64,000 nt of DNA, taken from contig OZ020304.1 in the NCBI GenBank assembly GCA_963971305.1, forward strand, positions 16,784,103 through 16,848,102, written 5' to 3'. Under the pieces are notes generated by a model that searched no databases, was not told the DNA's origin, and saw only the letters and a list, made by a program, of their open reading frames with translations. A program made the translations under genes and the position numbers. The stretch comes from Arcuatula senhousia (lineage: Eukaryota; Mollusca; Bivalvia; Mytilida; Mytilidae). Positions within the stretch are counted from its first letter, which is position 1. The number at the start of each line of letters is the position of its first letter. Shown here piece after piece: positions 1 through 64,000 of this stretch.

Positions 1-100
1 ACCTGGTTTAACATTTAACAAGTGCGTGTACCAATTCAGGACAATTGCGATCTTTAATTTTTCCGGTTTGTCTTCCTTGTTTTGTCTTGTCTCATAGACA
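1..100 (+). repeat. Dispersed repeat family A, fragment (plus orientation)
   Basis: The opening 100 bases match, with gaps, the reverse complement of the family A copy that follows directly. Shared landmarks are acctggtttaac, a CAGGACAATTGCGATC block and a TTCCGGT..TGTCTT block. The two copies lie head-to-head at about position 100. The window edge cuts this copy, so its true start is unknown. It is non-coding as far as I can see. Confidence 0.6.
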
Positions 101-475
101 TAAAGGTAATAACAAAACTACCGAACTTGAATGATCAATCTCATAGTCAAGAGAAAATGACAAAAACGAATCAGTCATACCGGAGAATTGGTGGATCGCA
201 ATGGTCCTGACTTGGTAGAGGCATTTCAAACGAAATGGTGGGTTAAACCAGGTTTTATGGCGCCAAACCTCCCTCTTCCATTGCGATCTTAGGATCCGGT
301 AATGACCATAGAACACAACATAGTTGTGAGACAGAATAGGGATATTTGAGATTGATTCTCCAAATTCGGTAATTATAATCCCCAAACGAAGTGTGGGAAC
401 ATATACTCCGTTTCTTATTATGTCCCCGACCACGAAGTGTCGTCGGGGACATATTGTTTTACTCCGTTTCTTATT
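101..475 (-). repeat. Dispersed repeat family A, near-complete copy (minus orientation)
   Basis: About 250-300 bp is nearly identical to 31140-31400. More diverged copies lie at 41650-41840, 47716-47812, 61530-61800 and 21800-21910. On the minus strand an open frame of 141 codons (92-517) runs through it, with a central stretch beginning FNPPFRLKCLYQVRTIAI that is also open in the copy at 31090-31383. No protein family is recognised. The frame is best treated as part of a mobile repeat. Confidence 0.7.
422..450. other. Perfect 9-bp stem hairpin
   Basis: GTCCCCGAC at 422-430 is the exact reverse complement of GTCGGGGAC at 442-450, with an 11-base loop. It is GC-rich in an AT-rich setting, at the edge of a family A copy. 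It could be the structured end of that repeat. No function is shown by the sequence. Confidence 0.5.
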
Positions 476-500
476 TTTCTTCTCATTACAAGTGTGACCG

Positions 501-925
501 TGTATATAAATATACAAAGGGGTTTTTGATTTCTTTTAAATATTTATTTATTGTCCAGTCAAATGTATACGCTGTTTTGTGATTATAAGGTACTGACTAC
601 AATTTCAGATAACCTGAAATGCAGCTAAATATTGTTCAGTTTTTATCCCAGCTATGACGTAGGAGTGGAAATAAAGTTTTACCTGTGTGTCCAGTTCATT
701 CTCGCTTCTTCATAAGTTCATGTTGCTGATTGCGGTTTTGACGGTTGTATAATGTGTTTTTGTTTGTTGTATTGTCTAAATTAGTGATTAGTTTCGTCAC
801 TCGATCGTGGCTTTAGGAACATACAGATGAAACACTTTTGATTTTGATCAGTTCTGATACTTATGCAAATGCATACCAAATATTAATGGTGTACCATAAC
901 TTGTTAAACAAATTAGACCATCATC
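501..925. other. No recognisable feature
   Basis: AT-rich sequence with no long open frame, no RNA gene and no repeat that I can match elsewhere in the window. Confidence 0.6.
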
Positions 926-1258
926 GCCCACAGGCAAGGCTAGACGTCTAGTAAGTTCAACAAGAGACTCCCAGGAGCCTGAAACGCTCACCTGGTCTTG
1001 ATATCAACCATATGAAGACTTTTGTTAAGCTAAATGAGCTGAATGTTTAAGCAAGAAAAAGCTTTTCACTATCTGCAATAGTTTTCAGTCTAAATAAGCA
1101 AAAAAATACTATAATTCAACTTTTAAGGGGCTGTCACTCTATAAAGGCTTATCTGACAAAATCAACCCTAGGAAGACTTTTGTAGAGCTAAATGAGCTGA
1201 ACATTTAAGCAAGCAACAGGTTTTCTCTATCTGCAATAGTTTCATTCTGTAGGCCAAA
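926..1258 (-). repeat. Element C fragment (minus orientation)
   Basis: The reverse complement of this stretch corresponds to the 3' half of the element at 51545-52331. It has the GCTCACCTGG end, the hairpin AGGAGCCT region and two imperfect monomers of about 158 bp carrying AGCTAAATGAGCTGAA (near 1030 and 1188). It abuts the satellite that follows, and the satellite monomer itself contains a piece matching the terminus of element C. Confidence 0.65.
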
Positions 1259-1259
1259 A

Positions 1260-4200
1260 ACATGAAAACGAAAATATTTTTTTTATCTTAACTTTCATTG
1301 GTGACCATTTAGAACCATTGTGTACTAAAAACATGATAAACAATATTTGTTATTTTATATTTTAAGCTTAAGTGGTGACCATTTGCAACTATTATGTCCA
1401 TCAATGATAAAAAATCAAAGAAAAAATATTTTATTGCAAAACGGGGAGGTCTGTGCAAAAAAACGGAACATATTGTTATCAACCCGTTTTGCAATAAAGT
1501 AGTTAAATCATATTAATTTATATCTAAAAACAATATTTTTTTTATCTTAACTTTAATTGGTGACCATTTAGAACCATTGTGTAGTAAAAACATGATAAAC
1601 AAATAAAATATGAGCGATTCAGGCTCCTAGGAACCTCTTGTTTATGTTTAAAAACAGTATTTGTTATTTTAAGCTTAAGTGGTGACCATTTGCAACCATT
1701 ATGTCCATAAATGATAAAAAATCAAAGAAAAAATATTTTATTGCAAAACGGGTAGGTCTGTGCAAAAAACGGAACATATTGTTATCAACCCGTTTTGCAA
1801 TAAAGTAGTTAAATCATATTAATTTATATCTAAAAACAATAATTTTTTATCTTAACTTTCATTGGTGACCATTTAGAACCATTGTGTACTAAAAACATGA
1901 TAAACAAATAAAATATGAGCGATTCAGGCTCCTATGAGCCTCTTGGTTATGTTTAAAAACAATTTTTGTTATTTTAAGCTTAAGTGGTGACCATTTCCAA
2001 CCATTATGTCCATAAATGATAAAAAATCAAAGAAAAAATATTTAATTGCAAAACGGGGAGGTCTGTGGAAAAAACGGAACATATTTTATCAACTCGTTTT
2101 GCAATAAAGTAGTTAAATCATATTTATTTATATCTAAAAACAATATTTTTTTTATCTTATCTTTCATTGGTGACCATTTAGAACCATTGTGTACTAAAAA
2201 CATGATAAACAAATAAAATATGAGCGATTCAGGCTCCTAGGAACCTCTTGTTTATGTTTAAACAATATTTGTTATTTTAAGCTTAAGTGGTGACCATTTG
2301 CAACCATTATGTCCATCAATGATAAAAAATCAAAGAAAAAATATTTTATTGCAAAACGGGGAGGTCTGTGCCAAAAAACGGAACATATTGTTATCAACCC
2401 GTTTTGCAATAAAGAAGTTAAATCATATTAATTTATATCTAAAAACAATATTGTTTTATCTTAACTTTCATTGGTGACCATTTAGAACCATTGTGTACTA
2501 AAAACATGATAAACAAATAAAATATGGAGATTCAGGCTCCTAGGAACCTCTTGTTTATGTTTAAAAACAATATTTGTTATTTTAAGCTTAAGTGGTGACC
2601 ATATGCAACCATTATGTCCATCAATGATAAAAAATCAAAGAAAAAATATTTAATTGCAAAACGGGGAGGTCTGTGCAAAAAACGGAACATATTTTATCAA
2701 CCCGTTTTGCAATAAAGTAGTTAAATCATATTAATTTATATCTAAAAACAATATTTTTTTATCTTAACTTTCATTGGTGACCATTTAGAACCATTGTGTA
2801 CTAAAAACATGATAAACAAATAAAATATGAGCGATTCAGGCTCCTAGGAACCTCTTGTTAATGTTTAAAAACAATATTTGTTATTTTAAGCTTAAGTGGT
2901 GACCATTTGCAACCATAGGTCCATCAATGATAAAAAATCAAAGAAAAAATATTTTATTGCAAAACGGGGAGGTCTGTGCAAAAAAACGGAACATATTGTT
3001 ATCAACCCGTTTTGCAATAAAGTAGTTTAATCATATTAATTTATATCTAAAAACGATATTTTTTTATCTTAACTTTCATTGGTGACCATTTAGAACCATT
3101 GTGTACTAAAAACATGATAAACAAATAAAATATGAGCGATTCAGGCTCCTAGGAACCTCTTGTTTATGTTTAAAAACAATATTTGTTATTTTAAGCTTAA
3201 GTGGTGGCCATATGCAACCATTATGTCCATCAATGATAAAAAATCAAAGAAAAAATATTTTATTGCAAAACGGGGAGGTCTGTGCAAAAAACGGAACATA
3301 TTGTTATCAACCCGTTTTGCAATAAAGTAGTTAAATCATATTAATTTATATCTAAAAACAATATTTTTATCTTAACTTTCATTGGTGACCATTTAGAACC
3401 ATTGTGTAGTAAAAACATGATAAACAAATAAAATATGAGCGATTCAGGCTCCTAGGAACCTCTTGTTTATGTTTTAAAACAATATTTGTTATTTTAAGCT
3501 TAAGTGGTGACCATTTGCAACCATTATGTCCATCAATGATAAAAAATTAAAGAAAAAATATTTTATTGCAAAACGGGGAGGTCTGTGCAAAAAACGGAAC
3601 ATATTGTTATCAACCCGTTTTGCAATAAAGTAGTTAAATCATATTAATTTATATCTAAAAACAATATTTTTTTATCTTAACTTTCATTGGTGACCATTTA
3701 GAACCATTGTGTACTAAAAACATGATAAACAAATAAAATATGAGCGATTCAGGCTCCTAGGAACCTCTTGTTTATGTTTAAAAACAATATTTGTTATTTT
3801 AAGCTTAAGTGGTGGCCATATGCAACCATTATGTCCATCAATGATAAAAAATCAAAGAAAAAATATTTTATTGCAAAACGGGGAGGTCTGTGCAAAAAAC
3901 GGAACATATTGTTATCAACCCGTTTTGCAATAAAGTAGTTAAATCATATTAATTTATATCTAAAAACAATATTTTTTATCTTAACTTTCATTGGTGACCA
4001 TTTAGAACCATTGTGTAGTAAAAACATGATAAACAAATAAAATATGAGCGATTCAGGCTCCTAGGAACCTCTTGTTTATGTTTTAAAACAATATTTGTTA
4101 TTTTAAGCTTAAGTGGTGACCATTTGCAACCATTATGTCCATCAATGATAAAAAATCAAAGAAAAAATATTTTATTGCAAAACGGGGAGGTCTGTGCAAA

Positions 4201-6542
4201 AAACGGAACATATTGTTATCAACCCGTTTTGCAATAAAGTAGTTAAATCATATTAATTTATATCTAAAAACAATATTTTTTTATCTTAACTTTCATTGGT
4301 GACCATTTAGAACCATTGTGTAGAAAAAACATGATAAACAAATAAAATATGAGCGATTCAGGCTCCTAGGAACCTCTTGTTTATGTTTTAAAACAATATT
4401 TGTTATTTTAAGCTTAAGTGGTGACCATTTGCAACCATTATGTCCATCAATGATAAAAAATCTAAGAAAAAATATTTTATTGCAAAACGGGGAGGTCTGT
4501 GCCAAAAAACGGAACATATTGTTATCAACCCGTTTTGCAATAAAGAAGTTAAATCATATTAATTTATATCTAAAAACAATATTGTTTTATCTTAACTTTC
4601 ATTGGTGACCATTTAGAACCATTGTGTACTAAAAACATGATAAACAAATAAAATATGGAGATTCAGGCTCCTAGGAACCTCTTGTTTATGTTTAAAAACA
4701 ATATTTGTTATTTTAAGCTTAAGTGGTGACCATATGCAACCATTATGTCCATCAATGATAAAAAATCAAAGAAAAAATATTTAATTGCAAAACGGGGAGG
4801 TCTGTGCAAAAAACGGAACATATTTTATCAACCCGTTTTGCAATAAAGTAGTTAAATCATATTAATTTATATCTAAAAACAATATTTTTTTATCTTAACT
4901 TTCATTGGTGACCATTTAGAACCATTATGTACTAAAAACATGATAAACAAATAAAATATGAGCGATTCAGGCTCCTAGGAACCTCTTGTTAATGTTTAAA
5001 AACAATATTTGTTATTTTAAGCTTAAGTGGTGACCATTTGCAACCATAGGTCCATCAATGATAAAAAATCAAAGAAAAAATATTTTATTGCAAAACGGGG
5101 AGGTCTGTGCAAAAAAACGGAACATATTGTTATCAACCCATTTTGCAATAAAGTAGTTTAATCATATTAATTTATATCTAAAAACGATATTTTTTTATCT
5201 TAACTTTCATTGGTGACCATTTAGAACCATTGTGTACTAAAAACATGATAAACAAATAAAACATGAGCGATTCAGGCTCCTAGGAACCTCTTGTTTATGT
5301 TTAAAAACAATATTTGTTATTTTAAGCTTAAGTGGTGACCATATGCAACCATTATGTCCATCAATGATAAAAAATCAAAGAAAAAATATTTAATTGCAAA
5401 ACGGGGAGGTCTGTGCAAAAAACGGAACATATTTTATCAACCCGTTTTGCAATAAAGTAGTTAAATCATATTAATTTATATCTAAAAACAATATTTTTTT
5501 ATCTTAACTTTCATTGGTGACCATTTAGAACCATTGTGTACTAAAAACATGATAAACAAATAAAATATGAGCGATTCAGGCTCCTAGGAACCTCTTGTTA
5601 ATGTTTAAAAACAATATTTGTTATTTTAAGCTTAAGTGGTGACCATTTGCAACCATAGGTCCATCAATGATAAAAAATCAAAGAAAAAATATTTTATTGC
5701 AAAACGGGGAGGTCTGTGCAAAAAAACGGAACATATTGTTATCAACCCGTTTTGCAATAAAGTAGTTTAATCATATTAATTTATATCTAAAAACGATATT
5801 TTTTTATCTTAACTTTCATTGGTGACCATTTAGAACCATTGTGTACTAAAAACATGATAAACAAATAAAATATGAGCGATTCAGGCTCCTAGGAACCTCT
5901 TGTTTATGTTTAAAAACAATATGTTAAAAACAATATTTGTTATTTTAAGCTTAAGTGGTGACCATTTGCAACCATTATGTCCATCAATGATAAAAAATCA
6001 AAGAAAAAATATTTTATTGCAAAACGGGGAGGTCTGTGCAAAAAAACGGAACATATTGTTATCAACCCGTTTTGCAATAAAGTAGTTTAATCATATTAAT
6101 TTATATCTAAAAACGATATTTTTTTATCTTAACTTTCATTGGTGACCATTTAGAACCATTGTGTACTAAAAACATGATAAACAAATAAAATATGAGCGAT
6201 TCAGGCTCCTAGGAACCTCTTGTTTATGTTTAAAAACAATATTTGTTATTTTAAGCTTAAGTGGTGACCATTTGCAACCATTATGTCCATCAATGATAAA
6301 AAATCAAAGAAAAAATATTTTATTGCAAAACGGGGAGATCTGTGCAAAAAACGGAACATATTGTTATCAACCCGTTTTGCAATAAAGTAGTTAAATCATA
6401 TTAATTTATATCTAAAAACAATATTTTTTTTATCTAAAACTTCATCAATGATCATTTGGAACCATTGTGTACCTAAAACATGATAAAACAAAGAAAAAAA
6501 TATTTTATTGCAAAACGGGGAGTTTATTGCAAAACGGGTTGT
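1260..6542. repeat. Satellite array, about 17 monomers of about 304 bp
   Basis: The landmark GAGCGATTCAGGCTCC recurs at about 1612, 1918, 2222, 2527 (variant), 2829, 3134, 3437, 3742, 4045, 4351, 4658 (variant), 4960, 5264, 5569, 5874 and 6194, giving steps of 302-306 bp with one step of 320 bp. The long step is caused by a 16-bp internal duplication near 5910-5926. Each monomer contains two related half-units beginning GGTGACCATTT and a 16-bp inverted repeat. The first unit lacks the GAGCGATTCAGG module. The last unit, from about 6430, is decayed. Short open frames in the array are by-products. Nothing suggests a protein. Confidence 0.95.
1737..1804. other. Representative satellite stem-loop
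   Basis: TTTATTGCAAAACGGG at 1737-1752 is the exact reverse complement of CCCGTTTTGCAATAAA at 1789-1804, separated by 36 bases. The same pair recurs once per monomer through the array and is better conserved than much of the surrounding monomer. It could form a hairpin or cruciform, or be a remnant of terminal inverted repeats of an inserted element. Confidence 0.85.
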
Positions 6543-8904
6543 TACAAAGCTTCAATTACAAAGGCCAGACTAAAACGTATTGTGTTTCTTTTTAGTTCTC
6601 CTGATTTGGCTAAGTATTTGTCATACGAATATATTATCGTACGGTGAAATCAATTCTTTATTTTATTAGCTTCCTTAAAGTACTGTTTTCATGCACAAAA
6701 ACTGAATATTTCATTGAAAAATGTACACGAACTTTTTAAAGACTCGAAATTGATGAGATGTATATTGATTAGTTGTCCGAAGTAGTTACGTTTCAGACGA
6801 AAATAAAAAAAAAAAGAAATTATTTTCATTTACTCTCGAAAGAAATATTATACAGTTACACGGGAATCTAACAAAAGTAACCAGCTTGAAACGCAATATT
6901 TAAGGGATTACATGTGTAATCAAGTATTTTATAAAGAGTACGTAGATATGGGTTTTGTAAAGGGTTCAACCATTGAATTTCAATGGAAGGAGGTGTATGG
7001 TGAAATTTGAAATTAAAAATCAGAATGCAAAAAATCAGGAAATAGAAAGCCAGGACAATACTTTGAAATTAAAAAGGGCAAAATGCAGTTTTTGGCAACA
7101 AATAATATGCTAAATAAAAAAAAACACAAATGTGCTAGCGTCGTAAGAAATCCAGGCACGATTTTTAAAAATAAAAAGGAAGGATGAAAACATATCCATA
7201 GCCTCACCCATACAAATCAAATGTACATAAGATTCATTAAATATTTTTCATCCCAAATATAGTTGAGAAAAAAACAACTATTGAGTAGCAGATGCATCAT
7301 TTATGCCACATTTTATTTCTCAAGTCCTTGTCCAAACAGAAAAAAATAAAGGTGGTGCACACAGTGATGTTAATGACGTTAGTCCCCCCAAAAGTTAAAA
7401 AAAAGTTCCAAGAGTTGTCCCCCTTTTTGCGACGAATACTCGGAAAAATAAAATGCCTTAACCATATAAATTTGATAAAATATTTGGAGTTTTATTGTCT
7501 TATGTAGTCTGACATAATTATTTACAGTTATCCAAACCATTATATTTTATTAATATTACTCAATAGTTAGAATTAAACCCGAATAGAAGAATTTTCTATT
7601 GGAAATTAAGTCCCGCCCCTTTTACCTTATTTGGCAAATCAGACGAAATTTGATACCTTATTTCTTAAATCGGATTTAGCACCCCGAAGATCGACATCGA
7701 TTGTTTTAGAATTTCACCATATGATAGATCATAAAATATAGAATTTGAGAATTGCTGCTCATTCTTTTGTATTTTTGAAAATTATAACAAAAAAATGATA
7801 TCAAGATGAAAAACGCAGTTTTTCTCATTCTGATTTACACTTTTCGTCCAAAAATTAAAATTATTCTTCACATTATCAACAATGAGCACCTAAATCCAAA
7901 TAAATTGATCAAAAACGAACCCAAATAAATGATTTTTAATCAATTCGATGGTGCTTATCGGGGTGCTAAACTTCAGTTTCCAAATCCGAGAAAAGTCATG
8001 TTGCAGACAAAATGGTTGCCATGGATACTTATTTATGGTACTATATGAGCAGTATTTTAACGCATTACATATTTTCTAAATACATATCGAATTCCTGTTC
8101 ATTTCGATATAAAATAACTTTATAATTGATTTTAAATTTTTTATGTTTGAAAGGGTCGGGAAACGGACGATTTTCCGGAAAAGTGCATTAACCAAACTGC
8201 GCATTTTTTATCCTCAGTGATAACGTCCGTTGCCTTGAAAAAAGCATTGCAAATAACACAAGTTAAACCAATTTATGTCTTTAACAATCAGGAAGATTGG
8301 AAGAAGAATTGCATTACCTAATGTTTGAATTTGAAAAAAAATCACATCTCTCTATAAAGTTAATGGAGTATCAAATTATTTCTCTATAATTTTTGAAAAG
8401 TCATTCACATTCGTAACACAATAACATTATTTGTAAATCTGTCAAAAGTGCCAATGAATCTTTAATTAATTTTGACAACTAGTAATTTTTTTACGGATTT
8501 CAACAAAATAGTTTAATAAAAATATGATTTCGATGGAGGAAAACAACTTAAAGTATTTTCAATTATTTAATTTTATTTCCTAGTACGATAAGTCCGTTTT
8601 GTTAAAAACTTGAAACATCGATTTCGAGTACAAAAATGTGATTGAATTCCAAGAGGAGATAGAAGAAGTTGATTATTAAGCAATTATTTTTTATTTGTTC
8701 TTGTTTATTCGGTCGACAAAGTGTACATAATAATAAGGTCAGAAACTGACTCGAGGAAAAAAACGTTCCGGAAAAGAGAAGGAAGAAATTTTAAGAACAA
8801 CATTCTGGTGTTTTTAGGTACACAAAAATATATTCTACCAGATAGTATAGTAGCATGTCCGACATTTCTATCCTCCATGTATGTAGACAAGAGGACATTC
8901 AATT
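6543..8904. other. AT-rich stretch with one inverted-repeat pair
   Basis: No coding region is recognised. The only structure I see is a pair of inverted arms of about 30 bp at about 7672-7702 and 7943-7972, sharing TTTAGCACCCCG and CATCGA, which would enclose about 240 bp. Short open frames here are AT-rich and lack any domain signature. Confidence 0.5.
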
Positions 8905-8933
8905 ATGGAACGCCAGGACTGCCTTATGTTGGT

Positions 8934-9850
8934 AACCATCATTATACTCAGGCGTAACGCCATTATGCTCAGTCGTTACAACTTAATACTCAGTCGTTAC
9001 AACTTTATATTCAGTCCTTACTACATTATATTCAGTCGTTACCACATTATACTCAGTGGTTAGAATATTATACTCAGTTGTAATAACATTATATTCAGTT
9101 GTTATAACATTATGTTCAGTCGTTATAACATTATGTTCAGTCGTGTCAACATTATACTCAGTCGTGTCAACATTATGTTAAGTCGTTTCAACATTATACT
9201 CAGTCCTTAAAACTTTATACGCTTTCATTACATTATTATATTCAGTCATTACAGCATCATACTATGCAGTCTTAACATTATAATCAGTCCTTTCTTTAGT
9301 TTACTCTGTTGTTCAATATTATACACTGTCGTTACAGCATTATATTCAGTAGTTATCACATTATACTCAGGCGTTACACCATTATTACTCAGCTATTACA
9401 CCATTATACGCAGGCGTTACACCATTATACTCGGGCCTTACAACTTTATACTCTGTCGTTTTATCATTTTACGCTGTTGAGACAACATTATACTATGTCG
9501 TTACCACATTATAGTCAGGCGTTACAACATTATGCATCGTGGTGACAACGTTATACTATGTGGTTACAACTTTATACTCAGTCGTTGGATCATATACGCT
9601 GTCTATTCAACATTATAATCTGGGGTTACAACAATATACTCTGTGGTTGCATAATAATACGCTGTCTTTTCATCATTATACTCTGTGATTACACCATTAT
9701 ACTATGCTGTCACAACATTATAGTAAGTTTGTGCAACATTATACTCAGTACTTACAACATTATACTATGTGATTACAACTTTATACTATGTGGGTACATC
9801 ATTATACTATGTGGTTACAACATTATACGCTGTCGTTACAACATTAGGTG
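8934..9850 (+). repeat. 21-bp minisatellite, left arm
   Basis: About 43 imperfect copies of a 21-bp unit of the form CGTTACAACATTATACTCAGT. Because 21 is a multiple of three, open frames persist through the array and give heptapeptide-repeat translations such as HYTQALQ (9309-9545) and IILCGYN (9558-9869). These are not considered real proteins. The array sits at the outer end of the palindrome arm. Confidence 0.95.
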
Positions 9851-9952
9851 CTCTTTTAAGTGGTTGTAACTCGGGGGAAATCGGAAATAAACGACAATTG
9901 CCGAACTCGGATTTTTTTGTAAGATTAAATTTCACACTCACCGCCTAACAAA

Positions 9953-10249
9953 ATGGCAAGTATGGTCAGGCGGTTCTGTTTAATATGGATATATCTCGCC
10001 GAGCTTTTTCTTGAACAAAAAAATGATATAAAAATCGCCAAGCAATTATCAGACGACGAACTTGCCGTAAAAATCGCCATGCAATTATCAGACGACGAAC
10101 TTGCCGTTCTTGGTGTCGTTACAATAGGGGACGGGATCTGTTTAAGGGAATCGCTGCGAAGTCACAAGCGGGACCACAAGACACGTGCACCATCCGGACA
10201 GATGAAGAAGAACCATCTACGAGTAGTGATATTGTATCTGATCTATTGA
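9953..10249 (+). CDS. Small SAM-domain-like ORF, left arm
   Basis: A 98-codon ORF. Residues of about 11-70 resemble a sterile alpha motif (SAM) domain: an aromatic/leucine helix (IWIYLAELFLEQ), then QLSDDELAVLGVVTIGD and a basic LRESLRSHKRD end, the usual helix 2 to helix 5 pattern of SAM domains, which mediate protein-protein contacts. The block KIAKQLSDDELAV is duplicated in tandem (residues 27-39 and 40-52), so this copy has a lengthened, possibly non-functional domain. After about residue 82 another frame reads an acidic, serine-rich tail, DEEEPSTSSDIVSDLL, and stops at 10257, suggesting an old frameshift near 10200. I chose the ATG at 9953 because it is the first in frame. It lies between the minisatellite and non-coding repeat DNA. 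SAM homology is by eye only. Confidence 0.4.
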   Translation: MASMVRRFCLIWIYLAELFLEQKNDIKIAKQLSDDELAVKIAMQLSDDELAVLGVVTIGDGICLRESLRSHKRDHKTRAPSGQMKKNHLRVVILYLIY

Positions 10250-10259
10250 TAAATTAATT

Positions 10260-12000
10260 TCAATCAACCTACAGGGTGGTAACCTTTTAATAATAAAAGC
10301 GTTTTCTCTATTTAGTTTTTGTAAATCTATTTGTTTTATATCCAATTGTCTTTTGCTACAGCAACAGCTAGACCAATGATTCATTACATGTGCGGAAGAT
10401 AGCTAAGTTATAGTCTTTGTTATTTACTTAACTTGAGTTTGAATCAAATTATAAGATGTAAAACAACTTTATAAATCTGTGAGCTTATGCACACTAGTGA
10501 AACACCGCTTCCAAAATTAGGGGTTGTGTAAATACCTAAGTATTCGGTGAACAGGAAGTAGACGATATAGGAACATCGATTGCTAATACGCTATATGGTA
10601 CTATAGGATAAAGCAATATGTAAATATCAGGCCTTTGCATCATGTATAACAGTCTTGTAGTTGCTTAGAAAACTTCGACGGAAATTTTGCATATATGTCC
10701 AATGTTTGTAAAACCCTTAGTATCCGGTAGACATGAAGTATATGAAATGGGAGAATAAAATTACTATACGCCATAAGGTACTATACTTTTAAGATAAAGC
10801 TATATTTATATACAAAATATCAGGCCTCTATGTCATGTAGTCGTTTAGAAAACTTTTTTGAAGCGGGGATATAAAAAAACTTACAATTTAAAAAGACAGA
10901 AATGTTGATAAAAATAACTTAAAATATCGGGCTTTGGTGTACATGTTTTTACAGTAGCACCATTCAAGTTACCGAAATTCTTTCTACATGCCAGGGAGAG
11001 ACCTAGATATTGTTATTTTCTTTCAGATTTCCGTTTTATATGCACAAATACGGCTACATACCGACTTTCATAAATTTCATTGTAGTTTTTAATGAGATAA
11101 GAGCGGAAACCTATGATTAGGAAGGGTAATGAAAAGTCTTAAGATCAATGGACAATAAATCCCACCAAAAATTGAGGATAGAGATTTCCTGTTAATTTTG
11201 CCCAACTTCATATTTTTGGTGTCCTTGCTACATATCAACTTTCTTTAAGAAGCTGAACGGAATAAGTGTGACGGACAGACGACAGGACAAACAGACAGGC
11301 GGACGGATAGAATAAAAATATGTCTTCAAACAAAGAGGGGGGATAAGTATAACAAAATAAAATAAAAAACTTGACTGGAATAATAGGCGCTTGATATACT
11401 AAGAAATGCTATATCTGTTAAGAGTAAAAATGTGTTCAAGGATTGTTTCCTATCTACGTCTTATGTGTTTAAGTTTAAGGAGTACAAAATCTTGGTACAG
11501 GGATTTAGCATAAAGTACAGCTAATAATAGCTTTTTCGTATACTAGTTCAAGAAAATTCTTCTGACAATATTGGTGAAGCAGAAGACTCACAATTCGAAG
11601 GATTACCTTTAGCGAAAATGTACTACTATGTTGTCTCGAATGAATAACTGTAGGTTATATATAACACAATGGGACGAAAAAAGCGAAGGCGAAAAAGTTT
11701 TGTCAAACTTGCAAAAAATGCAACCAATATTGAGGTTAAACAGATGCATATGACCTTGTATAAACCTTCTTCTCAATCTAAAACTAACTTAACCCTGTAA
11801 GTGGGCATATTTATAAAGAGCAGATGGACGAACGAACGAACCTAAACATCAATTTACTTTATTCACCTCTACTTTTGTAAGCAGCGCAAAAGTAGCAAGC
11901 AACTTCCTCCTACCAACAGGAATAGGACCTTTCTCTATTGTATGGTTATTTAGATTTCTGTATTTGTTTTTGTTATTTTTTGGGTCGCTTTTCATTTTCC
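10260..12000. other. Left-arm interior, no gene recognised
   Basis: AT-rich DNA mirrored in the right arm. It includes a purine-rich GACGGACAGACG-type tract at about 11270-11312, a motif that recurs in mussel dispersed repeats. The left arm lacks about 79 bp found in the right arm at about 17483-17561. A minus-strand frame at 11849-12067 is mirrored at 15696-15914 and has no recognisable domain. Confidence 0.6.
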
Positions 12001-12004
12001 CCGT

Positions 12005-12470
12005 CGAAACGCGGAGCGGGCATATCAAAATATGTCGGGCGTCATTCCGTCCGTTTGTCCGTCGCACTTTTGCCCGTAACAGATTTCTCAGCTACTAGTA
12101 ATCCAAGGCTTTCAATATTTGGTATGCAGCTTCAGGTAGGGGTCAAAAAAGAAAAAAAAATCGTTACCGAGTTCCATGCTTTTATTATTCGTACGCTTTC
12201 CATATTTGGTATGCAGCTTTAGGGAGGGGTCCCATGTGGTGAGATGCGTTTCCAGGTCTGCAGCTTACCTTCTTCCTGTTTAACGAGCTGACTTCGCATT
12301 TAAAGGGTCATAATGGAAAAACTTTTCGTTCAACATTTCTCAGCTATTACTATTCTTAGGCTTTCGATATTTGGTATGGAGCTTTAGATAGGGGTCACAC
12401 ATGGTGGGAAGCATTTCCAGGTCTATCGCTTGCCACCTCCTGTTTAACGAACGGACTTAAGGTTTTTGCC
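12005..12470. repeat. Dispersed-repeat segment with internal duplication, left arm
   Basis: Two related sub-blocks start TTTCTCAGCTA (near 12083 and 12336) and continue TTTGGTATG.AGCTT.AG.TAGGGGTC. Both end in the CAGGTCT..CTTCCTGTTTAACGA type of sequence. It follows a GTCCGTTTGTCCGTC tract. The mirrored copy is at about 15300-15765. Open frames crossing it (for example 11938-12222) are not thought to be genes. Confidence 0.6.
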
Positions 12471-13535
12471 ACACGGCGGGGGGGGGGCAGGAATTTCGTT
12501 CTTGTTGGTTTTGTTTTTGTTTGTTTGTTTTTTTTCGAGGGGGGATATGTTAATCCCGGGTTTTTGTTCTACCATTGTTGCATTGTTGATGCACAACCAC
12601 TATCCGACCCGAAACTATCTTATGTTTTCATTCGTGTATTTGCTAGTCGCTATTTTGATTCTTTATCATGTTTTGGGACAAGCAGGGAAATCAGTGTACC
12701 ATGGACACATTCCCTTTTTATTGGAGATAACGTTCGAATTCAATAAAAGTCATATCAAAATACACTAGATCACATTAAAACATATTGCACACTCAAAAAG
12801 TAGACCCTTTAGGCCGCACCTATGTACCTATCCCCCCCCCCCGGGCCGAGAAAAATTAATTATCAAATATCTCAACTCACAGTACCAGGATCGTAGAATG
12901 TTTACCGAGTTACTGCTTGCTTCGCAAGTGGAAAGCTTAGCTTTGTTTGTATATTAGCGTGTGGTTAGTTTTATCTAAGATCTTTCAATTTAGTTTTTAA
13001 ATTGACTCCTTTTCATGGTAGGTCCCGTGTCCGGCGACAGGATTGTTTTTTCGAGAGTCATTGTGCAATTTTTTTCGAGAGAGGTCCAGGTTTTTTTCGC
13101 CTGTCCGTTTACAAAAAATACTTAAATTCTCAATTGTAAGTGAAACAAAACAAAAAAATGAAATAAAAGTATTCAAAATGTTCGAATTGTTACTTTTCTT
13201 CCAAAAAAGTCCGTAAAGAAGCAACAGTTAATGATTTATTAAAATTGATCAGGTTTTTTCGAGAGGCACAATAACTTGTCCGGTTTTTTCGAGAGGTGTC
13301 CTGGTTGTTTTTTTGAAAATTTTGACTAAAGAGAGGCACTTGGTTTTGTGAAAACTATACGACTTAAATGGAAACTAATATCCCTCCTACTCAATAAACA
13401 TACATTTAAACACATTACATGCAAAATATCAAGTTCGTTACTAACTTTAAAGCATAAGTAGGCTGCCCAAATACATTATCTTTGAAAACTACCGGGGTAA
13501 ATTAGTATTTTGACAAAATTAGTTTTATAGTACAT
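12471..13535. other. Left-arm inner end with homopolymers and weak ORFs
   Basis: Contains G and C runs (about 12477-12487 and 12831-12842) and two overlapping open frames (12466-12768 and 12525-12746). Both are mirrored in the right arm, which carries an in-frame 9-bp tandem duplication. Hydrophobic stretches are present but no family is recognised. The arm ends at about 13535 with TTTTATAGTACAT. Confidence 0.5.
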
Positions 13536-14218
13536 AAGAGTATGAGATTAAAATGCTATTGAAGTTTCGGTATCTTTACATACATATGTGAGGGGGGGTA
13601 GGAGGGGGTCTGATCCCGGAATCCCGAACTAATTTTTACAAAATCCCGCCATCCCGACTTAAAAATGAGAAAATCCCGAAGCCCGGTAAAGTTGATATAA
13701 TTCTATCCCGGAATCCCGAACTTAAATTGTCCAAATCCCGGAATCCCGAGCTTAAATATGGCCAATCCCGGTGTCCCGAAAAAGGTCCTACCCCTCCCTC
13801 ATATGTATACGTTAAGGGGTTCCAATATCTCATATTCCCTAATGTTTTTATCAAAAATCCCGTATCCAAAATAGAGGGTTTTTGTCTTATCCCATATCCC
13901 TGTAAATAGAATAGATTTAAATATTCTATATCCCAGTTTGTTTTGCCTCAAATATCCCGTATCCCAGGAATAAATATGTAAATATCCCATATTCCAAAAC
14001 ACCCTTAAACTCTTGAAATAACAGAATGCACCAGTGGAATGTGCTCTTTTAGTATTTATTTGTTTCTGACATACATGTAGATTTTATAGTTTCAAAGACT
14101 TGAAAAGGCACAAAAACAAGATTGCAACTTACCTTTCAAAATTTTGACCACCGTAACAATCACTCTTTTTGAAACCGGTAATTTACCAAAGCACCTCAAG
14201 AAAGTCACAAATGTACAA
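13536..14218. other. Central loop of the palindrome
   Basis: 683 bp with no inverted counterpart. The part from 13605 to 13795 is built of degenerate units of the type AATCCCGGAATCCCGAAC. The part from 13830 to 14000 repeats ATATCCC/GTATCCC motifs. The remainder is AT-rich. Short frames at 13636-13869 and 13799-14002 arise from the repeat. Confidence 0.8.
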
Positions 14219-17200
14219 ATGTACTATAAAACTAATTTTGTCAAAATACTGATTTACCCCGGTAGTTTTCAAAGATAATGTATTTGGGCAGCCTACTTAT
14301 GCTTTAAAGTTAGTAACAAACTTGATATTTTGCATGTAATGTGTTTAAATGTATGTTTATTGAGTAGGAGGGATATTAGTTTCCATTTAAGTCGTATAGT
14401 TTTCACAAAACCAAGTGCCTCTCTTTAGTCAAAATTTTCAAAAAAACAACCAGGGCACCTCTCGAAAAAACCGGACAAGTTATTGTGCCTCTCGAAAAAA
14501 CCTGATCAATTTTAATAAATCATTAACTGTTGCTTCTTTACGGACTTTTTTGGAAGAAAAGTAACAATTCGAACATTTTGAATACTTTATTTCATTTTTT
14601 TGTTTTGTTTCACTTACAATTGAGAATTTAAGTATTTTTTTGTAAACGGACAGGCGAAAAAAACCTGGACCTCTCTCGAAAAAAATTGCACAATGACTCT
14701 CGAAAAAACAATCCTGTCGCCGGACACGGGACCTACCATGAAAAGGAGTCAATTTAAAAACTAAATTGAAAGATCTTAGATAAAACTAACCACACGCTAA
14801 TATACAAACAAAGCTAAGCTTTCCACTTGCGAAGCAAGCAGTAACTTTCGGTAAACATTCTACGATCCTGGTACTGTGAGTTGAGATATTTGATAATTAA
14901 TTTTTCTCGGCCCGGGGGGGGGGGATAGCTACATAGGTGCGGCCTAAAGGGTCTACTTTTTGAGTGTGCAATATGTTTTAATGTGATCTAGTGTATTTTG
15001 ATATGACTTTTATTGAATTCGAACGTTATCTCCAATAAAAAGGGAATGTGTCCATGGTACACTGATTTCCCTGCTTGTCCCAAAACATGATAAAGAATCA
15101 AAATAGCGACTAGCAAATACACGAATGAAAACATAAGAAAGTTTCGGGTCGGATAGTGGTTGTGCATCAACAATGCAACAATGGTAGAACTGGTAGAACA
15201 AAAACCCGGGATTAACATATCCCCCCTCGAAAAAAAAAACAAACAAACAAAAACAAAACCAACAAGAACGAAATTCCTGCCCCCGCCGTGTGGCAAAAAC
15301 TTTAAGTCCGTTCGTTAAACAGGAGGTGACAAGCGATAGACCTGGAAATGCTTCCCACCATGTGTGACCCCTATCTAAAGCTCCATACCAAATATCGAAA
15401 GCCTAAGAATAGTAATAGCTGAGAAATGTTGAACGAAAAGTTTTTCCATTATGACCCTTTAAATGCGAAGTCAGCTCGTTAAACAGGAAGAAGGTAAGCT
15501 GCAGACCTGGAAACGCATCTCACCACATGGGACCCCTACCTAAAGCTGCATACCAAATATGGAAAGCGTACGAATAATAAAAGCATGGAACTCGGTTACG
15601 ATTTTTTTTTTCTTTTTTGACCCCTACCTGAAGCTGCATACCAAATATTGAAAGCCTTGGATTACTAGTAGCTGAGAAATCTGTTACGGGCAAAAGTGCG
15701 ACGGACAAACGGACGGATGGACGCCCGACATATTTTGATATGCCCGCTCCGCGTTTCGACGGGGAAAATGAAAAGCGACCCAAAAAATAACAAAAACAAA
15801 TACAGAAATCTAAATAACCATACAATAGAGAAAGGTCCTATTCCTGTTGGTAGGAGGAAGTTGCTTGCTACTTTTGCGCTGCTTACAAAAGTAGAGGTGA
15901 ATAAAGTAAATTGATGTTTAGGTTCGTTCGTTCGTCCATCTGCTCTTTATAAATATGCCCACTTACAGGGTTAAGTTAGTTTTAGATTGAGAAGAAGGTT
16001 TATACAAGGTCATATGCATCTGTTTAACCTCAATATTGGTTGCATTTTTTGCAAGTTTGACAAAACTTTTTCGCCTTCGCTTTTTTCGTCCCATTGTGTT
16101 ATATATAACCTACAGTTATTCATTCGAGACAACATAGTAGTACATTTTCGCTAAAGGTAATCCTTCGAATTGTGAGTCTTCTGCTTCACCAATATTGTCA
16201 GAAGAATTTTCTTGAACTAGTATACGAAAAAGCTATTATTAGCTGTACTTTATGCTAAATCCCTGTACCAAGATTTTGTACTCCTTAAACTTAAACACAT
16301 AAGACGTAGATAGGAAACAATCCTTGAACACATTTTTACTCTTAACAGATATAGCATTTCTTAGTATATCAAGCGCCTATTATTCCAGTCAAGTTTTTTT
16401 ATTTTATTTTGTTATACTTATCCCCCCTCTTTGTTTGAAGACATATTTTTATTCTATCCGTCCGCCTGTCTGTTTGTCCTGTCGTCTGTCCGTCACACTT
16501 ATTCCGTTCAGCTTCTTAAAGAAAGTTGATATGTAGCAAGGACACCAAAAATATGAAGTTGGGCAAAATTAACAGGAAATCTCTATCCTCAATTTTTGGT
16601 GGGATTTATTGTCCATTGATCTTAAGACTTTTCATTACCCTTCCTAATCATAGGTTTCCGCTCTTATCTCATTAAAAACTACAATGAAATTTATGAAAGT
16701 CGGTATGTAGCCGTATTTGTGCATATAAAACGGAAATCTGAAAGAAAATAACAATATCTAGGTCTCTCCCTGGCATGTAGAAAGAATTTCGGTAACTTGA
16801 ATGGTGCTACTGTAAAAACATGTACACCAAAGCCCGATATTTTAAGTTATTTTTATCAACATTTCTGTCTTTTTAAATTGTAAGTTTTTTTATATCCCCG
16901 CTTCAAAAAAGTTTTCTAAACGACTACATGACATAGAGGCCTGATATTTTGTATATAAATATAGCTTTATCTTAAAAGTATAGTACCTTATGGCGTATAG
17001 TAATTTTATTCTCCCATTTCATATACTTCATGTCTACCGGATACTAAGGGTTTTACAAATATTGGACATATATGCAAAATTTCCGTCGAAGTTTTCTAAG
17101 CAACTACAAGACTGTTATACATGATGCAAAGGCCTGATATTTACATATTGCTTTATCCTATAGTACCATATAGCGTATTAGCAATCGATGTTCCTATATC

Positions 17201-17592
17201 GTCTACTTCTTGTTCACCGAATACTTAGGTATTTACACAACCCCTAATTTTGGAAGCGGGGTTTCACTAGTGTGCATAAGCTCACAGATTTATAAAGTTG
17301 TTTTACATCTTATAATTTGATTCAAACTCAAGTTATGTAAATAACAAAGACTATAACTTAGCTATCTTCCGTACATGTAATGAATCATTGGTCTAGCTGT
17401 TGCTGTAGCAAAAGACAATTGGATATAAAACAAATAGATTTACAAAAACTAAATAGAGAAAACGCTTTTATTATTAAAAGGTTAAAAAGATGTACTTTAA
17501 CACATCGCATCTGTTCTGTGTTCATGATACAAAAATGAAAATACGAGTTTGAAATGTTTTTACCACCCTGTAGGTTGATTGAAATTAATTTA
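14219..17592. other. Right-arm interior, mirror of 10260-13535
   Basis: Reverse complement of the left-arm interior with scattered substitutions and small indels. Examples are AACTTTCGG against AACTCGG near 14845, a 9-bp tandem duplication near 15186, and an extra segment of about 79 bp at about 17483-17561 beside the CACCCTGTAGG landmark. The dispersed-repeat block is at 15300-15765. No gene is recognised. Confidence 0.7.
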
Positions 17593-17889
17593 TCAATAGA
17601 TCAGATACAATATCACTACTCGTAGATGGTTCTTCTTCATCTGTCCGGGTGGTGCACGTGTCTTGTGGTCCCGCTTGTGACTTCGCAGCGATTCCCTTAA
17701 ACAGATCCCGTCCCCTATTGTAACGACACCAAGAACGGCAAGTTCGTCGTCTGATAATTGCTTGGCGATTTTTACGGCAAGTTCGTCGTCTGATAATTGC
17801 TTGGCGATTTTTATATCATTTTTTTGTTCAAGAAAAAGCTCGGCGAGATATATCCATATTAAACAGAACCGCCTGACCATACTTGCCAT
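17593..17889 (-). CDS. Small SAM-domain-like ORF, right arm
   Basis: The mirror copy of the ORF at 9953-10249, also 98 codons. It keeps the tandem 13-residue duplication and the same alternative-frame acidic tail, so those changes predate the inverted duplication. It differs from the left copy at residue 43 (K instead of M) and residue 81 (P instead of S), with no premature stop in either. Residues 40-70 carry the DDELAVLGVVTIGD segment typical of SAM-like domains. It lies just inside the minisatellite. Whether it is transcribed cannot be told. It may be a captured exon or the remnant of a protein of the element. Confidence 0.4.
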   Translation of the reverse strand: MASMVRRFCLIWIYLAELFLEQKNDIKIAKQLSDDELAVKIAKQLSDDELAVLGVVTIGDGICLRESLRSHKRDHKTRAPPGQMKKNHLRVVILYLIY

Positions 17890-17999
17890 TTTGTTAGGCG
17901 GTGAGTGTGAAATTTAATCTTACAAAAAAATCCGAGTTCGGCAATAGTCGTTTATTTCCGATTTCCCCCGAGTTACAACCACTTAAAAGAGCACCTAAT

Positions 18000-18940
18000 G
18001 TTGTAACGACAGCGTATAATAGTATAATGATGTACCCACATAGTATAAAGTTGTAATCACATAGTATAATGTTGTAAGTACTGAGTATAATGTTGCACAA
18101 ACTTAGTATAATGTTGTGACAGCATAGTATAATGGTGTAATCACAGAGTATAATAATGAAAAGACAGCGTATTATTATGCAACCACAGAGTATAATGTTG
18201 TAACCCCAGATTATAATGTTGAATAGACAGCGTATAATGATCCAACGACTGAGTATAAAGTTGTAACCACATAGTATAACGTTGTCACCACGATGCATAA
18301 TGTTGTAACGCCTGACTATAATGTGGTAACGACATAGTATAATGTTGTCTCAGCAGCGTAAAATGATAAAACGACAGAGTATAAAGTTGTAAGGCCCGAG
18401 TATAATGGTGTAACGCCTGCGTATAATGGTGTAATAGCTGAGTAATAATGGTGTAACGCCTGAGTATAATGTGATAACTACTGAATATAATGCTGTAACG
18501 ACAGTGTATAATATTGAACAACAGAGTAAACTAAAGAAAGGACTGATTATAATGTTAAGACTGCATAGTATGATGCTGTAATGACTGAATATAATAATGT
18601 AATGAAAGCGTATAAAGTTTTAAGGACTGAGTATAATGTTGAAACGACTTAACATAATGTTGACACGACTGAGTATAATGTTGACACGACTGAACATAAT
18701 GTTATAACGACTGAACATAATGTAATAACGACTGAGCATAATGTTATAACGACTGAACATAATGTTATAACGACTGAACATAATGTTATTACAACTGAGT
18801 ATAATATTCTAACCACTGAGTATAATGTGGTAACGACTGAATATAATGTAGTAAGGACTGAATATAAAGTTGTAACGACTGAGTATAAAGTTGTAACGAC
18901 TGAGCATAATGGCGTTACGCCTGAGTATAATGATGGTTAC
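18000..18940 (-). repeat. 21-bp minisatellite, right arm
   Basis: Mirror of the left-arm minisatellite. Between comparable landmark units the right arm has five units where the left has three (about 18680-18790), and elsewhere lacks about 12 bp. Open frames 17894-18298 and 18285-18521 on the minus strand are repeat translations. Confidence 0.93.
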
Positions 18941-18974
18941 CAACATAAGGCAGTCCTGGCGTTCCATATTCAAT

Positions 18975-19324
18975 GACGATCATTTAATTGAATCTTTGTT
19001 TTATTATATGGTAACACATTTGTCAACGTATTATTATATCAACATAAAATATTTCAGCTTTATGGAAGGACTCATTACTAAATCAGTAAATGTCTGAAGT
19101 GTTGTGTCAGAGTTAGAATCGATTTAATCAAAAAATCACCATCAGTGCGTAGATGTTTTTGAGCTATCCGTTGATGATAGCAAGTTCTCCCTTTTGTCGT
19201 TCATTATTTCGTTTTGTCTGTTGTAATTTATAAGCGATGCCTTTATCTGTCGTCTTGTCTTTATGTTATTTAGTTTTTGTCAAGAAAGGCCATTCATCAA
19301 TAATATTGGTCTTGAAAGAAGCAA
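18975..19324. other. No recognisable feature
   Basis: Flank of the palindrome. It is AT-rich, with no domain-bearing frame and no repeat match noted. Confidence 0.5.
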
Positions 19325-19575
19325 AGATGTACCAAAGGGGTTATCAAATATAAACCGAAAAGACAAAGACGAAATTGGAAGACAAAAAAAATCATCACAA
19401 CGAAACAATACCACGCAGATAACAAACAAATTAACAACGTGAACTCAAGTCGGAACGAGGGTGAACTCAGGTGTTCCAGAGGAGTAAGCAGTTCTTACTT
19501 GCTATAGCACACCCGTCACGCTGCCAAAGATCGAATTAGTGTTGGTCAAATCCGGAAAGGATGACATAACCAATT
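19325..19575 (-). mobile_element. Retroelement 3' tail fragment (minus)
   Basis: The reverse complement shows the landmarks of the retroelement tail seen at 36103-36262 and 36330-36800: ACGGGTGTGCTATAGCAAG, a CTTACTCCTCTGGAACACC-like block, a TGAGTTCAC block and the TTTTGTCTTTGTCTTTTCGG end. It lies downstream of the reverse-transcriptase C-terminus in better copies. Here no coding part is visible. Confidence 0.65.
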
Positions 19576-21454
19576 TCTATCGTATAGTCGTTTAATTCAA
19601 TCATTATTTTTAGTTTAAAGTCATCATTGGTCAAAAAAAAAAAAAAACACAAAAAAAAACAACGTCCTGTTTTCAATTATGTTTTTAAATGTTACCTCTG
19701 ATAATATGTTACTATTCACCACAATCAGGCCAATAAAAGAAGGAGTTGCGGGCCACTTACTAGTTTGAATACATGCAGACTCTGATAAACAGACATGCAA
19801 ATTTGCTATTAGTCAAGGTTTTCTGTTCTATTGAACCCCTCCCCTCTCTTCAAATGTTGTTCCTTTACGTAGATGTAGACATTATAATTAGGTATAATTT
19901 GTAAACCAAATTTATATGAACAAACGACCACCTTTTGCAAAAATCAAATTTTATTAACTAGTTACATGTATGCAATTGTTATTCAGACTCAATTACATTC
20001 TTGTACTAAAAAATAATGGAAATAGTTTTAATCAAAGCAAACTAAAGGAAATACTATCAAACTACTTGAAATTGTTTTCTTCCATTAAAATCCTACTTTT
20101 ATTATACTATTTTGTTGACATTAGAAAAAGTAAAAAAAAATACGAAAAAGTTGTCTAAAATGATTATGGTTTTGGTGCATTTTATGATTAGTCAAAACAA
20201 ACATTCAAATTTAATTTGTAATCAATGTCGATAAGTTATTAAAACCATAAGGAAATGCTTTAATGCTACAATAACTTTATATAGAGAGATATAAATTGCT
20301 TTACATGTCAAAACATTAGGTTATGCAAAGTTTTTTCAATATCAATTTTTAACTGTCAACAGCATTTAGGTTACAATTTTGTTATTGTCAACCCATTATA
20401 AAATCCAAAATTGTATTTAGCGGGAATAAAAAAAACCGTAATATATGTTTTGGTTGCAAATATCTCTATTTTTTAAACTTTTTTATTTGATATAATAAAC
20501 TTATACTATGACACATTAATTTTTGTTTGTAAGGCAAAAATCATATTAAAATCTAAGTCTTATTTAATCAATCTAATCCAAAGATTAGTTTTTAACCCAA
20601 ATATATACTATTTACATTGCATCACTGTTGTCAATACAAAACTATGTACTGCCTGTGATTGGAAATTAGCATTGTTAAGACCTCATATGGAGTTAAGCAC
20701 ATTGCTTAATTTATTTGGTATTCACTCAGAAGGACGAAGGTACTTAGATTTATACAGCTACAGGTAAGCGCTCGTTCGCAATAATAAAGCTGCAAACATG
20801 ATGTTCTTAGACAAAACTATCATGTTTGCTCCTGACACTTTGACAAATGTTTTATCCCAAAGTCAAAACCAACGGCATATGACCCAAAAGATTTCTGTTT
20901 AAAAGTACATGCAGCTTTTGTGAACACAACATGCATATCTTCTACTTGCCAATGTTTATTACATCATTGTATCCTAATAGCACCTTGCAACTAACAAAAT
21001 TAATTTAGAAGGTAATTGTAGAAAATTAACATCATCGAGTACTCCCTAAAAAAGCTTCGATTGAAGTTGAGAAAAGGAATTAAAGCATTTGAGGAATACA
21101 AAAGTGTTTGCAGAGGACTTATTGCAGAACATAATTAAATTTCACAGATTTCCATTTGATTTGACAGTGAATATTAAACGTATATGTGCATCAGTTTTCT
21201 TTTTATTTATCTGTATTGTTAAGTTTTGTCAACATGCTTGAGTTATTATTCTGTGCTTTGTCAACGCAAATTGACTTTAACATCTAACGGTTTACTTATT
21301 AAGTTCTGATTATCCCTTTTCCATACTTGGATAATTGGTTTAGGTGCAACACATTTTTTTATTTGTGTGTCGTGCATGTGTCGTGGCTAGTGTTTGTTTA
21401 TGAAGTTACATTAAACTTATCACGTTTTACCATCATGCATGAAAATTGACCTTC
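19576..21454. other. AT-rich stretch, no feature recognised
   Basis: Contains poly-A runs near 19630-19665 and an open frame of 62 codons at 19970-20158 of low-complexity composition. No domain or repeat match was seen. Confidence 0.5.
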
Positions 21455-22770
21455 ATGTACATGTATATGTTGTGTACAAGTTGTAATTTTGTACAAGTTA
21501 TTAATTACATGTACAAAATATGTGTACAAGTTATAACTTGTACGGACCAAAAATACAAGTTATAACATGTACAATTTTAGCCTGTACATGTTATAACTTG
21601 TACAAAATAATGACAAAAATTAGGTTTAACTTGTACAAAATATTTCAATATAAATTATTTTTAAAATACTAACAATTTTGACTAAAATAAGGATTAGAAA
21701 CCTAATTGAAAACATTATTTAAAGGAAATAAAGTACTTAAAAACAATATAAAAGAACAAAGATGATCAATACCGAATGTCAGACCTACTAGGGAAACTAA
21801 ATCTGTTGTAGATTCACAACTACCCTGACTTTCAAAATGAATGGGGGTTGGTTTAAAGCAGGTTTTACAGAACAAAACTATTATCTTCCATTGCAAATTG
21901 GGGAACTTATGTGACATAAAGCCTAATCAAGTTGAGCAGTAAAGCAGACTTTATTACGAAATCCACAAAGAAAACTCAATAAAAAAATAGGGGAAAAAAG
22001 GACACAATAGTGGACCGACCGGAAAAAGCAAGTCTTAAAAATCACTTGTTTCCAAGTTACAGAGGTTAAATATTAGTCAATTTGATTAGAAGTACTTGCG
22101 TTTAAACAGTTGTTAAAATTTTTAACAACATGTAAATGCCTATTTAGATATTTCATTAACCATATTCAATAGATTTGTGATGTATATGTAGTGTTTGATA
22201 TATCTTGTTGCAATCTAGAGATCGACTTAAAGGAAATAATATCAGATCAGAATTGTAATACAGGTGTACATGTATTGACATTTTCTGGTCATATACTTAT
22301 AATTGTTGCCTTTATAACAACGTTCTATCAGCTTGGCATGTAATAGCTTCTTTATTCTTAAATCTTTTCTAGAAATGGAATGACATGTGCCTAAAACGTT
22401 GTCAAAAGTTGCAGATGTAAACAGTTACATATAAAAATATGCATCAAATTCAACTTTTTTTACCAAAACAAAATATAAGAAAAACAAACAAAAAACTTTT
22501 AATCCTTTAATTTTGGTTTATTTGATGCGTCAAAAATATAAAAAGATTATTAACTTTGTTTATATGTGTTATAACATTTATTTAATTCAAAATGATGATT
22601 ATTTCATGTAGCTACTTTTGAAATAAATGTTGTACAAGTTAAACCCGATTTTTTGCATTATTTTGTATTTTTGGTCCGTACAAGTTATAACTTGTACAAC
22701 AAAATTGTACATGTTATAACTTGTACAAAATTACAACTTGTACACAACATATACATATACAAGATCTGAT
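21455..22770. mobile_element. Foldback element with GTACAAGTT-rich ends
   Basis: Left end (about 21458-21640) and right end (about 22622-22766) are inverted repeats of about 150 bp, reading ATGTATATGTTGTGTACAAG at the outside. Both ends contain the perfect 20-bp palindrome GTACAAGTTATAACTTGTAC or close variants, and repeated TGTACAAGTT motifs. The interior of about 980 bp carries a diverged family A segment (21800-21910) and no transposase-like frame. It is a non-autonomous foldback or MITE-like element. The superfamily is not identifiable by eye. Confidence 0.75.
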
Positions 22771-23429
22771 TGTTGTTTGCTTTGTACTTCTTGTGCAGCA
22801 TACATGTACATTCATTTCTTTATAGTCAGCTGAAAAGAAATAAATTTAGTGATGACGGATAGAAATAATACAAATTAAGAAATGCTCCTTAGGAATGAGG
22901 CAGTTGAATAGGGTTTTGAATATGGAACCTCTTTATCAGGCCCAACAATTACTTCTATTTGTATATTTAGAAATAATTCTAAATACACACCAATAAATAA
23001 TGTCTTGATGCTTGAAAGCTCTGTTGGCAAAACACTGAAGCCAATATTTCCTGAATAGATGTTAACCTTCGTGAACTTCTCACATATCCATAAATCAAAT
23101 CCTACGCTTTGTTATACAACTTTCCTCTTCGGGGAAAATGTCCCCTTAAGCTTTAAACGATTCTTGGAAATTTGTGAAATTTCAGGTCATTAAATGACTT
23201 CTTGAAACAATTTAACAAATCGAAATTAATTTCGATTGACGTTAATTTTCCATTAAATATTAACATTGTCCTTGGAGAAGACAATTTGAACATAAAACGT
23301 ACAATACAAACCCCACACTTTCTCACTTTTCTCAATGAAATGCCACAGTTTTTACAAATATTTTAGATTAGATTCCAACTATATGAAACCAATAAAAAAT
23401 AATGCCGTGATTATGTTTTTGAAGATAGA
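22771..23429. other. No recognisable feature
   Basis: AT-rich DNA. A 60-codon minus-strand frame at 23153-23335 has no recognisable domain. Confidence 0.5.
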
Positions 23430-24187
23430 CGATAATGAGATATGGAATAAGGGTACGCGACACAACCTACAGAGTTTAAACTGAAGATGTCCGACATGCT
23501 GACAAATATGGGAAAATACTAAACTTTGACAAACTATTTTGTTGTCAAATTATTTCATACGTAGAAGTCTGACAAGAATTAAAAGAAGGGAAATACAAAT
23601 GGTTTTCTGTGATGATACATCACTAAATCATTACTTTTTTGACGTGTTTTGTCGGATTCAAGATCGACTTGATTTTTTTACATCAGTCGATAGATGCTTC
23701 ATGGCTAGCTGTCAGTAAGTTCGAGTGTTCTCAAGAGAGTGTCTATACGTCCCGTTAATTTCTGGTTGTCATTTCGTCTCAGGTTCTCTCATGTTGAAAT
23801 TTGATTGATTTGTTCTTTACCGTGTGTTAGATTGTACTTTGTTATTGATTATCAATAGGGAAAGGTTGGGCCTAAAAAGTAGTTTAACCCCACTACATTT
23901 TAATTGTGCCTGTCTTAAGTCAGGAATCTTTATCAAAGCTTATGTTTGTATTTCGTCGAATTCATGTTAATTTTTTTGTCAAGAAGAGGGTCTTTCATTG
24001 AAATTTAGGATAGGGCTTGAATGATATGTAGTTTATTTTCAATCCAGGGCCTATCGAAAAGCAGCTAGCAACGATCACTGGTCACATTGAAGGCTGCTGG
24101 CTGTTTTGCATTGGCGATGTTTTTTAAATTGTTGTTTATATTGTAGGTTGTGTCGCGTAGACTTATTCCACATCTCATTATCTCCTA
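23430..24187. mobile_element. Two-ended inverted-repeat element (family B)
   Basis: Terminal inverted repeats of about 40 bp begin GATAATGAGAT.TGGAATAAG and continue with ACGCGACACAACCTACA. The left end is at 23430-23472 and the right end at about 24143-24187. Sub-terminal sequence of the right end (CAGCCAGCAGCCTTCAAT type) also occurs in one-ended copies at 32212-32335 and 35382-35490. No transposase frame is visible, so it is non-autonomous. Confidence 0.7.
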
Positions 24188-25584
24188 TTAACATTTTTAC
24201 GTGTTGTAAATTATTCCAAACAAATTTTAACAGTACATACATATGTAGTAAGAATTAAACATTTCGAGGAAGCATTACAATTTTCCATTTAAAGAGCAGC
24301 TGAGATAGAATATCAGATTAAAATGCCATCGACTAGAGATAACTCCCCGAAATTTGGATAAACAGAATAACTAAAAGGACACTGACCTTGTCATTTTGTA
24401 TAAATGTATCATTAAACCGTGAAATGAAAACTTAATATTAAGTCATTTCGCGACTTTTATTGTTGTTTTCCATGTTTTCTGTAAGGTTTTTTTTTAGAAA
24501 TGCTCCTGACTGAAAGATATTTTTCATTTTTTTAAAGATCATTTGAACGGTCTTTTTCTCACATCTCATAGTAGTTTATAATAGATTGAGAAGTATCATA
24601 TCTGAATTGATCATATCAAACAATGACACCACACCATCGATGAAAGAAATTTAAAGTTTAATAAATGGTTTCTACGAGTTGAAGCTTTCCATTGCATTTC
24701 CATTTCAAAAGAAACAAAAATGAACATTAACTTTTGTATGTAGCAATACTATATTTTCTAATAAATGTTTTACCATTTCACACGTTTTACAAACGCATTA
24801 TTTTAGGTTATTTTATTCAAGGTTCAATTCCCATTAATCGACTTCCTAGCTTCTATCTGAAATGCTCTTTGAACGCCAATTGAAAATAATTCTTTACTTA
24901 AACATCAAAACATTTTTTAATTGATACTTTGTGGGTCAGTAAAGACGATTTTTGATATGATTCACATGAAATATCGGTTATTTTTCAGTCAAAAGTGTTT
25001 TTGGGTAAATAAATTAATTCAAAATTCTAAAAGAAATCCTGTTTCTCCCAGAAATTCTGTAGAAATCGTGTAACGGGAAAGTCTCATCGGTGGTTGAATT
25101 TGCACGTGCAATATTAATAAATTGGATACCATTTATATGAATAGGGGAAATTTGTACTCTCTTGAAACATATGGCGAAATTAAAAAGATTTAACAACACT
25201 CTTCAGAAAATAGTCATTTATGATTCAATGAACATTTTGCGTACGTAAAAACAAAATGGGAATGTAAAACAACAAAAACATATTTTTTATGTTAAAAAAT
25301 ACCGTAAATTTGGAATTTTTGCTAGAATTTTTAAAAATAGACCAACGAGTGAAAGAGAAGTACAACATACATCAAAGTTGCTGATAGGCATTCTTCAGCT
25401 TACAATTTTGGGTACTTATACAGTCATATGAAAAAAACTGAATTTTACTAAAACCATTTACATATTGTAACGATACAAAAATGAAAACTTTGAGTTTAAT
25501 CAGAACAATCTGATGGTTTGACGTTATGGATATAGCTTCAAATATACAGACATGTTTTTTTATTTTTTCTGGTAATCGCCTACT
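24188..25584. other. No recognisable feature
   Basis: AT-rich DNA with only short low-complexity frames. Confidence 0.5.
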
Positions 25585-25820
25585 GTACTCGACACAACAT
25601 AACTATAACAGACAAGATAAAGTGTTCTGTAATGTCTCTCGTGGACTTGATTTAAGGTTTGAAATCTTTGATAAATACATTTCGATGTTTTTATTTTCCT
25701 TACGTAATGAATGACGAGCCTATAAATCATTTCAAATAGAAAATAATCAGGAGCTACATTAAAGGGACGATATACTGTTTTGATTAATGGTAAGATAATA
25801 TGAAAGTTTTATTCTTAATG
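25585..25820 (+). repeat. Paralogous segment D, copy 1
   Basis: Aligns without large gaps to 44281-44510: CTATAACAGACAAGAT, GTGTTCTGTAATGTCTCTCG, GATAAATACATTTCGATGTT and AATGACGAG..TA..AATCATTT are shared. The copies are about 18.7 kb apart and in the same orientation. A 62-codon frame at 25526-25714 crosses it, but the second copy has stops in that frame. Confidence 0.7.
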
Positions 25821-26032
25821 TTCTCAATAAATTTGGGTTGTCGCGTACATATATGTTACAGAAAAGAATGCGAAGTCATGAAACTATTGCGATCAAAATA
25901 CTCCCTTATTGCCAATTCAGTGTGATCTCTTTAAAAAAAACTAATTGATATGAGTTGATAAATAGTTTTGTTGTTACTTTTATCATCTGGTCTAAAAACC
26001 TGTTTTTGTTAACATTCAAATTTTCATATCTT

Positions 26033-26360
26033 TTAGTAAGTTAGTTATTGCTTTACTTCTAGCATCAAGCCCTTGAAAAATTCAAAATCGAGATATCGGC
26101 TATATCTGGGAGATGGTATGAAAGGGCTGATACAATGAACATGAAATGATGACAAAGTGGAAGAATGGGGACTCAGGCGATCGGGAAGGAGAGGTTCGAC
26201 CGCCACTAGAAAAAAATGAGTGATAGATAGGGACCGGGAATCTAGCTCCCTGCATGCGAATCGTACAAGTCCTCTTAGCGAGACCTGTGGCAGGGATCTT
26301 TAACATGCGGGAAATGTGGCATTTTTCCAAACACGTCGCACCACAATGGTTTGCAGTTAA
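26033..26360 (-). mobile_element. Retroposon family R, 5'-truncated copy (minus)
   Basis: It matches the 3' two thirds of the retroposon at 27687-28207 in reverse orientation: tail-side GTTAGTTATTGCTTTACT, then CGGCTATATCTGGGAGAT, then GACCTGTGGCAGGGATCTTTAA and the CGTCGCACCACAATGGTTTG block, where it stops. The 5' part is missing, as is common for target-primed insertions. It is more diverged than the other three copies. Confidence 0.75.
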
Positions 26361-27672
26361 AAAAAGCAAGACAATAGAAAAAAACGTGTACAGTTATATT
26401 TCATTTAATCATGGGTTTTCTTTCTCTTCATATATACGGTTTAATATACAAATGCTTTTCAGAAAAAGCAAAGAATGAATACTTATGGCAATATTGTCTC
26501 AAAAGTCGACTGAAACATATTCACGTTCAAAAATAGTGGTATGTCACTAATATTATGAGACCATTGAGAATCAGTGTACATGAAAAAAAATGATGAGGTT
26601 TTTCGGAAATCAGTTCTATTTATAGTCAAATCTCAGATTCATGCATATGTCGGAAAACAAAATGTTCCTAGTAAAAATGAACAATGATCACTCGTCATAA
26701 TGTATGCGTATTTTGTCCAGAAAGGATTAAATTTTACTGCGCCCTTGGTATTTACACAAATAAGTTGAATAATTTCAAAGTTCTATAACTGTGTATATTT
26801 TACAAAAATATTTGTTACAAGTTGAAAAAAAAATTATAACTGATGTTTTCATTTCTTAGAAAAAATATGTACTTAGCACTTTTTCGTTATTAGGCAAGTG
26901 CTAGCTGCCTTATGTAGTCATAAGGTTACTGCTGGATTTAGTGTTTGTTTTTCAGTCTAGACGAAAGAATCTGCTTACTGTTATTCTTTATCTTCTATAT
27001 TACTTTTCAAAATATGATCAAATATGTTTGAATTAATTGTATTTTGTATAAATCTCTTTTCTTAAACGACACACAACGAGATTTGTTAATTACTTTGCAA
27101 TTTACAAAACGAACTATTTAGTGATGGGCTCCAGAAAATACATGAATATTTATCTGTAACTTGATTGGTCTTGCACCCTTCCTTTAAAGATTGCTGTTTT
27201 TTCATTGGTTTATGCTAAGTTCCTTTTTTTGTTCCTTCATAAATTCAATACAGATTACACTTTTATCGATCGCGAAGGTTTTTTTTTAATCAATACCATT
27301 TGTGTACAATGCAATGCTTGTGCACCCAAAAGTTTATACAATATTAGCTTTTTAAAAAAGCTGGTGTCAGGCCTTGGCGATTTTATGTCAGTTTCATATT
27401 TTAATATACAGAATCGTTTTCAAGTTAAATTTTTAATAAAATAAAGGCTGAAAAACAATTATTTCAAAATATTCCATTTAACATGACATGTGGATATTAC
27501 AAAACCTTTATTCAAAAGAAAGTTCGCAGGTTGATTTGTACTACGGTTGGTCCGTCCCTTGGTTGATCCGGCCCATTGTTCTGAGTAAGTCCGTCACATT
27601 TTTAATACAATGAAATATACGTTTAGTAAAACACTTTCTTCTAAACGATAGAAACAGCGTTACCTGTCATTT
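26361..27672. other. No recognisable feature
   Basis: AT-rich. A 79-codon plus-strand frame at 27205-27444 has no recognisable domain. Confidence 0.5.
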
Positions 27673-28221
27673 TTGAATTACTCTTCTACTCCCGTGCGGG
27701 ACCCGGGAGGCGAATAGGCCTGCAGCAGCGCTAAGCTTGTCGGTAAAAGTCCACTAAAGAGCGCTCAGAAACCTGACATCGGGGTCCGGCCGCTTTGCCC
27801 ACAAAGCGACTGGGATGTGTGCCCCAGGTGGTTGAACGGGGCAGCCCTGACATCGAGAGATGCGGGGTCGTCAGGCGATAAAGCGGAAAACCTGACCGCA
27901 AACCATAGTGGTGCACCGTGTTGGGAAAAATGTCACGTTTCTCGCACGTTAAAGAACCCTGCTGCAGGTCTCGGTAAGAGTAGGACCCGTAGGATCCCCA
28001 TGCAGGAGGCAACATTTTCCGTCCCTACCCATCACTCCTTTTTCCAGTGGCAGTCAAAACTCTCCTACCCGATTGGCCTTGTGTTCCCATTTCCTCCACT
28101 TCATCATCTGTTCATGTTCATTGTATCACCATTTTCATGTTCATCTCCCGGATATAGCCGAAATCGTGCTGCTTGGGAGTAAAGCAATAACTAACTAACT
28201 AACTAAATTGAATTACTCTTC
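27673..28221 (+). mobile_element. Retroposon family R, full-length copy with target-site duplication
   Basis: The element body (27687-28207, 521 bp) is GC-rich against its surroundings. It begins TACTCCCGTGCGGGACCCGG and ends in a TAAC tetranucleotide tail. It is flanked by the 14-bp direct repeat TTGAATTACTCTTC at 27673-27686 and 28208-28221. Such duplications and simple tails are the mark of LINE-driven target-primed insertion. The short length and lack of a protein suggest a SINE or the non-coding 3' piece of a LINE. A degenerate B-box-like GGTTGAAC occurs near 27831, but a tRNA head is not convincing. Two overlapping frames, one per strand, are by-products. Confidence 0.88.
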
Positions 28222-28487
28222 CTTTTAGATAATGGATATGATATAAAAAAGAAAATTCAATTTTTGTTTATTGGCTTTATGATTTTTTGGATCATGCCTT
28301 AAAATTGAAGTTCATACATATGGAACGATTGAACATTCTCACTATTTGTAATAGAAAGGACAGAGATCTTTATATTGAAAATAAACAGCTTCCCAACTTT
28401 TCTTTTCTAGAAAACGAAAAAAAATAATTGTAAGTTTACATATATTCAAGTTTATCACATTCTCGTGCAGGTCTTGGTTGAAATAGC

Positions 28488-28523
28488 ATTTTTATTTTAT
28501 TTTATATTTTATTTTATTTTATG
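28488..28523. repeat. TTTTA microsatellite
   Basis: A run of TTTTA pentamers with one interruption. Confidence 0.85.
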
Positions 28524-29003
28524 TTCCTTTTAAAAAAATATGAGCAAGAAAATTCGTTTCTGTGAGTCCACGGCAAGAAAAACAGCGTTTATAGTTTGTT
28601 ATGGAAGCCTTCATCAATGAAACAAATATCACTCCTAGGCCGAGTCTTTAGACAAGGACACACAAATCAAGCAACAAAACATGGAAATATATAACAAAGA
28701 CAGAATGTTTTTCTCAACATACTTAAACGACATAAATGAACGTAAGAATTATTTTAGTCAAAGAGGAATTAAACATGTTTAAAGATCTTTTAGATTTTGT
28801 TTCATTGATATTGTATCTTATTTTTATATAAGAAACTAACAGCCAAGTCAGACTAGATAGCTTATTTCTCTTTCTGTCTAACATTTAAACTGTACTATAA
28901 ACTTTAAAGGAAGGTTGCACAATTCACGTTTTGTTTTAATATTGTGATTTTATAATAGGGAAAGCCAAACAACTATTGGCTTTGCCCGCAATTATAAATA
29001 CAT
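28524..29003. other. No recognisable feature
   Basis: AT-rich DNA without repeat match or coding frame. Confidence 0.5.
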
Positions 29004-29502
29004 ACTTATGGCACGCCATTTTAACAAAAACCCTGGTATCTATAGGATACCTCAGATAACTGGGGATTTACTGGTAGCTATCTGGGGGTTTTCTGAACAA
29101 AACTCTCAATTACGTCAGGTATTAAGAGTTATCTTGATAACTGGGGGTTTGCTGTCAGCTATCACATAGATACCTGATTAAACCCTCTCTACCTACAGAT
29201 ATTGCAAGTTAATGCTATTTAAATCACTGAAAGCAGAATTTATCAATGTAAAGCTGAAAACTATTAATACCTCAAAAACTAATACAAAGCTTTAGCTTTC
29301 AATGAATTATTTTTTAAAACTCTTAATAGCAGGAGTTTTTGTGGTATCCATGGGATAGCTGATAGGAAACCCACAGTTACCTAAAATAACTCTCAATACC
29401 TGATGTAATTAAGAGTTTCGCTCTGAAAACCCCCAGATAGCTGCCAGTAATCCCCCAGTTATCTAGATACCAAGGTTTTTGTTAAAATGGCGTGCCATAC
29501 TT
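29004..29502. mobile_element. Foldback MITE with long terminal inverted repeats
   Basis: Body 29008-29498 (491 bp). It begins ATGGCACGCCATTTTAACAA and ends with its complement. Inverted similarity continues inward about 180 bp on each side through the CAGATAACTGGGG and AACTCTTAATACCTGA motifs. ACTT directly precedes and follows the body (29004-29007 and 29499-29502). ATACTT is an alternative reading of the duplication. The single-stranded form would fold almost completely. No coding frame. Confidence 0.85.
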
Positions 29503-30709
29503 TAGCAATCAGGAGTTATAAATAAGTAGTTACATTAATTTTATAAATAACTGTGGATCTTCAGTAGCAGTCTCCTTGTTACAGATATTTCACGTATGTT
29601 TGTTTACATGTATATTCCACATTTATTAACTGAAATTAACCTTGTTTTAATGTTTCAAATGTATTTTTATTGCTATGTTAACGAATAGAAGACATGGTAG
29701 TTATGTAACATTTTGCTTTCATCGATTTCTATAACTAGGTCACCCTATCGTGCACCATTTCAAAGACATCTTGGTCATATTAATTCCACTTCCTGTAAAT
29801 CTGTCCTTTCAAGCACGGCCATCTCAAAATATTTACATATTCTGAATTTACTTTTCTTTACAAATTGAAGATTTTGAGATTATGTGACTTGTTTACATAA
29901 AATATTATTCATTTTTGTGATTTAAAACTTGTTTAAGATTTGAAAATATTGATGAGGAAGTTAGAATAATAAAAACTGTTCAGTTTTGAAACATACAAAA
30001 TATTAATTTGGTAGGGAAGATCTCAAAATTGTTATTTCTTTCCCACTACAACATTAATAACAGTCAGTTATAATTCGTACAATTTGAGAGGTGCCAAGAT
30101 TAAAAGCATGGTTACAACCGTATATGTCAGGTCGTTTTCATTCGAATTCAAAGTATGATTATATATACTAATAGTACATTGATTAATCTTCTGTGCCCAG
30201 AAGGGGTGGGGGGGGGGGGGGTTGGGCACTGGAGTGTTCATTAACTTCGATAATATTCTGCTCTTTAAGAACTTATTTATTTCGCTTGCCTTTTAACGCT
30301 ATGGCGCTTTGATTTATTATTCATTGTTTTAGTGTCACTATGTATATTATGCAAGCGAAAAACAGCAAAAATCTAACACATTTCAAACTACGTAGCAAAA
30401 ATTATCATTGTTTCATATAAGATAGTGCATTATTTTTGTACTTGGATGTAAATGTTATTGTTGAATGTAATCAATATGCCAACACTGCAGAACTTCAGAA
30501 AACATTATCCATTATTCACTTCCTGATTTACGGTTAAATCGTCAGCATCATTTTTATAAAGATTGCCCCAGTGGTACATATTTGTATCCTTCTGCATTTT
30601 GTCAATCTAGTTATCGTATTAACCATTTATAAACAATGATATTATTTTGAAGTAATGCATTTATATTTCTTTCATTCATATTATAGCTGGAAGAGAATAA
30701 AATGATGAA
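29503..30709. other. No gene recognised; G-rich run
   Basis: AT-rich DNA with a G-run of about 14 bases at 30208-30221. The part near 30390-30620 shows faint similarity to about 39030-39180. No coding frame. Confidence 0.45.
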
Positions 30710-30914
30710 TAAGACTCCGTTTACACTAATTGGAAAAATCGATCTTTTTTGAATCGATGCAAAAAAGATAGATCTTTTTGTCAGTATAAACGACTCCAAT
30801 CTTCATTCGAACTAAAAAGACTACCGCAAGAGGTAGTCTTAAAAAAGATCGATCTTAAATTAATCGATTCAATTATAGATCGATCTTTATTTTACAAGTT
30901 TAAACGGGGTCTAA
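30710..30914. mobile_element. Short MITE flanked by TAA
   Basis: Body 30713-30911 (199 bp). It begins GACTCCGTTTACAC and ends with the near-complement GTTTAAACGGGGTC. TAA flanks both sides (30710-30712 and 30912-30914). The interior contains repeated GATCGATCTTT motifs in both orientations and a perfect hairpin AAGACTACC...GGTAGTCTT near 30817-30840. A three-base TAA duplication is typical of PIF/Harbinger-type elements. That assignment is inference. The 70-codon frame at 30749-30961 is incidental. Confidence 0.78.
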
Positions 30915-31139
30915 GTGAACCATGTGAACGAAGGCAATCTACAGAATTCATAATAATTTGAAATTTGACATGACAAGCAGCCATTACCAGTAGTCGCTGC
31001 TAGACGTTTTGTAATTGCAATCACACTAGCTAAACGGTTAAAGGCATACTCATTAGAAGAAATTAATACTACAGATCTTAATTAAAATCTTAATTAATGT
31101 GCGAGCGCATCTTATCTTTACACATTTTGTTAAATATCA

Positions 31140-31400
31140 CATGACTCAATAAAGGTAATAACAAAATTACCGAACTTGAATGGTCAATCTCATAGTCCAG
31201 AGAAAATGACAAAAACGAATCAGTCATACCGGAGAACTGGTGGATCGCAATGGTCCTGACTTGGTACAGGCATTTCAAACGAAATGGTGGGTTAAACCAG
31301 GTTTGATGGCGCCAAACCTCCCTCTTCCATTGTGATCTTAGGATCCGGTAATGACTATAGAACACAACATAGTTGTGAGACACAATAGGGATATTGAGGT
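31140..31400 (-). repeat. Dispersed repeat family A, copy
   Basis: Nearly identical to 103-360 over about 250 bp, in the same orientation. The minus-strand frame (31090-31383) reads the same protein-like string as the first copy with only a few changes. No domain is recognised. Confidence 0.85.
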
Positions 31401-31608
31401 GATCATCTCAGTACAGCAGACCAGTCAAACACTAATTAAAACAATTAACTATCATATCTTTTAACTCAATTTTGAACTTTTCTACTAGTGGCTGATAACG
31501 AAGAAAGAATTTTTTTAGTGATCGTATGAGACGTATTTTCTTATAGCCCTGCTTCAAAAGTCGGTAACGAAGAAACCGGTGTCTGATCAAAAAATCTGTG
31601 TAATGTGT

Positions 31609-31720
31609 TTAAGCCCTGGCATATCGAATAAGTTGAGAAATATAAACACCGTATGCAGGAGAAGTAGGTATATTGCTCTGTAGATTAGGAAAATTAATAA
31701 TTTGGAAATCAATATATGAT
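31609..31720 (-). pseudogene. Retroelement reverse-transcriptase C-terminal fragment (minus)
   Basis: The minus-strand frame ends in IINFPNLQSNIPTSPAYGV followed by YISQLIRYARA. This motif lies C-terminal to the reverse transcriptase of a retroelement family common in invertebrate genomes and recurs in this window at 35869-36102. About 36 residues are recognisable. The rest of the frame (to 31854) is unrelated. It is a relic cut on both sides, and the class of retroelement is uncertain. Confidence 0.7.
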
Positions 31721-31919
31721 GGAGAAAAAACAGTCTGTCCGGATCTACTGGAATTTACCGGAAATTTTCGAAAACTAAACGCTTGCTTTAAGAATGGTGT
31801 AATTAATAGCATATTGCCCCTAAATATTTTGTCTATCAATACATATTTATCCATGTGAGCCTTTAAGGCCGTGGTTTGTTATTTTAAGTATAAAGGGTGA
31901 ACATGTTAATTTTGTGCGT

Positions 31920-32205
31920 TATTTTTTTCTACAGCAATATGTCTTCTTGTGAATATATTGTCTACATTTAAGATTAAATAAAACTAAAAAAATATATTTT
32001 AGCGGTTAAAACTATATCCATTGTTCTATATTTTACAGTAAATCCTTTGAAATAAAATTTAAATCGAAGACAAATATACATTCTACTCATAGCGTGGCAA
32101 TAATCCGAATGCAAGCGTCAGGGGCTTTCATGTCATGACTTAATTTAGCTGCAGTTTCCCTGAAAAAAGAACACGTCTCAATTGAAATTCACCGACGTTT
32201 TACGT
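31920..32205 (+). repeat. Paralogous segment E, copy 1
   Basis: Aligns to 39365-39620 and 48930-49200. Shared landmarks are TTTTACAGT, a GGCAAT..(C)GAA block, an ACGTC-like AAGCGTC(A)GG motif, TTTCATGTCATG and TTTCCCT. Divergence is considerable, with no common open frame, so it reads as non-coding. Confidence 0.55.
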
Positions 32206-32211
32206 CTAGAC

Positions 32212-32335
32212 ATAGAACATAATGAGATGTGGAATAAGTGTACGTGACACAACCTACAATATAAACGACAATTTAAGAAAATCACAGTGGAAAACAGCCA
32301 GCAGCCTTCAATGCGACCAGAGGTCGCTGCTTATG
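32212..32335 (+). mobile_element. Family B, one-ended copy
   Basis: AATGAGATGTGGAATAAGTG, then ACGTGACACAACCTACAATA and the CAGCCAGCAGCCTTCAAT sub-terminal block match the right end of the element at 23430-24187. No second terminus is found nearby. Confidence 0.7.
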
Positions 32336-33900
32336 CTTGAAATAAACAAAATATTTTGCATATTACATGTGCACAAGTCATCATAAGTGAAACAAAAGGT
32401 TTAGAGGAGATAGAACCTACATTACTCTGAACGGATAAAACCCGAGGCAGACAGGAACTACAGTAGACCAGACCTAAGACAAAAACTATACCTCGGAAAG
32501 ACAAATAAATATCTTTTATATATTATCATTTGACGGAATGGGGACCAATTTGGCGTGTAACGAAAACAAAATTATATGGAGAAGTACAAAACTATGGCTT
32601 TAAGCAAGTCGTTTAGTCGTGTTTAGATATCCACGGAATATAATTACAGACAATAACCATAGAACGCAACATATAGTCGTAAAAATATCTTTGCTGATTA
32701 TTTGTCTTTAAAAGACTGAACATATGCAATCTGACCAATTGGCTGATAAATCAAACCTACAAAAAACATCAAATCAAAAACAAAATGCAGATTTGCAATC
32801 CAAATTATAGCTTAAGATAATGTATGTCTATTTAAGTACATGTAAAATGATTAAATTCAAACCATTCTTTTAAATAAAAATCGCATGTACATGTGATAGC
32901 TTTGAAATAATTTCCCTATACGTGTTGGTACGGGCTTACCTCTTGGAATCGGTTGACAAGCAGTGGCAATGAAATCTAAAAGATGTGCCACGCCAAGCAC
33001 ATGGCCTTGCTTGCAGTAACAGTTTCTTGAATATACTTTCAGGTCACTTTTCACGTTTCAGAATTTCAGTCTGATTTTGGAGCTCCTCTAGACAATACTT
33101 TTAATTACTGGAGAAAATCCCCAGCCAACGGTTTAAAATTTCTTAAAGTTTTATATAAATTCATGGTCTTTAGGGCCAAAAAAACCCCAAACAATATTAA
33201 AGTCATGTCAATCTAGAGGATTCTGATTTTCTGACATTTTTTAAAATGTCATATGTCTTTGAACGAGCACATGGACATGTAGCCTTTTGTTTTGTCATTT
33301 AATTAAGTGGACAATTATCTAGCATTTCTATCACAAATTAAAACAATCTTTGATATAAAATGTTTAGGAGTTACTATACTTAAATTACATAAACTTCTTT
33401 TCGTTTAAGATAGAAGTGATTAGTCGTATAAGCGTATGAATTTGCACGGAATTTTATCGTGTATTCAAAGGCGGGAATTTAAGTCATTCGACAGTTTGCA
33501 TTCAACGTATACACTCGTTTCTTAATTAAAAACGAATTGTTTTTTTTTTATTTTTTTAGCGTCTTTTTTTTTTGTGTTCAAATTATAACCATGTAAAAGA
33601 TTTCACAAATGTTGTTAAATTTGTTATTCAATTGACAGTTTTAAGTTGTTTTAACTGTAAATATTCGATTTGAAATAAGGGTAAATCACATATACAGTTT
33701 TGCCATTTTCACGGCACCGCTCTGTTTAAGTTTCTTTAGATTGTGCCAAGTTTGATCTCAATTCATTGTCTTATGATAAATTTTATTCAGTTATTTCATT
33801 TTGGAAAAAGTTAATTTAAAAGGGAGCACATGCTACAACAAAAGACTAGATATTCAGAGTCATTGTATAGATCTGATACTGCTGTACTTTTTGTGTTTCT
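32336..33900. other. No recognisable feature
   Basis: AT-rich DNA with poly-T tracts near 33540-33570. A minus-strand 65-codon frame at 32857-33054 has no recognisable domain. Confidence 0.5.
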
Positions 33901-33910
33901 TATTTCAGCA

Positions 33911-34150
33911 CTGTTGTTCATCGACCTCCATGTGGAACTGCATACAAACCAGATAACTGTTTGTTAAGAACCTGCATGATAACTGCACAACTAACGTTAA
34001 TCTATGGTGTAATAACAGTAGTATATAGTTCGAGGGATCTACAGATAATCGTATTTCAGTCAATGAACTGTATTGTACAGGCTGTTACGATAAGGATTAC
34101 TTACCGACTGTTTCGATCAGCTCAAATCTATTTTATTGTGACTCATTAAT
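33911..34150 (+). other. Weak exon candidate
   Basis: A pyrimidine-rich tract ending TTTCTTATTTCAG looks like a splice acceptor just before 33909. It is followed by a frame, open from the acceptor to 34149, that starts with about TVVHRPPCGTAYKPDNC. A different frame downstream gives a short cysteine-bearing string. No family is recognised and no donor was identified, so this is a prompt for RNA evidence rather than a gene call. Confidence 0.15.
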
Positions 34151-35380
34151 AAATAATCCTGGTTATCTGCAAACCTCCAAACCAAACCAAGGACCCGTTT
34201 TACGTGTCAGCTGTATCTTGATTAAGAAAAAAAATCATGGGAGATCTTTATCAAGTTGCTTTTTTGGCTAAATAACAGGAAGACAGAGTTTCACAATAAA
34301 TATTGAATTATTCTCTGATGTATGTATCACTTGGTTCATCAAATTTGAATTTTAATTTTGAGAAAACCTGAAGATACCACTGTAGTTTTAAATATTGTAC
34401 AAACTTTAAGTACAAGGTGAAAAGTTGCAGGCGTTTCCGTTTTTGAGAATATGTATATGCACATTACCTGCATCATGCTTTTGTGAAAAAAATAAAGGGT
34501 TGGATACGCCTGCAAGACTACATTTTTGATTAAGGTATACATCCCGCTTCTTTCTGCATTTTTCCCACAGGATAGAAGTATTACCAGCATCCTATTGTAA
34601 AAAGAGAAATCTTATATAATACAGACTAGATTTTTTAAGACAGAATCTACCTTATTTTTGTTGCTTCAATATAATTAATGGTGGGCTGAAAAAGCCTTAT
34701 CAACCAATCCTTTAAAGGAAAAGAAATAATATGTATATTCTTTAATTTTCATTTGACGGATTTGTCAAAGATTAAAGAGTAGGTTCAGTTTTAGCCAAAA
34801 TCGGCCCAAAATTTCAAATTAGAGAGTAAACTTCTTAAAATAAGCGGGAAATATGTTTTGAAATCTGTTTTTTAATGAAAGCAGAAAAAAACGAAATATT
34901 CAACAAATATGAGAAAATCGGGCTTAAAATAAAATAATTTCATGAAAATATTTAGATTTTTGACAATTTTAGGGCTTTTTTGTTGAGAAATCTCTTAATT
35001 CAACATACATGTAGAGCACGAGCATCGACAAATAAAATTTTGTGAAGATATGCTTATTTGTGCCTGACAAATGGAAAGGGGAAATAATTAAAGTTGTCGA
35101 AGAACACTAATTTGAAGAAAAATCGCTAACAAATCCTCAAAAATGAAGCTAATATTGATATTTTCTGAGTTTTTAGCGAGTTTATGACGTAATAACATCA
35201 AAGAGCATGTTGTTGTCAACATGTGAAATCGATTGAATATGTAAAGTTGGGTTATCAAATGACTGAATTAAATCAAATACATTGAGATAGTACAAATCGA
35301 AAATTTGGTAAAAATATGGGGCCAATTTCAGTACTTACTGAACATACTCATTTGTTTCGACTGTATTGAAATAATGCATG
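34151..35380. other. No recognisable feature
   Basis: AT-rich DNA. An 83-codon minus-strand frame at 34339-34590 has no domain. The block at 34780-35330 (GTTCAGTTTTAGCCAAAAT...) has a faint resemblance to 58670-58800. Confidence 0.45.
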
Positions 35381-35381
35381 G

Positions 35382-35490
35382 ACGATAGTGGAATAAGTGT
35401 ACGCGACACAACCAGCATAAAGAAACGGCAATTTAAAAATCACAATGGTAAACATGCAGTCTTCAACATAACCAGAGTTGCTGCTTGCCA
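35382..35490 (+). mobile_element. Family B, one-ended copy
   Basis: TGGAATAAGTGTACGCGACA and the following ACAACC..CATAAA..CGGCAATTTAAAAATCACA block match the family B terminus. Only one end is present. Confidence 0.65.
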
Positions 35491-35868
35491 TCTTGTATCG
35501 GTCCAAGACTAAAAATTCAATACATAAAGTTTAAAACGGATCAATAAATTGATAAACTATCAGCGAAAGACCCATTTCTGGACATAGATTAATAAACAGA
35601 TAGATGACAGGGACAAACACACAAAGCTTCAAACAACTAATGATTTAGTGTTATCTCATCATGCTTTTAAAAGTTCTCAAATTTATACATTGTATCTGTG
35701 CAATTATTGCAACATACAACACCTGGTATTGAAATATTTAACAATGCAAATGTTGGGAGTATTTGACATTTGAAAAAATGGCTGGGAGATTTATAATAAT
35801 ACTAAAAACGTCGGCGTTTGTTTTAATGAAAAAAAGTATCTTACATTACTATTCGTGAAGTATCTGAA

Positions 35869-36102
35869 TTCCTTATCAAGTCCTACGACAAACGTGATGA
35901 CTTCAACTTTCCAATAGTCAACTTTTCCATTTTGTGTAGCAACATTCCGTCCACTTCAGCAAATGGAGTTTACGTATCACAATTGATTCGTTATTTCAGA
36001 GCATGTGGGGAGTATGACAACTTCCTTGATAGAGCTACACAGCTGACAAGCAAACTGTTAACACAGGAGTACGTTGCTCTTAATCGATATTTGGCAACGT
36101 GA
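35869..36102 (+). pseudogene. Retroelement reverse-transcriptase C-terminal fragment
   Basis: A 77-codon stretch without an ATG reads FLIKSYDKRDDFNFPIVNFS, then SNIPSTSANGVYVSQLIRYF and RACGEYDNFLDRATQLTSKL, ending at TGA 36100-36102. The pattern DKRDDFNFPIVNF..SNIP...GVYVSQLIRY.RAC..Y..FLDR...LT.KLL.Q is a conserved segment that follows the reverse-transcriptase domain in a retroelement family widespread in molluscs and other invertebrates. The catalytic domain with its YxDD-type motif is absent, so the copy is 5'-truncated. It is followed directly by the 3' tail at 36103-36262. Whether the family is Penelope-like or another class I cannot tell. Confidence 0.8.
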
Positions 36103-36262
36103 TGGGTGTGCTATCACAAGCAGGAACTGCTTACTCTTCCGGAGCATCTGAGTTCACTGTAGATTTTGTTGTTATCTTTGTTGTCTTTTTTTGCTGTTGT
36201 GTGGTTTGTTTTTTTTTTTTTGTCTGCCGATTTTGTCTTTGTCTTTTCGGTATAATGAAATT
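36103..36262 (+). mobile_element. Retroelement 3' tail
   Basis: It begins right at the stop codon with GGGTGTGCTATCACAAGCAG, then CTTACTCTTCCGGAGCATCT, TGAGTTCACT and a T-rich stretch ending TTTGTCTTTTCGGTATAATG. The same order of blocks occurs in seven other places in the window. Confidence 0.75.
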
Positions 36263-36329
36263 TGATTACCCTTAAGGTACACCTTTCTTTTTTAATAGCT
36301 TTATGACAAAGTTTTAAGCTCTCTCAAAG

Positions 36330-36800
36330 GCTCGAGCGTAAATGAAAGAAGCAAAGAGGCACCAATGGGACATTCGATTGTCAAAAGTCCGAGAGGGCAA
36401 CGACCGGTAAACACGACAAGAAAGGCACGAAGAAAAAAAATCAACCAAACATAAAAAAAACGCGAACTCAGGTCGTAACAAGAGTGAATTGGGGTGCTCC
36501 GGAAGAGTAAGCGGTTCCTGCCTGCTATAGCACACCCGTCGTGTTGCTCATTTCTGATTCAGCTTGTCAAATTCGGTAAGGGAAGACAAAACAAATTATA
36601 CGACAAACCAACATCTGAACTCATTTGAGAGAAATAAATATACGTATTTGTCTACGAGTGCATAATGTCTACCGTAAAAAATCTTGATTGAAGACAGCAA
36701 CCGTGGAGCAACATAACCCTGTAGCAATTTTTGTGGCAAACGTAACGCTCTGCAAAGGAAATCGATTTAATTCCCACAAGCTCTGACTATATTTAACCAT
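36330..36800 (-). pseudogene. Retroelement C-terminal fragment plus 3' tail (minus)
   Basis: In reverse orientation, 36800-36700 carries a decayed version of the C-terminal coding segment (GTGGGAATTAAATCGATTTC and CTTTGCAGAGCGTTACGTTT, as at 48360-48400). It is followed by a spacer and the complete 3' tail with GGGTGTGCTATAGCAGGCAG. The tail faces the tail of 35869-36262 with only about 70 bp between. The 73-codon minus-strand frame at 36314-36535 is tail sequence, not a gene. Confidence 0.75.
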
Positions 36801-37254
36801 TTCAATGGCAAAATCAGATAATCCACTAAAAAACAATGTAAGGAGCTATATTTCCCGATAGTCATTTGTTCCTTACATAAAGGTTAAAGGTTATCACACA
36901 TGTTTTGATGTTTAATGAAGGAAATACTGACAAAAAGTAATAATAAAACTTTAAAAATGTAAAATTCACGAAAGACCCAAACATGAATTAACTTTCTAAA
37001 GCATTTCGTGCTAAAATAAATATTACAGTTTTGGACAAAGACGCAGGAAAATCCCGACAACACGCAGGCTTTTTAATTTTGTTTCATACTTGTTCTTTTT
37101 CCAGACAATTTGAAGACACATCTCTCCAAAACTTTGTTTGATAAGTTATCTTATCATACTTTCAAATGTAAAAATCTAGAAATATTATACGTGTTCGTTT
37201 CGTAACTCCTCAAGTAATGGTTTGGAATAATTTCATCAGTGTGTAATGTCTGAT
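36801..37254. other. No recognisable feature
   Basis: AT-rich sequence with no coding frame or repeat match noted. Confidence 0.45.
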
Positions 37255-37540
37255 CCTCTATATTGCTATAAGTTAAGATCACTTAATCTTGTTTGGAGAT
37301 TTATTTTTCATAGTCAAATGTTCTGATAGGATTTTCTGTGGACTCAATGTTTGAAAACCGTAATAGGGTTTGGGTTTCACTGAAAATGTGTTGTTATATT
37401 TATAGTCGGAGAAGAGAAAACAAGAAATATGGTAAAAAGAAATATTATGTTATATTATTACTGCTGTGAGTTTTAGAATGGGTCAGTTTTTTTCAAGACA
37501 GCTGCGTTAAGTAACGTCTTTGAATATCTGTATGTTATTT
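37255..37540 (+). repeat. Paralogous segment F, copy 1
   Basis: Aligns to 40255-40520. Shared are TGTTTG.AGATT.ATTTTT, AGT..AATGTTC.G, GT.TGAA.ACCGT.A..G..TTT.GG and the end GGTCAGTTTTTTTC / GGCCAGTTCATTTTTTTGCC. The copies are about 3 kb apart in the same orientation. No common frame was seen. Confidence 0.6.
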
Positions 37541-38249
37541 AAGTTTTGATTGTTTTCAAAGAGACATTTTTTAGTGACAATTTTATTAAACCAAAAAAAA
37601 AAAGAAAAACAAATATTCTCATAGTTTTGGCTTGCATCTTAATATATACGACTGTACGCTACTGTTTGAAGTTAAGCTTTAAAGTCGACGTGACGTCTAG
37701 AGATTTAAATTTTGACAAATGCCCTATTAGTTCAGTTGTTGTTATTTGTATTTCAGTATGAGCAAACGCATGTCTTTAGGTCTGTTGTTTTTTATTAAAG
37801 ATGTTATTCAAAATAAAAGAAGGAAAAAAAATAGTCTCACGAATATTTGATATATTATTTTACGAGTTTATCGCAAATGAACAAGCGTTAATGTATCCTT
37901 AGACCAAAGGATAGAATTGTTAATGAAAAGCAAATAATCAAATAAGCAGTATCTGTAAGAATAGATACAACGAATTTAAGTGTTACATAATGTGCAAACT
38001 GAAGACAGACCCTTCTGTGCTGATTCAACTTGTCTGTATGAATTAATCATTATTACAATTTATTTTATTTATTAAAGCACAGTAAATCATGATAAGCATT
38101 TATAGACTGTCGTGTAAAAGAACGTTAGATTAAATGCATAAAATTCCAGTGAACGAACTTGAATACTGAGTATAGAAATCAAAGTTCAGCCTTTTTGTCT
38201 ATGTAGTCTGATTTCTTATTTGAACCAAGTCTATACAATGAAAAGTATG
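37541..38249. other. No recognisable feature
   Basis: AT-rich. The frame at 37546-37761 (71 codons) has no domain. Confidence 0.45.
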
Positions 38250-38530
38250 GAAATACAAATGACAACAAAGTTCCAGACATTAAATTTTGCTACGCCTGAC
38301 GCGCGTTTTGTCTATTCAAGACTCATCAGAGGCGCTCTACCAAAAATATTGAAAATGCCAAACACTGTATGAATATGAAGAGCATAGAACAGTACATGTA
38401 TAACCAAAAGTACCAAACTGGGGAACCAAATTATTACTAAGATATTCAACCTTTGTCTGGGGTAGGAAGAACCTTAGGGTTTAGACAATTTTGAAATTTA
38501 GACGGATGATTTAAAGTTTTGATGTATTCT
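38250..38530 (-). repeat. Hammerhead-bearing repeat H1, copy 1 (core mutated)
   Basis: Matches the reverse complement of 45840-46112 over about 280 bp. The minus strand at 38292-38337 has the hammerhead layout: paired strands GCGCCT and AGGCGT, CTGATGA, a 4-bp stem II, and the short stem III before GTC. The expected GAAA reads AAAA. The change is G12 to A, seen as T at plus-strand 309 of the 38-kb block (38309) where C is expected. G12 acts in catalysis, so this copy should be inactive. The site is a former CpG, consistent with methyl-C decay. Confidence 0.85.
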
Positions 38531-39364
38531 CCAACTCAAAAGTGTTGGTGCCGGAGCGGGCACCTAACGTATTTATATAAGCCGATTAAACATCAGGCAT
38601 AGATGGCCCCCGGAGTATTTTTATCAGGGTTCATTATCATTTGTTTTCAAGTTCAATGTTTAAAACAGGTAAACTTATATATTAAGAAAAGTTATATGAA
38701 GCTTAAAATCAGTGTTACAATATTCATAAAACTTTGCCTGGGCTTCAAATCAGTGTACATATATTTGTGAAGTTTGATTCAAAATTTGAATACCTTTGAT
38801 AAACCTATGTATATATATAAACAAAATATTGTTTGCTATACAGTTTTTTTTTTTCAAACAATAAATCGAAGTTGTAATTATTATGTGCTACAAATTAAAT
38901 ATATCCTTAGCAGTTTTTCCGCATTTGTGCTTATTCATTGTTTACAATTTACAGTGTCCATCATAACTGCAAAACAAACACCTACAACTATAGATTGTAA
39001 ACAAAGAAACAAACAAACAATAGAAAGGGTTTATGTAGCAAAGTGCATTTATTCTTAAACATTCATTTTGTTGTAAGTACAAGATAATATGCCTACACTG
39101 CAAAGTCATAATTAATAATCCAGTGACTTACGGTCTTTCCGTTAGCTACCTGTTTATAAAGTCTGCAAGTGCTCAAATCGAATTATTCAGTCTTTTTTAT
39201 AGCAAAGTATGGAAACGTATGAACTTAGAATAACTTAAAACATCTTAATATTTTGTGTATATTCTTGCCAAATTAATTAACATTTTGTCTTCCACAGTAG
39301 TATGTTTATAAACAGTCTGCACTTTTGAAATGATGAGTTTCTATCATTAGCGAACAAAAATGTT
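38531..39364. other. No recognisable feature
   Basis: AT-rich. A 94-codon frame at 38774-39058 has a low-complexity composition and no domain. Confidence 0.45.
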
Positions 39365-39620
39365 AACGAAATAAGATATGGAATTTGTCTACTAACTTAC
39401 AGTTAACTGCGCTCAAACAGGATATTGTTGAGGACAAAGAATATGTTTTACAAATAACAAGGCAACCACGTACAGACGTCTGATCTTTTCGCGAAATGCC
39501 TAAATACAGGGTTTCTGGAAGTAATACTATAGTTGAAATACATCTAACACATAACAAAAGTTCTTTATTTTATTAAAGTACAAAAGCAAATTTTGTTGTC
39601 TGGAGTGTGATTAAAATGTG
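39365..39620 (+). repeat. Paralogous segment E, copy 2
   Basis: Aligns to copies 1 and 3. It is close to copy 3 in TCTACTA.TTTACAGTT.ACTGC, then AGGCAA and AGACGTC.G.TCTTTTC, and again in ATTAAAGTACAAAA and TGTCTGGAG.... A minus-strand frame (39363-39557) is not conserved between copies. Confidence 0.6.
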
Positions 39621-40254
39621 ATTTGCATAATACATGACTGTGTATTAGTCAAGTCAGATTCATAACCATACAGACAAAAATAAAATAAAATTTTTGATAA
39701 AAGCTTACTGTTAGTATAAAACATGTTGGTTTGTAATGATGAATAACGTGAACTTGCGTTGAACACCCTTTATAAGTAAAACACTCAGCGTAAAACAGCT
39801 TGACACCTTGTTGCGAGTTTATTTTATCTGTTCATTCTTGTTAAAATCTTGCACCCTTCTTTAAAATAAAGGCAATAAACCAAAAACAATCATTTTGTAC
39901 ATGTTGTAATTTTTTTTACAAACTTTAGGTGGTATTAATCAGCCTCAAGATTAGCTCTGAACATGCTGTACGCCTATTTTATGAATGGAACCTTAACTCC
40001 TCGAACACCATAAGAAAGTCATGCAAGGAGCAAACCATAAAACCAGTTTCACCATACACATGAAATGAGGTTATATATAAGTGTCGTTTATTTCTTTATC
40101 TAGGACGAAATGTAGAAACTTGTGTTTAGGACAAATAAACATCTCCCGAGCTAAAAAAACCACCTAATTCGATTAGTTGTTGTTTTACAAAACCTAATGT
40201 ATCTAACAATGAATCTTTAAAAATAATTCGAAAAATTGCTTGAGGGAGCAATGC
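39621..40254. other. No recognisable feature
   Basis: AT-rich DNA without domain-bearing frames. Confidence 0.45.
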
Positions 40255-40520
40255 CTATTAAATTAGATTAAGATAAATAAATTTTGTTTGAAGATTCATT
40301 TTTAAAAGTTGAATGTTCGGGAAAGATTTAATAAAGATTTAATGTCTGAATACCGTCAAAGTGTTTTGGGATAAGTTAAAAATAAGCTATAATTCATATT
40401 GTCCGGAAAATAAATAAATTTTTAATAAAGTGACATATCGTGTTTTGCTGCTTGGAATTGTAAAAATAGGCCAGTTCATTTTTTTGCCGAAATCTTACAG
40501 AAACGACTTTTATGTCATCA
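40255..40520 (+). repeat. Paralogous segment F, copy 2
   Basis: The counterpart of 37255-37540, diverged. The 113-codon frame at 40512-40853 starts at its end. It is hydrophobic and has no recognised family or counterpart after copy 1. Confidence 0.6.
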
Positions 40521-41189
40521 TGTTTTATTGAAGATAATCAAATTGTAATCGTATTTTCATCAATGTTGATAGCAGTTGTCCTCGCAATTCACCACTCTTT
40601 CATTGCTGTAACAGTAAGGCTTTCTAGTCGACGTACCATTTTTGTTTACATCTGCCGATGGCCCTTATTAATAAGTGTGAAAAACTCACGTCTGTTCATT
40701 TTTATTGAATTATTTTTTACACAAGACGGTTTTGGGTACAAAACAGTCTCAGGAATATTTATAGTACATCTGTTTTCATTTGTTCATTGTGAATTCCCTA
40801 TCATTAACGTTTGCGAATTTCCAAACAACAACGTTTTCTTTAAAAAAAGATAACCCTGCAATAAATTAAATAAACAGCATCTAATAGAACAGAAACAATG
40901 AAAATGAGCAAAGGTTTTCTTTTGTGAGAATAGAATAGAAATATTTACTCTGTGTAATATTACATACACATTTTATTTTCAATTCAAAGCTTCTAATTAT
41001 TTGTGGCATAACGAACATAATCCATTATAATAAATCTATATGAGGTTAAATTTTGAGTTTCACTATATTTTACATGGTTTTTACTGATCATCCGTTCATT
41101 TCATCGAAAATGTGACAATATGCATTTTTTCTAACTTGAGTCCTATCTTGTCACGACTTAAATTCGTGATTTTATTGATATTCAGTAGT
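40521..41189. other. Uncharacterised open frame and plain sequence
   Basis: The frame 40512-40853 (113 codons, plus) includes hydrophobic stretches (about residues 9-30) but no domain, and the paralogous copy lacks it. I do not call it a gene. Confidence 0.35.
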
Positions 41190-41320
41190 GTTTCATATGT
41201 TTTCTGTTTTTTACCTTCGTTTCTCCTTGGTGTTTACTGGTTTTGTCTCTGCCCTTCCGGACTTTCGACATTCAGATGCCTCATTGGTAACTCTGCGTCT
41301 TATTGGAGACTTCAATGAAA
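41190..41320 (+). mobile_element. Retroelement 3' tail, terminal part
   Basis: GGTGTTTACTGGTTTTGTCT, then CTTCCGGACTTTCGACATTC and AGATGCCTCATTGGTAACTC correspond to the last part of the retroelement tail as at 59880-59940. No coding part. Confidence 0.65.
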
Positions 41321-41649
41321 CAAATTAAAGTCATCTAATTATGGGTTGAGCTGAGCTAGTCGATGCTGTGTAATATATGTAACGTCAACATGCTTGAGAG
41401 CTTTTTTCCATTTCTTTCAATCCATTTGTCTTTTAAACCATCGGTCTGAATGTAAAATGTTCTTAGTGTTAACAAAAATGTGAAGACAATGGCAGTTTAA
41501 TAGGTTTTTCGAGAAAGAGCATTGTCACTTTGATATAGTCCACATCATTGATGTTATTCAATTAAATCTGTCAACTAAAAGATGGTTAATTGAATACTAG
41601 TACTTGGTAAAAAAATAAAGGTATCTTAGGCTGTCCGATTCAATAATGT

Positions 41650-41840
41650 AGACAAAAAGACGTCAATAAAGGTAACAACAAAACAATCGAACTGGGGTGA
41701 TCAATCTTATATATTCAAGAAGGATAAACTAAGCAAGGCAAAGAAATACTAGAGAAATTGCTGATCACAATGCTCCTGATTTAATACAGGCATTTCAAAA
41801 GAAATGGTGGATTGAACAAGGTTTTATGGCGAAAATCTCC
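41650..41840 (-). repeat. Dispersed repeat family A, diverged copy
   Basis: AATAAAGGTAACAACAAAAC, then GAACTGGGGTGATCAATCTT and CAGGCATTTCAAAAGAAATG with GGTTTTATGGCG follow the family A order. It ends where the CTCCAAAAACGG block begins. Confidence 0.75.
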
Positions 41841-42224
41841 AAAAACGGTTTCCATCCACGATATTGTTCGATACTCAAATATGTTAGCTTTTATAAGCAC
41901 TTTCTATTAAAAAAAACAACTAACATTATAAAAGATTAAAATAACCGGATATAAACAAGACAATACTAGTATATGGAATTTAAAAACGTTAGTATGGTCA
42001 CGTTAGAAAAAAAAACCAAAAAATGTTTTGATGTGAATTGAAAATTAATTTGAATTAAAAAATGTTGTTACTAAACTGTTTTTACCAATTGCAAGTAAGA
42101 GGAAACTGTTCAATATAAAAAAAAAACACGTCCCGTTGCCAAAAAAAAAAATGATTGAATGTGTGCCAAAATATGTTAAAGACTACATTACAGAAACTAG
42201 CACGTCAGTTTGCTTTTACGACTG

Positions 42225-42365
42225 GAGTTCACGTCATAGCTTTCTTTTTAGTTGTTTTTGTGTGTTTTGATGTTGTCTGTTTCTTTGAGCTGTTTTCTTT
42301 TGTTTTTGTGTTTTCTGGGTTTGCGCCCTGTTTGACTTTTAACATCGACATGTCCGATTGGTACA
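42225..42365 (+). mobile_element. Retroelement 3' tail, diverged terminal part
   Basis: GGAGTTCACGTCATAGCTTT followed by T/G-rich sequence with TTTGTGTTTTCTGGGTTTGC and TTTGACTTTTAACATCGACA, ATGTCCGATTGG. The order matches the tail family. The crossing 111-codon frame at 42155-42490 is therefore probably not a gene. Confidence 0.5.
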
Positions 42366-44280
42366 ACCCTACTGTCTACTCTGTTTTATCTGTACTTTTC
42401 TGCCAAATAAAAATTCCGTATTTTTGTTTACTAGCAGCAACCGATAAGCAACACAACTCTGTGTTATTATTTTTGTGTCCGACGCTCTAGTCAATTGCAA
42501 GAAACCACAATATATTTCAAGACTTGTTTCAGCTGCAAATATGTTACCCCATGTGCTGAATAAGGAGTGTTTCGCGAGCATGGAAATCCAAATGTTACAC
42601 TGCCTCCTAGAATCTACCCTGTTAATCTCAAATTCCTGTAGAAATGTTGGATTGTAAAAGAGACTATTTCGTCAGCTAAAAAAAATATCTTCCAAACTAT
42701 GCATTTATGTAAATGTCTCTAAGACGCTATCGTACGTTTTGAATTAAACAGCTAAACTACGTTTTTTGAACTTTTCTAGTCGAGATGTTAGTTAGGTGGA
42801 ATTGAAGAATATTATAGGTACAAGTTATGAAGTTGAGCGTAGTATTGTGGTAAGTTATCTAAAACTATCCCGTAAAAATCCTGTACAAATGTAACGAGCC
42901 AGTTAAAACTTAAAGTATTACAAATATCCAAACGTTGAACGAGAGTGAACGCCGTCCTCTGGAAGAGAAGTGATGGTACATCGTAATGACGACCAGTTAC
43001 TATAATCGCCTAAATTGTCGCGTGTGAGTTATTTTCGGTTATTTCACGATTAAGTAATATCCGCGAAATAATCCCCCACGCAAATGGACCATCCTTTAAG
43101 TAGAGTATAAATAAATTATTCTCCACACGAGAGATTCACTTTACCAGGACGCAAAAATAACAACCCGCGAAAAGTTCCACGTCTACAACACACGCTTATC
43201 CTTGTTTTTATCTTGACAAATGTGCACTATTGTCCTGAAATTTATGAGATTAGGTGTTACGATATGATGAAAAACTTATGCTACATGCATGAGGCATATG
43301 CAGTTTACTGCGATAAAATAAATGCCCGTATTCAATTCAATCAAACATTTTCTTAATGAACCTATAGAATACAGAAAAACTGAAAGCAAAAATAGTTATT
43401 TTGACTGGTTTTTGAAATATTTTATATAGTTTATTGGACTTAAGAATTTTTTTTCAAAAAGACCAACTGAAGATATTTTTTTTCTTTTATAACGACCTTT
43501 TGTATATGTTGTAGGAGTCGAAACAATGTGTTTATACTACAAAAATGCATTTAGAATGGAAATGCTTTGAACAGTATTTAAGGTGAACGAATGCAAGAAT
43601 TCTTGCTGAATATGTGGCTGAGCATGCTTGAAGTTAACTTATATCTTTGGTAATTTTAATGTCAGTTAAATATCTCAAAACCAGTGTACTTGTGCCTACT
43701 CTAAAAAAATGTGAAATAATGGCCTCTCTTACATTTAATTGCATTTATCACCTATCATGCCTATGGAAGATCACATAACAAGTGATTAGATAAGCTGAGC
43801 AAGAAATCACGATAAGCTGGTTTTTGGTTATTTTATCAAATAAGCTTCGTTTCATCATTCAGATGTTTTGGGTGATTGTATGGCGCCATTAACTTTTAAT
43901 TAAAGAAATCTTTTTTCTTTTAATTTCAGCTTCATTATTTATTTATTTATTTTTTAGCAACATGTACTTATCTTAGTAACTAACCCCCCCCCTAAATGCT
44001 CATTAGAACCTTCTCTATTGTTTCGTGTGATGGAAAATTTCTTATTGTCATTTTTGAATGCACTTTGAGAACAAATTACAAACGAGCTAATTCCGGAGAC
44101 AGCCATAAAGACGAATCGTTAAGATGCATAAAATATCATTCTTTACTACAATTATTCAAAAATTTGAACGAAATACAAGGAACACTTGAGTTGAATGAAC
44201 ACAAAATTCATATTTATCGAATCACATAGTTTATAGACTACGGATATTGTTAATGTTTGCCAATTAATAGATAATTTTAC
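42366..44280. other. No recognisable feature
   Basis: AT-rich. Frames at 42369-42657 and 43996-44229 have no domain. A C-run lies near 43984. Confidence 0.45.
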
Positions 44281-44510
44281 CGACACGATATAACTATAAC
44301 AGACAAGATGGAGTGTTCTGTAATGTCTCTCGTGGACTTCATATAAGGTTTTAAATATTTGATAAATACATTTCGATGTTAATATTTTCTTCTGTCATGA
44401 ACGACGAGACTATGAATCATTTGAAACAGAAAAACACAAGGAGCACATTAATTAAGAATTGATATACTTGTTTTATTCATTATAGAATAATATGAAGCAG
44501 TGTTTTTTAA
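44281..44510 (+). repeat. Paralogous segment D, copy 2
   Basis: Counterpart of 25585-25820. CTATAACAGACAAGATGGAG and ATAAATACATTTCGATGTTA mark the match. The frame open in copy 1 is interrupted here. Confidence 0.7.
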
Positions 44511-45839
44511 AATTTTTATACATTGTTATGTAGTTTACGAAAAAGTCTAATAAGTCTAACAAATGTATTTGTATTCAAGTCCTTTTCTATTTTTTTTTCA
44601 AAACAAGGTATAGTCGAAATAAAGTATTAATATAAATTGTTATAATAAGCTCCCGCTCGGCGGGAGCTAAATTGACTGAGTATGATGCCTCAAACCGGAA
44701 GACGTATAAGCTAGTCAGAAATCCGCACCCAATAACACGGAATGCAAATTTAAATTCCTTTTTTGTAATTTTCAATTACGAAAACTAATAAACATAGTTA
44801 TTGTATTTAATATTTTTTTTCAAGTATTTCCAGCTATGAAATGTTGTGAATATAAAGAATTAAAAAAAATAGTACTACCGGCATATTTTGGCATCCATTC
44901 TTATCACTAGAGGTCGCGCCCATCATAACAAAATGACAGAAGCGCGGGAACCTGTCATTCTAATTTTCGCGAAACAAGACCCCCCCCCCCCCTAAAAAAG
45001 CGGTGCATTGTCAACAAAACAAATAACTTGTATGTTTCAGCAGACAAATTTCATTTCCTGCAGTCATTACATTCACTTTGTCCCCAGTAAACATATTTGT
45101 TTTTGTTAATTTCTCTAAATTTAGCCGGCTTTGATTTCGAAAATGAAAGTAGGGTGCCCTCTGCGAGGTCCGCACAAATTCACTTTTTTGTTCTGTTTGC
45201 AGTCGCGTTCCTTTTTTTAAAATCATGCAAAAGCTTTTCTTGCTGTTATTGAAAGATAATTAGTTCTTGTTTTAATTGAATTATGAGGAACCATATACAA
45301 GAAAGTTACTTAATCTGCGGGAGCTTTTCAGGTTTAACCTGTATCATATTATAATAGTAGTTTCAATAAGAAAAACAATCAAGTTTTATAAAATAATTGG
45401 TTAATTTATTTGAAATAAGATTTGAGTTACTATAACTTCAGACAAGGAACTGAGAATTTTCAGCGATAATGATCACTTGATAGACACACTATTCCATACA
45501 GCTCAACGAAGTTGTATGAGAATCTGTATTAAGAAATACATGTAGCTTTACAAAAGCATGAAACAATGTGTCGAGGCACAAACCACCCATAGGTCTGTAG
45601 TGAAACAATATGCCAGGCAATTACGAAAAGTATTAACCAGATGCGCATCTCTCTAATTAAAATGTTACCAGAGGCAGTCCTACAAAATTTAGAAAGGATC
45701 TTATATAACTTCAATTGATGGGGTAAAGTACAAATGTATTAAAAAGGCATAATACAGGTTGTTAACATTTATATGAAGTGTTTAATGGTTAGATATACTC
45801 GATTTAAAAGGAAACCGCAAATATATTCAAAATACCTCC
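44511..45839. other. Otherwise plain sequence with a C-run
   Basis: Apart from the hairpin at 44649-44669 and a C-run of about 14 bases near 44980-44993, I see no repeat match and no domain-bearing frame. Confidence 0.45.
44649..44669. other. Perfect GC-rich hairpin
   Basis: AGCTCCCGC and GCGGGAGCT form a perfect 9-bp stem with a 3-base loop, in AT-rich DNA. There is no gene context to give it a role. Confidence 0.6.
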
Positions 45840-46112
45840 ATGATAAAACTGTTAATTATCCGTCTAAATTTCAAAATTGTCTAAACCCTAAGGTTCTTCC
45901 TACCCCAGACATAGGTTGAATATCTTAGTAATAATTTGGTTCCCCAGTTTGGTAGTTTTGGTTATACTGTTCTATGCTCTTCATATTCATACAGTGTTTG
46001 GCATTTTCAATATTTTTGGTAGAGCGCCTCTGATGAGTCTTGAATAGACGAAACGCGCGTCAGGCGTAGCAAAATTTATTGTCTGGAACTTTGTTGTCAT
46101 TTGTATTTCAAA
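45840..46112 (+). repeat. Hammerhead-bearing repeat H1, copy 2
   Basis: Reverse complement of 38250-38530 with a few differences. It contains the intact ribozyme core listed separately. The minus-strand frame 45987-46199 contains FATPDARFVYSRLIRGALPK, which is merely the translation of the repeat. Confidence 0.9.
46024..46067 (+). ncRNA. Type I hammerhead self-cleaving ribozyme, intact core
   Basis: Reading plus strand: stem I 5' strand GCGCCT (46024-46029); CTGATGA (46030-46036); stem II GTCT/AGAC with 5-base loop (46037-46049); GAAA (46050-46053); short stem III of A-T and C-G closing GCGC (46053-46060); cleavage-site C (46061) of GTC; stem I 3' strand AGGCGT (46062-46067). Stem I pairs six of six, with one G-T wobble. 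All invariant positions are present: C3, U4, G5, A6, G8, A9, G12, A13, A14, the A15.1-U16.1 pair, H17 = C, and a G10.1-C11.1 pair. The expected cut is between 46061 and 46062. Very short stem III hammerheads of this kind are known from Schistosoma satellites, Penelope-like elements and metazoan retrozymes. Activity in this copy is inferred, not shown. Confidence 0.85.
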
Positions 46113-46826
46113 TGAAAATTGTATAACTGATGTTAAATTTGATATGGTTGATGTGCCATTGTTGTTTTTACTTGTCACATAAAACATACCAATGAACAAG
46201 CCAACGCTAGCATTACCCCAACAACTGTTTACCGACTAGATGCTTGTATCGCGACTTACTTCGTTTTTTTTTCTCATTTGATTCAAGAAGACGCTATACA
46301 CGACCCTCTGAGACCTATTTTCACGTTTTTTTTTTCATTGAAGTCGTTGTCACAGTACATCAAAATTTTAGAAACTTTGAACGGCGTTAGCGCTTGCCAA
46401 TATCTTAATCATGGAAAGTATTGGTATATGCTAACATTCAGTAATTATAGTGACCAATACTTGATAATTATAAGAGCAGATTAAGCATTAATTTTGCAAT
46501 TCTTTCGTATACGGCACATGTATAACATGTAGTTAAAAGTGTCTTTAACAAGATAATTATCATTTGATTTTACCATCAAGGAGAAATGAAGGATGAAATC
46601 TGCACTTAAATAGTTTCTCTGTTTATAATTACATCTTTGCAGTTCTCTACAAAATATACTTTTAATGAATATCGGCCTTAAAAGCAATTCTACACCGCTA
46701 AAACGGGTGCATGATATATCATACCCTTAAAATAACAAACATTCTACAGAAACCATCAGTGCCTCCAAATGAACTTTTGAAAATCTGAATCCGATTTAAC
46801 AAAGGTCAACTACTACATAACTTGTG
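46113..46826. other. No recognisable feature
   Basis: AT-rich DNA. Frames at 46278-46484 and 46481-46687 have no domain. Confidence 0.45.
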
Positions 46827-47366
46827 CAATCGAATGTCGTTAGTTAGTTAGTTATTGCTTTACTCCCAAGCAGCACGATTTCGGCTATATCCGGGAGATG
46901 AACATGAAAGTGATGATACAATGAACATGAAATGATGATGAAGTGGAGGAAATAGGGACACAAGGCCAATCGGGTAGGAGAATTTTGACTGCCACTGGAA
47001 AAAGGAGTGATGGGTAGGGACGGGAAATTTAGCCTCCTGCATGGGGATCCTACGGGTCCTACTCTAACCGAGACCTGCAGCAGAGTTCTTTAACGTGCGA
47101 GGAACGTGACATTTTTCCCAACACGGTGCACCACTATGGTTTGCGGTCAGGTTTTCCGCATTCTCGCCTGACGACGCCCCATCTCTCGATGTCAGGGCTG
47201 CCCCATTCAACCACCTAGGGCACACATCCCAGTCGCTTTGTGGGCAAAGCGGCCTGACCCCGATGTCAGGTTTCTGAGCGCTCTTTAGTGGACTTTTACC
47301 GACAAGCTTAGCGCTGCTGCGGGCCTATTCGCCTCCCGGGCCCTGCACGGGACCAATCGAATGTCG
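46827..47366 (-). mobile_element. Retroposon family R, full-length copy (minus) with target-site duplication
   Basis: Body 46840-47353 (514 bp), in reverse orientation to and nearly the same as 27687-28207. The 13-bp direct repeat CAATCGAATGTCG flanks it (46827-46839 and 47354-47366). The tail side reads TTAGTTAGTTAGTTA. GC-rich against its surroundings. The 60-codon minus-strand frame at 46860-47042 is part of the repeat. Confidence 0.9.
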
Positions 47367-47715
47367 AAAAAAGAAAATGCACATTTGAGTATTATTGTAA
47401 TTGAATATTAAAATCCTCAGTGCAAGGTCTTGAAATCTGGTGAAAGCAATTTGATTGCTGTATTGCAAACAACTGATTGATATGATTCTTTGATCATGCG
47501 CATTTATTTTGCTTATAATTTGTTATTATTATAACAAACAAAGCAGACAATTGCCATTTTGCAATAACCGAGTTATATTTCTTATTGATAAATAAACAAT
47601 TGATGAAAGAAAACATGAGTTTTGAATTTTATAAATTTCAAAATGTTGTTAGGTTGCATTTCCTTTTGTGTCAGTTAATTTTTAAAAGGACAAATAGACC
47701 TTTATATATTCATTC

Positions 47716-47812
47716 ATTTTCTCCGGTATGACTGATTCGTTTTTTGTCATTTTCTCTGGACTATGAGATGGTCATTCAAGTTCGGTAGTTTTGTTATTAC
47801 CTTTATTTCATT
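47716..47812 (+). repeat. Dispersed repeat family A, fragment
   Basis: TTCTCCGGTATGACTGATTC and CATTCAAGTTCGGTAGTTTT match the 3' end of family A in plus orientation. Confidence 0.8.
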
Positions 47813-48254
47813 ATAGAAAAGGGTTAAGTGTTTTAATACATAGGTGTACATTTTCTTTTTGAGTGCAAATAAACTACACTGCAAAATCAAATTTGCGACA
47901 TACTTATTCGAGTCTTTTTGAACTACATGTTTATGAATTGTCGACCGAATTATTGAATCCATATTAAAATATATAAAACTTAATTAAAAAAAATATTCGT
48001 CATCTTTTTGTAATTGTTTTCCATAAGTAATATCCAGAGATGATACTGAGATATTGAATAAGTCGACAAATGAAAAATTCAACGAGAGAAAATAACTTAG
48101 GGACGGACCATTTAACTTGAAAGGGGGGGGGTGTGCATTGGTTTTTTGTTTTGATCAGAAAATATTTTTCCGGACAAAATATTTATTTTTCGAAGGCGTC
48201 GCGACAGAATATTTTTTTTCATTATCAGCATTATTTTTTATAGCAGAAATCCTT
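47813..48254. other. No recognisable feature
   Basis: AT-rich, with a G-run at 48124-48131. Confidence 0.45.
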
Positions 48255-48715
48255 CTTCAGAATATTTTCCAATCGTCAACATTTCCTTCTTGTGTAGCAA
48301 CATTATGTCCTCTCTGGCTTATGAAGTTTTCGAATCACAGTTGATTGGTTACTCAAGCGCTTGCGGGAATTACATCGATTTCCTTTGCAGAGCGTCACGT
48401 TTAACACAAAAATTGCTAACAAGGGCTATGTTTATATCTCAAAAATGATTGCAGATGTTGGTTTGTCGTAACGTTTTGTTTTGTCTTCCATTACCGGATT
48501 TGACACACTGAATTGGAAATAAGCAGCACAACGGGTGTGCTACCCTTCCGTAGCACAAGAGTTCACTCTTGTTTTGACTTGATTTTTACGGTGTTGATTT
48601 CAATTCGGTTGATTTTATGTTTTGTGTTTCTTCGTGCTGTTCTTGTTCGTGTTTACCGGGTTTGTCGTTGTCCTTTCGGACTTTTGACACTCGAAACCCG
48701 CCTCATATTGCTTCT
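48255..48715 (+). pseudogene. Decayed retroelement C-terminal fragment with 3' tail
   Basis: The coding remnant (about 48255-48445) still shows the equivalents of SNIP..LAYGVYVSQLIRYS.ACGNYIDFL.RA..LT.KLL with frameshifts. Shared nucleotide blocks are TTGTGTAGCAACATT, GGCTTATG.AGTTT and TTGCGGGAATTACATCGATT. The tail follows with GGGTGTGCTACCCTTCCGTA, AGAGTTCACTCTTGTT and TTTCGGACTTTTGACACTCG. Frames of 75 and 68 codons here are relics. Confidence 0.75.
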
Positions 48716-48929
48716 ATGATCATAAAGTTGTTGAAGGTAAACAATTAAGATGCCAAGAAATAATATCAAACTTGTTTATCTGAATTAACAGTGCAATGCG
48801 GCATAAATTCTTAATAGATTTGTAGGATATGTATTTTGAACATTAACGTATTTTATTCCAAAGCACAATTTTTGTATAAAGTAAGCATTTTTTTAAAGAT
48901 TTTTTTCCTTAACAAAACAAAATTAAACG
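48716..48929. other. No recognisable feature
   Basis: Short AT-rich gap between the retroelement tail and segment E. Confidence 0.4.
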
Positions 48930-49200
48930 CAATAAGTTACATCATCTGTCTACTATTTTACAGTTTACTGCTTTTAATAAGATAACAGTCAAAGGCAAAA
49001 TATACGTTTAAGTCACGACGAGGCAATTAAATGAACGTAGACGTCGGGTCTTTTCATGTCATGCCTAAAAACATTAGTTTCCCTAAAAGAAGGCTATAAA
49101 AGGAATAGTTCTATAAATTGTATTAAAGTACAAAACTGTTTGCTGTCTGGAGGATGAATTAAATATGTCTTAAATAATAATTATATGTGTTTTCGATATA
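48930..49200 (+). repeat. Paralogous segment E, copy 3
   Basis: CTACTATTTTACAGTTTACT, GACGTCGGGTCTTTTCATGT and ATTAAAGTACAAAACTG with TGTCTGGAGG follow the order seen at 39365-39620 and, less completely, at 31920-32205. Confidence 0.6.
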
Positions 49201-49728
49201 ATCAGAACATGAGAAAGCTATCTTGAGAAGATGGTACAATAGATACCATCTAGAAACATGTAACAACTGATTACAAAAATGAACATTTGGGTTTCAACTT
49301 TCCATTCATTGTAATTCAAATGCTGATTGTAGGAGGTATAATCCTTGACGAAATTAACAGTCGTTCTCTTTGTTATGGATGATCTTAAATTTAGCCTTAA
49401 CATGTTTATTTTGATTGTTTTAGTGTATTTATATGCATCCAAATAACTAAACTAAATACAAAAATATTCATGCCTTGCGATATTAACATTCTTAGTTCTG
49501 GCATTTTATTAACTGACTGAAATGTTTTATACATTTTACAAAATACCGACCCATTTTAATCAATTTATTTCTTCGGATACACCAGAAATTCCATTTGATC
49601 TTCATGAAATAATATAATGCTCTTTTTATGCGCTGCGAAATGCCATATAATAAGTCAATCAGTTATTGTAATATTGATACCTTTTTCCTATCCGAAACTA
49701 GGAAAAAAGTCTAGTTTCCAAAAAAGTA

Positions 49729-50976
49729 TACTCACTCAAAAAAGAAACGCAACATGCAAAAATTTTAAAATTACATCGCATACTAAAGTCGAGTTTTATA
49801 TCATCAATTGTTGAAATATCATTATGAAATTTGACTTGGCAATTGTAGAGGGGCCACTTTTTCTTTAATTGCTAATTTTTTTATAAAATGTCTACAAATT
49901 GAGTGCGCATGCCAATCAGAATTATGTCATGCAGTTTGTTTGCAAGACAGTACTCAAACTGCCACCCCCATATTCAAAAGAACGTTCCGCACAAGATTTC
50001 AATATCTGATTCTCATCACCCAAAAGTTTGTGCTTTCTTTCCGTGGTTTTTGATTGCACAATTAGGCATTGGCGCATGCGCAGATCCGATTTAATCAGTA
50101 GATGTACGATTTTTCATAAGATCAAAATTTTCAGAAAGTCTTTAAAAAGCAAAAATGTCTTGTGTTTTACGTTTGTTATGTTATTGGTAAGGATTCTCAT
50201 GTTCCCATTTGACTCTTGATGCACTACACTCCACCCAATTTTTCAAAATCTCTGAACCTTCCTTCTCATATTGTTTGCCATTTGTTAGAATGTTTAGCAG
50301 AAGCTATCTTTGTAAAAATTGGAATTTTAGTTTACGACAATGTTTTGGTGCTGATATCATTCTGGATGAATAATCCAAGGAGAATTCCCTTGTTCAAAAC
50401 TCCTTCAACCGATATGTCGTGTGCAGGGGAAATTCACGCCTCATGTTGAGCCTGATTTTAACCACTTTAGACGGGATTATCGTTATGATAATGATGGTAT
50501 CAACGAAAGGAAGATTTTCGCATGGTTATGGAACCAAAAAAGTGACCGTTTCACATATTGGTTACCAGAATTAGTGGATGTTAGATAAGACTATCAATTT
50601 CTATGATTTTTCAAAGTTGGATAAGCACAAGCGCTAGCGCCACCCGATGTTTTTAAAAACGTGGGGTATGGGAGCAAAGGCTTCAATATGTGTGAAAATG
50701 GGGGCCAGAAGATCGTATGCAGCGTTTTTTTAGAAACAGAGAAAACACAAGTGAAGTCGTGATTTTATCATTTAGTCGGTATAACTTCAGTTGGCGCTGC
50801 GCCTTTGTTGGCTGGTAAATTTGAATTTTGTTTATATCACACGTAAGATTAACCATTTCTTAATGATTCTGCAAAATTTCACATTCGTACGTCAATTTTT
50901 AGTTGAAATTCATTAGTTTTTATTTCAATAGTATTTTAAGTATCTTTATATGTTGCGTTTCTTTTTTGAGAGAGTA
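49729..50976. mobile_element. TA-flanked inverted-repeat element, 1.25 kb
   Basis: The ends read TACTCACTCAAAAAAGAAAC (left) and the complement of TACTCTCTCAAAAAAGAAAC (right), both continuing GCAACAT. The element is bordered by TA, as for Tc1/mariner-type insertions. Inside, a stop-to-stop plus-strand frame (about 50404-50588, no ATG) reads VQGKFTPHVEPDFNHFRRDY and onward, which I do not recognise. No DDE/D catalytic pattern is seen, so it is called non-autonomous. Confidence 0.75.
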
Positions 50977-51224
50977 TATCATTTTGTTTTTTTTTTAACA
51001 TTTTGTGACAATTGTGATAATAAGGGATTGTTTTAGTTGTTATAAATGAATATTATATACATGTTTATATTGGAAAACCCAATCAGACCCGACCATACGA
51101 GATACCCATATGGTCATAAACATACACGTATGGTCGGGATACTAAAATGATTCGTATAATTTACACTTGGATAAAAGTTAGGGACCGCATGAAAATCAAC
51201 GAAATAGCCAAAAAGATTAATCTA
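50977..51224. other. No recognisable feature
   Basis: AT-rich spacer. It includes a short inverted pair CCATACGAGATACCCATATGG / ACGTATGGTCGG near 51092-51138. Confidence 0.4.
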
Positions 51225-52569
51225 TATGTTAGAGGCAATAGGTATAATTAGGCATTAAGCTTAAATCCTAGGCAATAAGATAATACCTAGTCATTAGTGT
51301 TAATGCCTAAATAGAATTTGGCATTAAGCTTAATGCCTAGGATTTAGGTCTAATGCCTGATTTTTTTCCATGAAAATTATTCTTATTGCCTAACCAGATA
51401 ATCTGATACATAATGAAAAGAAAATTTGAAATTAAAGGTTCAATATCAGTAAGTTTAGCTGAAATCATATTTCTTTGGATACTAGTAGGTAGCCCAATTT
51501 CAAACAAAATCAAATATTATCTATTTCTAATATTTTTTGTATTTAAGCTCACCTGGCCAAAGGCCATGTGAGCTTATGCCATCACTGTGTTCGTCATTGT
51601 CCGTCGTCGTTAACAATTTCAGAAATCTTCTCCTCTGAAACCACTGAACCAATGGAACTGAAACTTTGCATATTGGCAAGACAATAAAAAAACATAGCAA
51701 AAAGGTATCATAATGTTTTTTCATGTTCTTGGCTTATAGAAAGAAAACTACAGCAGATACAGAAAAGCTGTTGCTTACTTAAATGTTCAGCTTAATTAGC
51801 TCTACAAAAGTCTCCATAGGGTCGAAGTTGTCAGTTGACCCTTTATAGGGGTTACGGCCCCTAAAATAAGTTTATTTTTTATTTTTTGGCCTATGGAATG
51901 AAAACTGTAGCAGGTAGAGAGAAACTGTTGCTTGCTTAAATGTTCAGCTCATTTAGCTCTACAAAAGTCTTCATATGGTCGAAGTTGTCAGATGACCCCT
52001 TATAGGGGTCAGGGCCCCTTAAAGGCGAAATATATTGATTTTGGCTTTTAGAATGAAAGCTATTGCAGATAGAAAAAGCTGTTGCTTGCTTAAACATTCA
52101 GCTCATTTAGCTCTACAAAAGTTTACATTAGGTCTAAGTTATCAGATGAACCCATATAAGCGTTATAGCTCCTAAAATAATATTTAAACATGTTTTGGAC
52201 CAACAGAATGAAAGCTATAGTAGATAGAGAAAAGCTTGCATTAATGTTCAGCTTATTTAGCTCTACAAAAGTCTTTACAGAGTTGACATCAAGACCAGGT
52301 GAGCGATTCAGGCTCCTGAGAGCCTCTTGTTTCAGTTAAACTTATTAATATTGAAACTTTAATTTCAAATTTTCTTTTCATGATGTATCAGATTATCTGG
52401 TTAGGCAATAAGAATAATTTTCATTGAAAAAAATCAGGCATTAGACCTAAATCCTAGGCATTAAGCTTAATGCCAAATTCTATTGAGGCATTTACGCTAA
52501 TGACTAGGTATTATCTTATTGTCTAGGATTTAAGCTTAATGCCTAATTATACCTATTGCCTCTAACATA
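51225..52569. mobile_element. Foldback element with terminal inverted repeats of about 240 bp
   Basis: Left arm 51225-51463 and right arm 52331-52569 are inverted copies. The outer end reads TATGTTAGAGGCAATAGG. The arms hold sub-palindromes such as GGCATTAAGCTTAATGCC and repeated TAATGCCTA motifs. TA lies outside each end, compatible with a TA target. The interior holds a short unique part and element C, so it is either a composite or has been hit by a second insertion. Confidence 0.85.
51545..52331 (+). repeat. Element C, near-complete copy with four internal monomers of about 155 bp
   Basis: It begins AAGCTCACCTGGCCAAAGG, a near-perfect hairpin with AGCTCAC/GTGAGCT arms. It ends with GTGAGCGATTCAGGCTCCTG followed by the hairpin AGGCTC..GAGCCT and CTTGTTT. 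In between, a block with TTCAGCT.A.TTAGCTCTAC recurs at about 51786, 51942, 52097 and 52247. Part of this family is inverted at 926-1258, and its end matches the module inside every full satellite monomer of 1260-6542. Non-coding. Confidence 0.75.
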
Positions 52570-54334
52570 TACACCTCGCCAAAAGCTAAGCAACACCAAC
52601 TTTTTGAAACAATAGTAATTTTATGCTTTGAGATATTCGCATAATACAAAATGATGGAAAATCAAAAAGTAATTACATCAATGTATTAACTCTAATTATG
52701 TAATGGACTAGAGATGTTTTATCAGAAACATTTGCATGTCATGAAAATCCAACTTTTTGAAAATGGTATAAAAATTAAGATAAAATAGGGTTTAAAAAGT
52801 TTAACTTTCAATATCAATTGTAGACTTATAACAATTTATCAATGCATAAAATGTTTGCAAACATGACAAATTATCACTAAACAAACAAAAAAATACTAGT
52901 TTCAAGCTCAAGTTGCATCGCCGGTGTTCAACAAAGGGACTTAATCAGTTTTTGCAAAAAAAAGTATGAAAAACGCTAAAAACTCATTTTTTGCGAACGT
53001 GTAAGATTTTTTGTTTAAAACAAATTCAATGGTTTTCCTAGCCCTAAAACGCATGTTTAAACCTAAAAGATGTCACTACAGCATTTCAATTGTTTGAATT
53101 CCTACTAAAACATAGCCGTAATAAGGGGGGTTGGATACTTGAAATATGTTATTGGCATGAAAATATGCGATTCCTAGGTTCTTGTGTAAAGCAAAACTTT
53201 ACCATTGGTGAAAGTTACCACATCCATATTGATGAAATGTCAAACTTAACGTCTACTTTCGGCAATCGAAGCAAACTTTCACAATAATGCTTTTAAATGA
53301 AAATATCGAAAAACTGAAAAATATCCATTAGAAATAGACCACTATGAGATTTCCGGGACGGTTTTATGAGTATCATTTGTTATGAGTACCAATATGTCAC
53401 CTTTTAAATCATGCAATAAATGTAAAAAATCTGAAGTCAGCATTTTGTACTATGCAAAAGCCATGCAAAAATAAGCTTTCATTTCTTTGTTTAGGTCTCA
53501 AACCGGATAAAACAATCAAAAACTATGGATGTGATATCTTTACTTCCTAGTTGTTACTACAGAGCAAAAACATATGATTTTAATGATCAAAACTCTCAAT
53601 TAACGTCCCGTGCGGGGCCCGGGTGGCGAATAGGCCCGCAGCAGAGCCTAGCTTGTCGTAAGAGGCGACTAAGGGTCTTGGGATTCTGACGTCGGGTCAG
53701 TGCTCAGCCCACAAAGCGACCAAGTGTGTACCCTAGGTGGCTGAATAGGGTAGCCCTCGTCCGCGGGGGTTGTCAGGTCTATAATACGGAAACCCTGACC
53801 ACCGACCATAGTGGGCCAACGTGTGTGGAGAGTGCCACGCTTCATGCACGTAAAAGACCCCTTTGTGGACCGCCCAGTAGTGCACCACATAGGCTAAATT
53901 TTCCGCCCCTACCCACCTCTCCCCCTTTTCCTGTGGTTCTTCAAAATTTACTGGTCCTTTGTTTCCCACCCCATCTCCATATTTCATTTATCATCATCAT
54001 TTCATGTTCATTTTATCATCCTTTTCATGTTCATCGCCTGTAGATAACCTATATAGCGTTGCACGGGCGTAAAACACCAACTCACTCACTCACTCACTCT
54101 CAATTAACACATACCAAAAAACGTTACTGAAACAACACTTTTTGGGTTGCTTGATTTGTTTGGCAATATTGAATATTCTACAAAAGCCGATTATTGTACA
54201 ATGATTGATTAGAATCAGAAAATGTTGTAAATATGTGGAAGAAAATATAGGATAAATTTCAGGATATTGCTTATAGAAATATGTACGCTGTACTAACGTG
54301 ATATCAGGTGTTGCTTAACTTATGGCGAGGTGTA
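52570..54334. mobile_element. TA-flanked element (1.76 kb) carrying a nested retroposon
   Basis: Inverted termini of about 28 bp read CACCTCGCCAAAAGCTAAGC (52572 on) and CACCTCGCCATAAGTTAAGC on the complementary strand ending at 54332. TA flanks both sides (52570-52571 and 54333-54334). The left border lies immediately at the end of the foldback 51225-52569. Removing the nested retroposon leaves about 1.26 kb without a recognisable transposase. Non-autonomous Tc1/mariner-type is the likely class, by inference. Confidence 0.8.
53592..54108 (+). mobile_element. Retroposon family R, copy nested in the TA element
   Basis: Body 53605-54095 (491 bp). It begins GTCCCGTGCGGGGCCCGG and ends in CACT repeats after GGGCGTAAAACACC. 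It is flanked by the 13-bp direct repeat ACTCTCAATTAAC (53592-53604 and 54096-54108). It differs from the copies at 27687 and 46840 in sequence and in tail unit (CACT instead of TAAC), so it represents another subfamily. Three overlapping frames inside it are by-products. Confidence 0.88.
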
Positions 54335-54679
54335 TATATCTATAGTTAAATCTATCAGATAAAATGAAAGGATGTAAATATTTCTTTAATAACCAAACTG
54401 TGTTTTTTATTGGGAAAAGCATGGGTATATGGTTTGAACAACTAGAATTTTTTATCGATAATAATGAGTATCAATCTTTTAACAAAATGTTATAATTTGT
54501 AAGATTGTAAACTTTAAACTTTGATTCACCTTTTGTTTAAAAAATACAATTCATAAAGTTAATGCGATTTTATTTGCAGTCGGTGACAGTCTTAATTGCA
54601 GACAATTTTAGCTGGATTTTTTCGAGATTTTTTCATTGTCATGTTCACATTTACAGTACTTGTATGGTAAAAGCTTCTC
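54335..54679. other. No recognisable feature
   Basis: AT-rich flank of the nested elements. Confidence 0.45.
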
Positions 54680-54870
54680 TCACTCCCAATTAACCATTGT
54701 ACCATACACCATCCCCATATACTACCCCCTTCCCCATTCCCATCCCCATACACCATTTACCATCCCCATTCCCATCCCCATACAATATTTACCATCACCA
54801 TTTACCATTCAATTCCCATGCATCATATATTATCCACATACCCACAACACAATAGTTTATTATCCACAAT
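54680..54870. repeat. Degenerate CCATTTACC/CCCCATTCC low-complexity block, left
   Basis: Repeated CCATTTACCATCCCCAT-type motifs without a strict period. The 83-codon frame at 54636-54887 is a translation of this block. A matching block lies at 56612-56790. Confidence 0.8.
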
Positions 54871-55466
54871 CCATTTATATTATTTGATTATTTATTTATT
54901 ATTTATTTATTTAATGATAAATTAAATATAAATTTTGTTTCCATTTATTTATTTAATATTTAACTAAAAGAGTTGTTTTCGATATATTTTATTTATATCT
55001 GAAAGTTTGATAAGACATAATCCAAAAGAAATGTAAAGAGATCTCATGCCGTAATTTAAAACAACACACATGTTCATGTATACGACTTTAATTTGATCCT
55101 GAACTTTCCGGTAATTGGCACACTATTTGTTTGAATTATCAGTTGGTGTATACTTATGGATAACTTCAAACAAACTAATAATAGCATCAAAATACTTTGT
55201 TATTACAAAGTTTAACAAGATATTTAATCAAATAAAAGAATGAAAATCATGTTTACGATTTTATCAATTTTTAGAAAAAATAATGTCTTAACGCCATTTT
55301 AACATTATTTTATATTTTAGAATTGATATATAAGGTTACCTTCTTAATCACATAAATTGATGTATGTTTTATCTTCAATGTTCGTGATAAGTTTATGTTG
55401 AAATTTATAACGTAATTAACAGTTTAAATTTACTATTTATAAAAATGGGCCATACAAATTCAAAAA
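54871..55466. other. No recognisable feature
   Basis: Very AT-rich, with a TTTA-type low-complexity tract at 54880-54960. Confidence 0.45.
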
Positions 55467-55553
55467 ACAATTATAATATTAAATACGAAAGAATATGGAA
55501 TATGTGCCAGAAAGACACGATCCACATATTGAAATAATTTTGATAAATTCACT

Positions 55554-55595
55554 GCGTGTGAAGCGCTTTTCTGGATTAACCTTCATCAGACACGC
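55554..55595 (-). ncRNA. Hammerhead-like motif, unit 1 of H2
   Basis: Minus strand: stem I GCGTGT with ACACGC (six of six); CTGATGA at plus 55583-55589; GAAA at plus 55568-55571; stem III two A-T pairs closing GCGC; cleavage-site C (plus 55560). The stem II region (plus 55572-55582) has A opposite A at positions 10.1/11.1 and only two G-C pairs, which departs from the usual G-C closing pair. Activity is doubtful. Confidence 0.55.
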
Positions 55596-55937
55596 TAGGA
55601 GTAAAAAAACTTGGAAAACCGGTTGTATATCATATTTGATAAAACAAAAACAGAAGCCAAAAAATATTACAACAATGACCAAACAGATAAATTTATCAAT
55701 TCTTAAAGAAATAGCCAAACGTTGTCAACTTTTGGAAATATGCAAACTGTGTCTTTCAAACACATATTCCAGTACTCGAAAATATATATGAGCATACAAC
55801 TGAAGCACGGGGAAGCTTTCTACGACCTCCACACGGCACTAAAGCCAAACTCTGAAATAATATTAAATACGAGAGAATATGGAATATGTGCCAGAAAGAC
55901 ACGATCCACATATTGAAATGATTTTGATAAATTCACT

Positions 55938-55979
55938 GTGTGTGAAGCGCTATTCTGGATTAACCTTCATCAGACACAC
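55938..55979 (-). ncRNA. Hammerhead-like motif, unit 2 of H2 (core mutated)
   Basis: Same layout as unit 1. Stem I is GTGTGT with ACACAC, so the second pair changed on both strands and pairing is kept. The GAAA motif reads GAAT (plus 55952 is A), which removes the A15.1-U16.1 pair. Probably inactive. Confidence 0.5.
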
Positions 55980-56321
55980 TAGGAGTAAAAAAACTTGGAA
56001 AACCGGTTGTATGTTATATTTGATAAAACAAAAACAGAAGCCAAAAAATATTACAACAATGACCAAACAGATAAATTTATCAATTCTTAAAGAAATAGCT
56101 AAACGTTGTCAACTTTTGGAAATATGTAAATTGTGTCTTTCCAACACAGATTCCAGTACTCGAAAATATATATGAGCATACAACTGAAGCACGGGGAAGC
56201 TTTCAACGACCTCCACATGGCACTTAAGCCAAACTCTGAAATAATATTAAATACGAAAGAATATGGAATATGTGCCAGAAAGACACGATCCACATATTGA
56301 AATGATTTTGATAAATTCACT

Positions 56322-56363
56322 GCGTGTGAAGCGCTTTTCTTGATTAACCTTCATCAGACACGC
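56322..56363 (-). ncRNA. Hammerhead-like motif, unit 3 of H2
   Basis: Stem I GCGTGT with ACACGC as in unit 1, CTGATGA and GAAA present. Stem II is weakened further by a C to A change (TTAATCAA). Core strand elements are otherwise kept. Confidence 0.5.
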
Positions 56364-56611
56364 TAGGAGTAAAAAACTTGGAAAACCGGTTGTATATTAT
56401 ATTTGATAAAACAAAAACAGAAGCCAAAAAATATTACAACAATGACCAAACAGATAAATTTATCAATTCTTAAAGAAATAGCCAAACGTTGTCAACTTTT
56501 GGAAATATGTAAACTGTGTCTTTCCAACACATATTCCAGTACTCGAAAATATATAAGAGCATACAACTGAAGCACGGGGAAGCTTTCAACGACCTCCACA
56601 CGGCACTAAAA

Positions 56612-56790
56612 TAACCCCCATTCCCAATTTACCATTCCATGGACCAATCAAATTCCAGATACCATTTACCATCCCCATTTCCCATTTACCATTCATATTT
56701 ACTATCTCCTTCCTCAAACACGATACTATTTCCCATGTTCCATTTACTATTCACCATCCCCATCCCCATTCCCCACCCCCATTATACTAT
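56612..56790. repeat. Degenerate CCATTTACC/CCCCATTCC low-complexity block, right
   Basis: The same motif mix as 54680-54870, directly following the last 384-bp unit. The frame 56639-56989 begins in it. Confidence 0.8.
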
Positions 56791-58894
56791 AGATTTGGAA
56801 ACTTTTACTATACAGGGACTGTATATATTCAAGCCAGATGTGCGGGTAGAAATCCTTTCAAACATTCGACAACATATGTGTTTTTTTATCAACATGAAAG
56901 ATTTTGATCAAATTTGTTTTCTTCTATACGAAAAAAAAAGAAAATTAAACTGGTGTAAATTTGAAAAAAAATGTCTGTTTTTAACTTAATTCCAAACATA
57001 TAAATGCTGAAAAAAAAGAATTATTAATGTCTATACTTTAATAAAACTTATCTTACTATTAATTAATCATATTTAGTTCTGCTTTTAATAAAATTTCTGG
57101 TAATTATAGAAATTGTAACACGTTTACAGTTTTCTCAAATTTTGATAATTCTTATGTTAATTGTAGGATTCGATGGAGTTTAATTTTAGTTCTATTGAAG
57201 AAATAATTTGTCTTCAAAACATTAAGGTTTTCGTTGTTATTCATGAGAACGAAATTTGCATCATCACTGAATGTATAAAAAGGCTGTCTCGTTATATTTT
57301 GGTTTGCTATTGTTATGCGCACGTGGATTCCGAAAATAAACACATTAGTTATTTATTTCATTCCATTATTTAAAAAAAACAGTGACCACACAGAACATTT
57401 ACGTAATGGAGGTGAGCGAGGAAAAAGAAAGTTCACTGAAGCAATCTCTGAATTTACGTGTCATCATCAAATCAGTGCTTACATTATGAAGCGGTTAAAG
57501 AACTCATATAGATAGAAAAACAACCTTGGAAAACCCCTAATTATCTGTAATTATTTATCTGAGTATGATCATCAAAGGACTATATAAAACAATTGTATAA
57601 AAGTTTAAGTCGTCATTTCTATGGTTAATCAGTACAATAGACTATTATTTTTCATCATAATCAAAGGAAGACAGTGTAATATTTTATATACTTTTGGATG
57701 ATAAGTAAATGCCATGTATAACACATTATTATTTGTCTACTTTGGCAAAAATTAGTCATGTAATGAAAACATAAAGATCAAGAAATACAAAATGAGGCTC
57801 AAACAAAATTATTTCTCGCAGTTAGAGAACATTCACTTATTTTATTACCAGACAGTTGTTATAAAAATCAACAACATTAAAATGATCTGAATTGATAAAA
57901 TCCTACAGTATCAAAACAATATAAATTGATAAGCAAGCCTGGTATATTCATGTAATTAGTCTAAATTGTCAAAGTTTCTAACGCTCTTTTATATATTTGG
58001 GTCTCGAAAGTGTTAGAGGAGAAAGGAGCATTATGCTACATGTAAATTAAACTTAGAAGTCTAAGTTTTGATAAAAGAAGAAAGTGTTTTAAGAACCATT
58101 ATTGATATTTTCTTAATGATCTTATAGAATGTAAATGGACAGAAGGTATAAAATATATCATAAAGCGTGGGAATCACGAAGTTAACTTAAGTTTAAGGAT
58201 GAGAGTAAACAATATACCTTAATAAATGCTACTGAAGAAGACTTTTTTCATTTACAAGAAATTTTGAAGGATTGGTTATAATAAATTGACGTTACAAACC
58301 TGTATTTGATAAAGAAATGCATGAATTAGACTTCAGAAGAAAGAATTCAATAAATGAATATCGATGAGCTTCAACACTCGACCATTGCTGTAACTTTTTA
58401 CCTTACTTAGTTTGTCCCTATCTAGGATTTTTAGATGGATTTGCTTCCTACAATCACTAATTGTCAAGGAAAGTACAGAACCCATTTTATGTAACATGTA
58501 CCCAGTCGTGGTAAGGGATGTTAAAAAAATCCAACTAAAAGTATATCCACGCATAATAGTTGTTTGATAAGGGCTTACTTAATGAAACCCGTTTACACAA
58601 GTTGATACATGTAACGATAATATTGATAATTATTGCTGATTCCATTAATGGGTTAACCAGTAAAGTTCAGTTTTAGGTAAAATGCGCTAATTGAGATATC
58701 TTTTTTAACATCTATATTTTTTTAAACCATTAAAATTATTGTCTTTTTTTTCATTTTTTGCAAAATTTGAAAGATCGTATCGTTAAAAATAATTTAGCTC
58801 CAATCAGTTTTTTTTAATTAGAAAATAAAGTTGAAACTTTGGCTTTATTCCGATTAACAATCATTTCTTATTTTCTTTTGATCACAGAAAATAC
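56791..58894. other. No recognisable feature
   Basis: AT-rich. Frames at 57152-57343, 57173-57373, 57315-57515 and 58333-58554 have no domain. Confidence 0.5.
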
Positions 58895-59620
58895 ACACAA
58901 TGGTCTGACCCCCCTGTTCTATTTTTAGCAATGGAAGCCATGTTGGTTAGTTGACGTATATATAATTCCCAAACTTGGTAGAGGACATCCTAAAGATCAA
59001 GTATACTAAGTATCAATGCAATCCCTTCAGTGGTTTCAGAGAAGAAGATTTTTGAAAATCATTGTAAATTAATGGAAAAAAACAGTTAAAGGGGAATAAC
59101 TCTTAAACGGTTGATCTGACAATTTTGACCTTGAAGTCATTTTTGTAGATCTCAATGAGCTTAACAATTCTGCAATGCTAACTTTTCCTCTAGCTATAAC
59201 GGTTTTCAAGATATAGTCCAAAAACTGCAAAAATGGTCAATTTTGATGATTAAAGGGCAATAACTCCTATAAGGAGTGGTTTCACAACTTCGACTCAATG
59301 AAGAGATTTTTAGACCTTTTGATGCTGAACAAGGAAGGTTGCTTCAGATTTTCTCTATCTCTTATACTTTTCGAGTTATAAGCCAAAAACAATGGTCTGA
59401 CCCCCCTGTTTTATTTTTAGCAACGGCGGCCATGTTGGTTTGTCGACATATATATAATTCACAAACTTGGTAGAGGACATCCTAAAGATCAAGTATACCA
59501 AGTTTCAATGCAATCCCTTCAGTGGTTTCAGAGAAGAAGATCTTTGAAGAAAAGTTAACGGACGGACGACGGACGGACGACGGACGCTTAACGATGCCAA
59601 TAGCTCACCTTCTAAAAAGA
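58895..59620 (+). repeat. Element C-related repeat with duplicated module
   Basis: A module of about 145 bp (GGTCTGACCCCCCTGTT...AATGCAATCCCTTCAGTGG, ending TTTCAGAGAAGAAGA) occurs at 58900-59050 and again at 59393-59545. Between them lie sub-blocks with GCAATAACTC and CTCAATGA. Its end is a GGACGACGGACG tract and AATAGCTCACCTT, similar in style to the start of element C. Non-coding. Confidence 0.65.
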
Positions 59621-59754
59621 AGGATATATTGCTGCTTGTTTGTTGTTTTCACTCAAGATATTTTATGGACGACATCATGCACACATAGACAAATATGGGA
59701 TTTCTATCTCTCAGATAAATGAGGATGTTTGTTTGTCAAAGGGTTTTGTTTCTC

Positions 59755-59960
59755 CGGGACTCATAAGATCACTCAATCTCGGTAAAACTTGAGTTCGCTC
59801 TGTTGATTTTTCTTCAGTTGTTTTGGTATTATTGTGTATTTGTGTTGCTGTTTATTCATGCTGTTCTCGTTGGTGTTTGGTGGTTTTGTCTTTGTGCTTT
59901 TGGACTTTTGACATTCGGATGTCCCATTGGTTCCTCTGCCAAATTATATGCACTAACTGT
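59755..59960 (+). mobile_element. Retroelement 3' tail
   Basis: TTGAGTTCGCTCTGTTGATT, then TTTTGTCTTTGTGCTTTTGG and GACATTCGGATGTCCCATTG, in the order of the tail at 36103-36262. The frame 59803-60006 is within it. Confidence 0.7.
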
Positions 59961-60069
59961 GTTAGGAGAGCATCATGAGTTTTTGAGCGGATTTATGTTA
60001 CATTGACCATTCCATGGTATCATTTTAAAGGTTAAAAAGATAAGAAATTATATTGACTGCCACAGAGGT

Positions 60070-60330
60070 ATCGATCGAAAGAAGCGGAGGTGGCAATGGG
60101 GCATCCGAATGCCAAGGTCAAAAGGGCAGAGACAAAATTAGCAAAAACAAACAAGGACAGGACAAAAAAAGCAGACAACACATAAAAACACGGAAACACA
60201 AAAAACTACTGAATATCAATTAACAACGCGAGCTTTAGTCGTAATGACAGTGAACTCAGGTGCTCAGGAAGAATTAGCGGTTTCTGCCTTCTATGGCTCG
60301 TCGCGCTGCTAATTTCCAATGCAGTCAAAT
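60070..60330 (-). mobile_element. Retroelement 3' tail (minus), facing the previous one
   Basis: GGGGCATCCGAATGCCAAGG, then GAACTCAGGTGCTCAGGAAG and GCGGTTTCTGCCTTCTATGG form the reverse complement of the tail. With 59755-59960 it makes a converging pair about 110 bp apart. Confidence 0.7.
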
Positions 60331-61349
60331 GCAGTAAAATACGACATAACATAACCCCATAGCCACAGTTGACAATTGAAAAGTTGAAGTAATCACGTTT
60401 GTCATAGACGATAAAGAGAATAGAGCTTTGTTGAAAGTTTTCCTTTAGAGTATATTTCGAGATGAAGATCTAAATATGAAGCAGACTTCCTAGAATCTAT
60501 TGTGTCTTTTATCTAAAGTTCCTGAGGATATTTGAGATATAGAAAGTCACAACACCGAGAATTGTTCAGTGAAAGGACATCATCGATATAACGGAAAGTA
60601 AGGTTTAAAGAGACAGCCAGTCTAAGATCTTTTTTTGTCTAGAACAGATTGTAAGAAATCCACTTTATATGAATAAAGAATAAAATCAGCAAGCAAATGT
60701 GCACTATAAATGCCCATTGGAATCCATATTGTTTTCTGAAAAACAAGTTCACCAAATATACAATTGCACTACATCGTATCAAAGAAAAAAAAATCAGTAT
60801 AGAAAAGTCAACGTGCTAAACTATCTCATGTTTATAAACACACTTACTCATTCTTTTAATTAGAAACTTAGACGTCAATCAACATTTTTGAAGGTTGCTC
60901 CATGTGCGATAAACAAACTATTTAATGTCAGGTAAATATAGAAAAAAAACTTAGAGTGTAAACAATTAAGATAACCTGCCATACGAAAAATTCGCATTTG
61001 GTATTACAAAACAAATCATTCTGTTACAAATTTTCGAAAGGACCAAATGTATGATCATATATTCACTTTGAATTATTGCTAGGGGATTTATTTGCTATGG
61101 CTGAATGTTCGAGTTAAACATTTGATATATCTTTAATTTATAATATAGGATTTTGGTAGGGGATCAACTTAGAATGTGCAATATATATTTTGCTGGGCAG
61201 TAAGTGCAAATGTACAAACAAATATACTTTGTTGAAAAAGTGTTTATCACTGCTAAAATATATATAAATGAGTAAGTTCAATTTTGAGACAGTTACATTT
61301 GTTAGTTTTGATAGGCCTCTATTCAAATATATCCATGTGACAAAGCTTG
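60331..61349. other. No recognisable feature
   Basis: AT-rich. A minus-strand 76-codon frame (61138-61368) has no domain. Confidence 0.45.
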
Positions 61350-61395
61350 ATTGTGGGCTGTGACGCATACACTTATTCCAAATCTCATTAGTTTG
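61350..61395 (-). mobile_element. Family B terminus, diverged single end
   Basis: GGGCTGTGACGCATACACTT and ATTCCAAATCTCATTAG correspond to the reverse complement of the family B end. No other part was found. Confidence 0.5.
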
Positions 61396-61529
61396 TATTA
61401 AATGTTAAATTGAGGATGTAGTATTTTGATATTTGATATTATTTCTACTTGTTTTATAGTTAAAGGCAATTAAAGTGGTCATCTATGAAAAAATAAAGCA
61501 AAGGACAATTAAAGTCTGATGGTTTTGGA

Positions 61530-61800
61530 TGTTGACCTTGATATTGAAACGATCTCCTTTTCATCCCTATTTTGTCTCTACACTTTGTTGTACTTTGTGT
61601 TATCGGACCTCGAGATTGCAAAGAAAGAGGGAGGTTTGGCTCTTAAAAAAACCTTGTTCAGCCCACCATTTCTATTGAAATGCTTGCACCAAGTCAGGCT
61701 CATTTTGATCTTCAATTTCTCTGGTATGTCTTTGCTTTGTTTTCAGTATTTTCTTAGGTATATGATATTAATCATACCTCTCTTGTTACTTTTATCTTAA
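61530..61800 (+). repeat. Dispersed repeat family A, diverged copy
   Basis: GAGGGAGGTTTGGC, CCACCATTTCTATTGAAATG, CACCAAGTCAGG and TTTCTCTGGTATG follow the family A order in plus orientation. The 93-codon frame 61519-61800 reads PPFLLKCLHQVRLILIFNFS in the same register as the frame in the copies at 101-475 and 31140-31400. Confidence 0.8.
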
Positions 61801-61849
61801 AACGCAAGTAACAACTTTCGTTAGGATATGTGTTTCCAGTTGACGTCAC

Positions 61850-62369
61850 ATTCGTCTGACTTGCCTTACACGATTTACCAATGAATTTTAATACTATGCC
61901 GTTGAAATTTCCAATATTGAAATTAAAATTTGTTTGAAACACCAGTTTCTTTCCTTGTACTGCACTTGGTCTATGTCCTCGGTGCTGGATTTGGGTTGTC
62001 TGTTCATATGTTTTGGTTTGAATACTTAAAGTTCAATACTTTTGGTTTTTGAACTTTCAGTGTTTTGATTCAAATGCAGCTGATGAGAGGTTACTTTTTG
62101 AAATATGCATATACAGCATAACCAAATTACCCTTTTTATATCCGTTTTGGTATTCGTAATTTGAAACCACTGGATCGATAACGGCTGCTGGTGGACCATA
62201 GGTCCTTGCAATTGATGACAGGCTTGTGTCGTCTGACACGAATTCACCTATAAATTTTTATACCTTTTTGTCGTTGGAATTTCAGATGGAAAAATTAAAA
62301 ACTGTTTTGAAACACAAGGTTTCTTTCCTTTTACCATACATGGTCGATATTCCGATTCTAGATTTGGCT
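61850..62369 (+). repeat. Tandem repeat of about 370 bp, first unit and start of second
   Basis: TGCCGTTGAAATTTCC (61897) returns as TGTCGTTGGAATTTCA (62269). The GTTTCTTTCCTT and ATTTGGGTTGTCTGTTC / ATTTGGCT...GTTC blocks also recur. The second unit is interrupted at 62370 by a DNA transposon and continues at 63468. Confidence 0.75.
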
Positions 62370-63467
62370 TAAGCCTCCGTCACACTTACCACGATCTTAC
62401 TACGCTCTCCAATACAACCACGATCTTAAAGATCGTTGTAGAGTCGCGGCAATATTGTTAAAAAACGTAGCACGTGTGACTACTAGTTCGAAAGTAACCC
62501 ATAGTAACTGTTAATTTCAATATGTCAAATCTAGTACGATGCTACTACGACCACCACGAGTGTACTACGTTGCTTCCTTTGCTACGAACATGCTGCGATA
62601 ATACCATGACCAGTTACGACATATATACCTTCTTCTACGATCACTACGATCGTTTTCGCTTTTGCTACGCTGGTATTAATGTTGTACTACGCTCGGTACG
62701 ATTGTACTACGCTTAAAAAGCCTTCTTCGAGCTCTTGAACTTTAATTTCAAAAATTGGTAAGGAGTGCAGGTGTCACGCTAGTCATAAAATGTTATATGA
62801 TTTGAAAATATAAATGAATTTCCTTGTTAAGCAACATAAATTAAGTTGAATTCTTTACGTGCATGTACTTTCTGTAAATTCATTTAATCTCAAAATTAAA
62901 ACTAATTAAATGTGGTTTTTCAAAATATACATTTTTGCAATTGTTATATTTAAGCCTTTGGTTTTTGAAATCTAGGGAGTTAATTGATACTTTTTGCATT
63001 TGATTTTGAAACAATTGTTACATGTAAAGCATAAAATCTTGGTAGGATCGTACTAAGAAAGCCAAGGGCGTGATAGCGTCGTAGTGTTGTCGTGGTATGA
63101 TTTTATGGGTCGTAGAATTATCGTGGTGTGATCTTATAGGTCGCACGATGATCGTGGTATGATCGTCAGGAGAGCTTAGGGTCAGCGTAGTGAGTTCGGC
63201 TGTTAATTTAGAAACGTCCTTACTACGATTGTACAAAGACATTAAAACAACTGAAGCTTACTGCTCTACGATCCCTTACGATCTCAGTACGATGTTAGTA
63301 CGCTCTATTTTCACAACGACCGTACTAGCAATGTTTTGAACATGTTAAAAATTTACATAGCGCAGTCGTAGTCACCCACGGCCTAGTACGATCACAACAA
63401 GACCCCGATTTAGGGGAAAATCAAGATCGTAGTAAGGTCGTGGTACAGTGTGACGGGGGCTTTGGCT
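62363..63467. mobile_element. Non-autonomous DNA transposon, 1.09 kb
   Basis: Ends read AAGCCTCCGTCACAC and, on the complementary strand, AAGCCCCCGTCACAC, with inverted similarity for about 35 bp (CCACGA.CTTACTACG). The direct repeat TTTGGCT lies at 62363-62369 and 63461-63467 (5 to 7 bp, depending on how the end bases are assigned). The interior is crowded with TACGAT/CTACGAC motifs on both sides (about 62540-62715 and 63045-63300). The frames there are repeat translations. No transposase. Confidence 0.82.
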
Positions 63468-63620
63468 GTTCAACTTTTTTTTTGGCTTTCAGTACTTTAA
63501 GTTCAAAACTTTTGGTTGTTTGATTCAAATGCTGTCGATGAGAGGTTATTCCTTGAAATATACATATACAGGAAAACCAAATTACCCTTTTTATACCTGT
63601 TTTGATATTTGTATTCTGCG
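63468..63620 (+). repeat. Tandem repeat of about 370 bp, rest of second unit
   Basis: TTTGATTCAAATGCTGTCGA, GAGAGGTTATTCCTTGAAAT and ACCAAATTACCCTTTTTATA match 62060-62150. It resumes exactly after the transposon. Confidence 0.75.
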
Positions 63621-64000
63621 GTTCATTGCTTTTGTCCCAAAAACATTTTCATTTGCGCTACAAACCATACTTTATTTTCCCTTTTTTTGTTTATGTTTTA
63701 TTAGCGCAAATAATACAGGTATAGCATGGACATTTAAAATTTTATATAGTAACAAGTGTGGACTCTAATGCATATTGCCTAGCAAGCCGCTATGGACACA
63801 AAAAGCAAAGGTCTGCTTTAGTAACATAAAAAAAGACTTTATTATTTCTAGGTCCTGCTAAGGTTTATTGTTGAATTCTATAAGTAGCCTTTGTTGTACA
63901 CATACTATAAAATCAATCTAAAATTAAGCCATTTTAAGATAAACATGTTGATGAATCTAAGTCATGAAAGCGTTTATCCTAAACATTATTTGTTTTTAGA
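63621..64000. other. No recognisable feature
   Basis: AT-rich sequence up to the window edge. Confidence 0.45.

Follow-up and report, generated by a model that had tools for sequence, protein, structure and literature searches.

Transposons of the IS3EU superfamily have TA..TA ends and usually 6-bp target-site duplications, a duplication length that is characteristic of Polintons as well (excerpts of PMC10045372). In a set of fungal IS3EU elements, the ends read TAYGG..CCRTA (excerpts of PMC12730594). Long terminal inverted repeats (TIRs) with tandem repeats are found in Galileo of Drosophila, a member of the P superfamily that is flanked by 7-8-bp duplications; its copy 112 in Drosophila willistoni comprises 9,021 bp with TIRs of 4,246 and 4,680 bp (excerpts of PMC4168063). 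Galileo is also described to recruit interior sequence into its TIRs: in Drosophila mojavensis, pieces of 121 and 441 bp adjoining one TIR were added in inverted orientation to the other (excerpts of PMC3573991).

The locus presented here lies in a 64-kb window, i.e. the whole stretch of DNA that was analysed (C2:16784103-16848102), of a 1.04-Gb genome, and is a palindromic element of 10,065 bp (8904-18968 of the window). Self-comparison resolves two inverted arms of 4.6-4.75 kb each around a 683-bp loop (Table 1). Both termini are identical, the ends being TATGGAACGCC..GGCGTTCCATA, and the motif ATGGAACGCCAGGACTG occurs twice in the window when up to 3 mismatches are allowed, compared with 0.08 occurrences expected from shuffles. 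Close to each end, about 0.9 kb is made up of an array of ~43 diverged 21-bp units. The arms differ by 26 substitutions in 4,613 aligned columns (0.56%) and by 12 indels, the largest of 78, 42 and 13 bp; the 78 bp are missing from the left arm only, and the deletion falls between two TAA triplets. An ORF of 106 aa in the TIR (9929-10249) has no Pfam match, and none of eight candidates scored as its homologue. An earlier sequence-only reading had proposed the palindrome, its coordinates, the 683-bp loop and the identical termini, all of which proved right on re-measurement. Its 7-bp direct repeat ATTCAAT is one base too long: the duplication is the 6-bp TTCAAT, as in the other copies examined, and the additional A is a chance match on the left and the last base of the element on the right. 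The junctions read ...ACATTCAAT/TATGGAACG on the left and CGTTCCATA/TTCAATGACG on the right.

Table 1. Features of the palindromic element and its borders (positions in the 64-kb window)
Feature	Position	Strand	Remarks
Left target-site duplication	8898..8903	+	TTCAAT
Left arm	8904..13535	+	from terminus TATGGAACGCC to the switch point
Left-arm part matching the TIR shared by the family	8904..10280	+	78 bp missing at the inner edge here
Left TIR array	8940..9846	+	~43 diverged 21-bp repeats
Nested high-copy repeat	13014..14740	.	fragments; terminus like CACGGTAGGTC; in both arms and loop; borders approximate
Switch point	13532..13535	.	4-bp microhomology ACAT
Loop	13536..14218	.	right arm continuing into the nested repeat; collinear with C2c except for an extra ~210 bp
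Right arm	14219..18968	-	collinear with the loop and the left half of C2:21229394-21241935 (C2c)
Right TIR array	18021..18932	-	~43 21-bp repeats
Right target-site duplication	18969..18974	+	TTCAAT

Further copies, for which the sequence-only reading had suggested a genome search, are numerous. With a 521-bp probe from the terminus, 95 matches were obtained in the 40 candidates scored (of 186), and the terminal 20-mer, when up to 2 mismatches were allowed, was found at 260 places (124 forward, 136 reverse; 100 of the 260 were listed), while the reversed pattern gave no match in the same genome. These 260 family ends imply ~130 elements. A first set comprised the window and eight loci showing as inverted pairs with the 521-bp probe; both ends are present in eight of these nine loci, since C124 runs off its contig. 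Seven of the eight complete copies are flanked by an exact 6-bp duplication, and the copy termed C9 matches at 5 of 6 positions. For a second set, the 20-mer list was followed in order and the next 20 plus/minus neighbours were taken: 19 pairs have an exact 6-bp duplication and one (C4:42674877) matches at 5 of 6, with no matches of 7 to 12 bases among these 20 pairs. Pooled, 26 of 28 end pairs show exact duplications and two match at 5 of 6, compared with 0 of 380 mispaired-end controls. The smallest pair spans 866 bp and the largest about 40 kb. All 28 have TATGG..CCATA ends, a count produced by selection, as the pairs were found via this terminal sequence; the duplications and the empty sites demonstrate that these are the exact limits of the element. 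An exact 19-mer of the terminus had two matches in bacterial and archaeal genomes, both bacterial and taken as chance, and none in viral contigs.

Empty sites, another check proposed earlier, were available for the C9 copy, which is inserted in repeated DNA. Apart from the copy's own two flanks, three places in the genome match its joined flanks across the junction, and at one of them (C9:342339) the match reaches only 25 bases beyond the junction. All three related empty sites read ACCAAAATGACAAC with a single CAAAAT, confirming a 6-bp duplication; this suggests that the mismatch in the C9 duplication arose later, by a change in the left duplicate. The palindrome is therefore a TIR transposon insertion with a 6-bp target duplication, one rearranged copy of a real family.

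The family fits an IS3EU-like assignment and is non-autonomous as far as seen, the superfamily resting on ends and duplication. Its TATGG..CCATA ends match the consensus of the fungal IS3EU set (excerpts of PMC12730594), and its 6-bp duplications agree with those of IS3EU/GingerRoot elements (excerpts of PMC10045372). It differs from them in the lack of a transposase in the copies read and in its TIRs, which measure 1.2-1.5 kb and contain 21-bp arrays; for IS3EU, TIRs of more than 30 bp are described. The sequence-only reading had also pointed to a search for an autonomous relative: tblastn with 78 rve-type relatives revealed no transposase or remnant in 18 sequences (the nine first loci, five later copies and four interior stretches of 3.3 kb, drawn from a minority of the ~130 elements), the only find being a nested retroelement in C10. 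In the first nine loci, 24 ORFs have a length of 150 aa or greater; Pfam scans of 19 of them (two in part) yielded retroelement domains, a TatD DNase, weak matches or no match at all, and the remaining five translate the 21-bp array. The family would be moved in trans by a DDE (rve-type) transposase encoded elsewhere. IS481-like rve genes are present in the genome (best E 4.6e-36, below the family's cut-off) and sit in a repeat that is bordered on one side by a tandem array. A mussel host, as named in the sequence-only reading, is plausible: for this transposase gene, the best relative is a protein of Mytilus edulis (75% identity across 75% of the query), and Mytilus accounts for many of the further named matches. 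The IS481-like genes on C5 and C8 were set aside as the autonomous partner, as the boundary of their repeat, visible on one side in a single comparison (L091 vs L092), lies near TGTAGGACTC and not TATGG.

In the relatives read, the usual TIR is ~1.2-1.5 kb long with a 21-bp array, and the left and right interiors differ. The inverted arms measure 1,481 bp at 98.6% identity in C10, 1,470 bp at 98.0% in C2c, 1,351 bp at 94.3% in C11, 1,353 bp at 92.9% in C2b, 1,180 bp in C3, 1,193 bp in C5 and 1,261-1,462 bp in L081-L083; C9, L084 and the 866-bp copy L080 have shorter or split arms. Interiors are diverse: the short copies L081 and L082 have a core of ~6.5-6.9 kb, C10 contains retroelement ORFs, and positions 4727-10531 of C2c (~5.8 kb) form a nested repeat bounded by short inverted repeats, parts of which also occur separately elsewhere in the genome. 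A tree of 18 TIRs joins the two from the window, with the TIRs of C10 and C2c next to them. The TIRs of C11 and C2b group crosswise, which is the pattern to be expected if both copies belong to a single lineage and lie in opposite orientations; the row C124_R is a long, unsure branch. With 21-bp tandem arrays in TIRs of ~1.2-1.5 kb, the family shows a foldback-type build, a term that denotes a class of build and not a phylogenetic family. No description of a mussel family of this kind was found in the literature on Mytilus/bivalve transposons, IS3EU/GingerRoot and foldback/Galileo, as judged from titles.

Against these ordinary relatives, the anatomy of the window copy can be read. Starting at the right end and moving inward, the copy tracks C2c from 501 to 5699 through arm and loop; after the turn, the left arm is the reverse of C2c from 5228 to 501. 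At the turn, inside the nested repeat, both partners read ACAT. The copy consists of two left halves in head-to-head arrangement, and the right half is absent. The giant arms, tentatively read earlier as the element's own architecture, differ from the usual TIRs of the family and stem from a rearrangement within this copy. When a 600-bp probe spanning the turn was used, only the window matched on both sides of it (40 scored of 1,532 candidates); of the 39 other listed places, 34 have the second piece reversed nearby, as in C2c, and five are without it. With an interior probe (10800-11300; 40 scored of 559 candidates), the window accounts for two of the 40 scored places, one per orientation, and none of the 38 others has an inverted partner nearby. 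Self-comparison of 13 complete copies with TIR-like sequence masked (L080 is TIR throughout) revealed inverted segments of 3,269 bp with 98.8% identity in the window copy, the sole long close pair in this set; the inverted pairs reach 744 bp in C5, 664 bp in C3 and 362 bp in C2b at 73-80%, and L084 has one of 119 bp at 71%. The remaining eight copies showed no inverted pair of at least 100 bp. Judged from these comparisons, the giant arms look like a one-off, unique as far as seen, and the inversion looks recent relative to the family.

C10:30540364, the nearest relative found, differs from the arms by 1.34-1.53% and continues like C2c beyond the switch point. Since the arms are only 0.56% apart, the half-element duplication is probably younger than the split from this relative. 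The left arm shows an excess of changes that is not firm, 16 vs 6 with two outgroups (p 0.05) and 17 vs 8 with the nearest relative. Over one stretch of 1,340 bp, the arms show no substitution (p 0.003 under random placement, the stretch having been chosen after it was seen), which hints at conversion between them and conversion could make the duplication appear younger than its true age.

The anatomy is probably best explained by a non-autonomous IS3EU/GingerRoot-like TIR transposon, the left half of which was re-copied in inverted orientation in place of the right half during repair. The element would have been excised or broken and repaired from the sister copy. As the TIRs are near-identical inverted repeats of more than 1 kb, an end in the right TIR could anneal to the left TIR as template, and the mis-annealed end would copy the left half instead of the right. 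Two copied ends of unequal reach would then be joined by the 4-bp microhomology, the loop representing the further reach of one of them. Template switching during repair, inferred from the anatomy, is the most likely formation route and would account for the exact stop at the element ends, the kept duplication, the microhomology and the loop as the longer tract. Template switching in post-excision repair has been named as a source of defective Galileo copies (excerpts of PMC4168063).

A less likely route, though one to be taken seriously, is foldback priming, in which the 3' end of a broken or excised element folds at ATGT/ACAT and yields a hairpin with two left ends, which then transposes to TTCAAT. 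A palindrome with a short loop and a 4-bp microhomology is the expected product, both ends would be one original end and the target duplication would be intact, so that hairpin formation plus transposition predicts the same sequence as repair in situ. The junction, however, was seen once among the 40 places scored of 1,532 candidates, and no sign of a mobile palindrome was found, which speaks mildly against this route. A broader proposal holds that a foldback-type lineage exists within IS3EU, in which long inverted TIRs provoke template switching and repeatedly breed giant palindromes with two competent ends that are still mobile. It appears improbable, and its standing was lowered slightly further because no second palindrome occurs in 12 other copies.

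The sequence-only reading had compared the locus to Galileo. Transposon insertion, target duplication and a foldback-like build have stood, while the 6-bp duplication and the ends point to IS3EU/GingerRoot instead. Copy 112 resembles the window copy in size and build, other elements inside the TIRs, tandem repeats and identical duplications (excerpts of PMC4168063); the giant-arm architecture is therefore not new, and arms of this length, earlier supposed to be far longer than usual, have a precedent. The recruitment in D. mojavensis is likewise comparable, apart from its small pieces, compared with ~3.3 kb in the window copy (excerpts of PMC3573991). That the window copy is itself a giant Galileo/P-type foldback element, as its long TIRs with tandem repeats might suggest, is nevertheless very unlikely, because 26 of 28 pairs in its family have 6 bp, whereas Galileo has 7-8 bp (excerpts of PMC4168063). 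The TATGG..CCATA ends, which match those described for IS3EU, likewise argue against Galileo.

Similarly remote is a relative of Polinton/Maverick elements, with which the family would share 6-bp duplications and long TIRs: no polymerase, ATPase or capsid match was obtained in the 19 of 24 ORFs scanned, all from the first nine loci. The usual Polinton terminus is AG. Near-palindromes are common faults of assemblies, but a false join or hairpin-read chimera, which the sequence-only reading had not expected either, is very unlikely here, as the flanks differ, an exact 6-bp duplication borders the element's own termini, the arms differ from each other in substitutions and indels, and relatives with the same ends form a family for which related empty sites exist.

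With this family, a mussel-like genome gains a sizeable group of DNA transposons with clean ends for annotation. The findings suggest that, besides Galileo, an IS3EU-like family has given rise to foldback-like TIRs. A single locus, read together with its ordinary relatives, illustrates how a TIR transposon may turn into a giant foldback element, via an inverted duplication of half the element at a microhomology.

Between the arms of the palindromic element, the interval at window 10704-12044 is free of substitutions across 1,340 bp (p ~0.003 under random placement, for a stretch picked after being seen), from which conversion between the arms appears possible. Each TIR also carries an ORF of 106 aa, which contains a duplicated 13-aa unit around QLSDDELAV and, to our eye, resembles a piece of a SAM domain. 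For the left copy, Pfam returned no match, and no homologue emerged among the eight candidates scored. The satellite-like array of 305-bp units lies 2.4 kb to the left of the element; it is listed below with the remaining features of the window.

Coordinates of features in the window
Feature	Position	Strand	Details
Satellite-like array	1351-6497		305-bp unit, 16.8 copies, 96% matches
106-aa ORF, left TIR	9929-10249		
106-aa ORF, right TIR	17593-17913		
Type I hammerhead ribozyme	46024-46067	+	36.5 bits (gathering score 34)
Short tandem array	51717-52275		157-bp unit, 3.6 copies
Short tandem array	55473-56610		384-bp unit, 3.0 copies

Elsewhere in the genome, IS481-like rve transposase genes (L085-L087, L091, L092) include three on contig C5 inside 0.2 Mb and one further gene on C8 (97%). 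The repeat carrying these genes has on one side a tandem array with units of ~20-51 bp and on the opposite side short repeats of CAAATCTATGGC and a boundary near TGTAGGACTC, the latter seen in one comparison (L091 vs L092).

Among the listed matches to the terminal 20-mer, three ends of the palindrome's transposon family, all of the same orientation, are located on C10 (4038959, 4063077, and 4087288) at spacings of 24.1 and 24.2 kb, an arrangement suggestive of tandem segmental duplication. On C12, the family is strongly clustered at 0.53-3.19 Mb: these 2.7 Mb close to one contig end hold 15 of the 40 scored interior-probe places (40 of 559 candidates were scored), at 85-88% identity.
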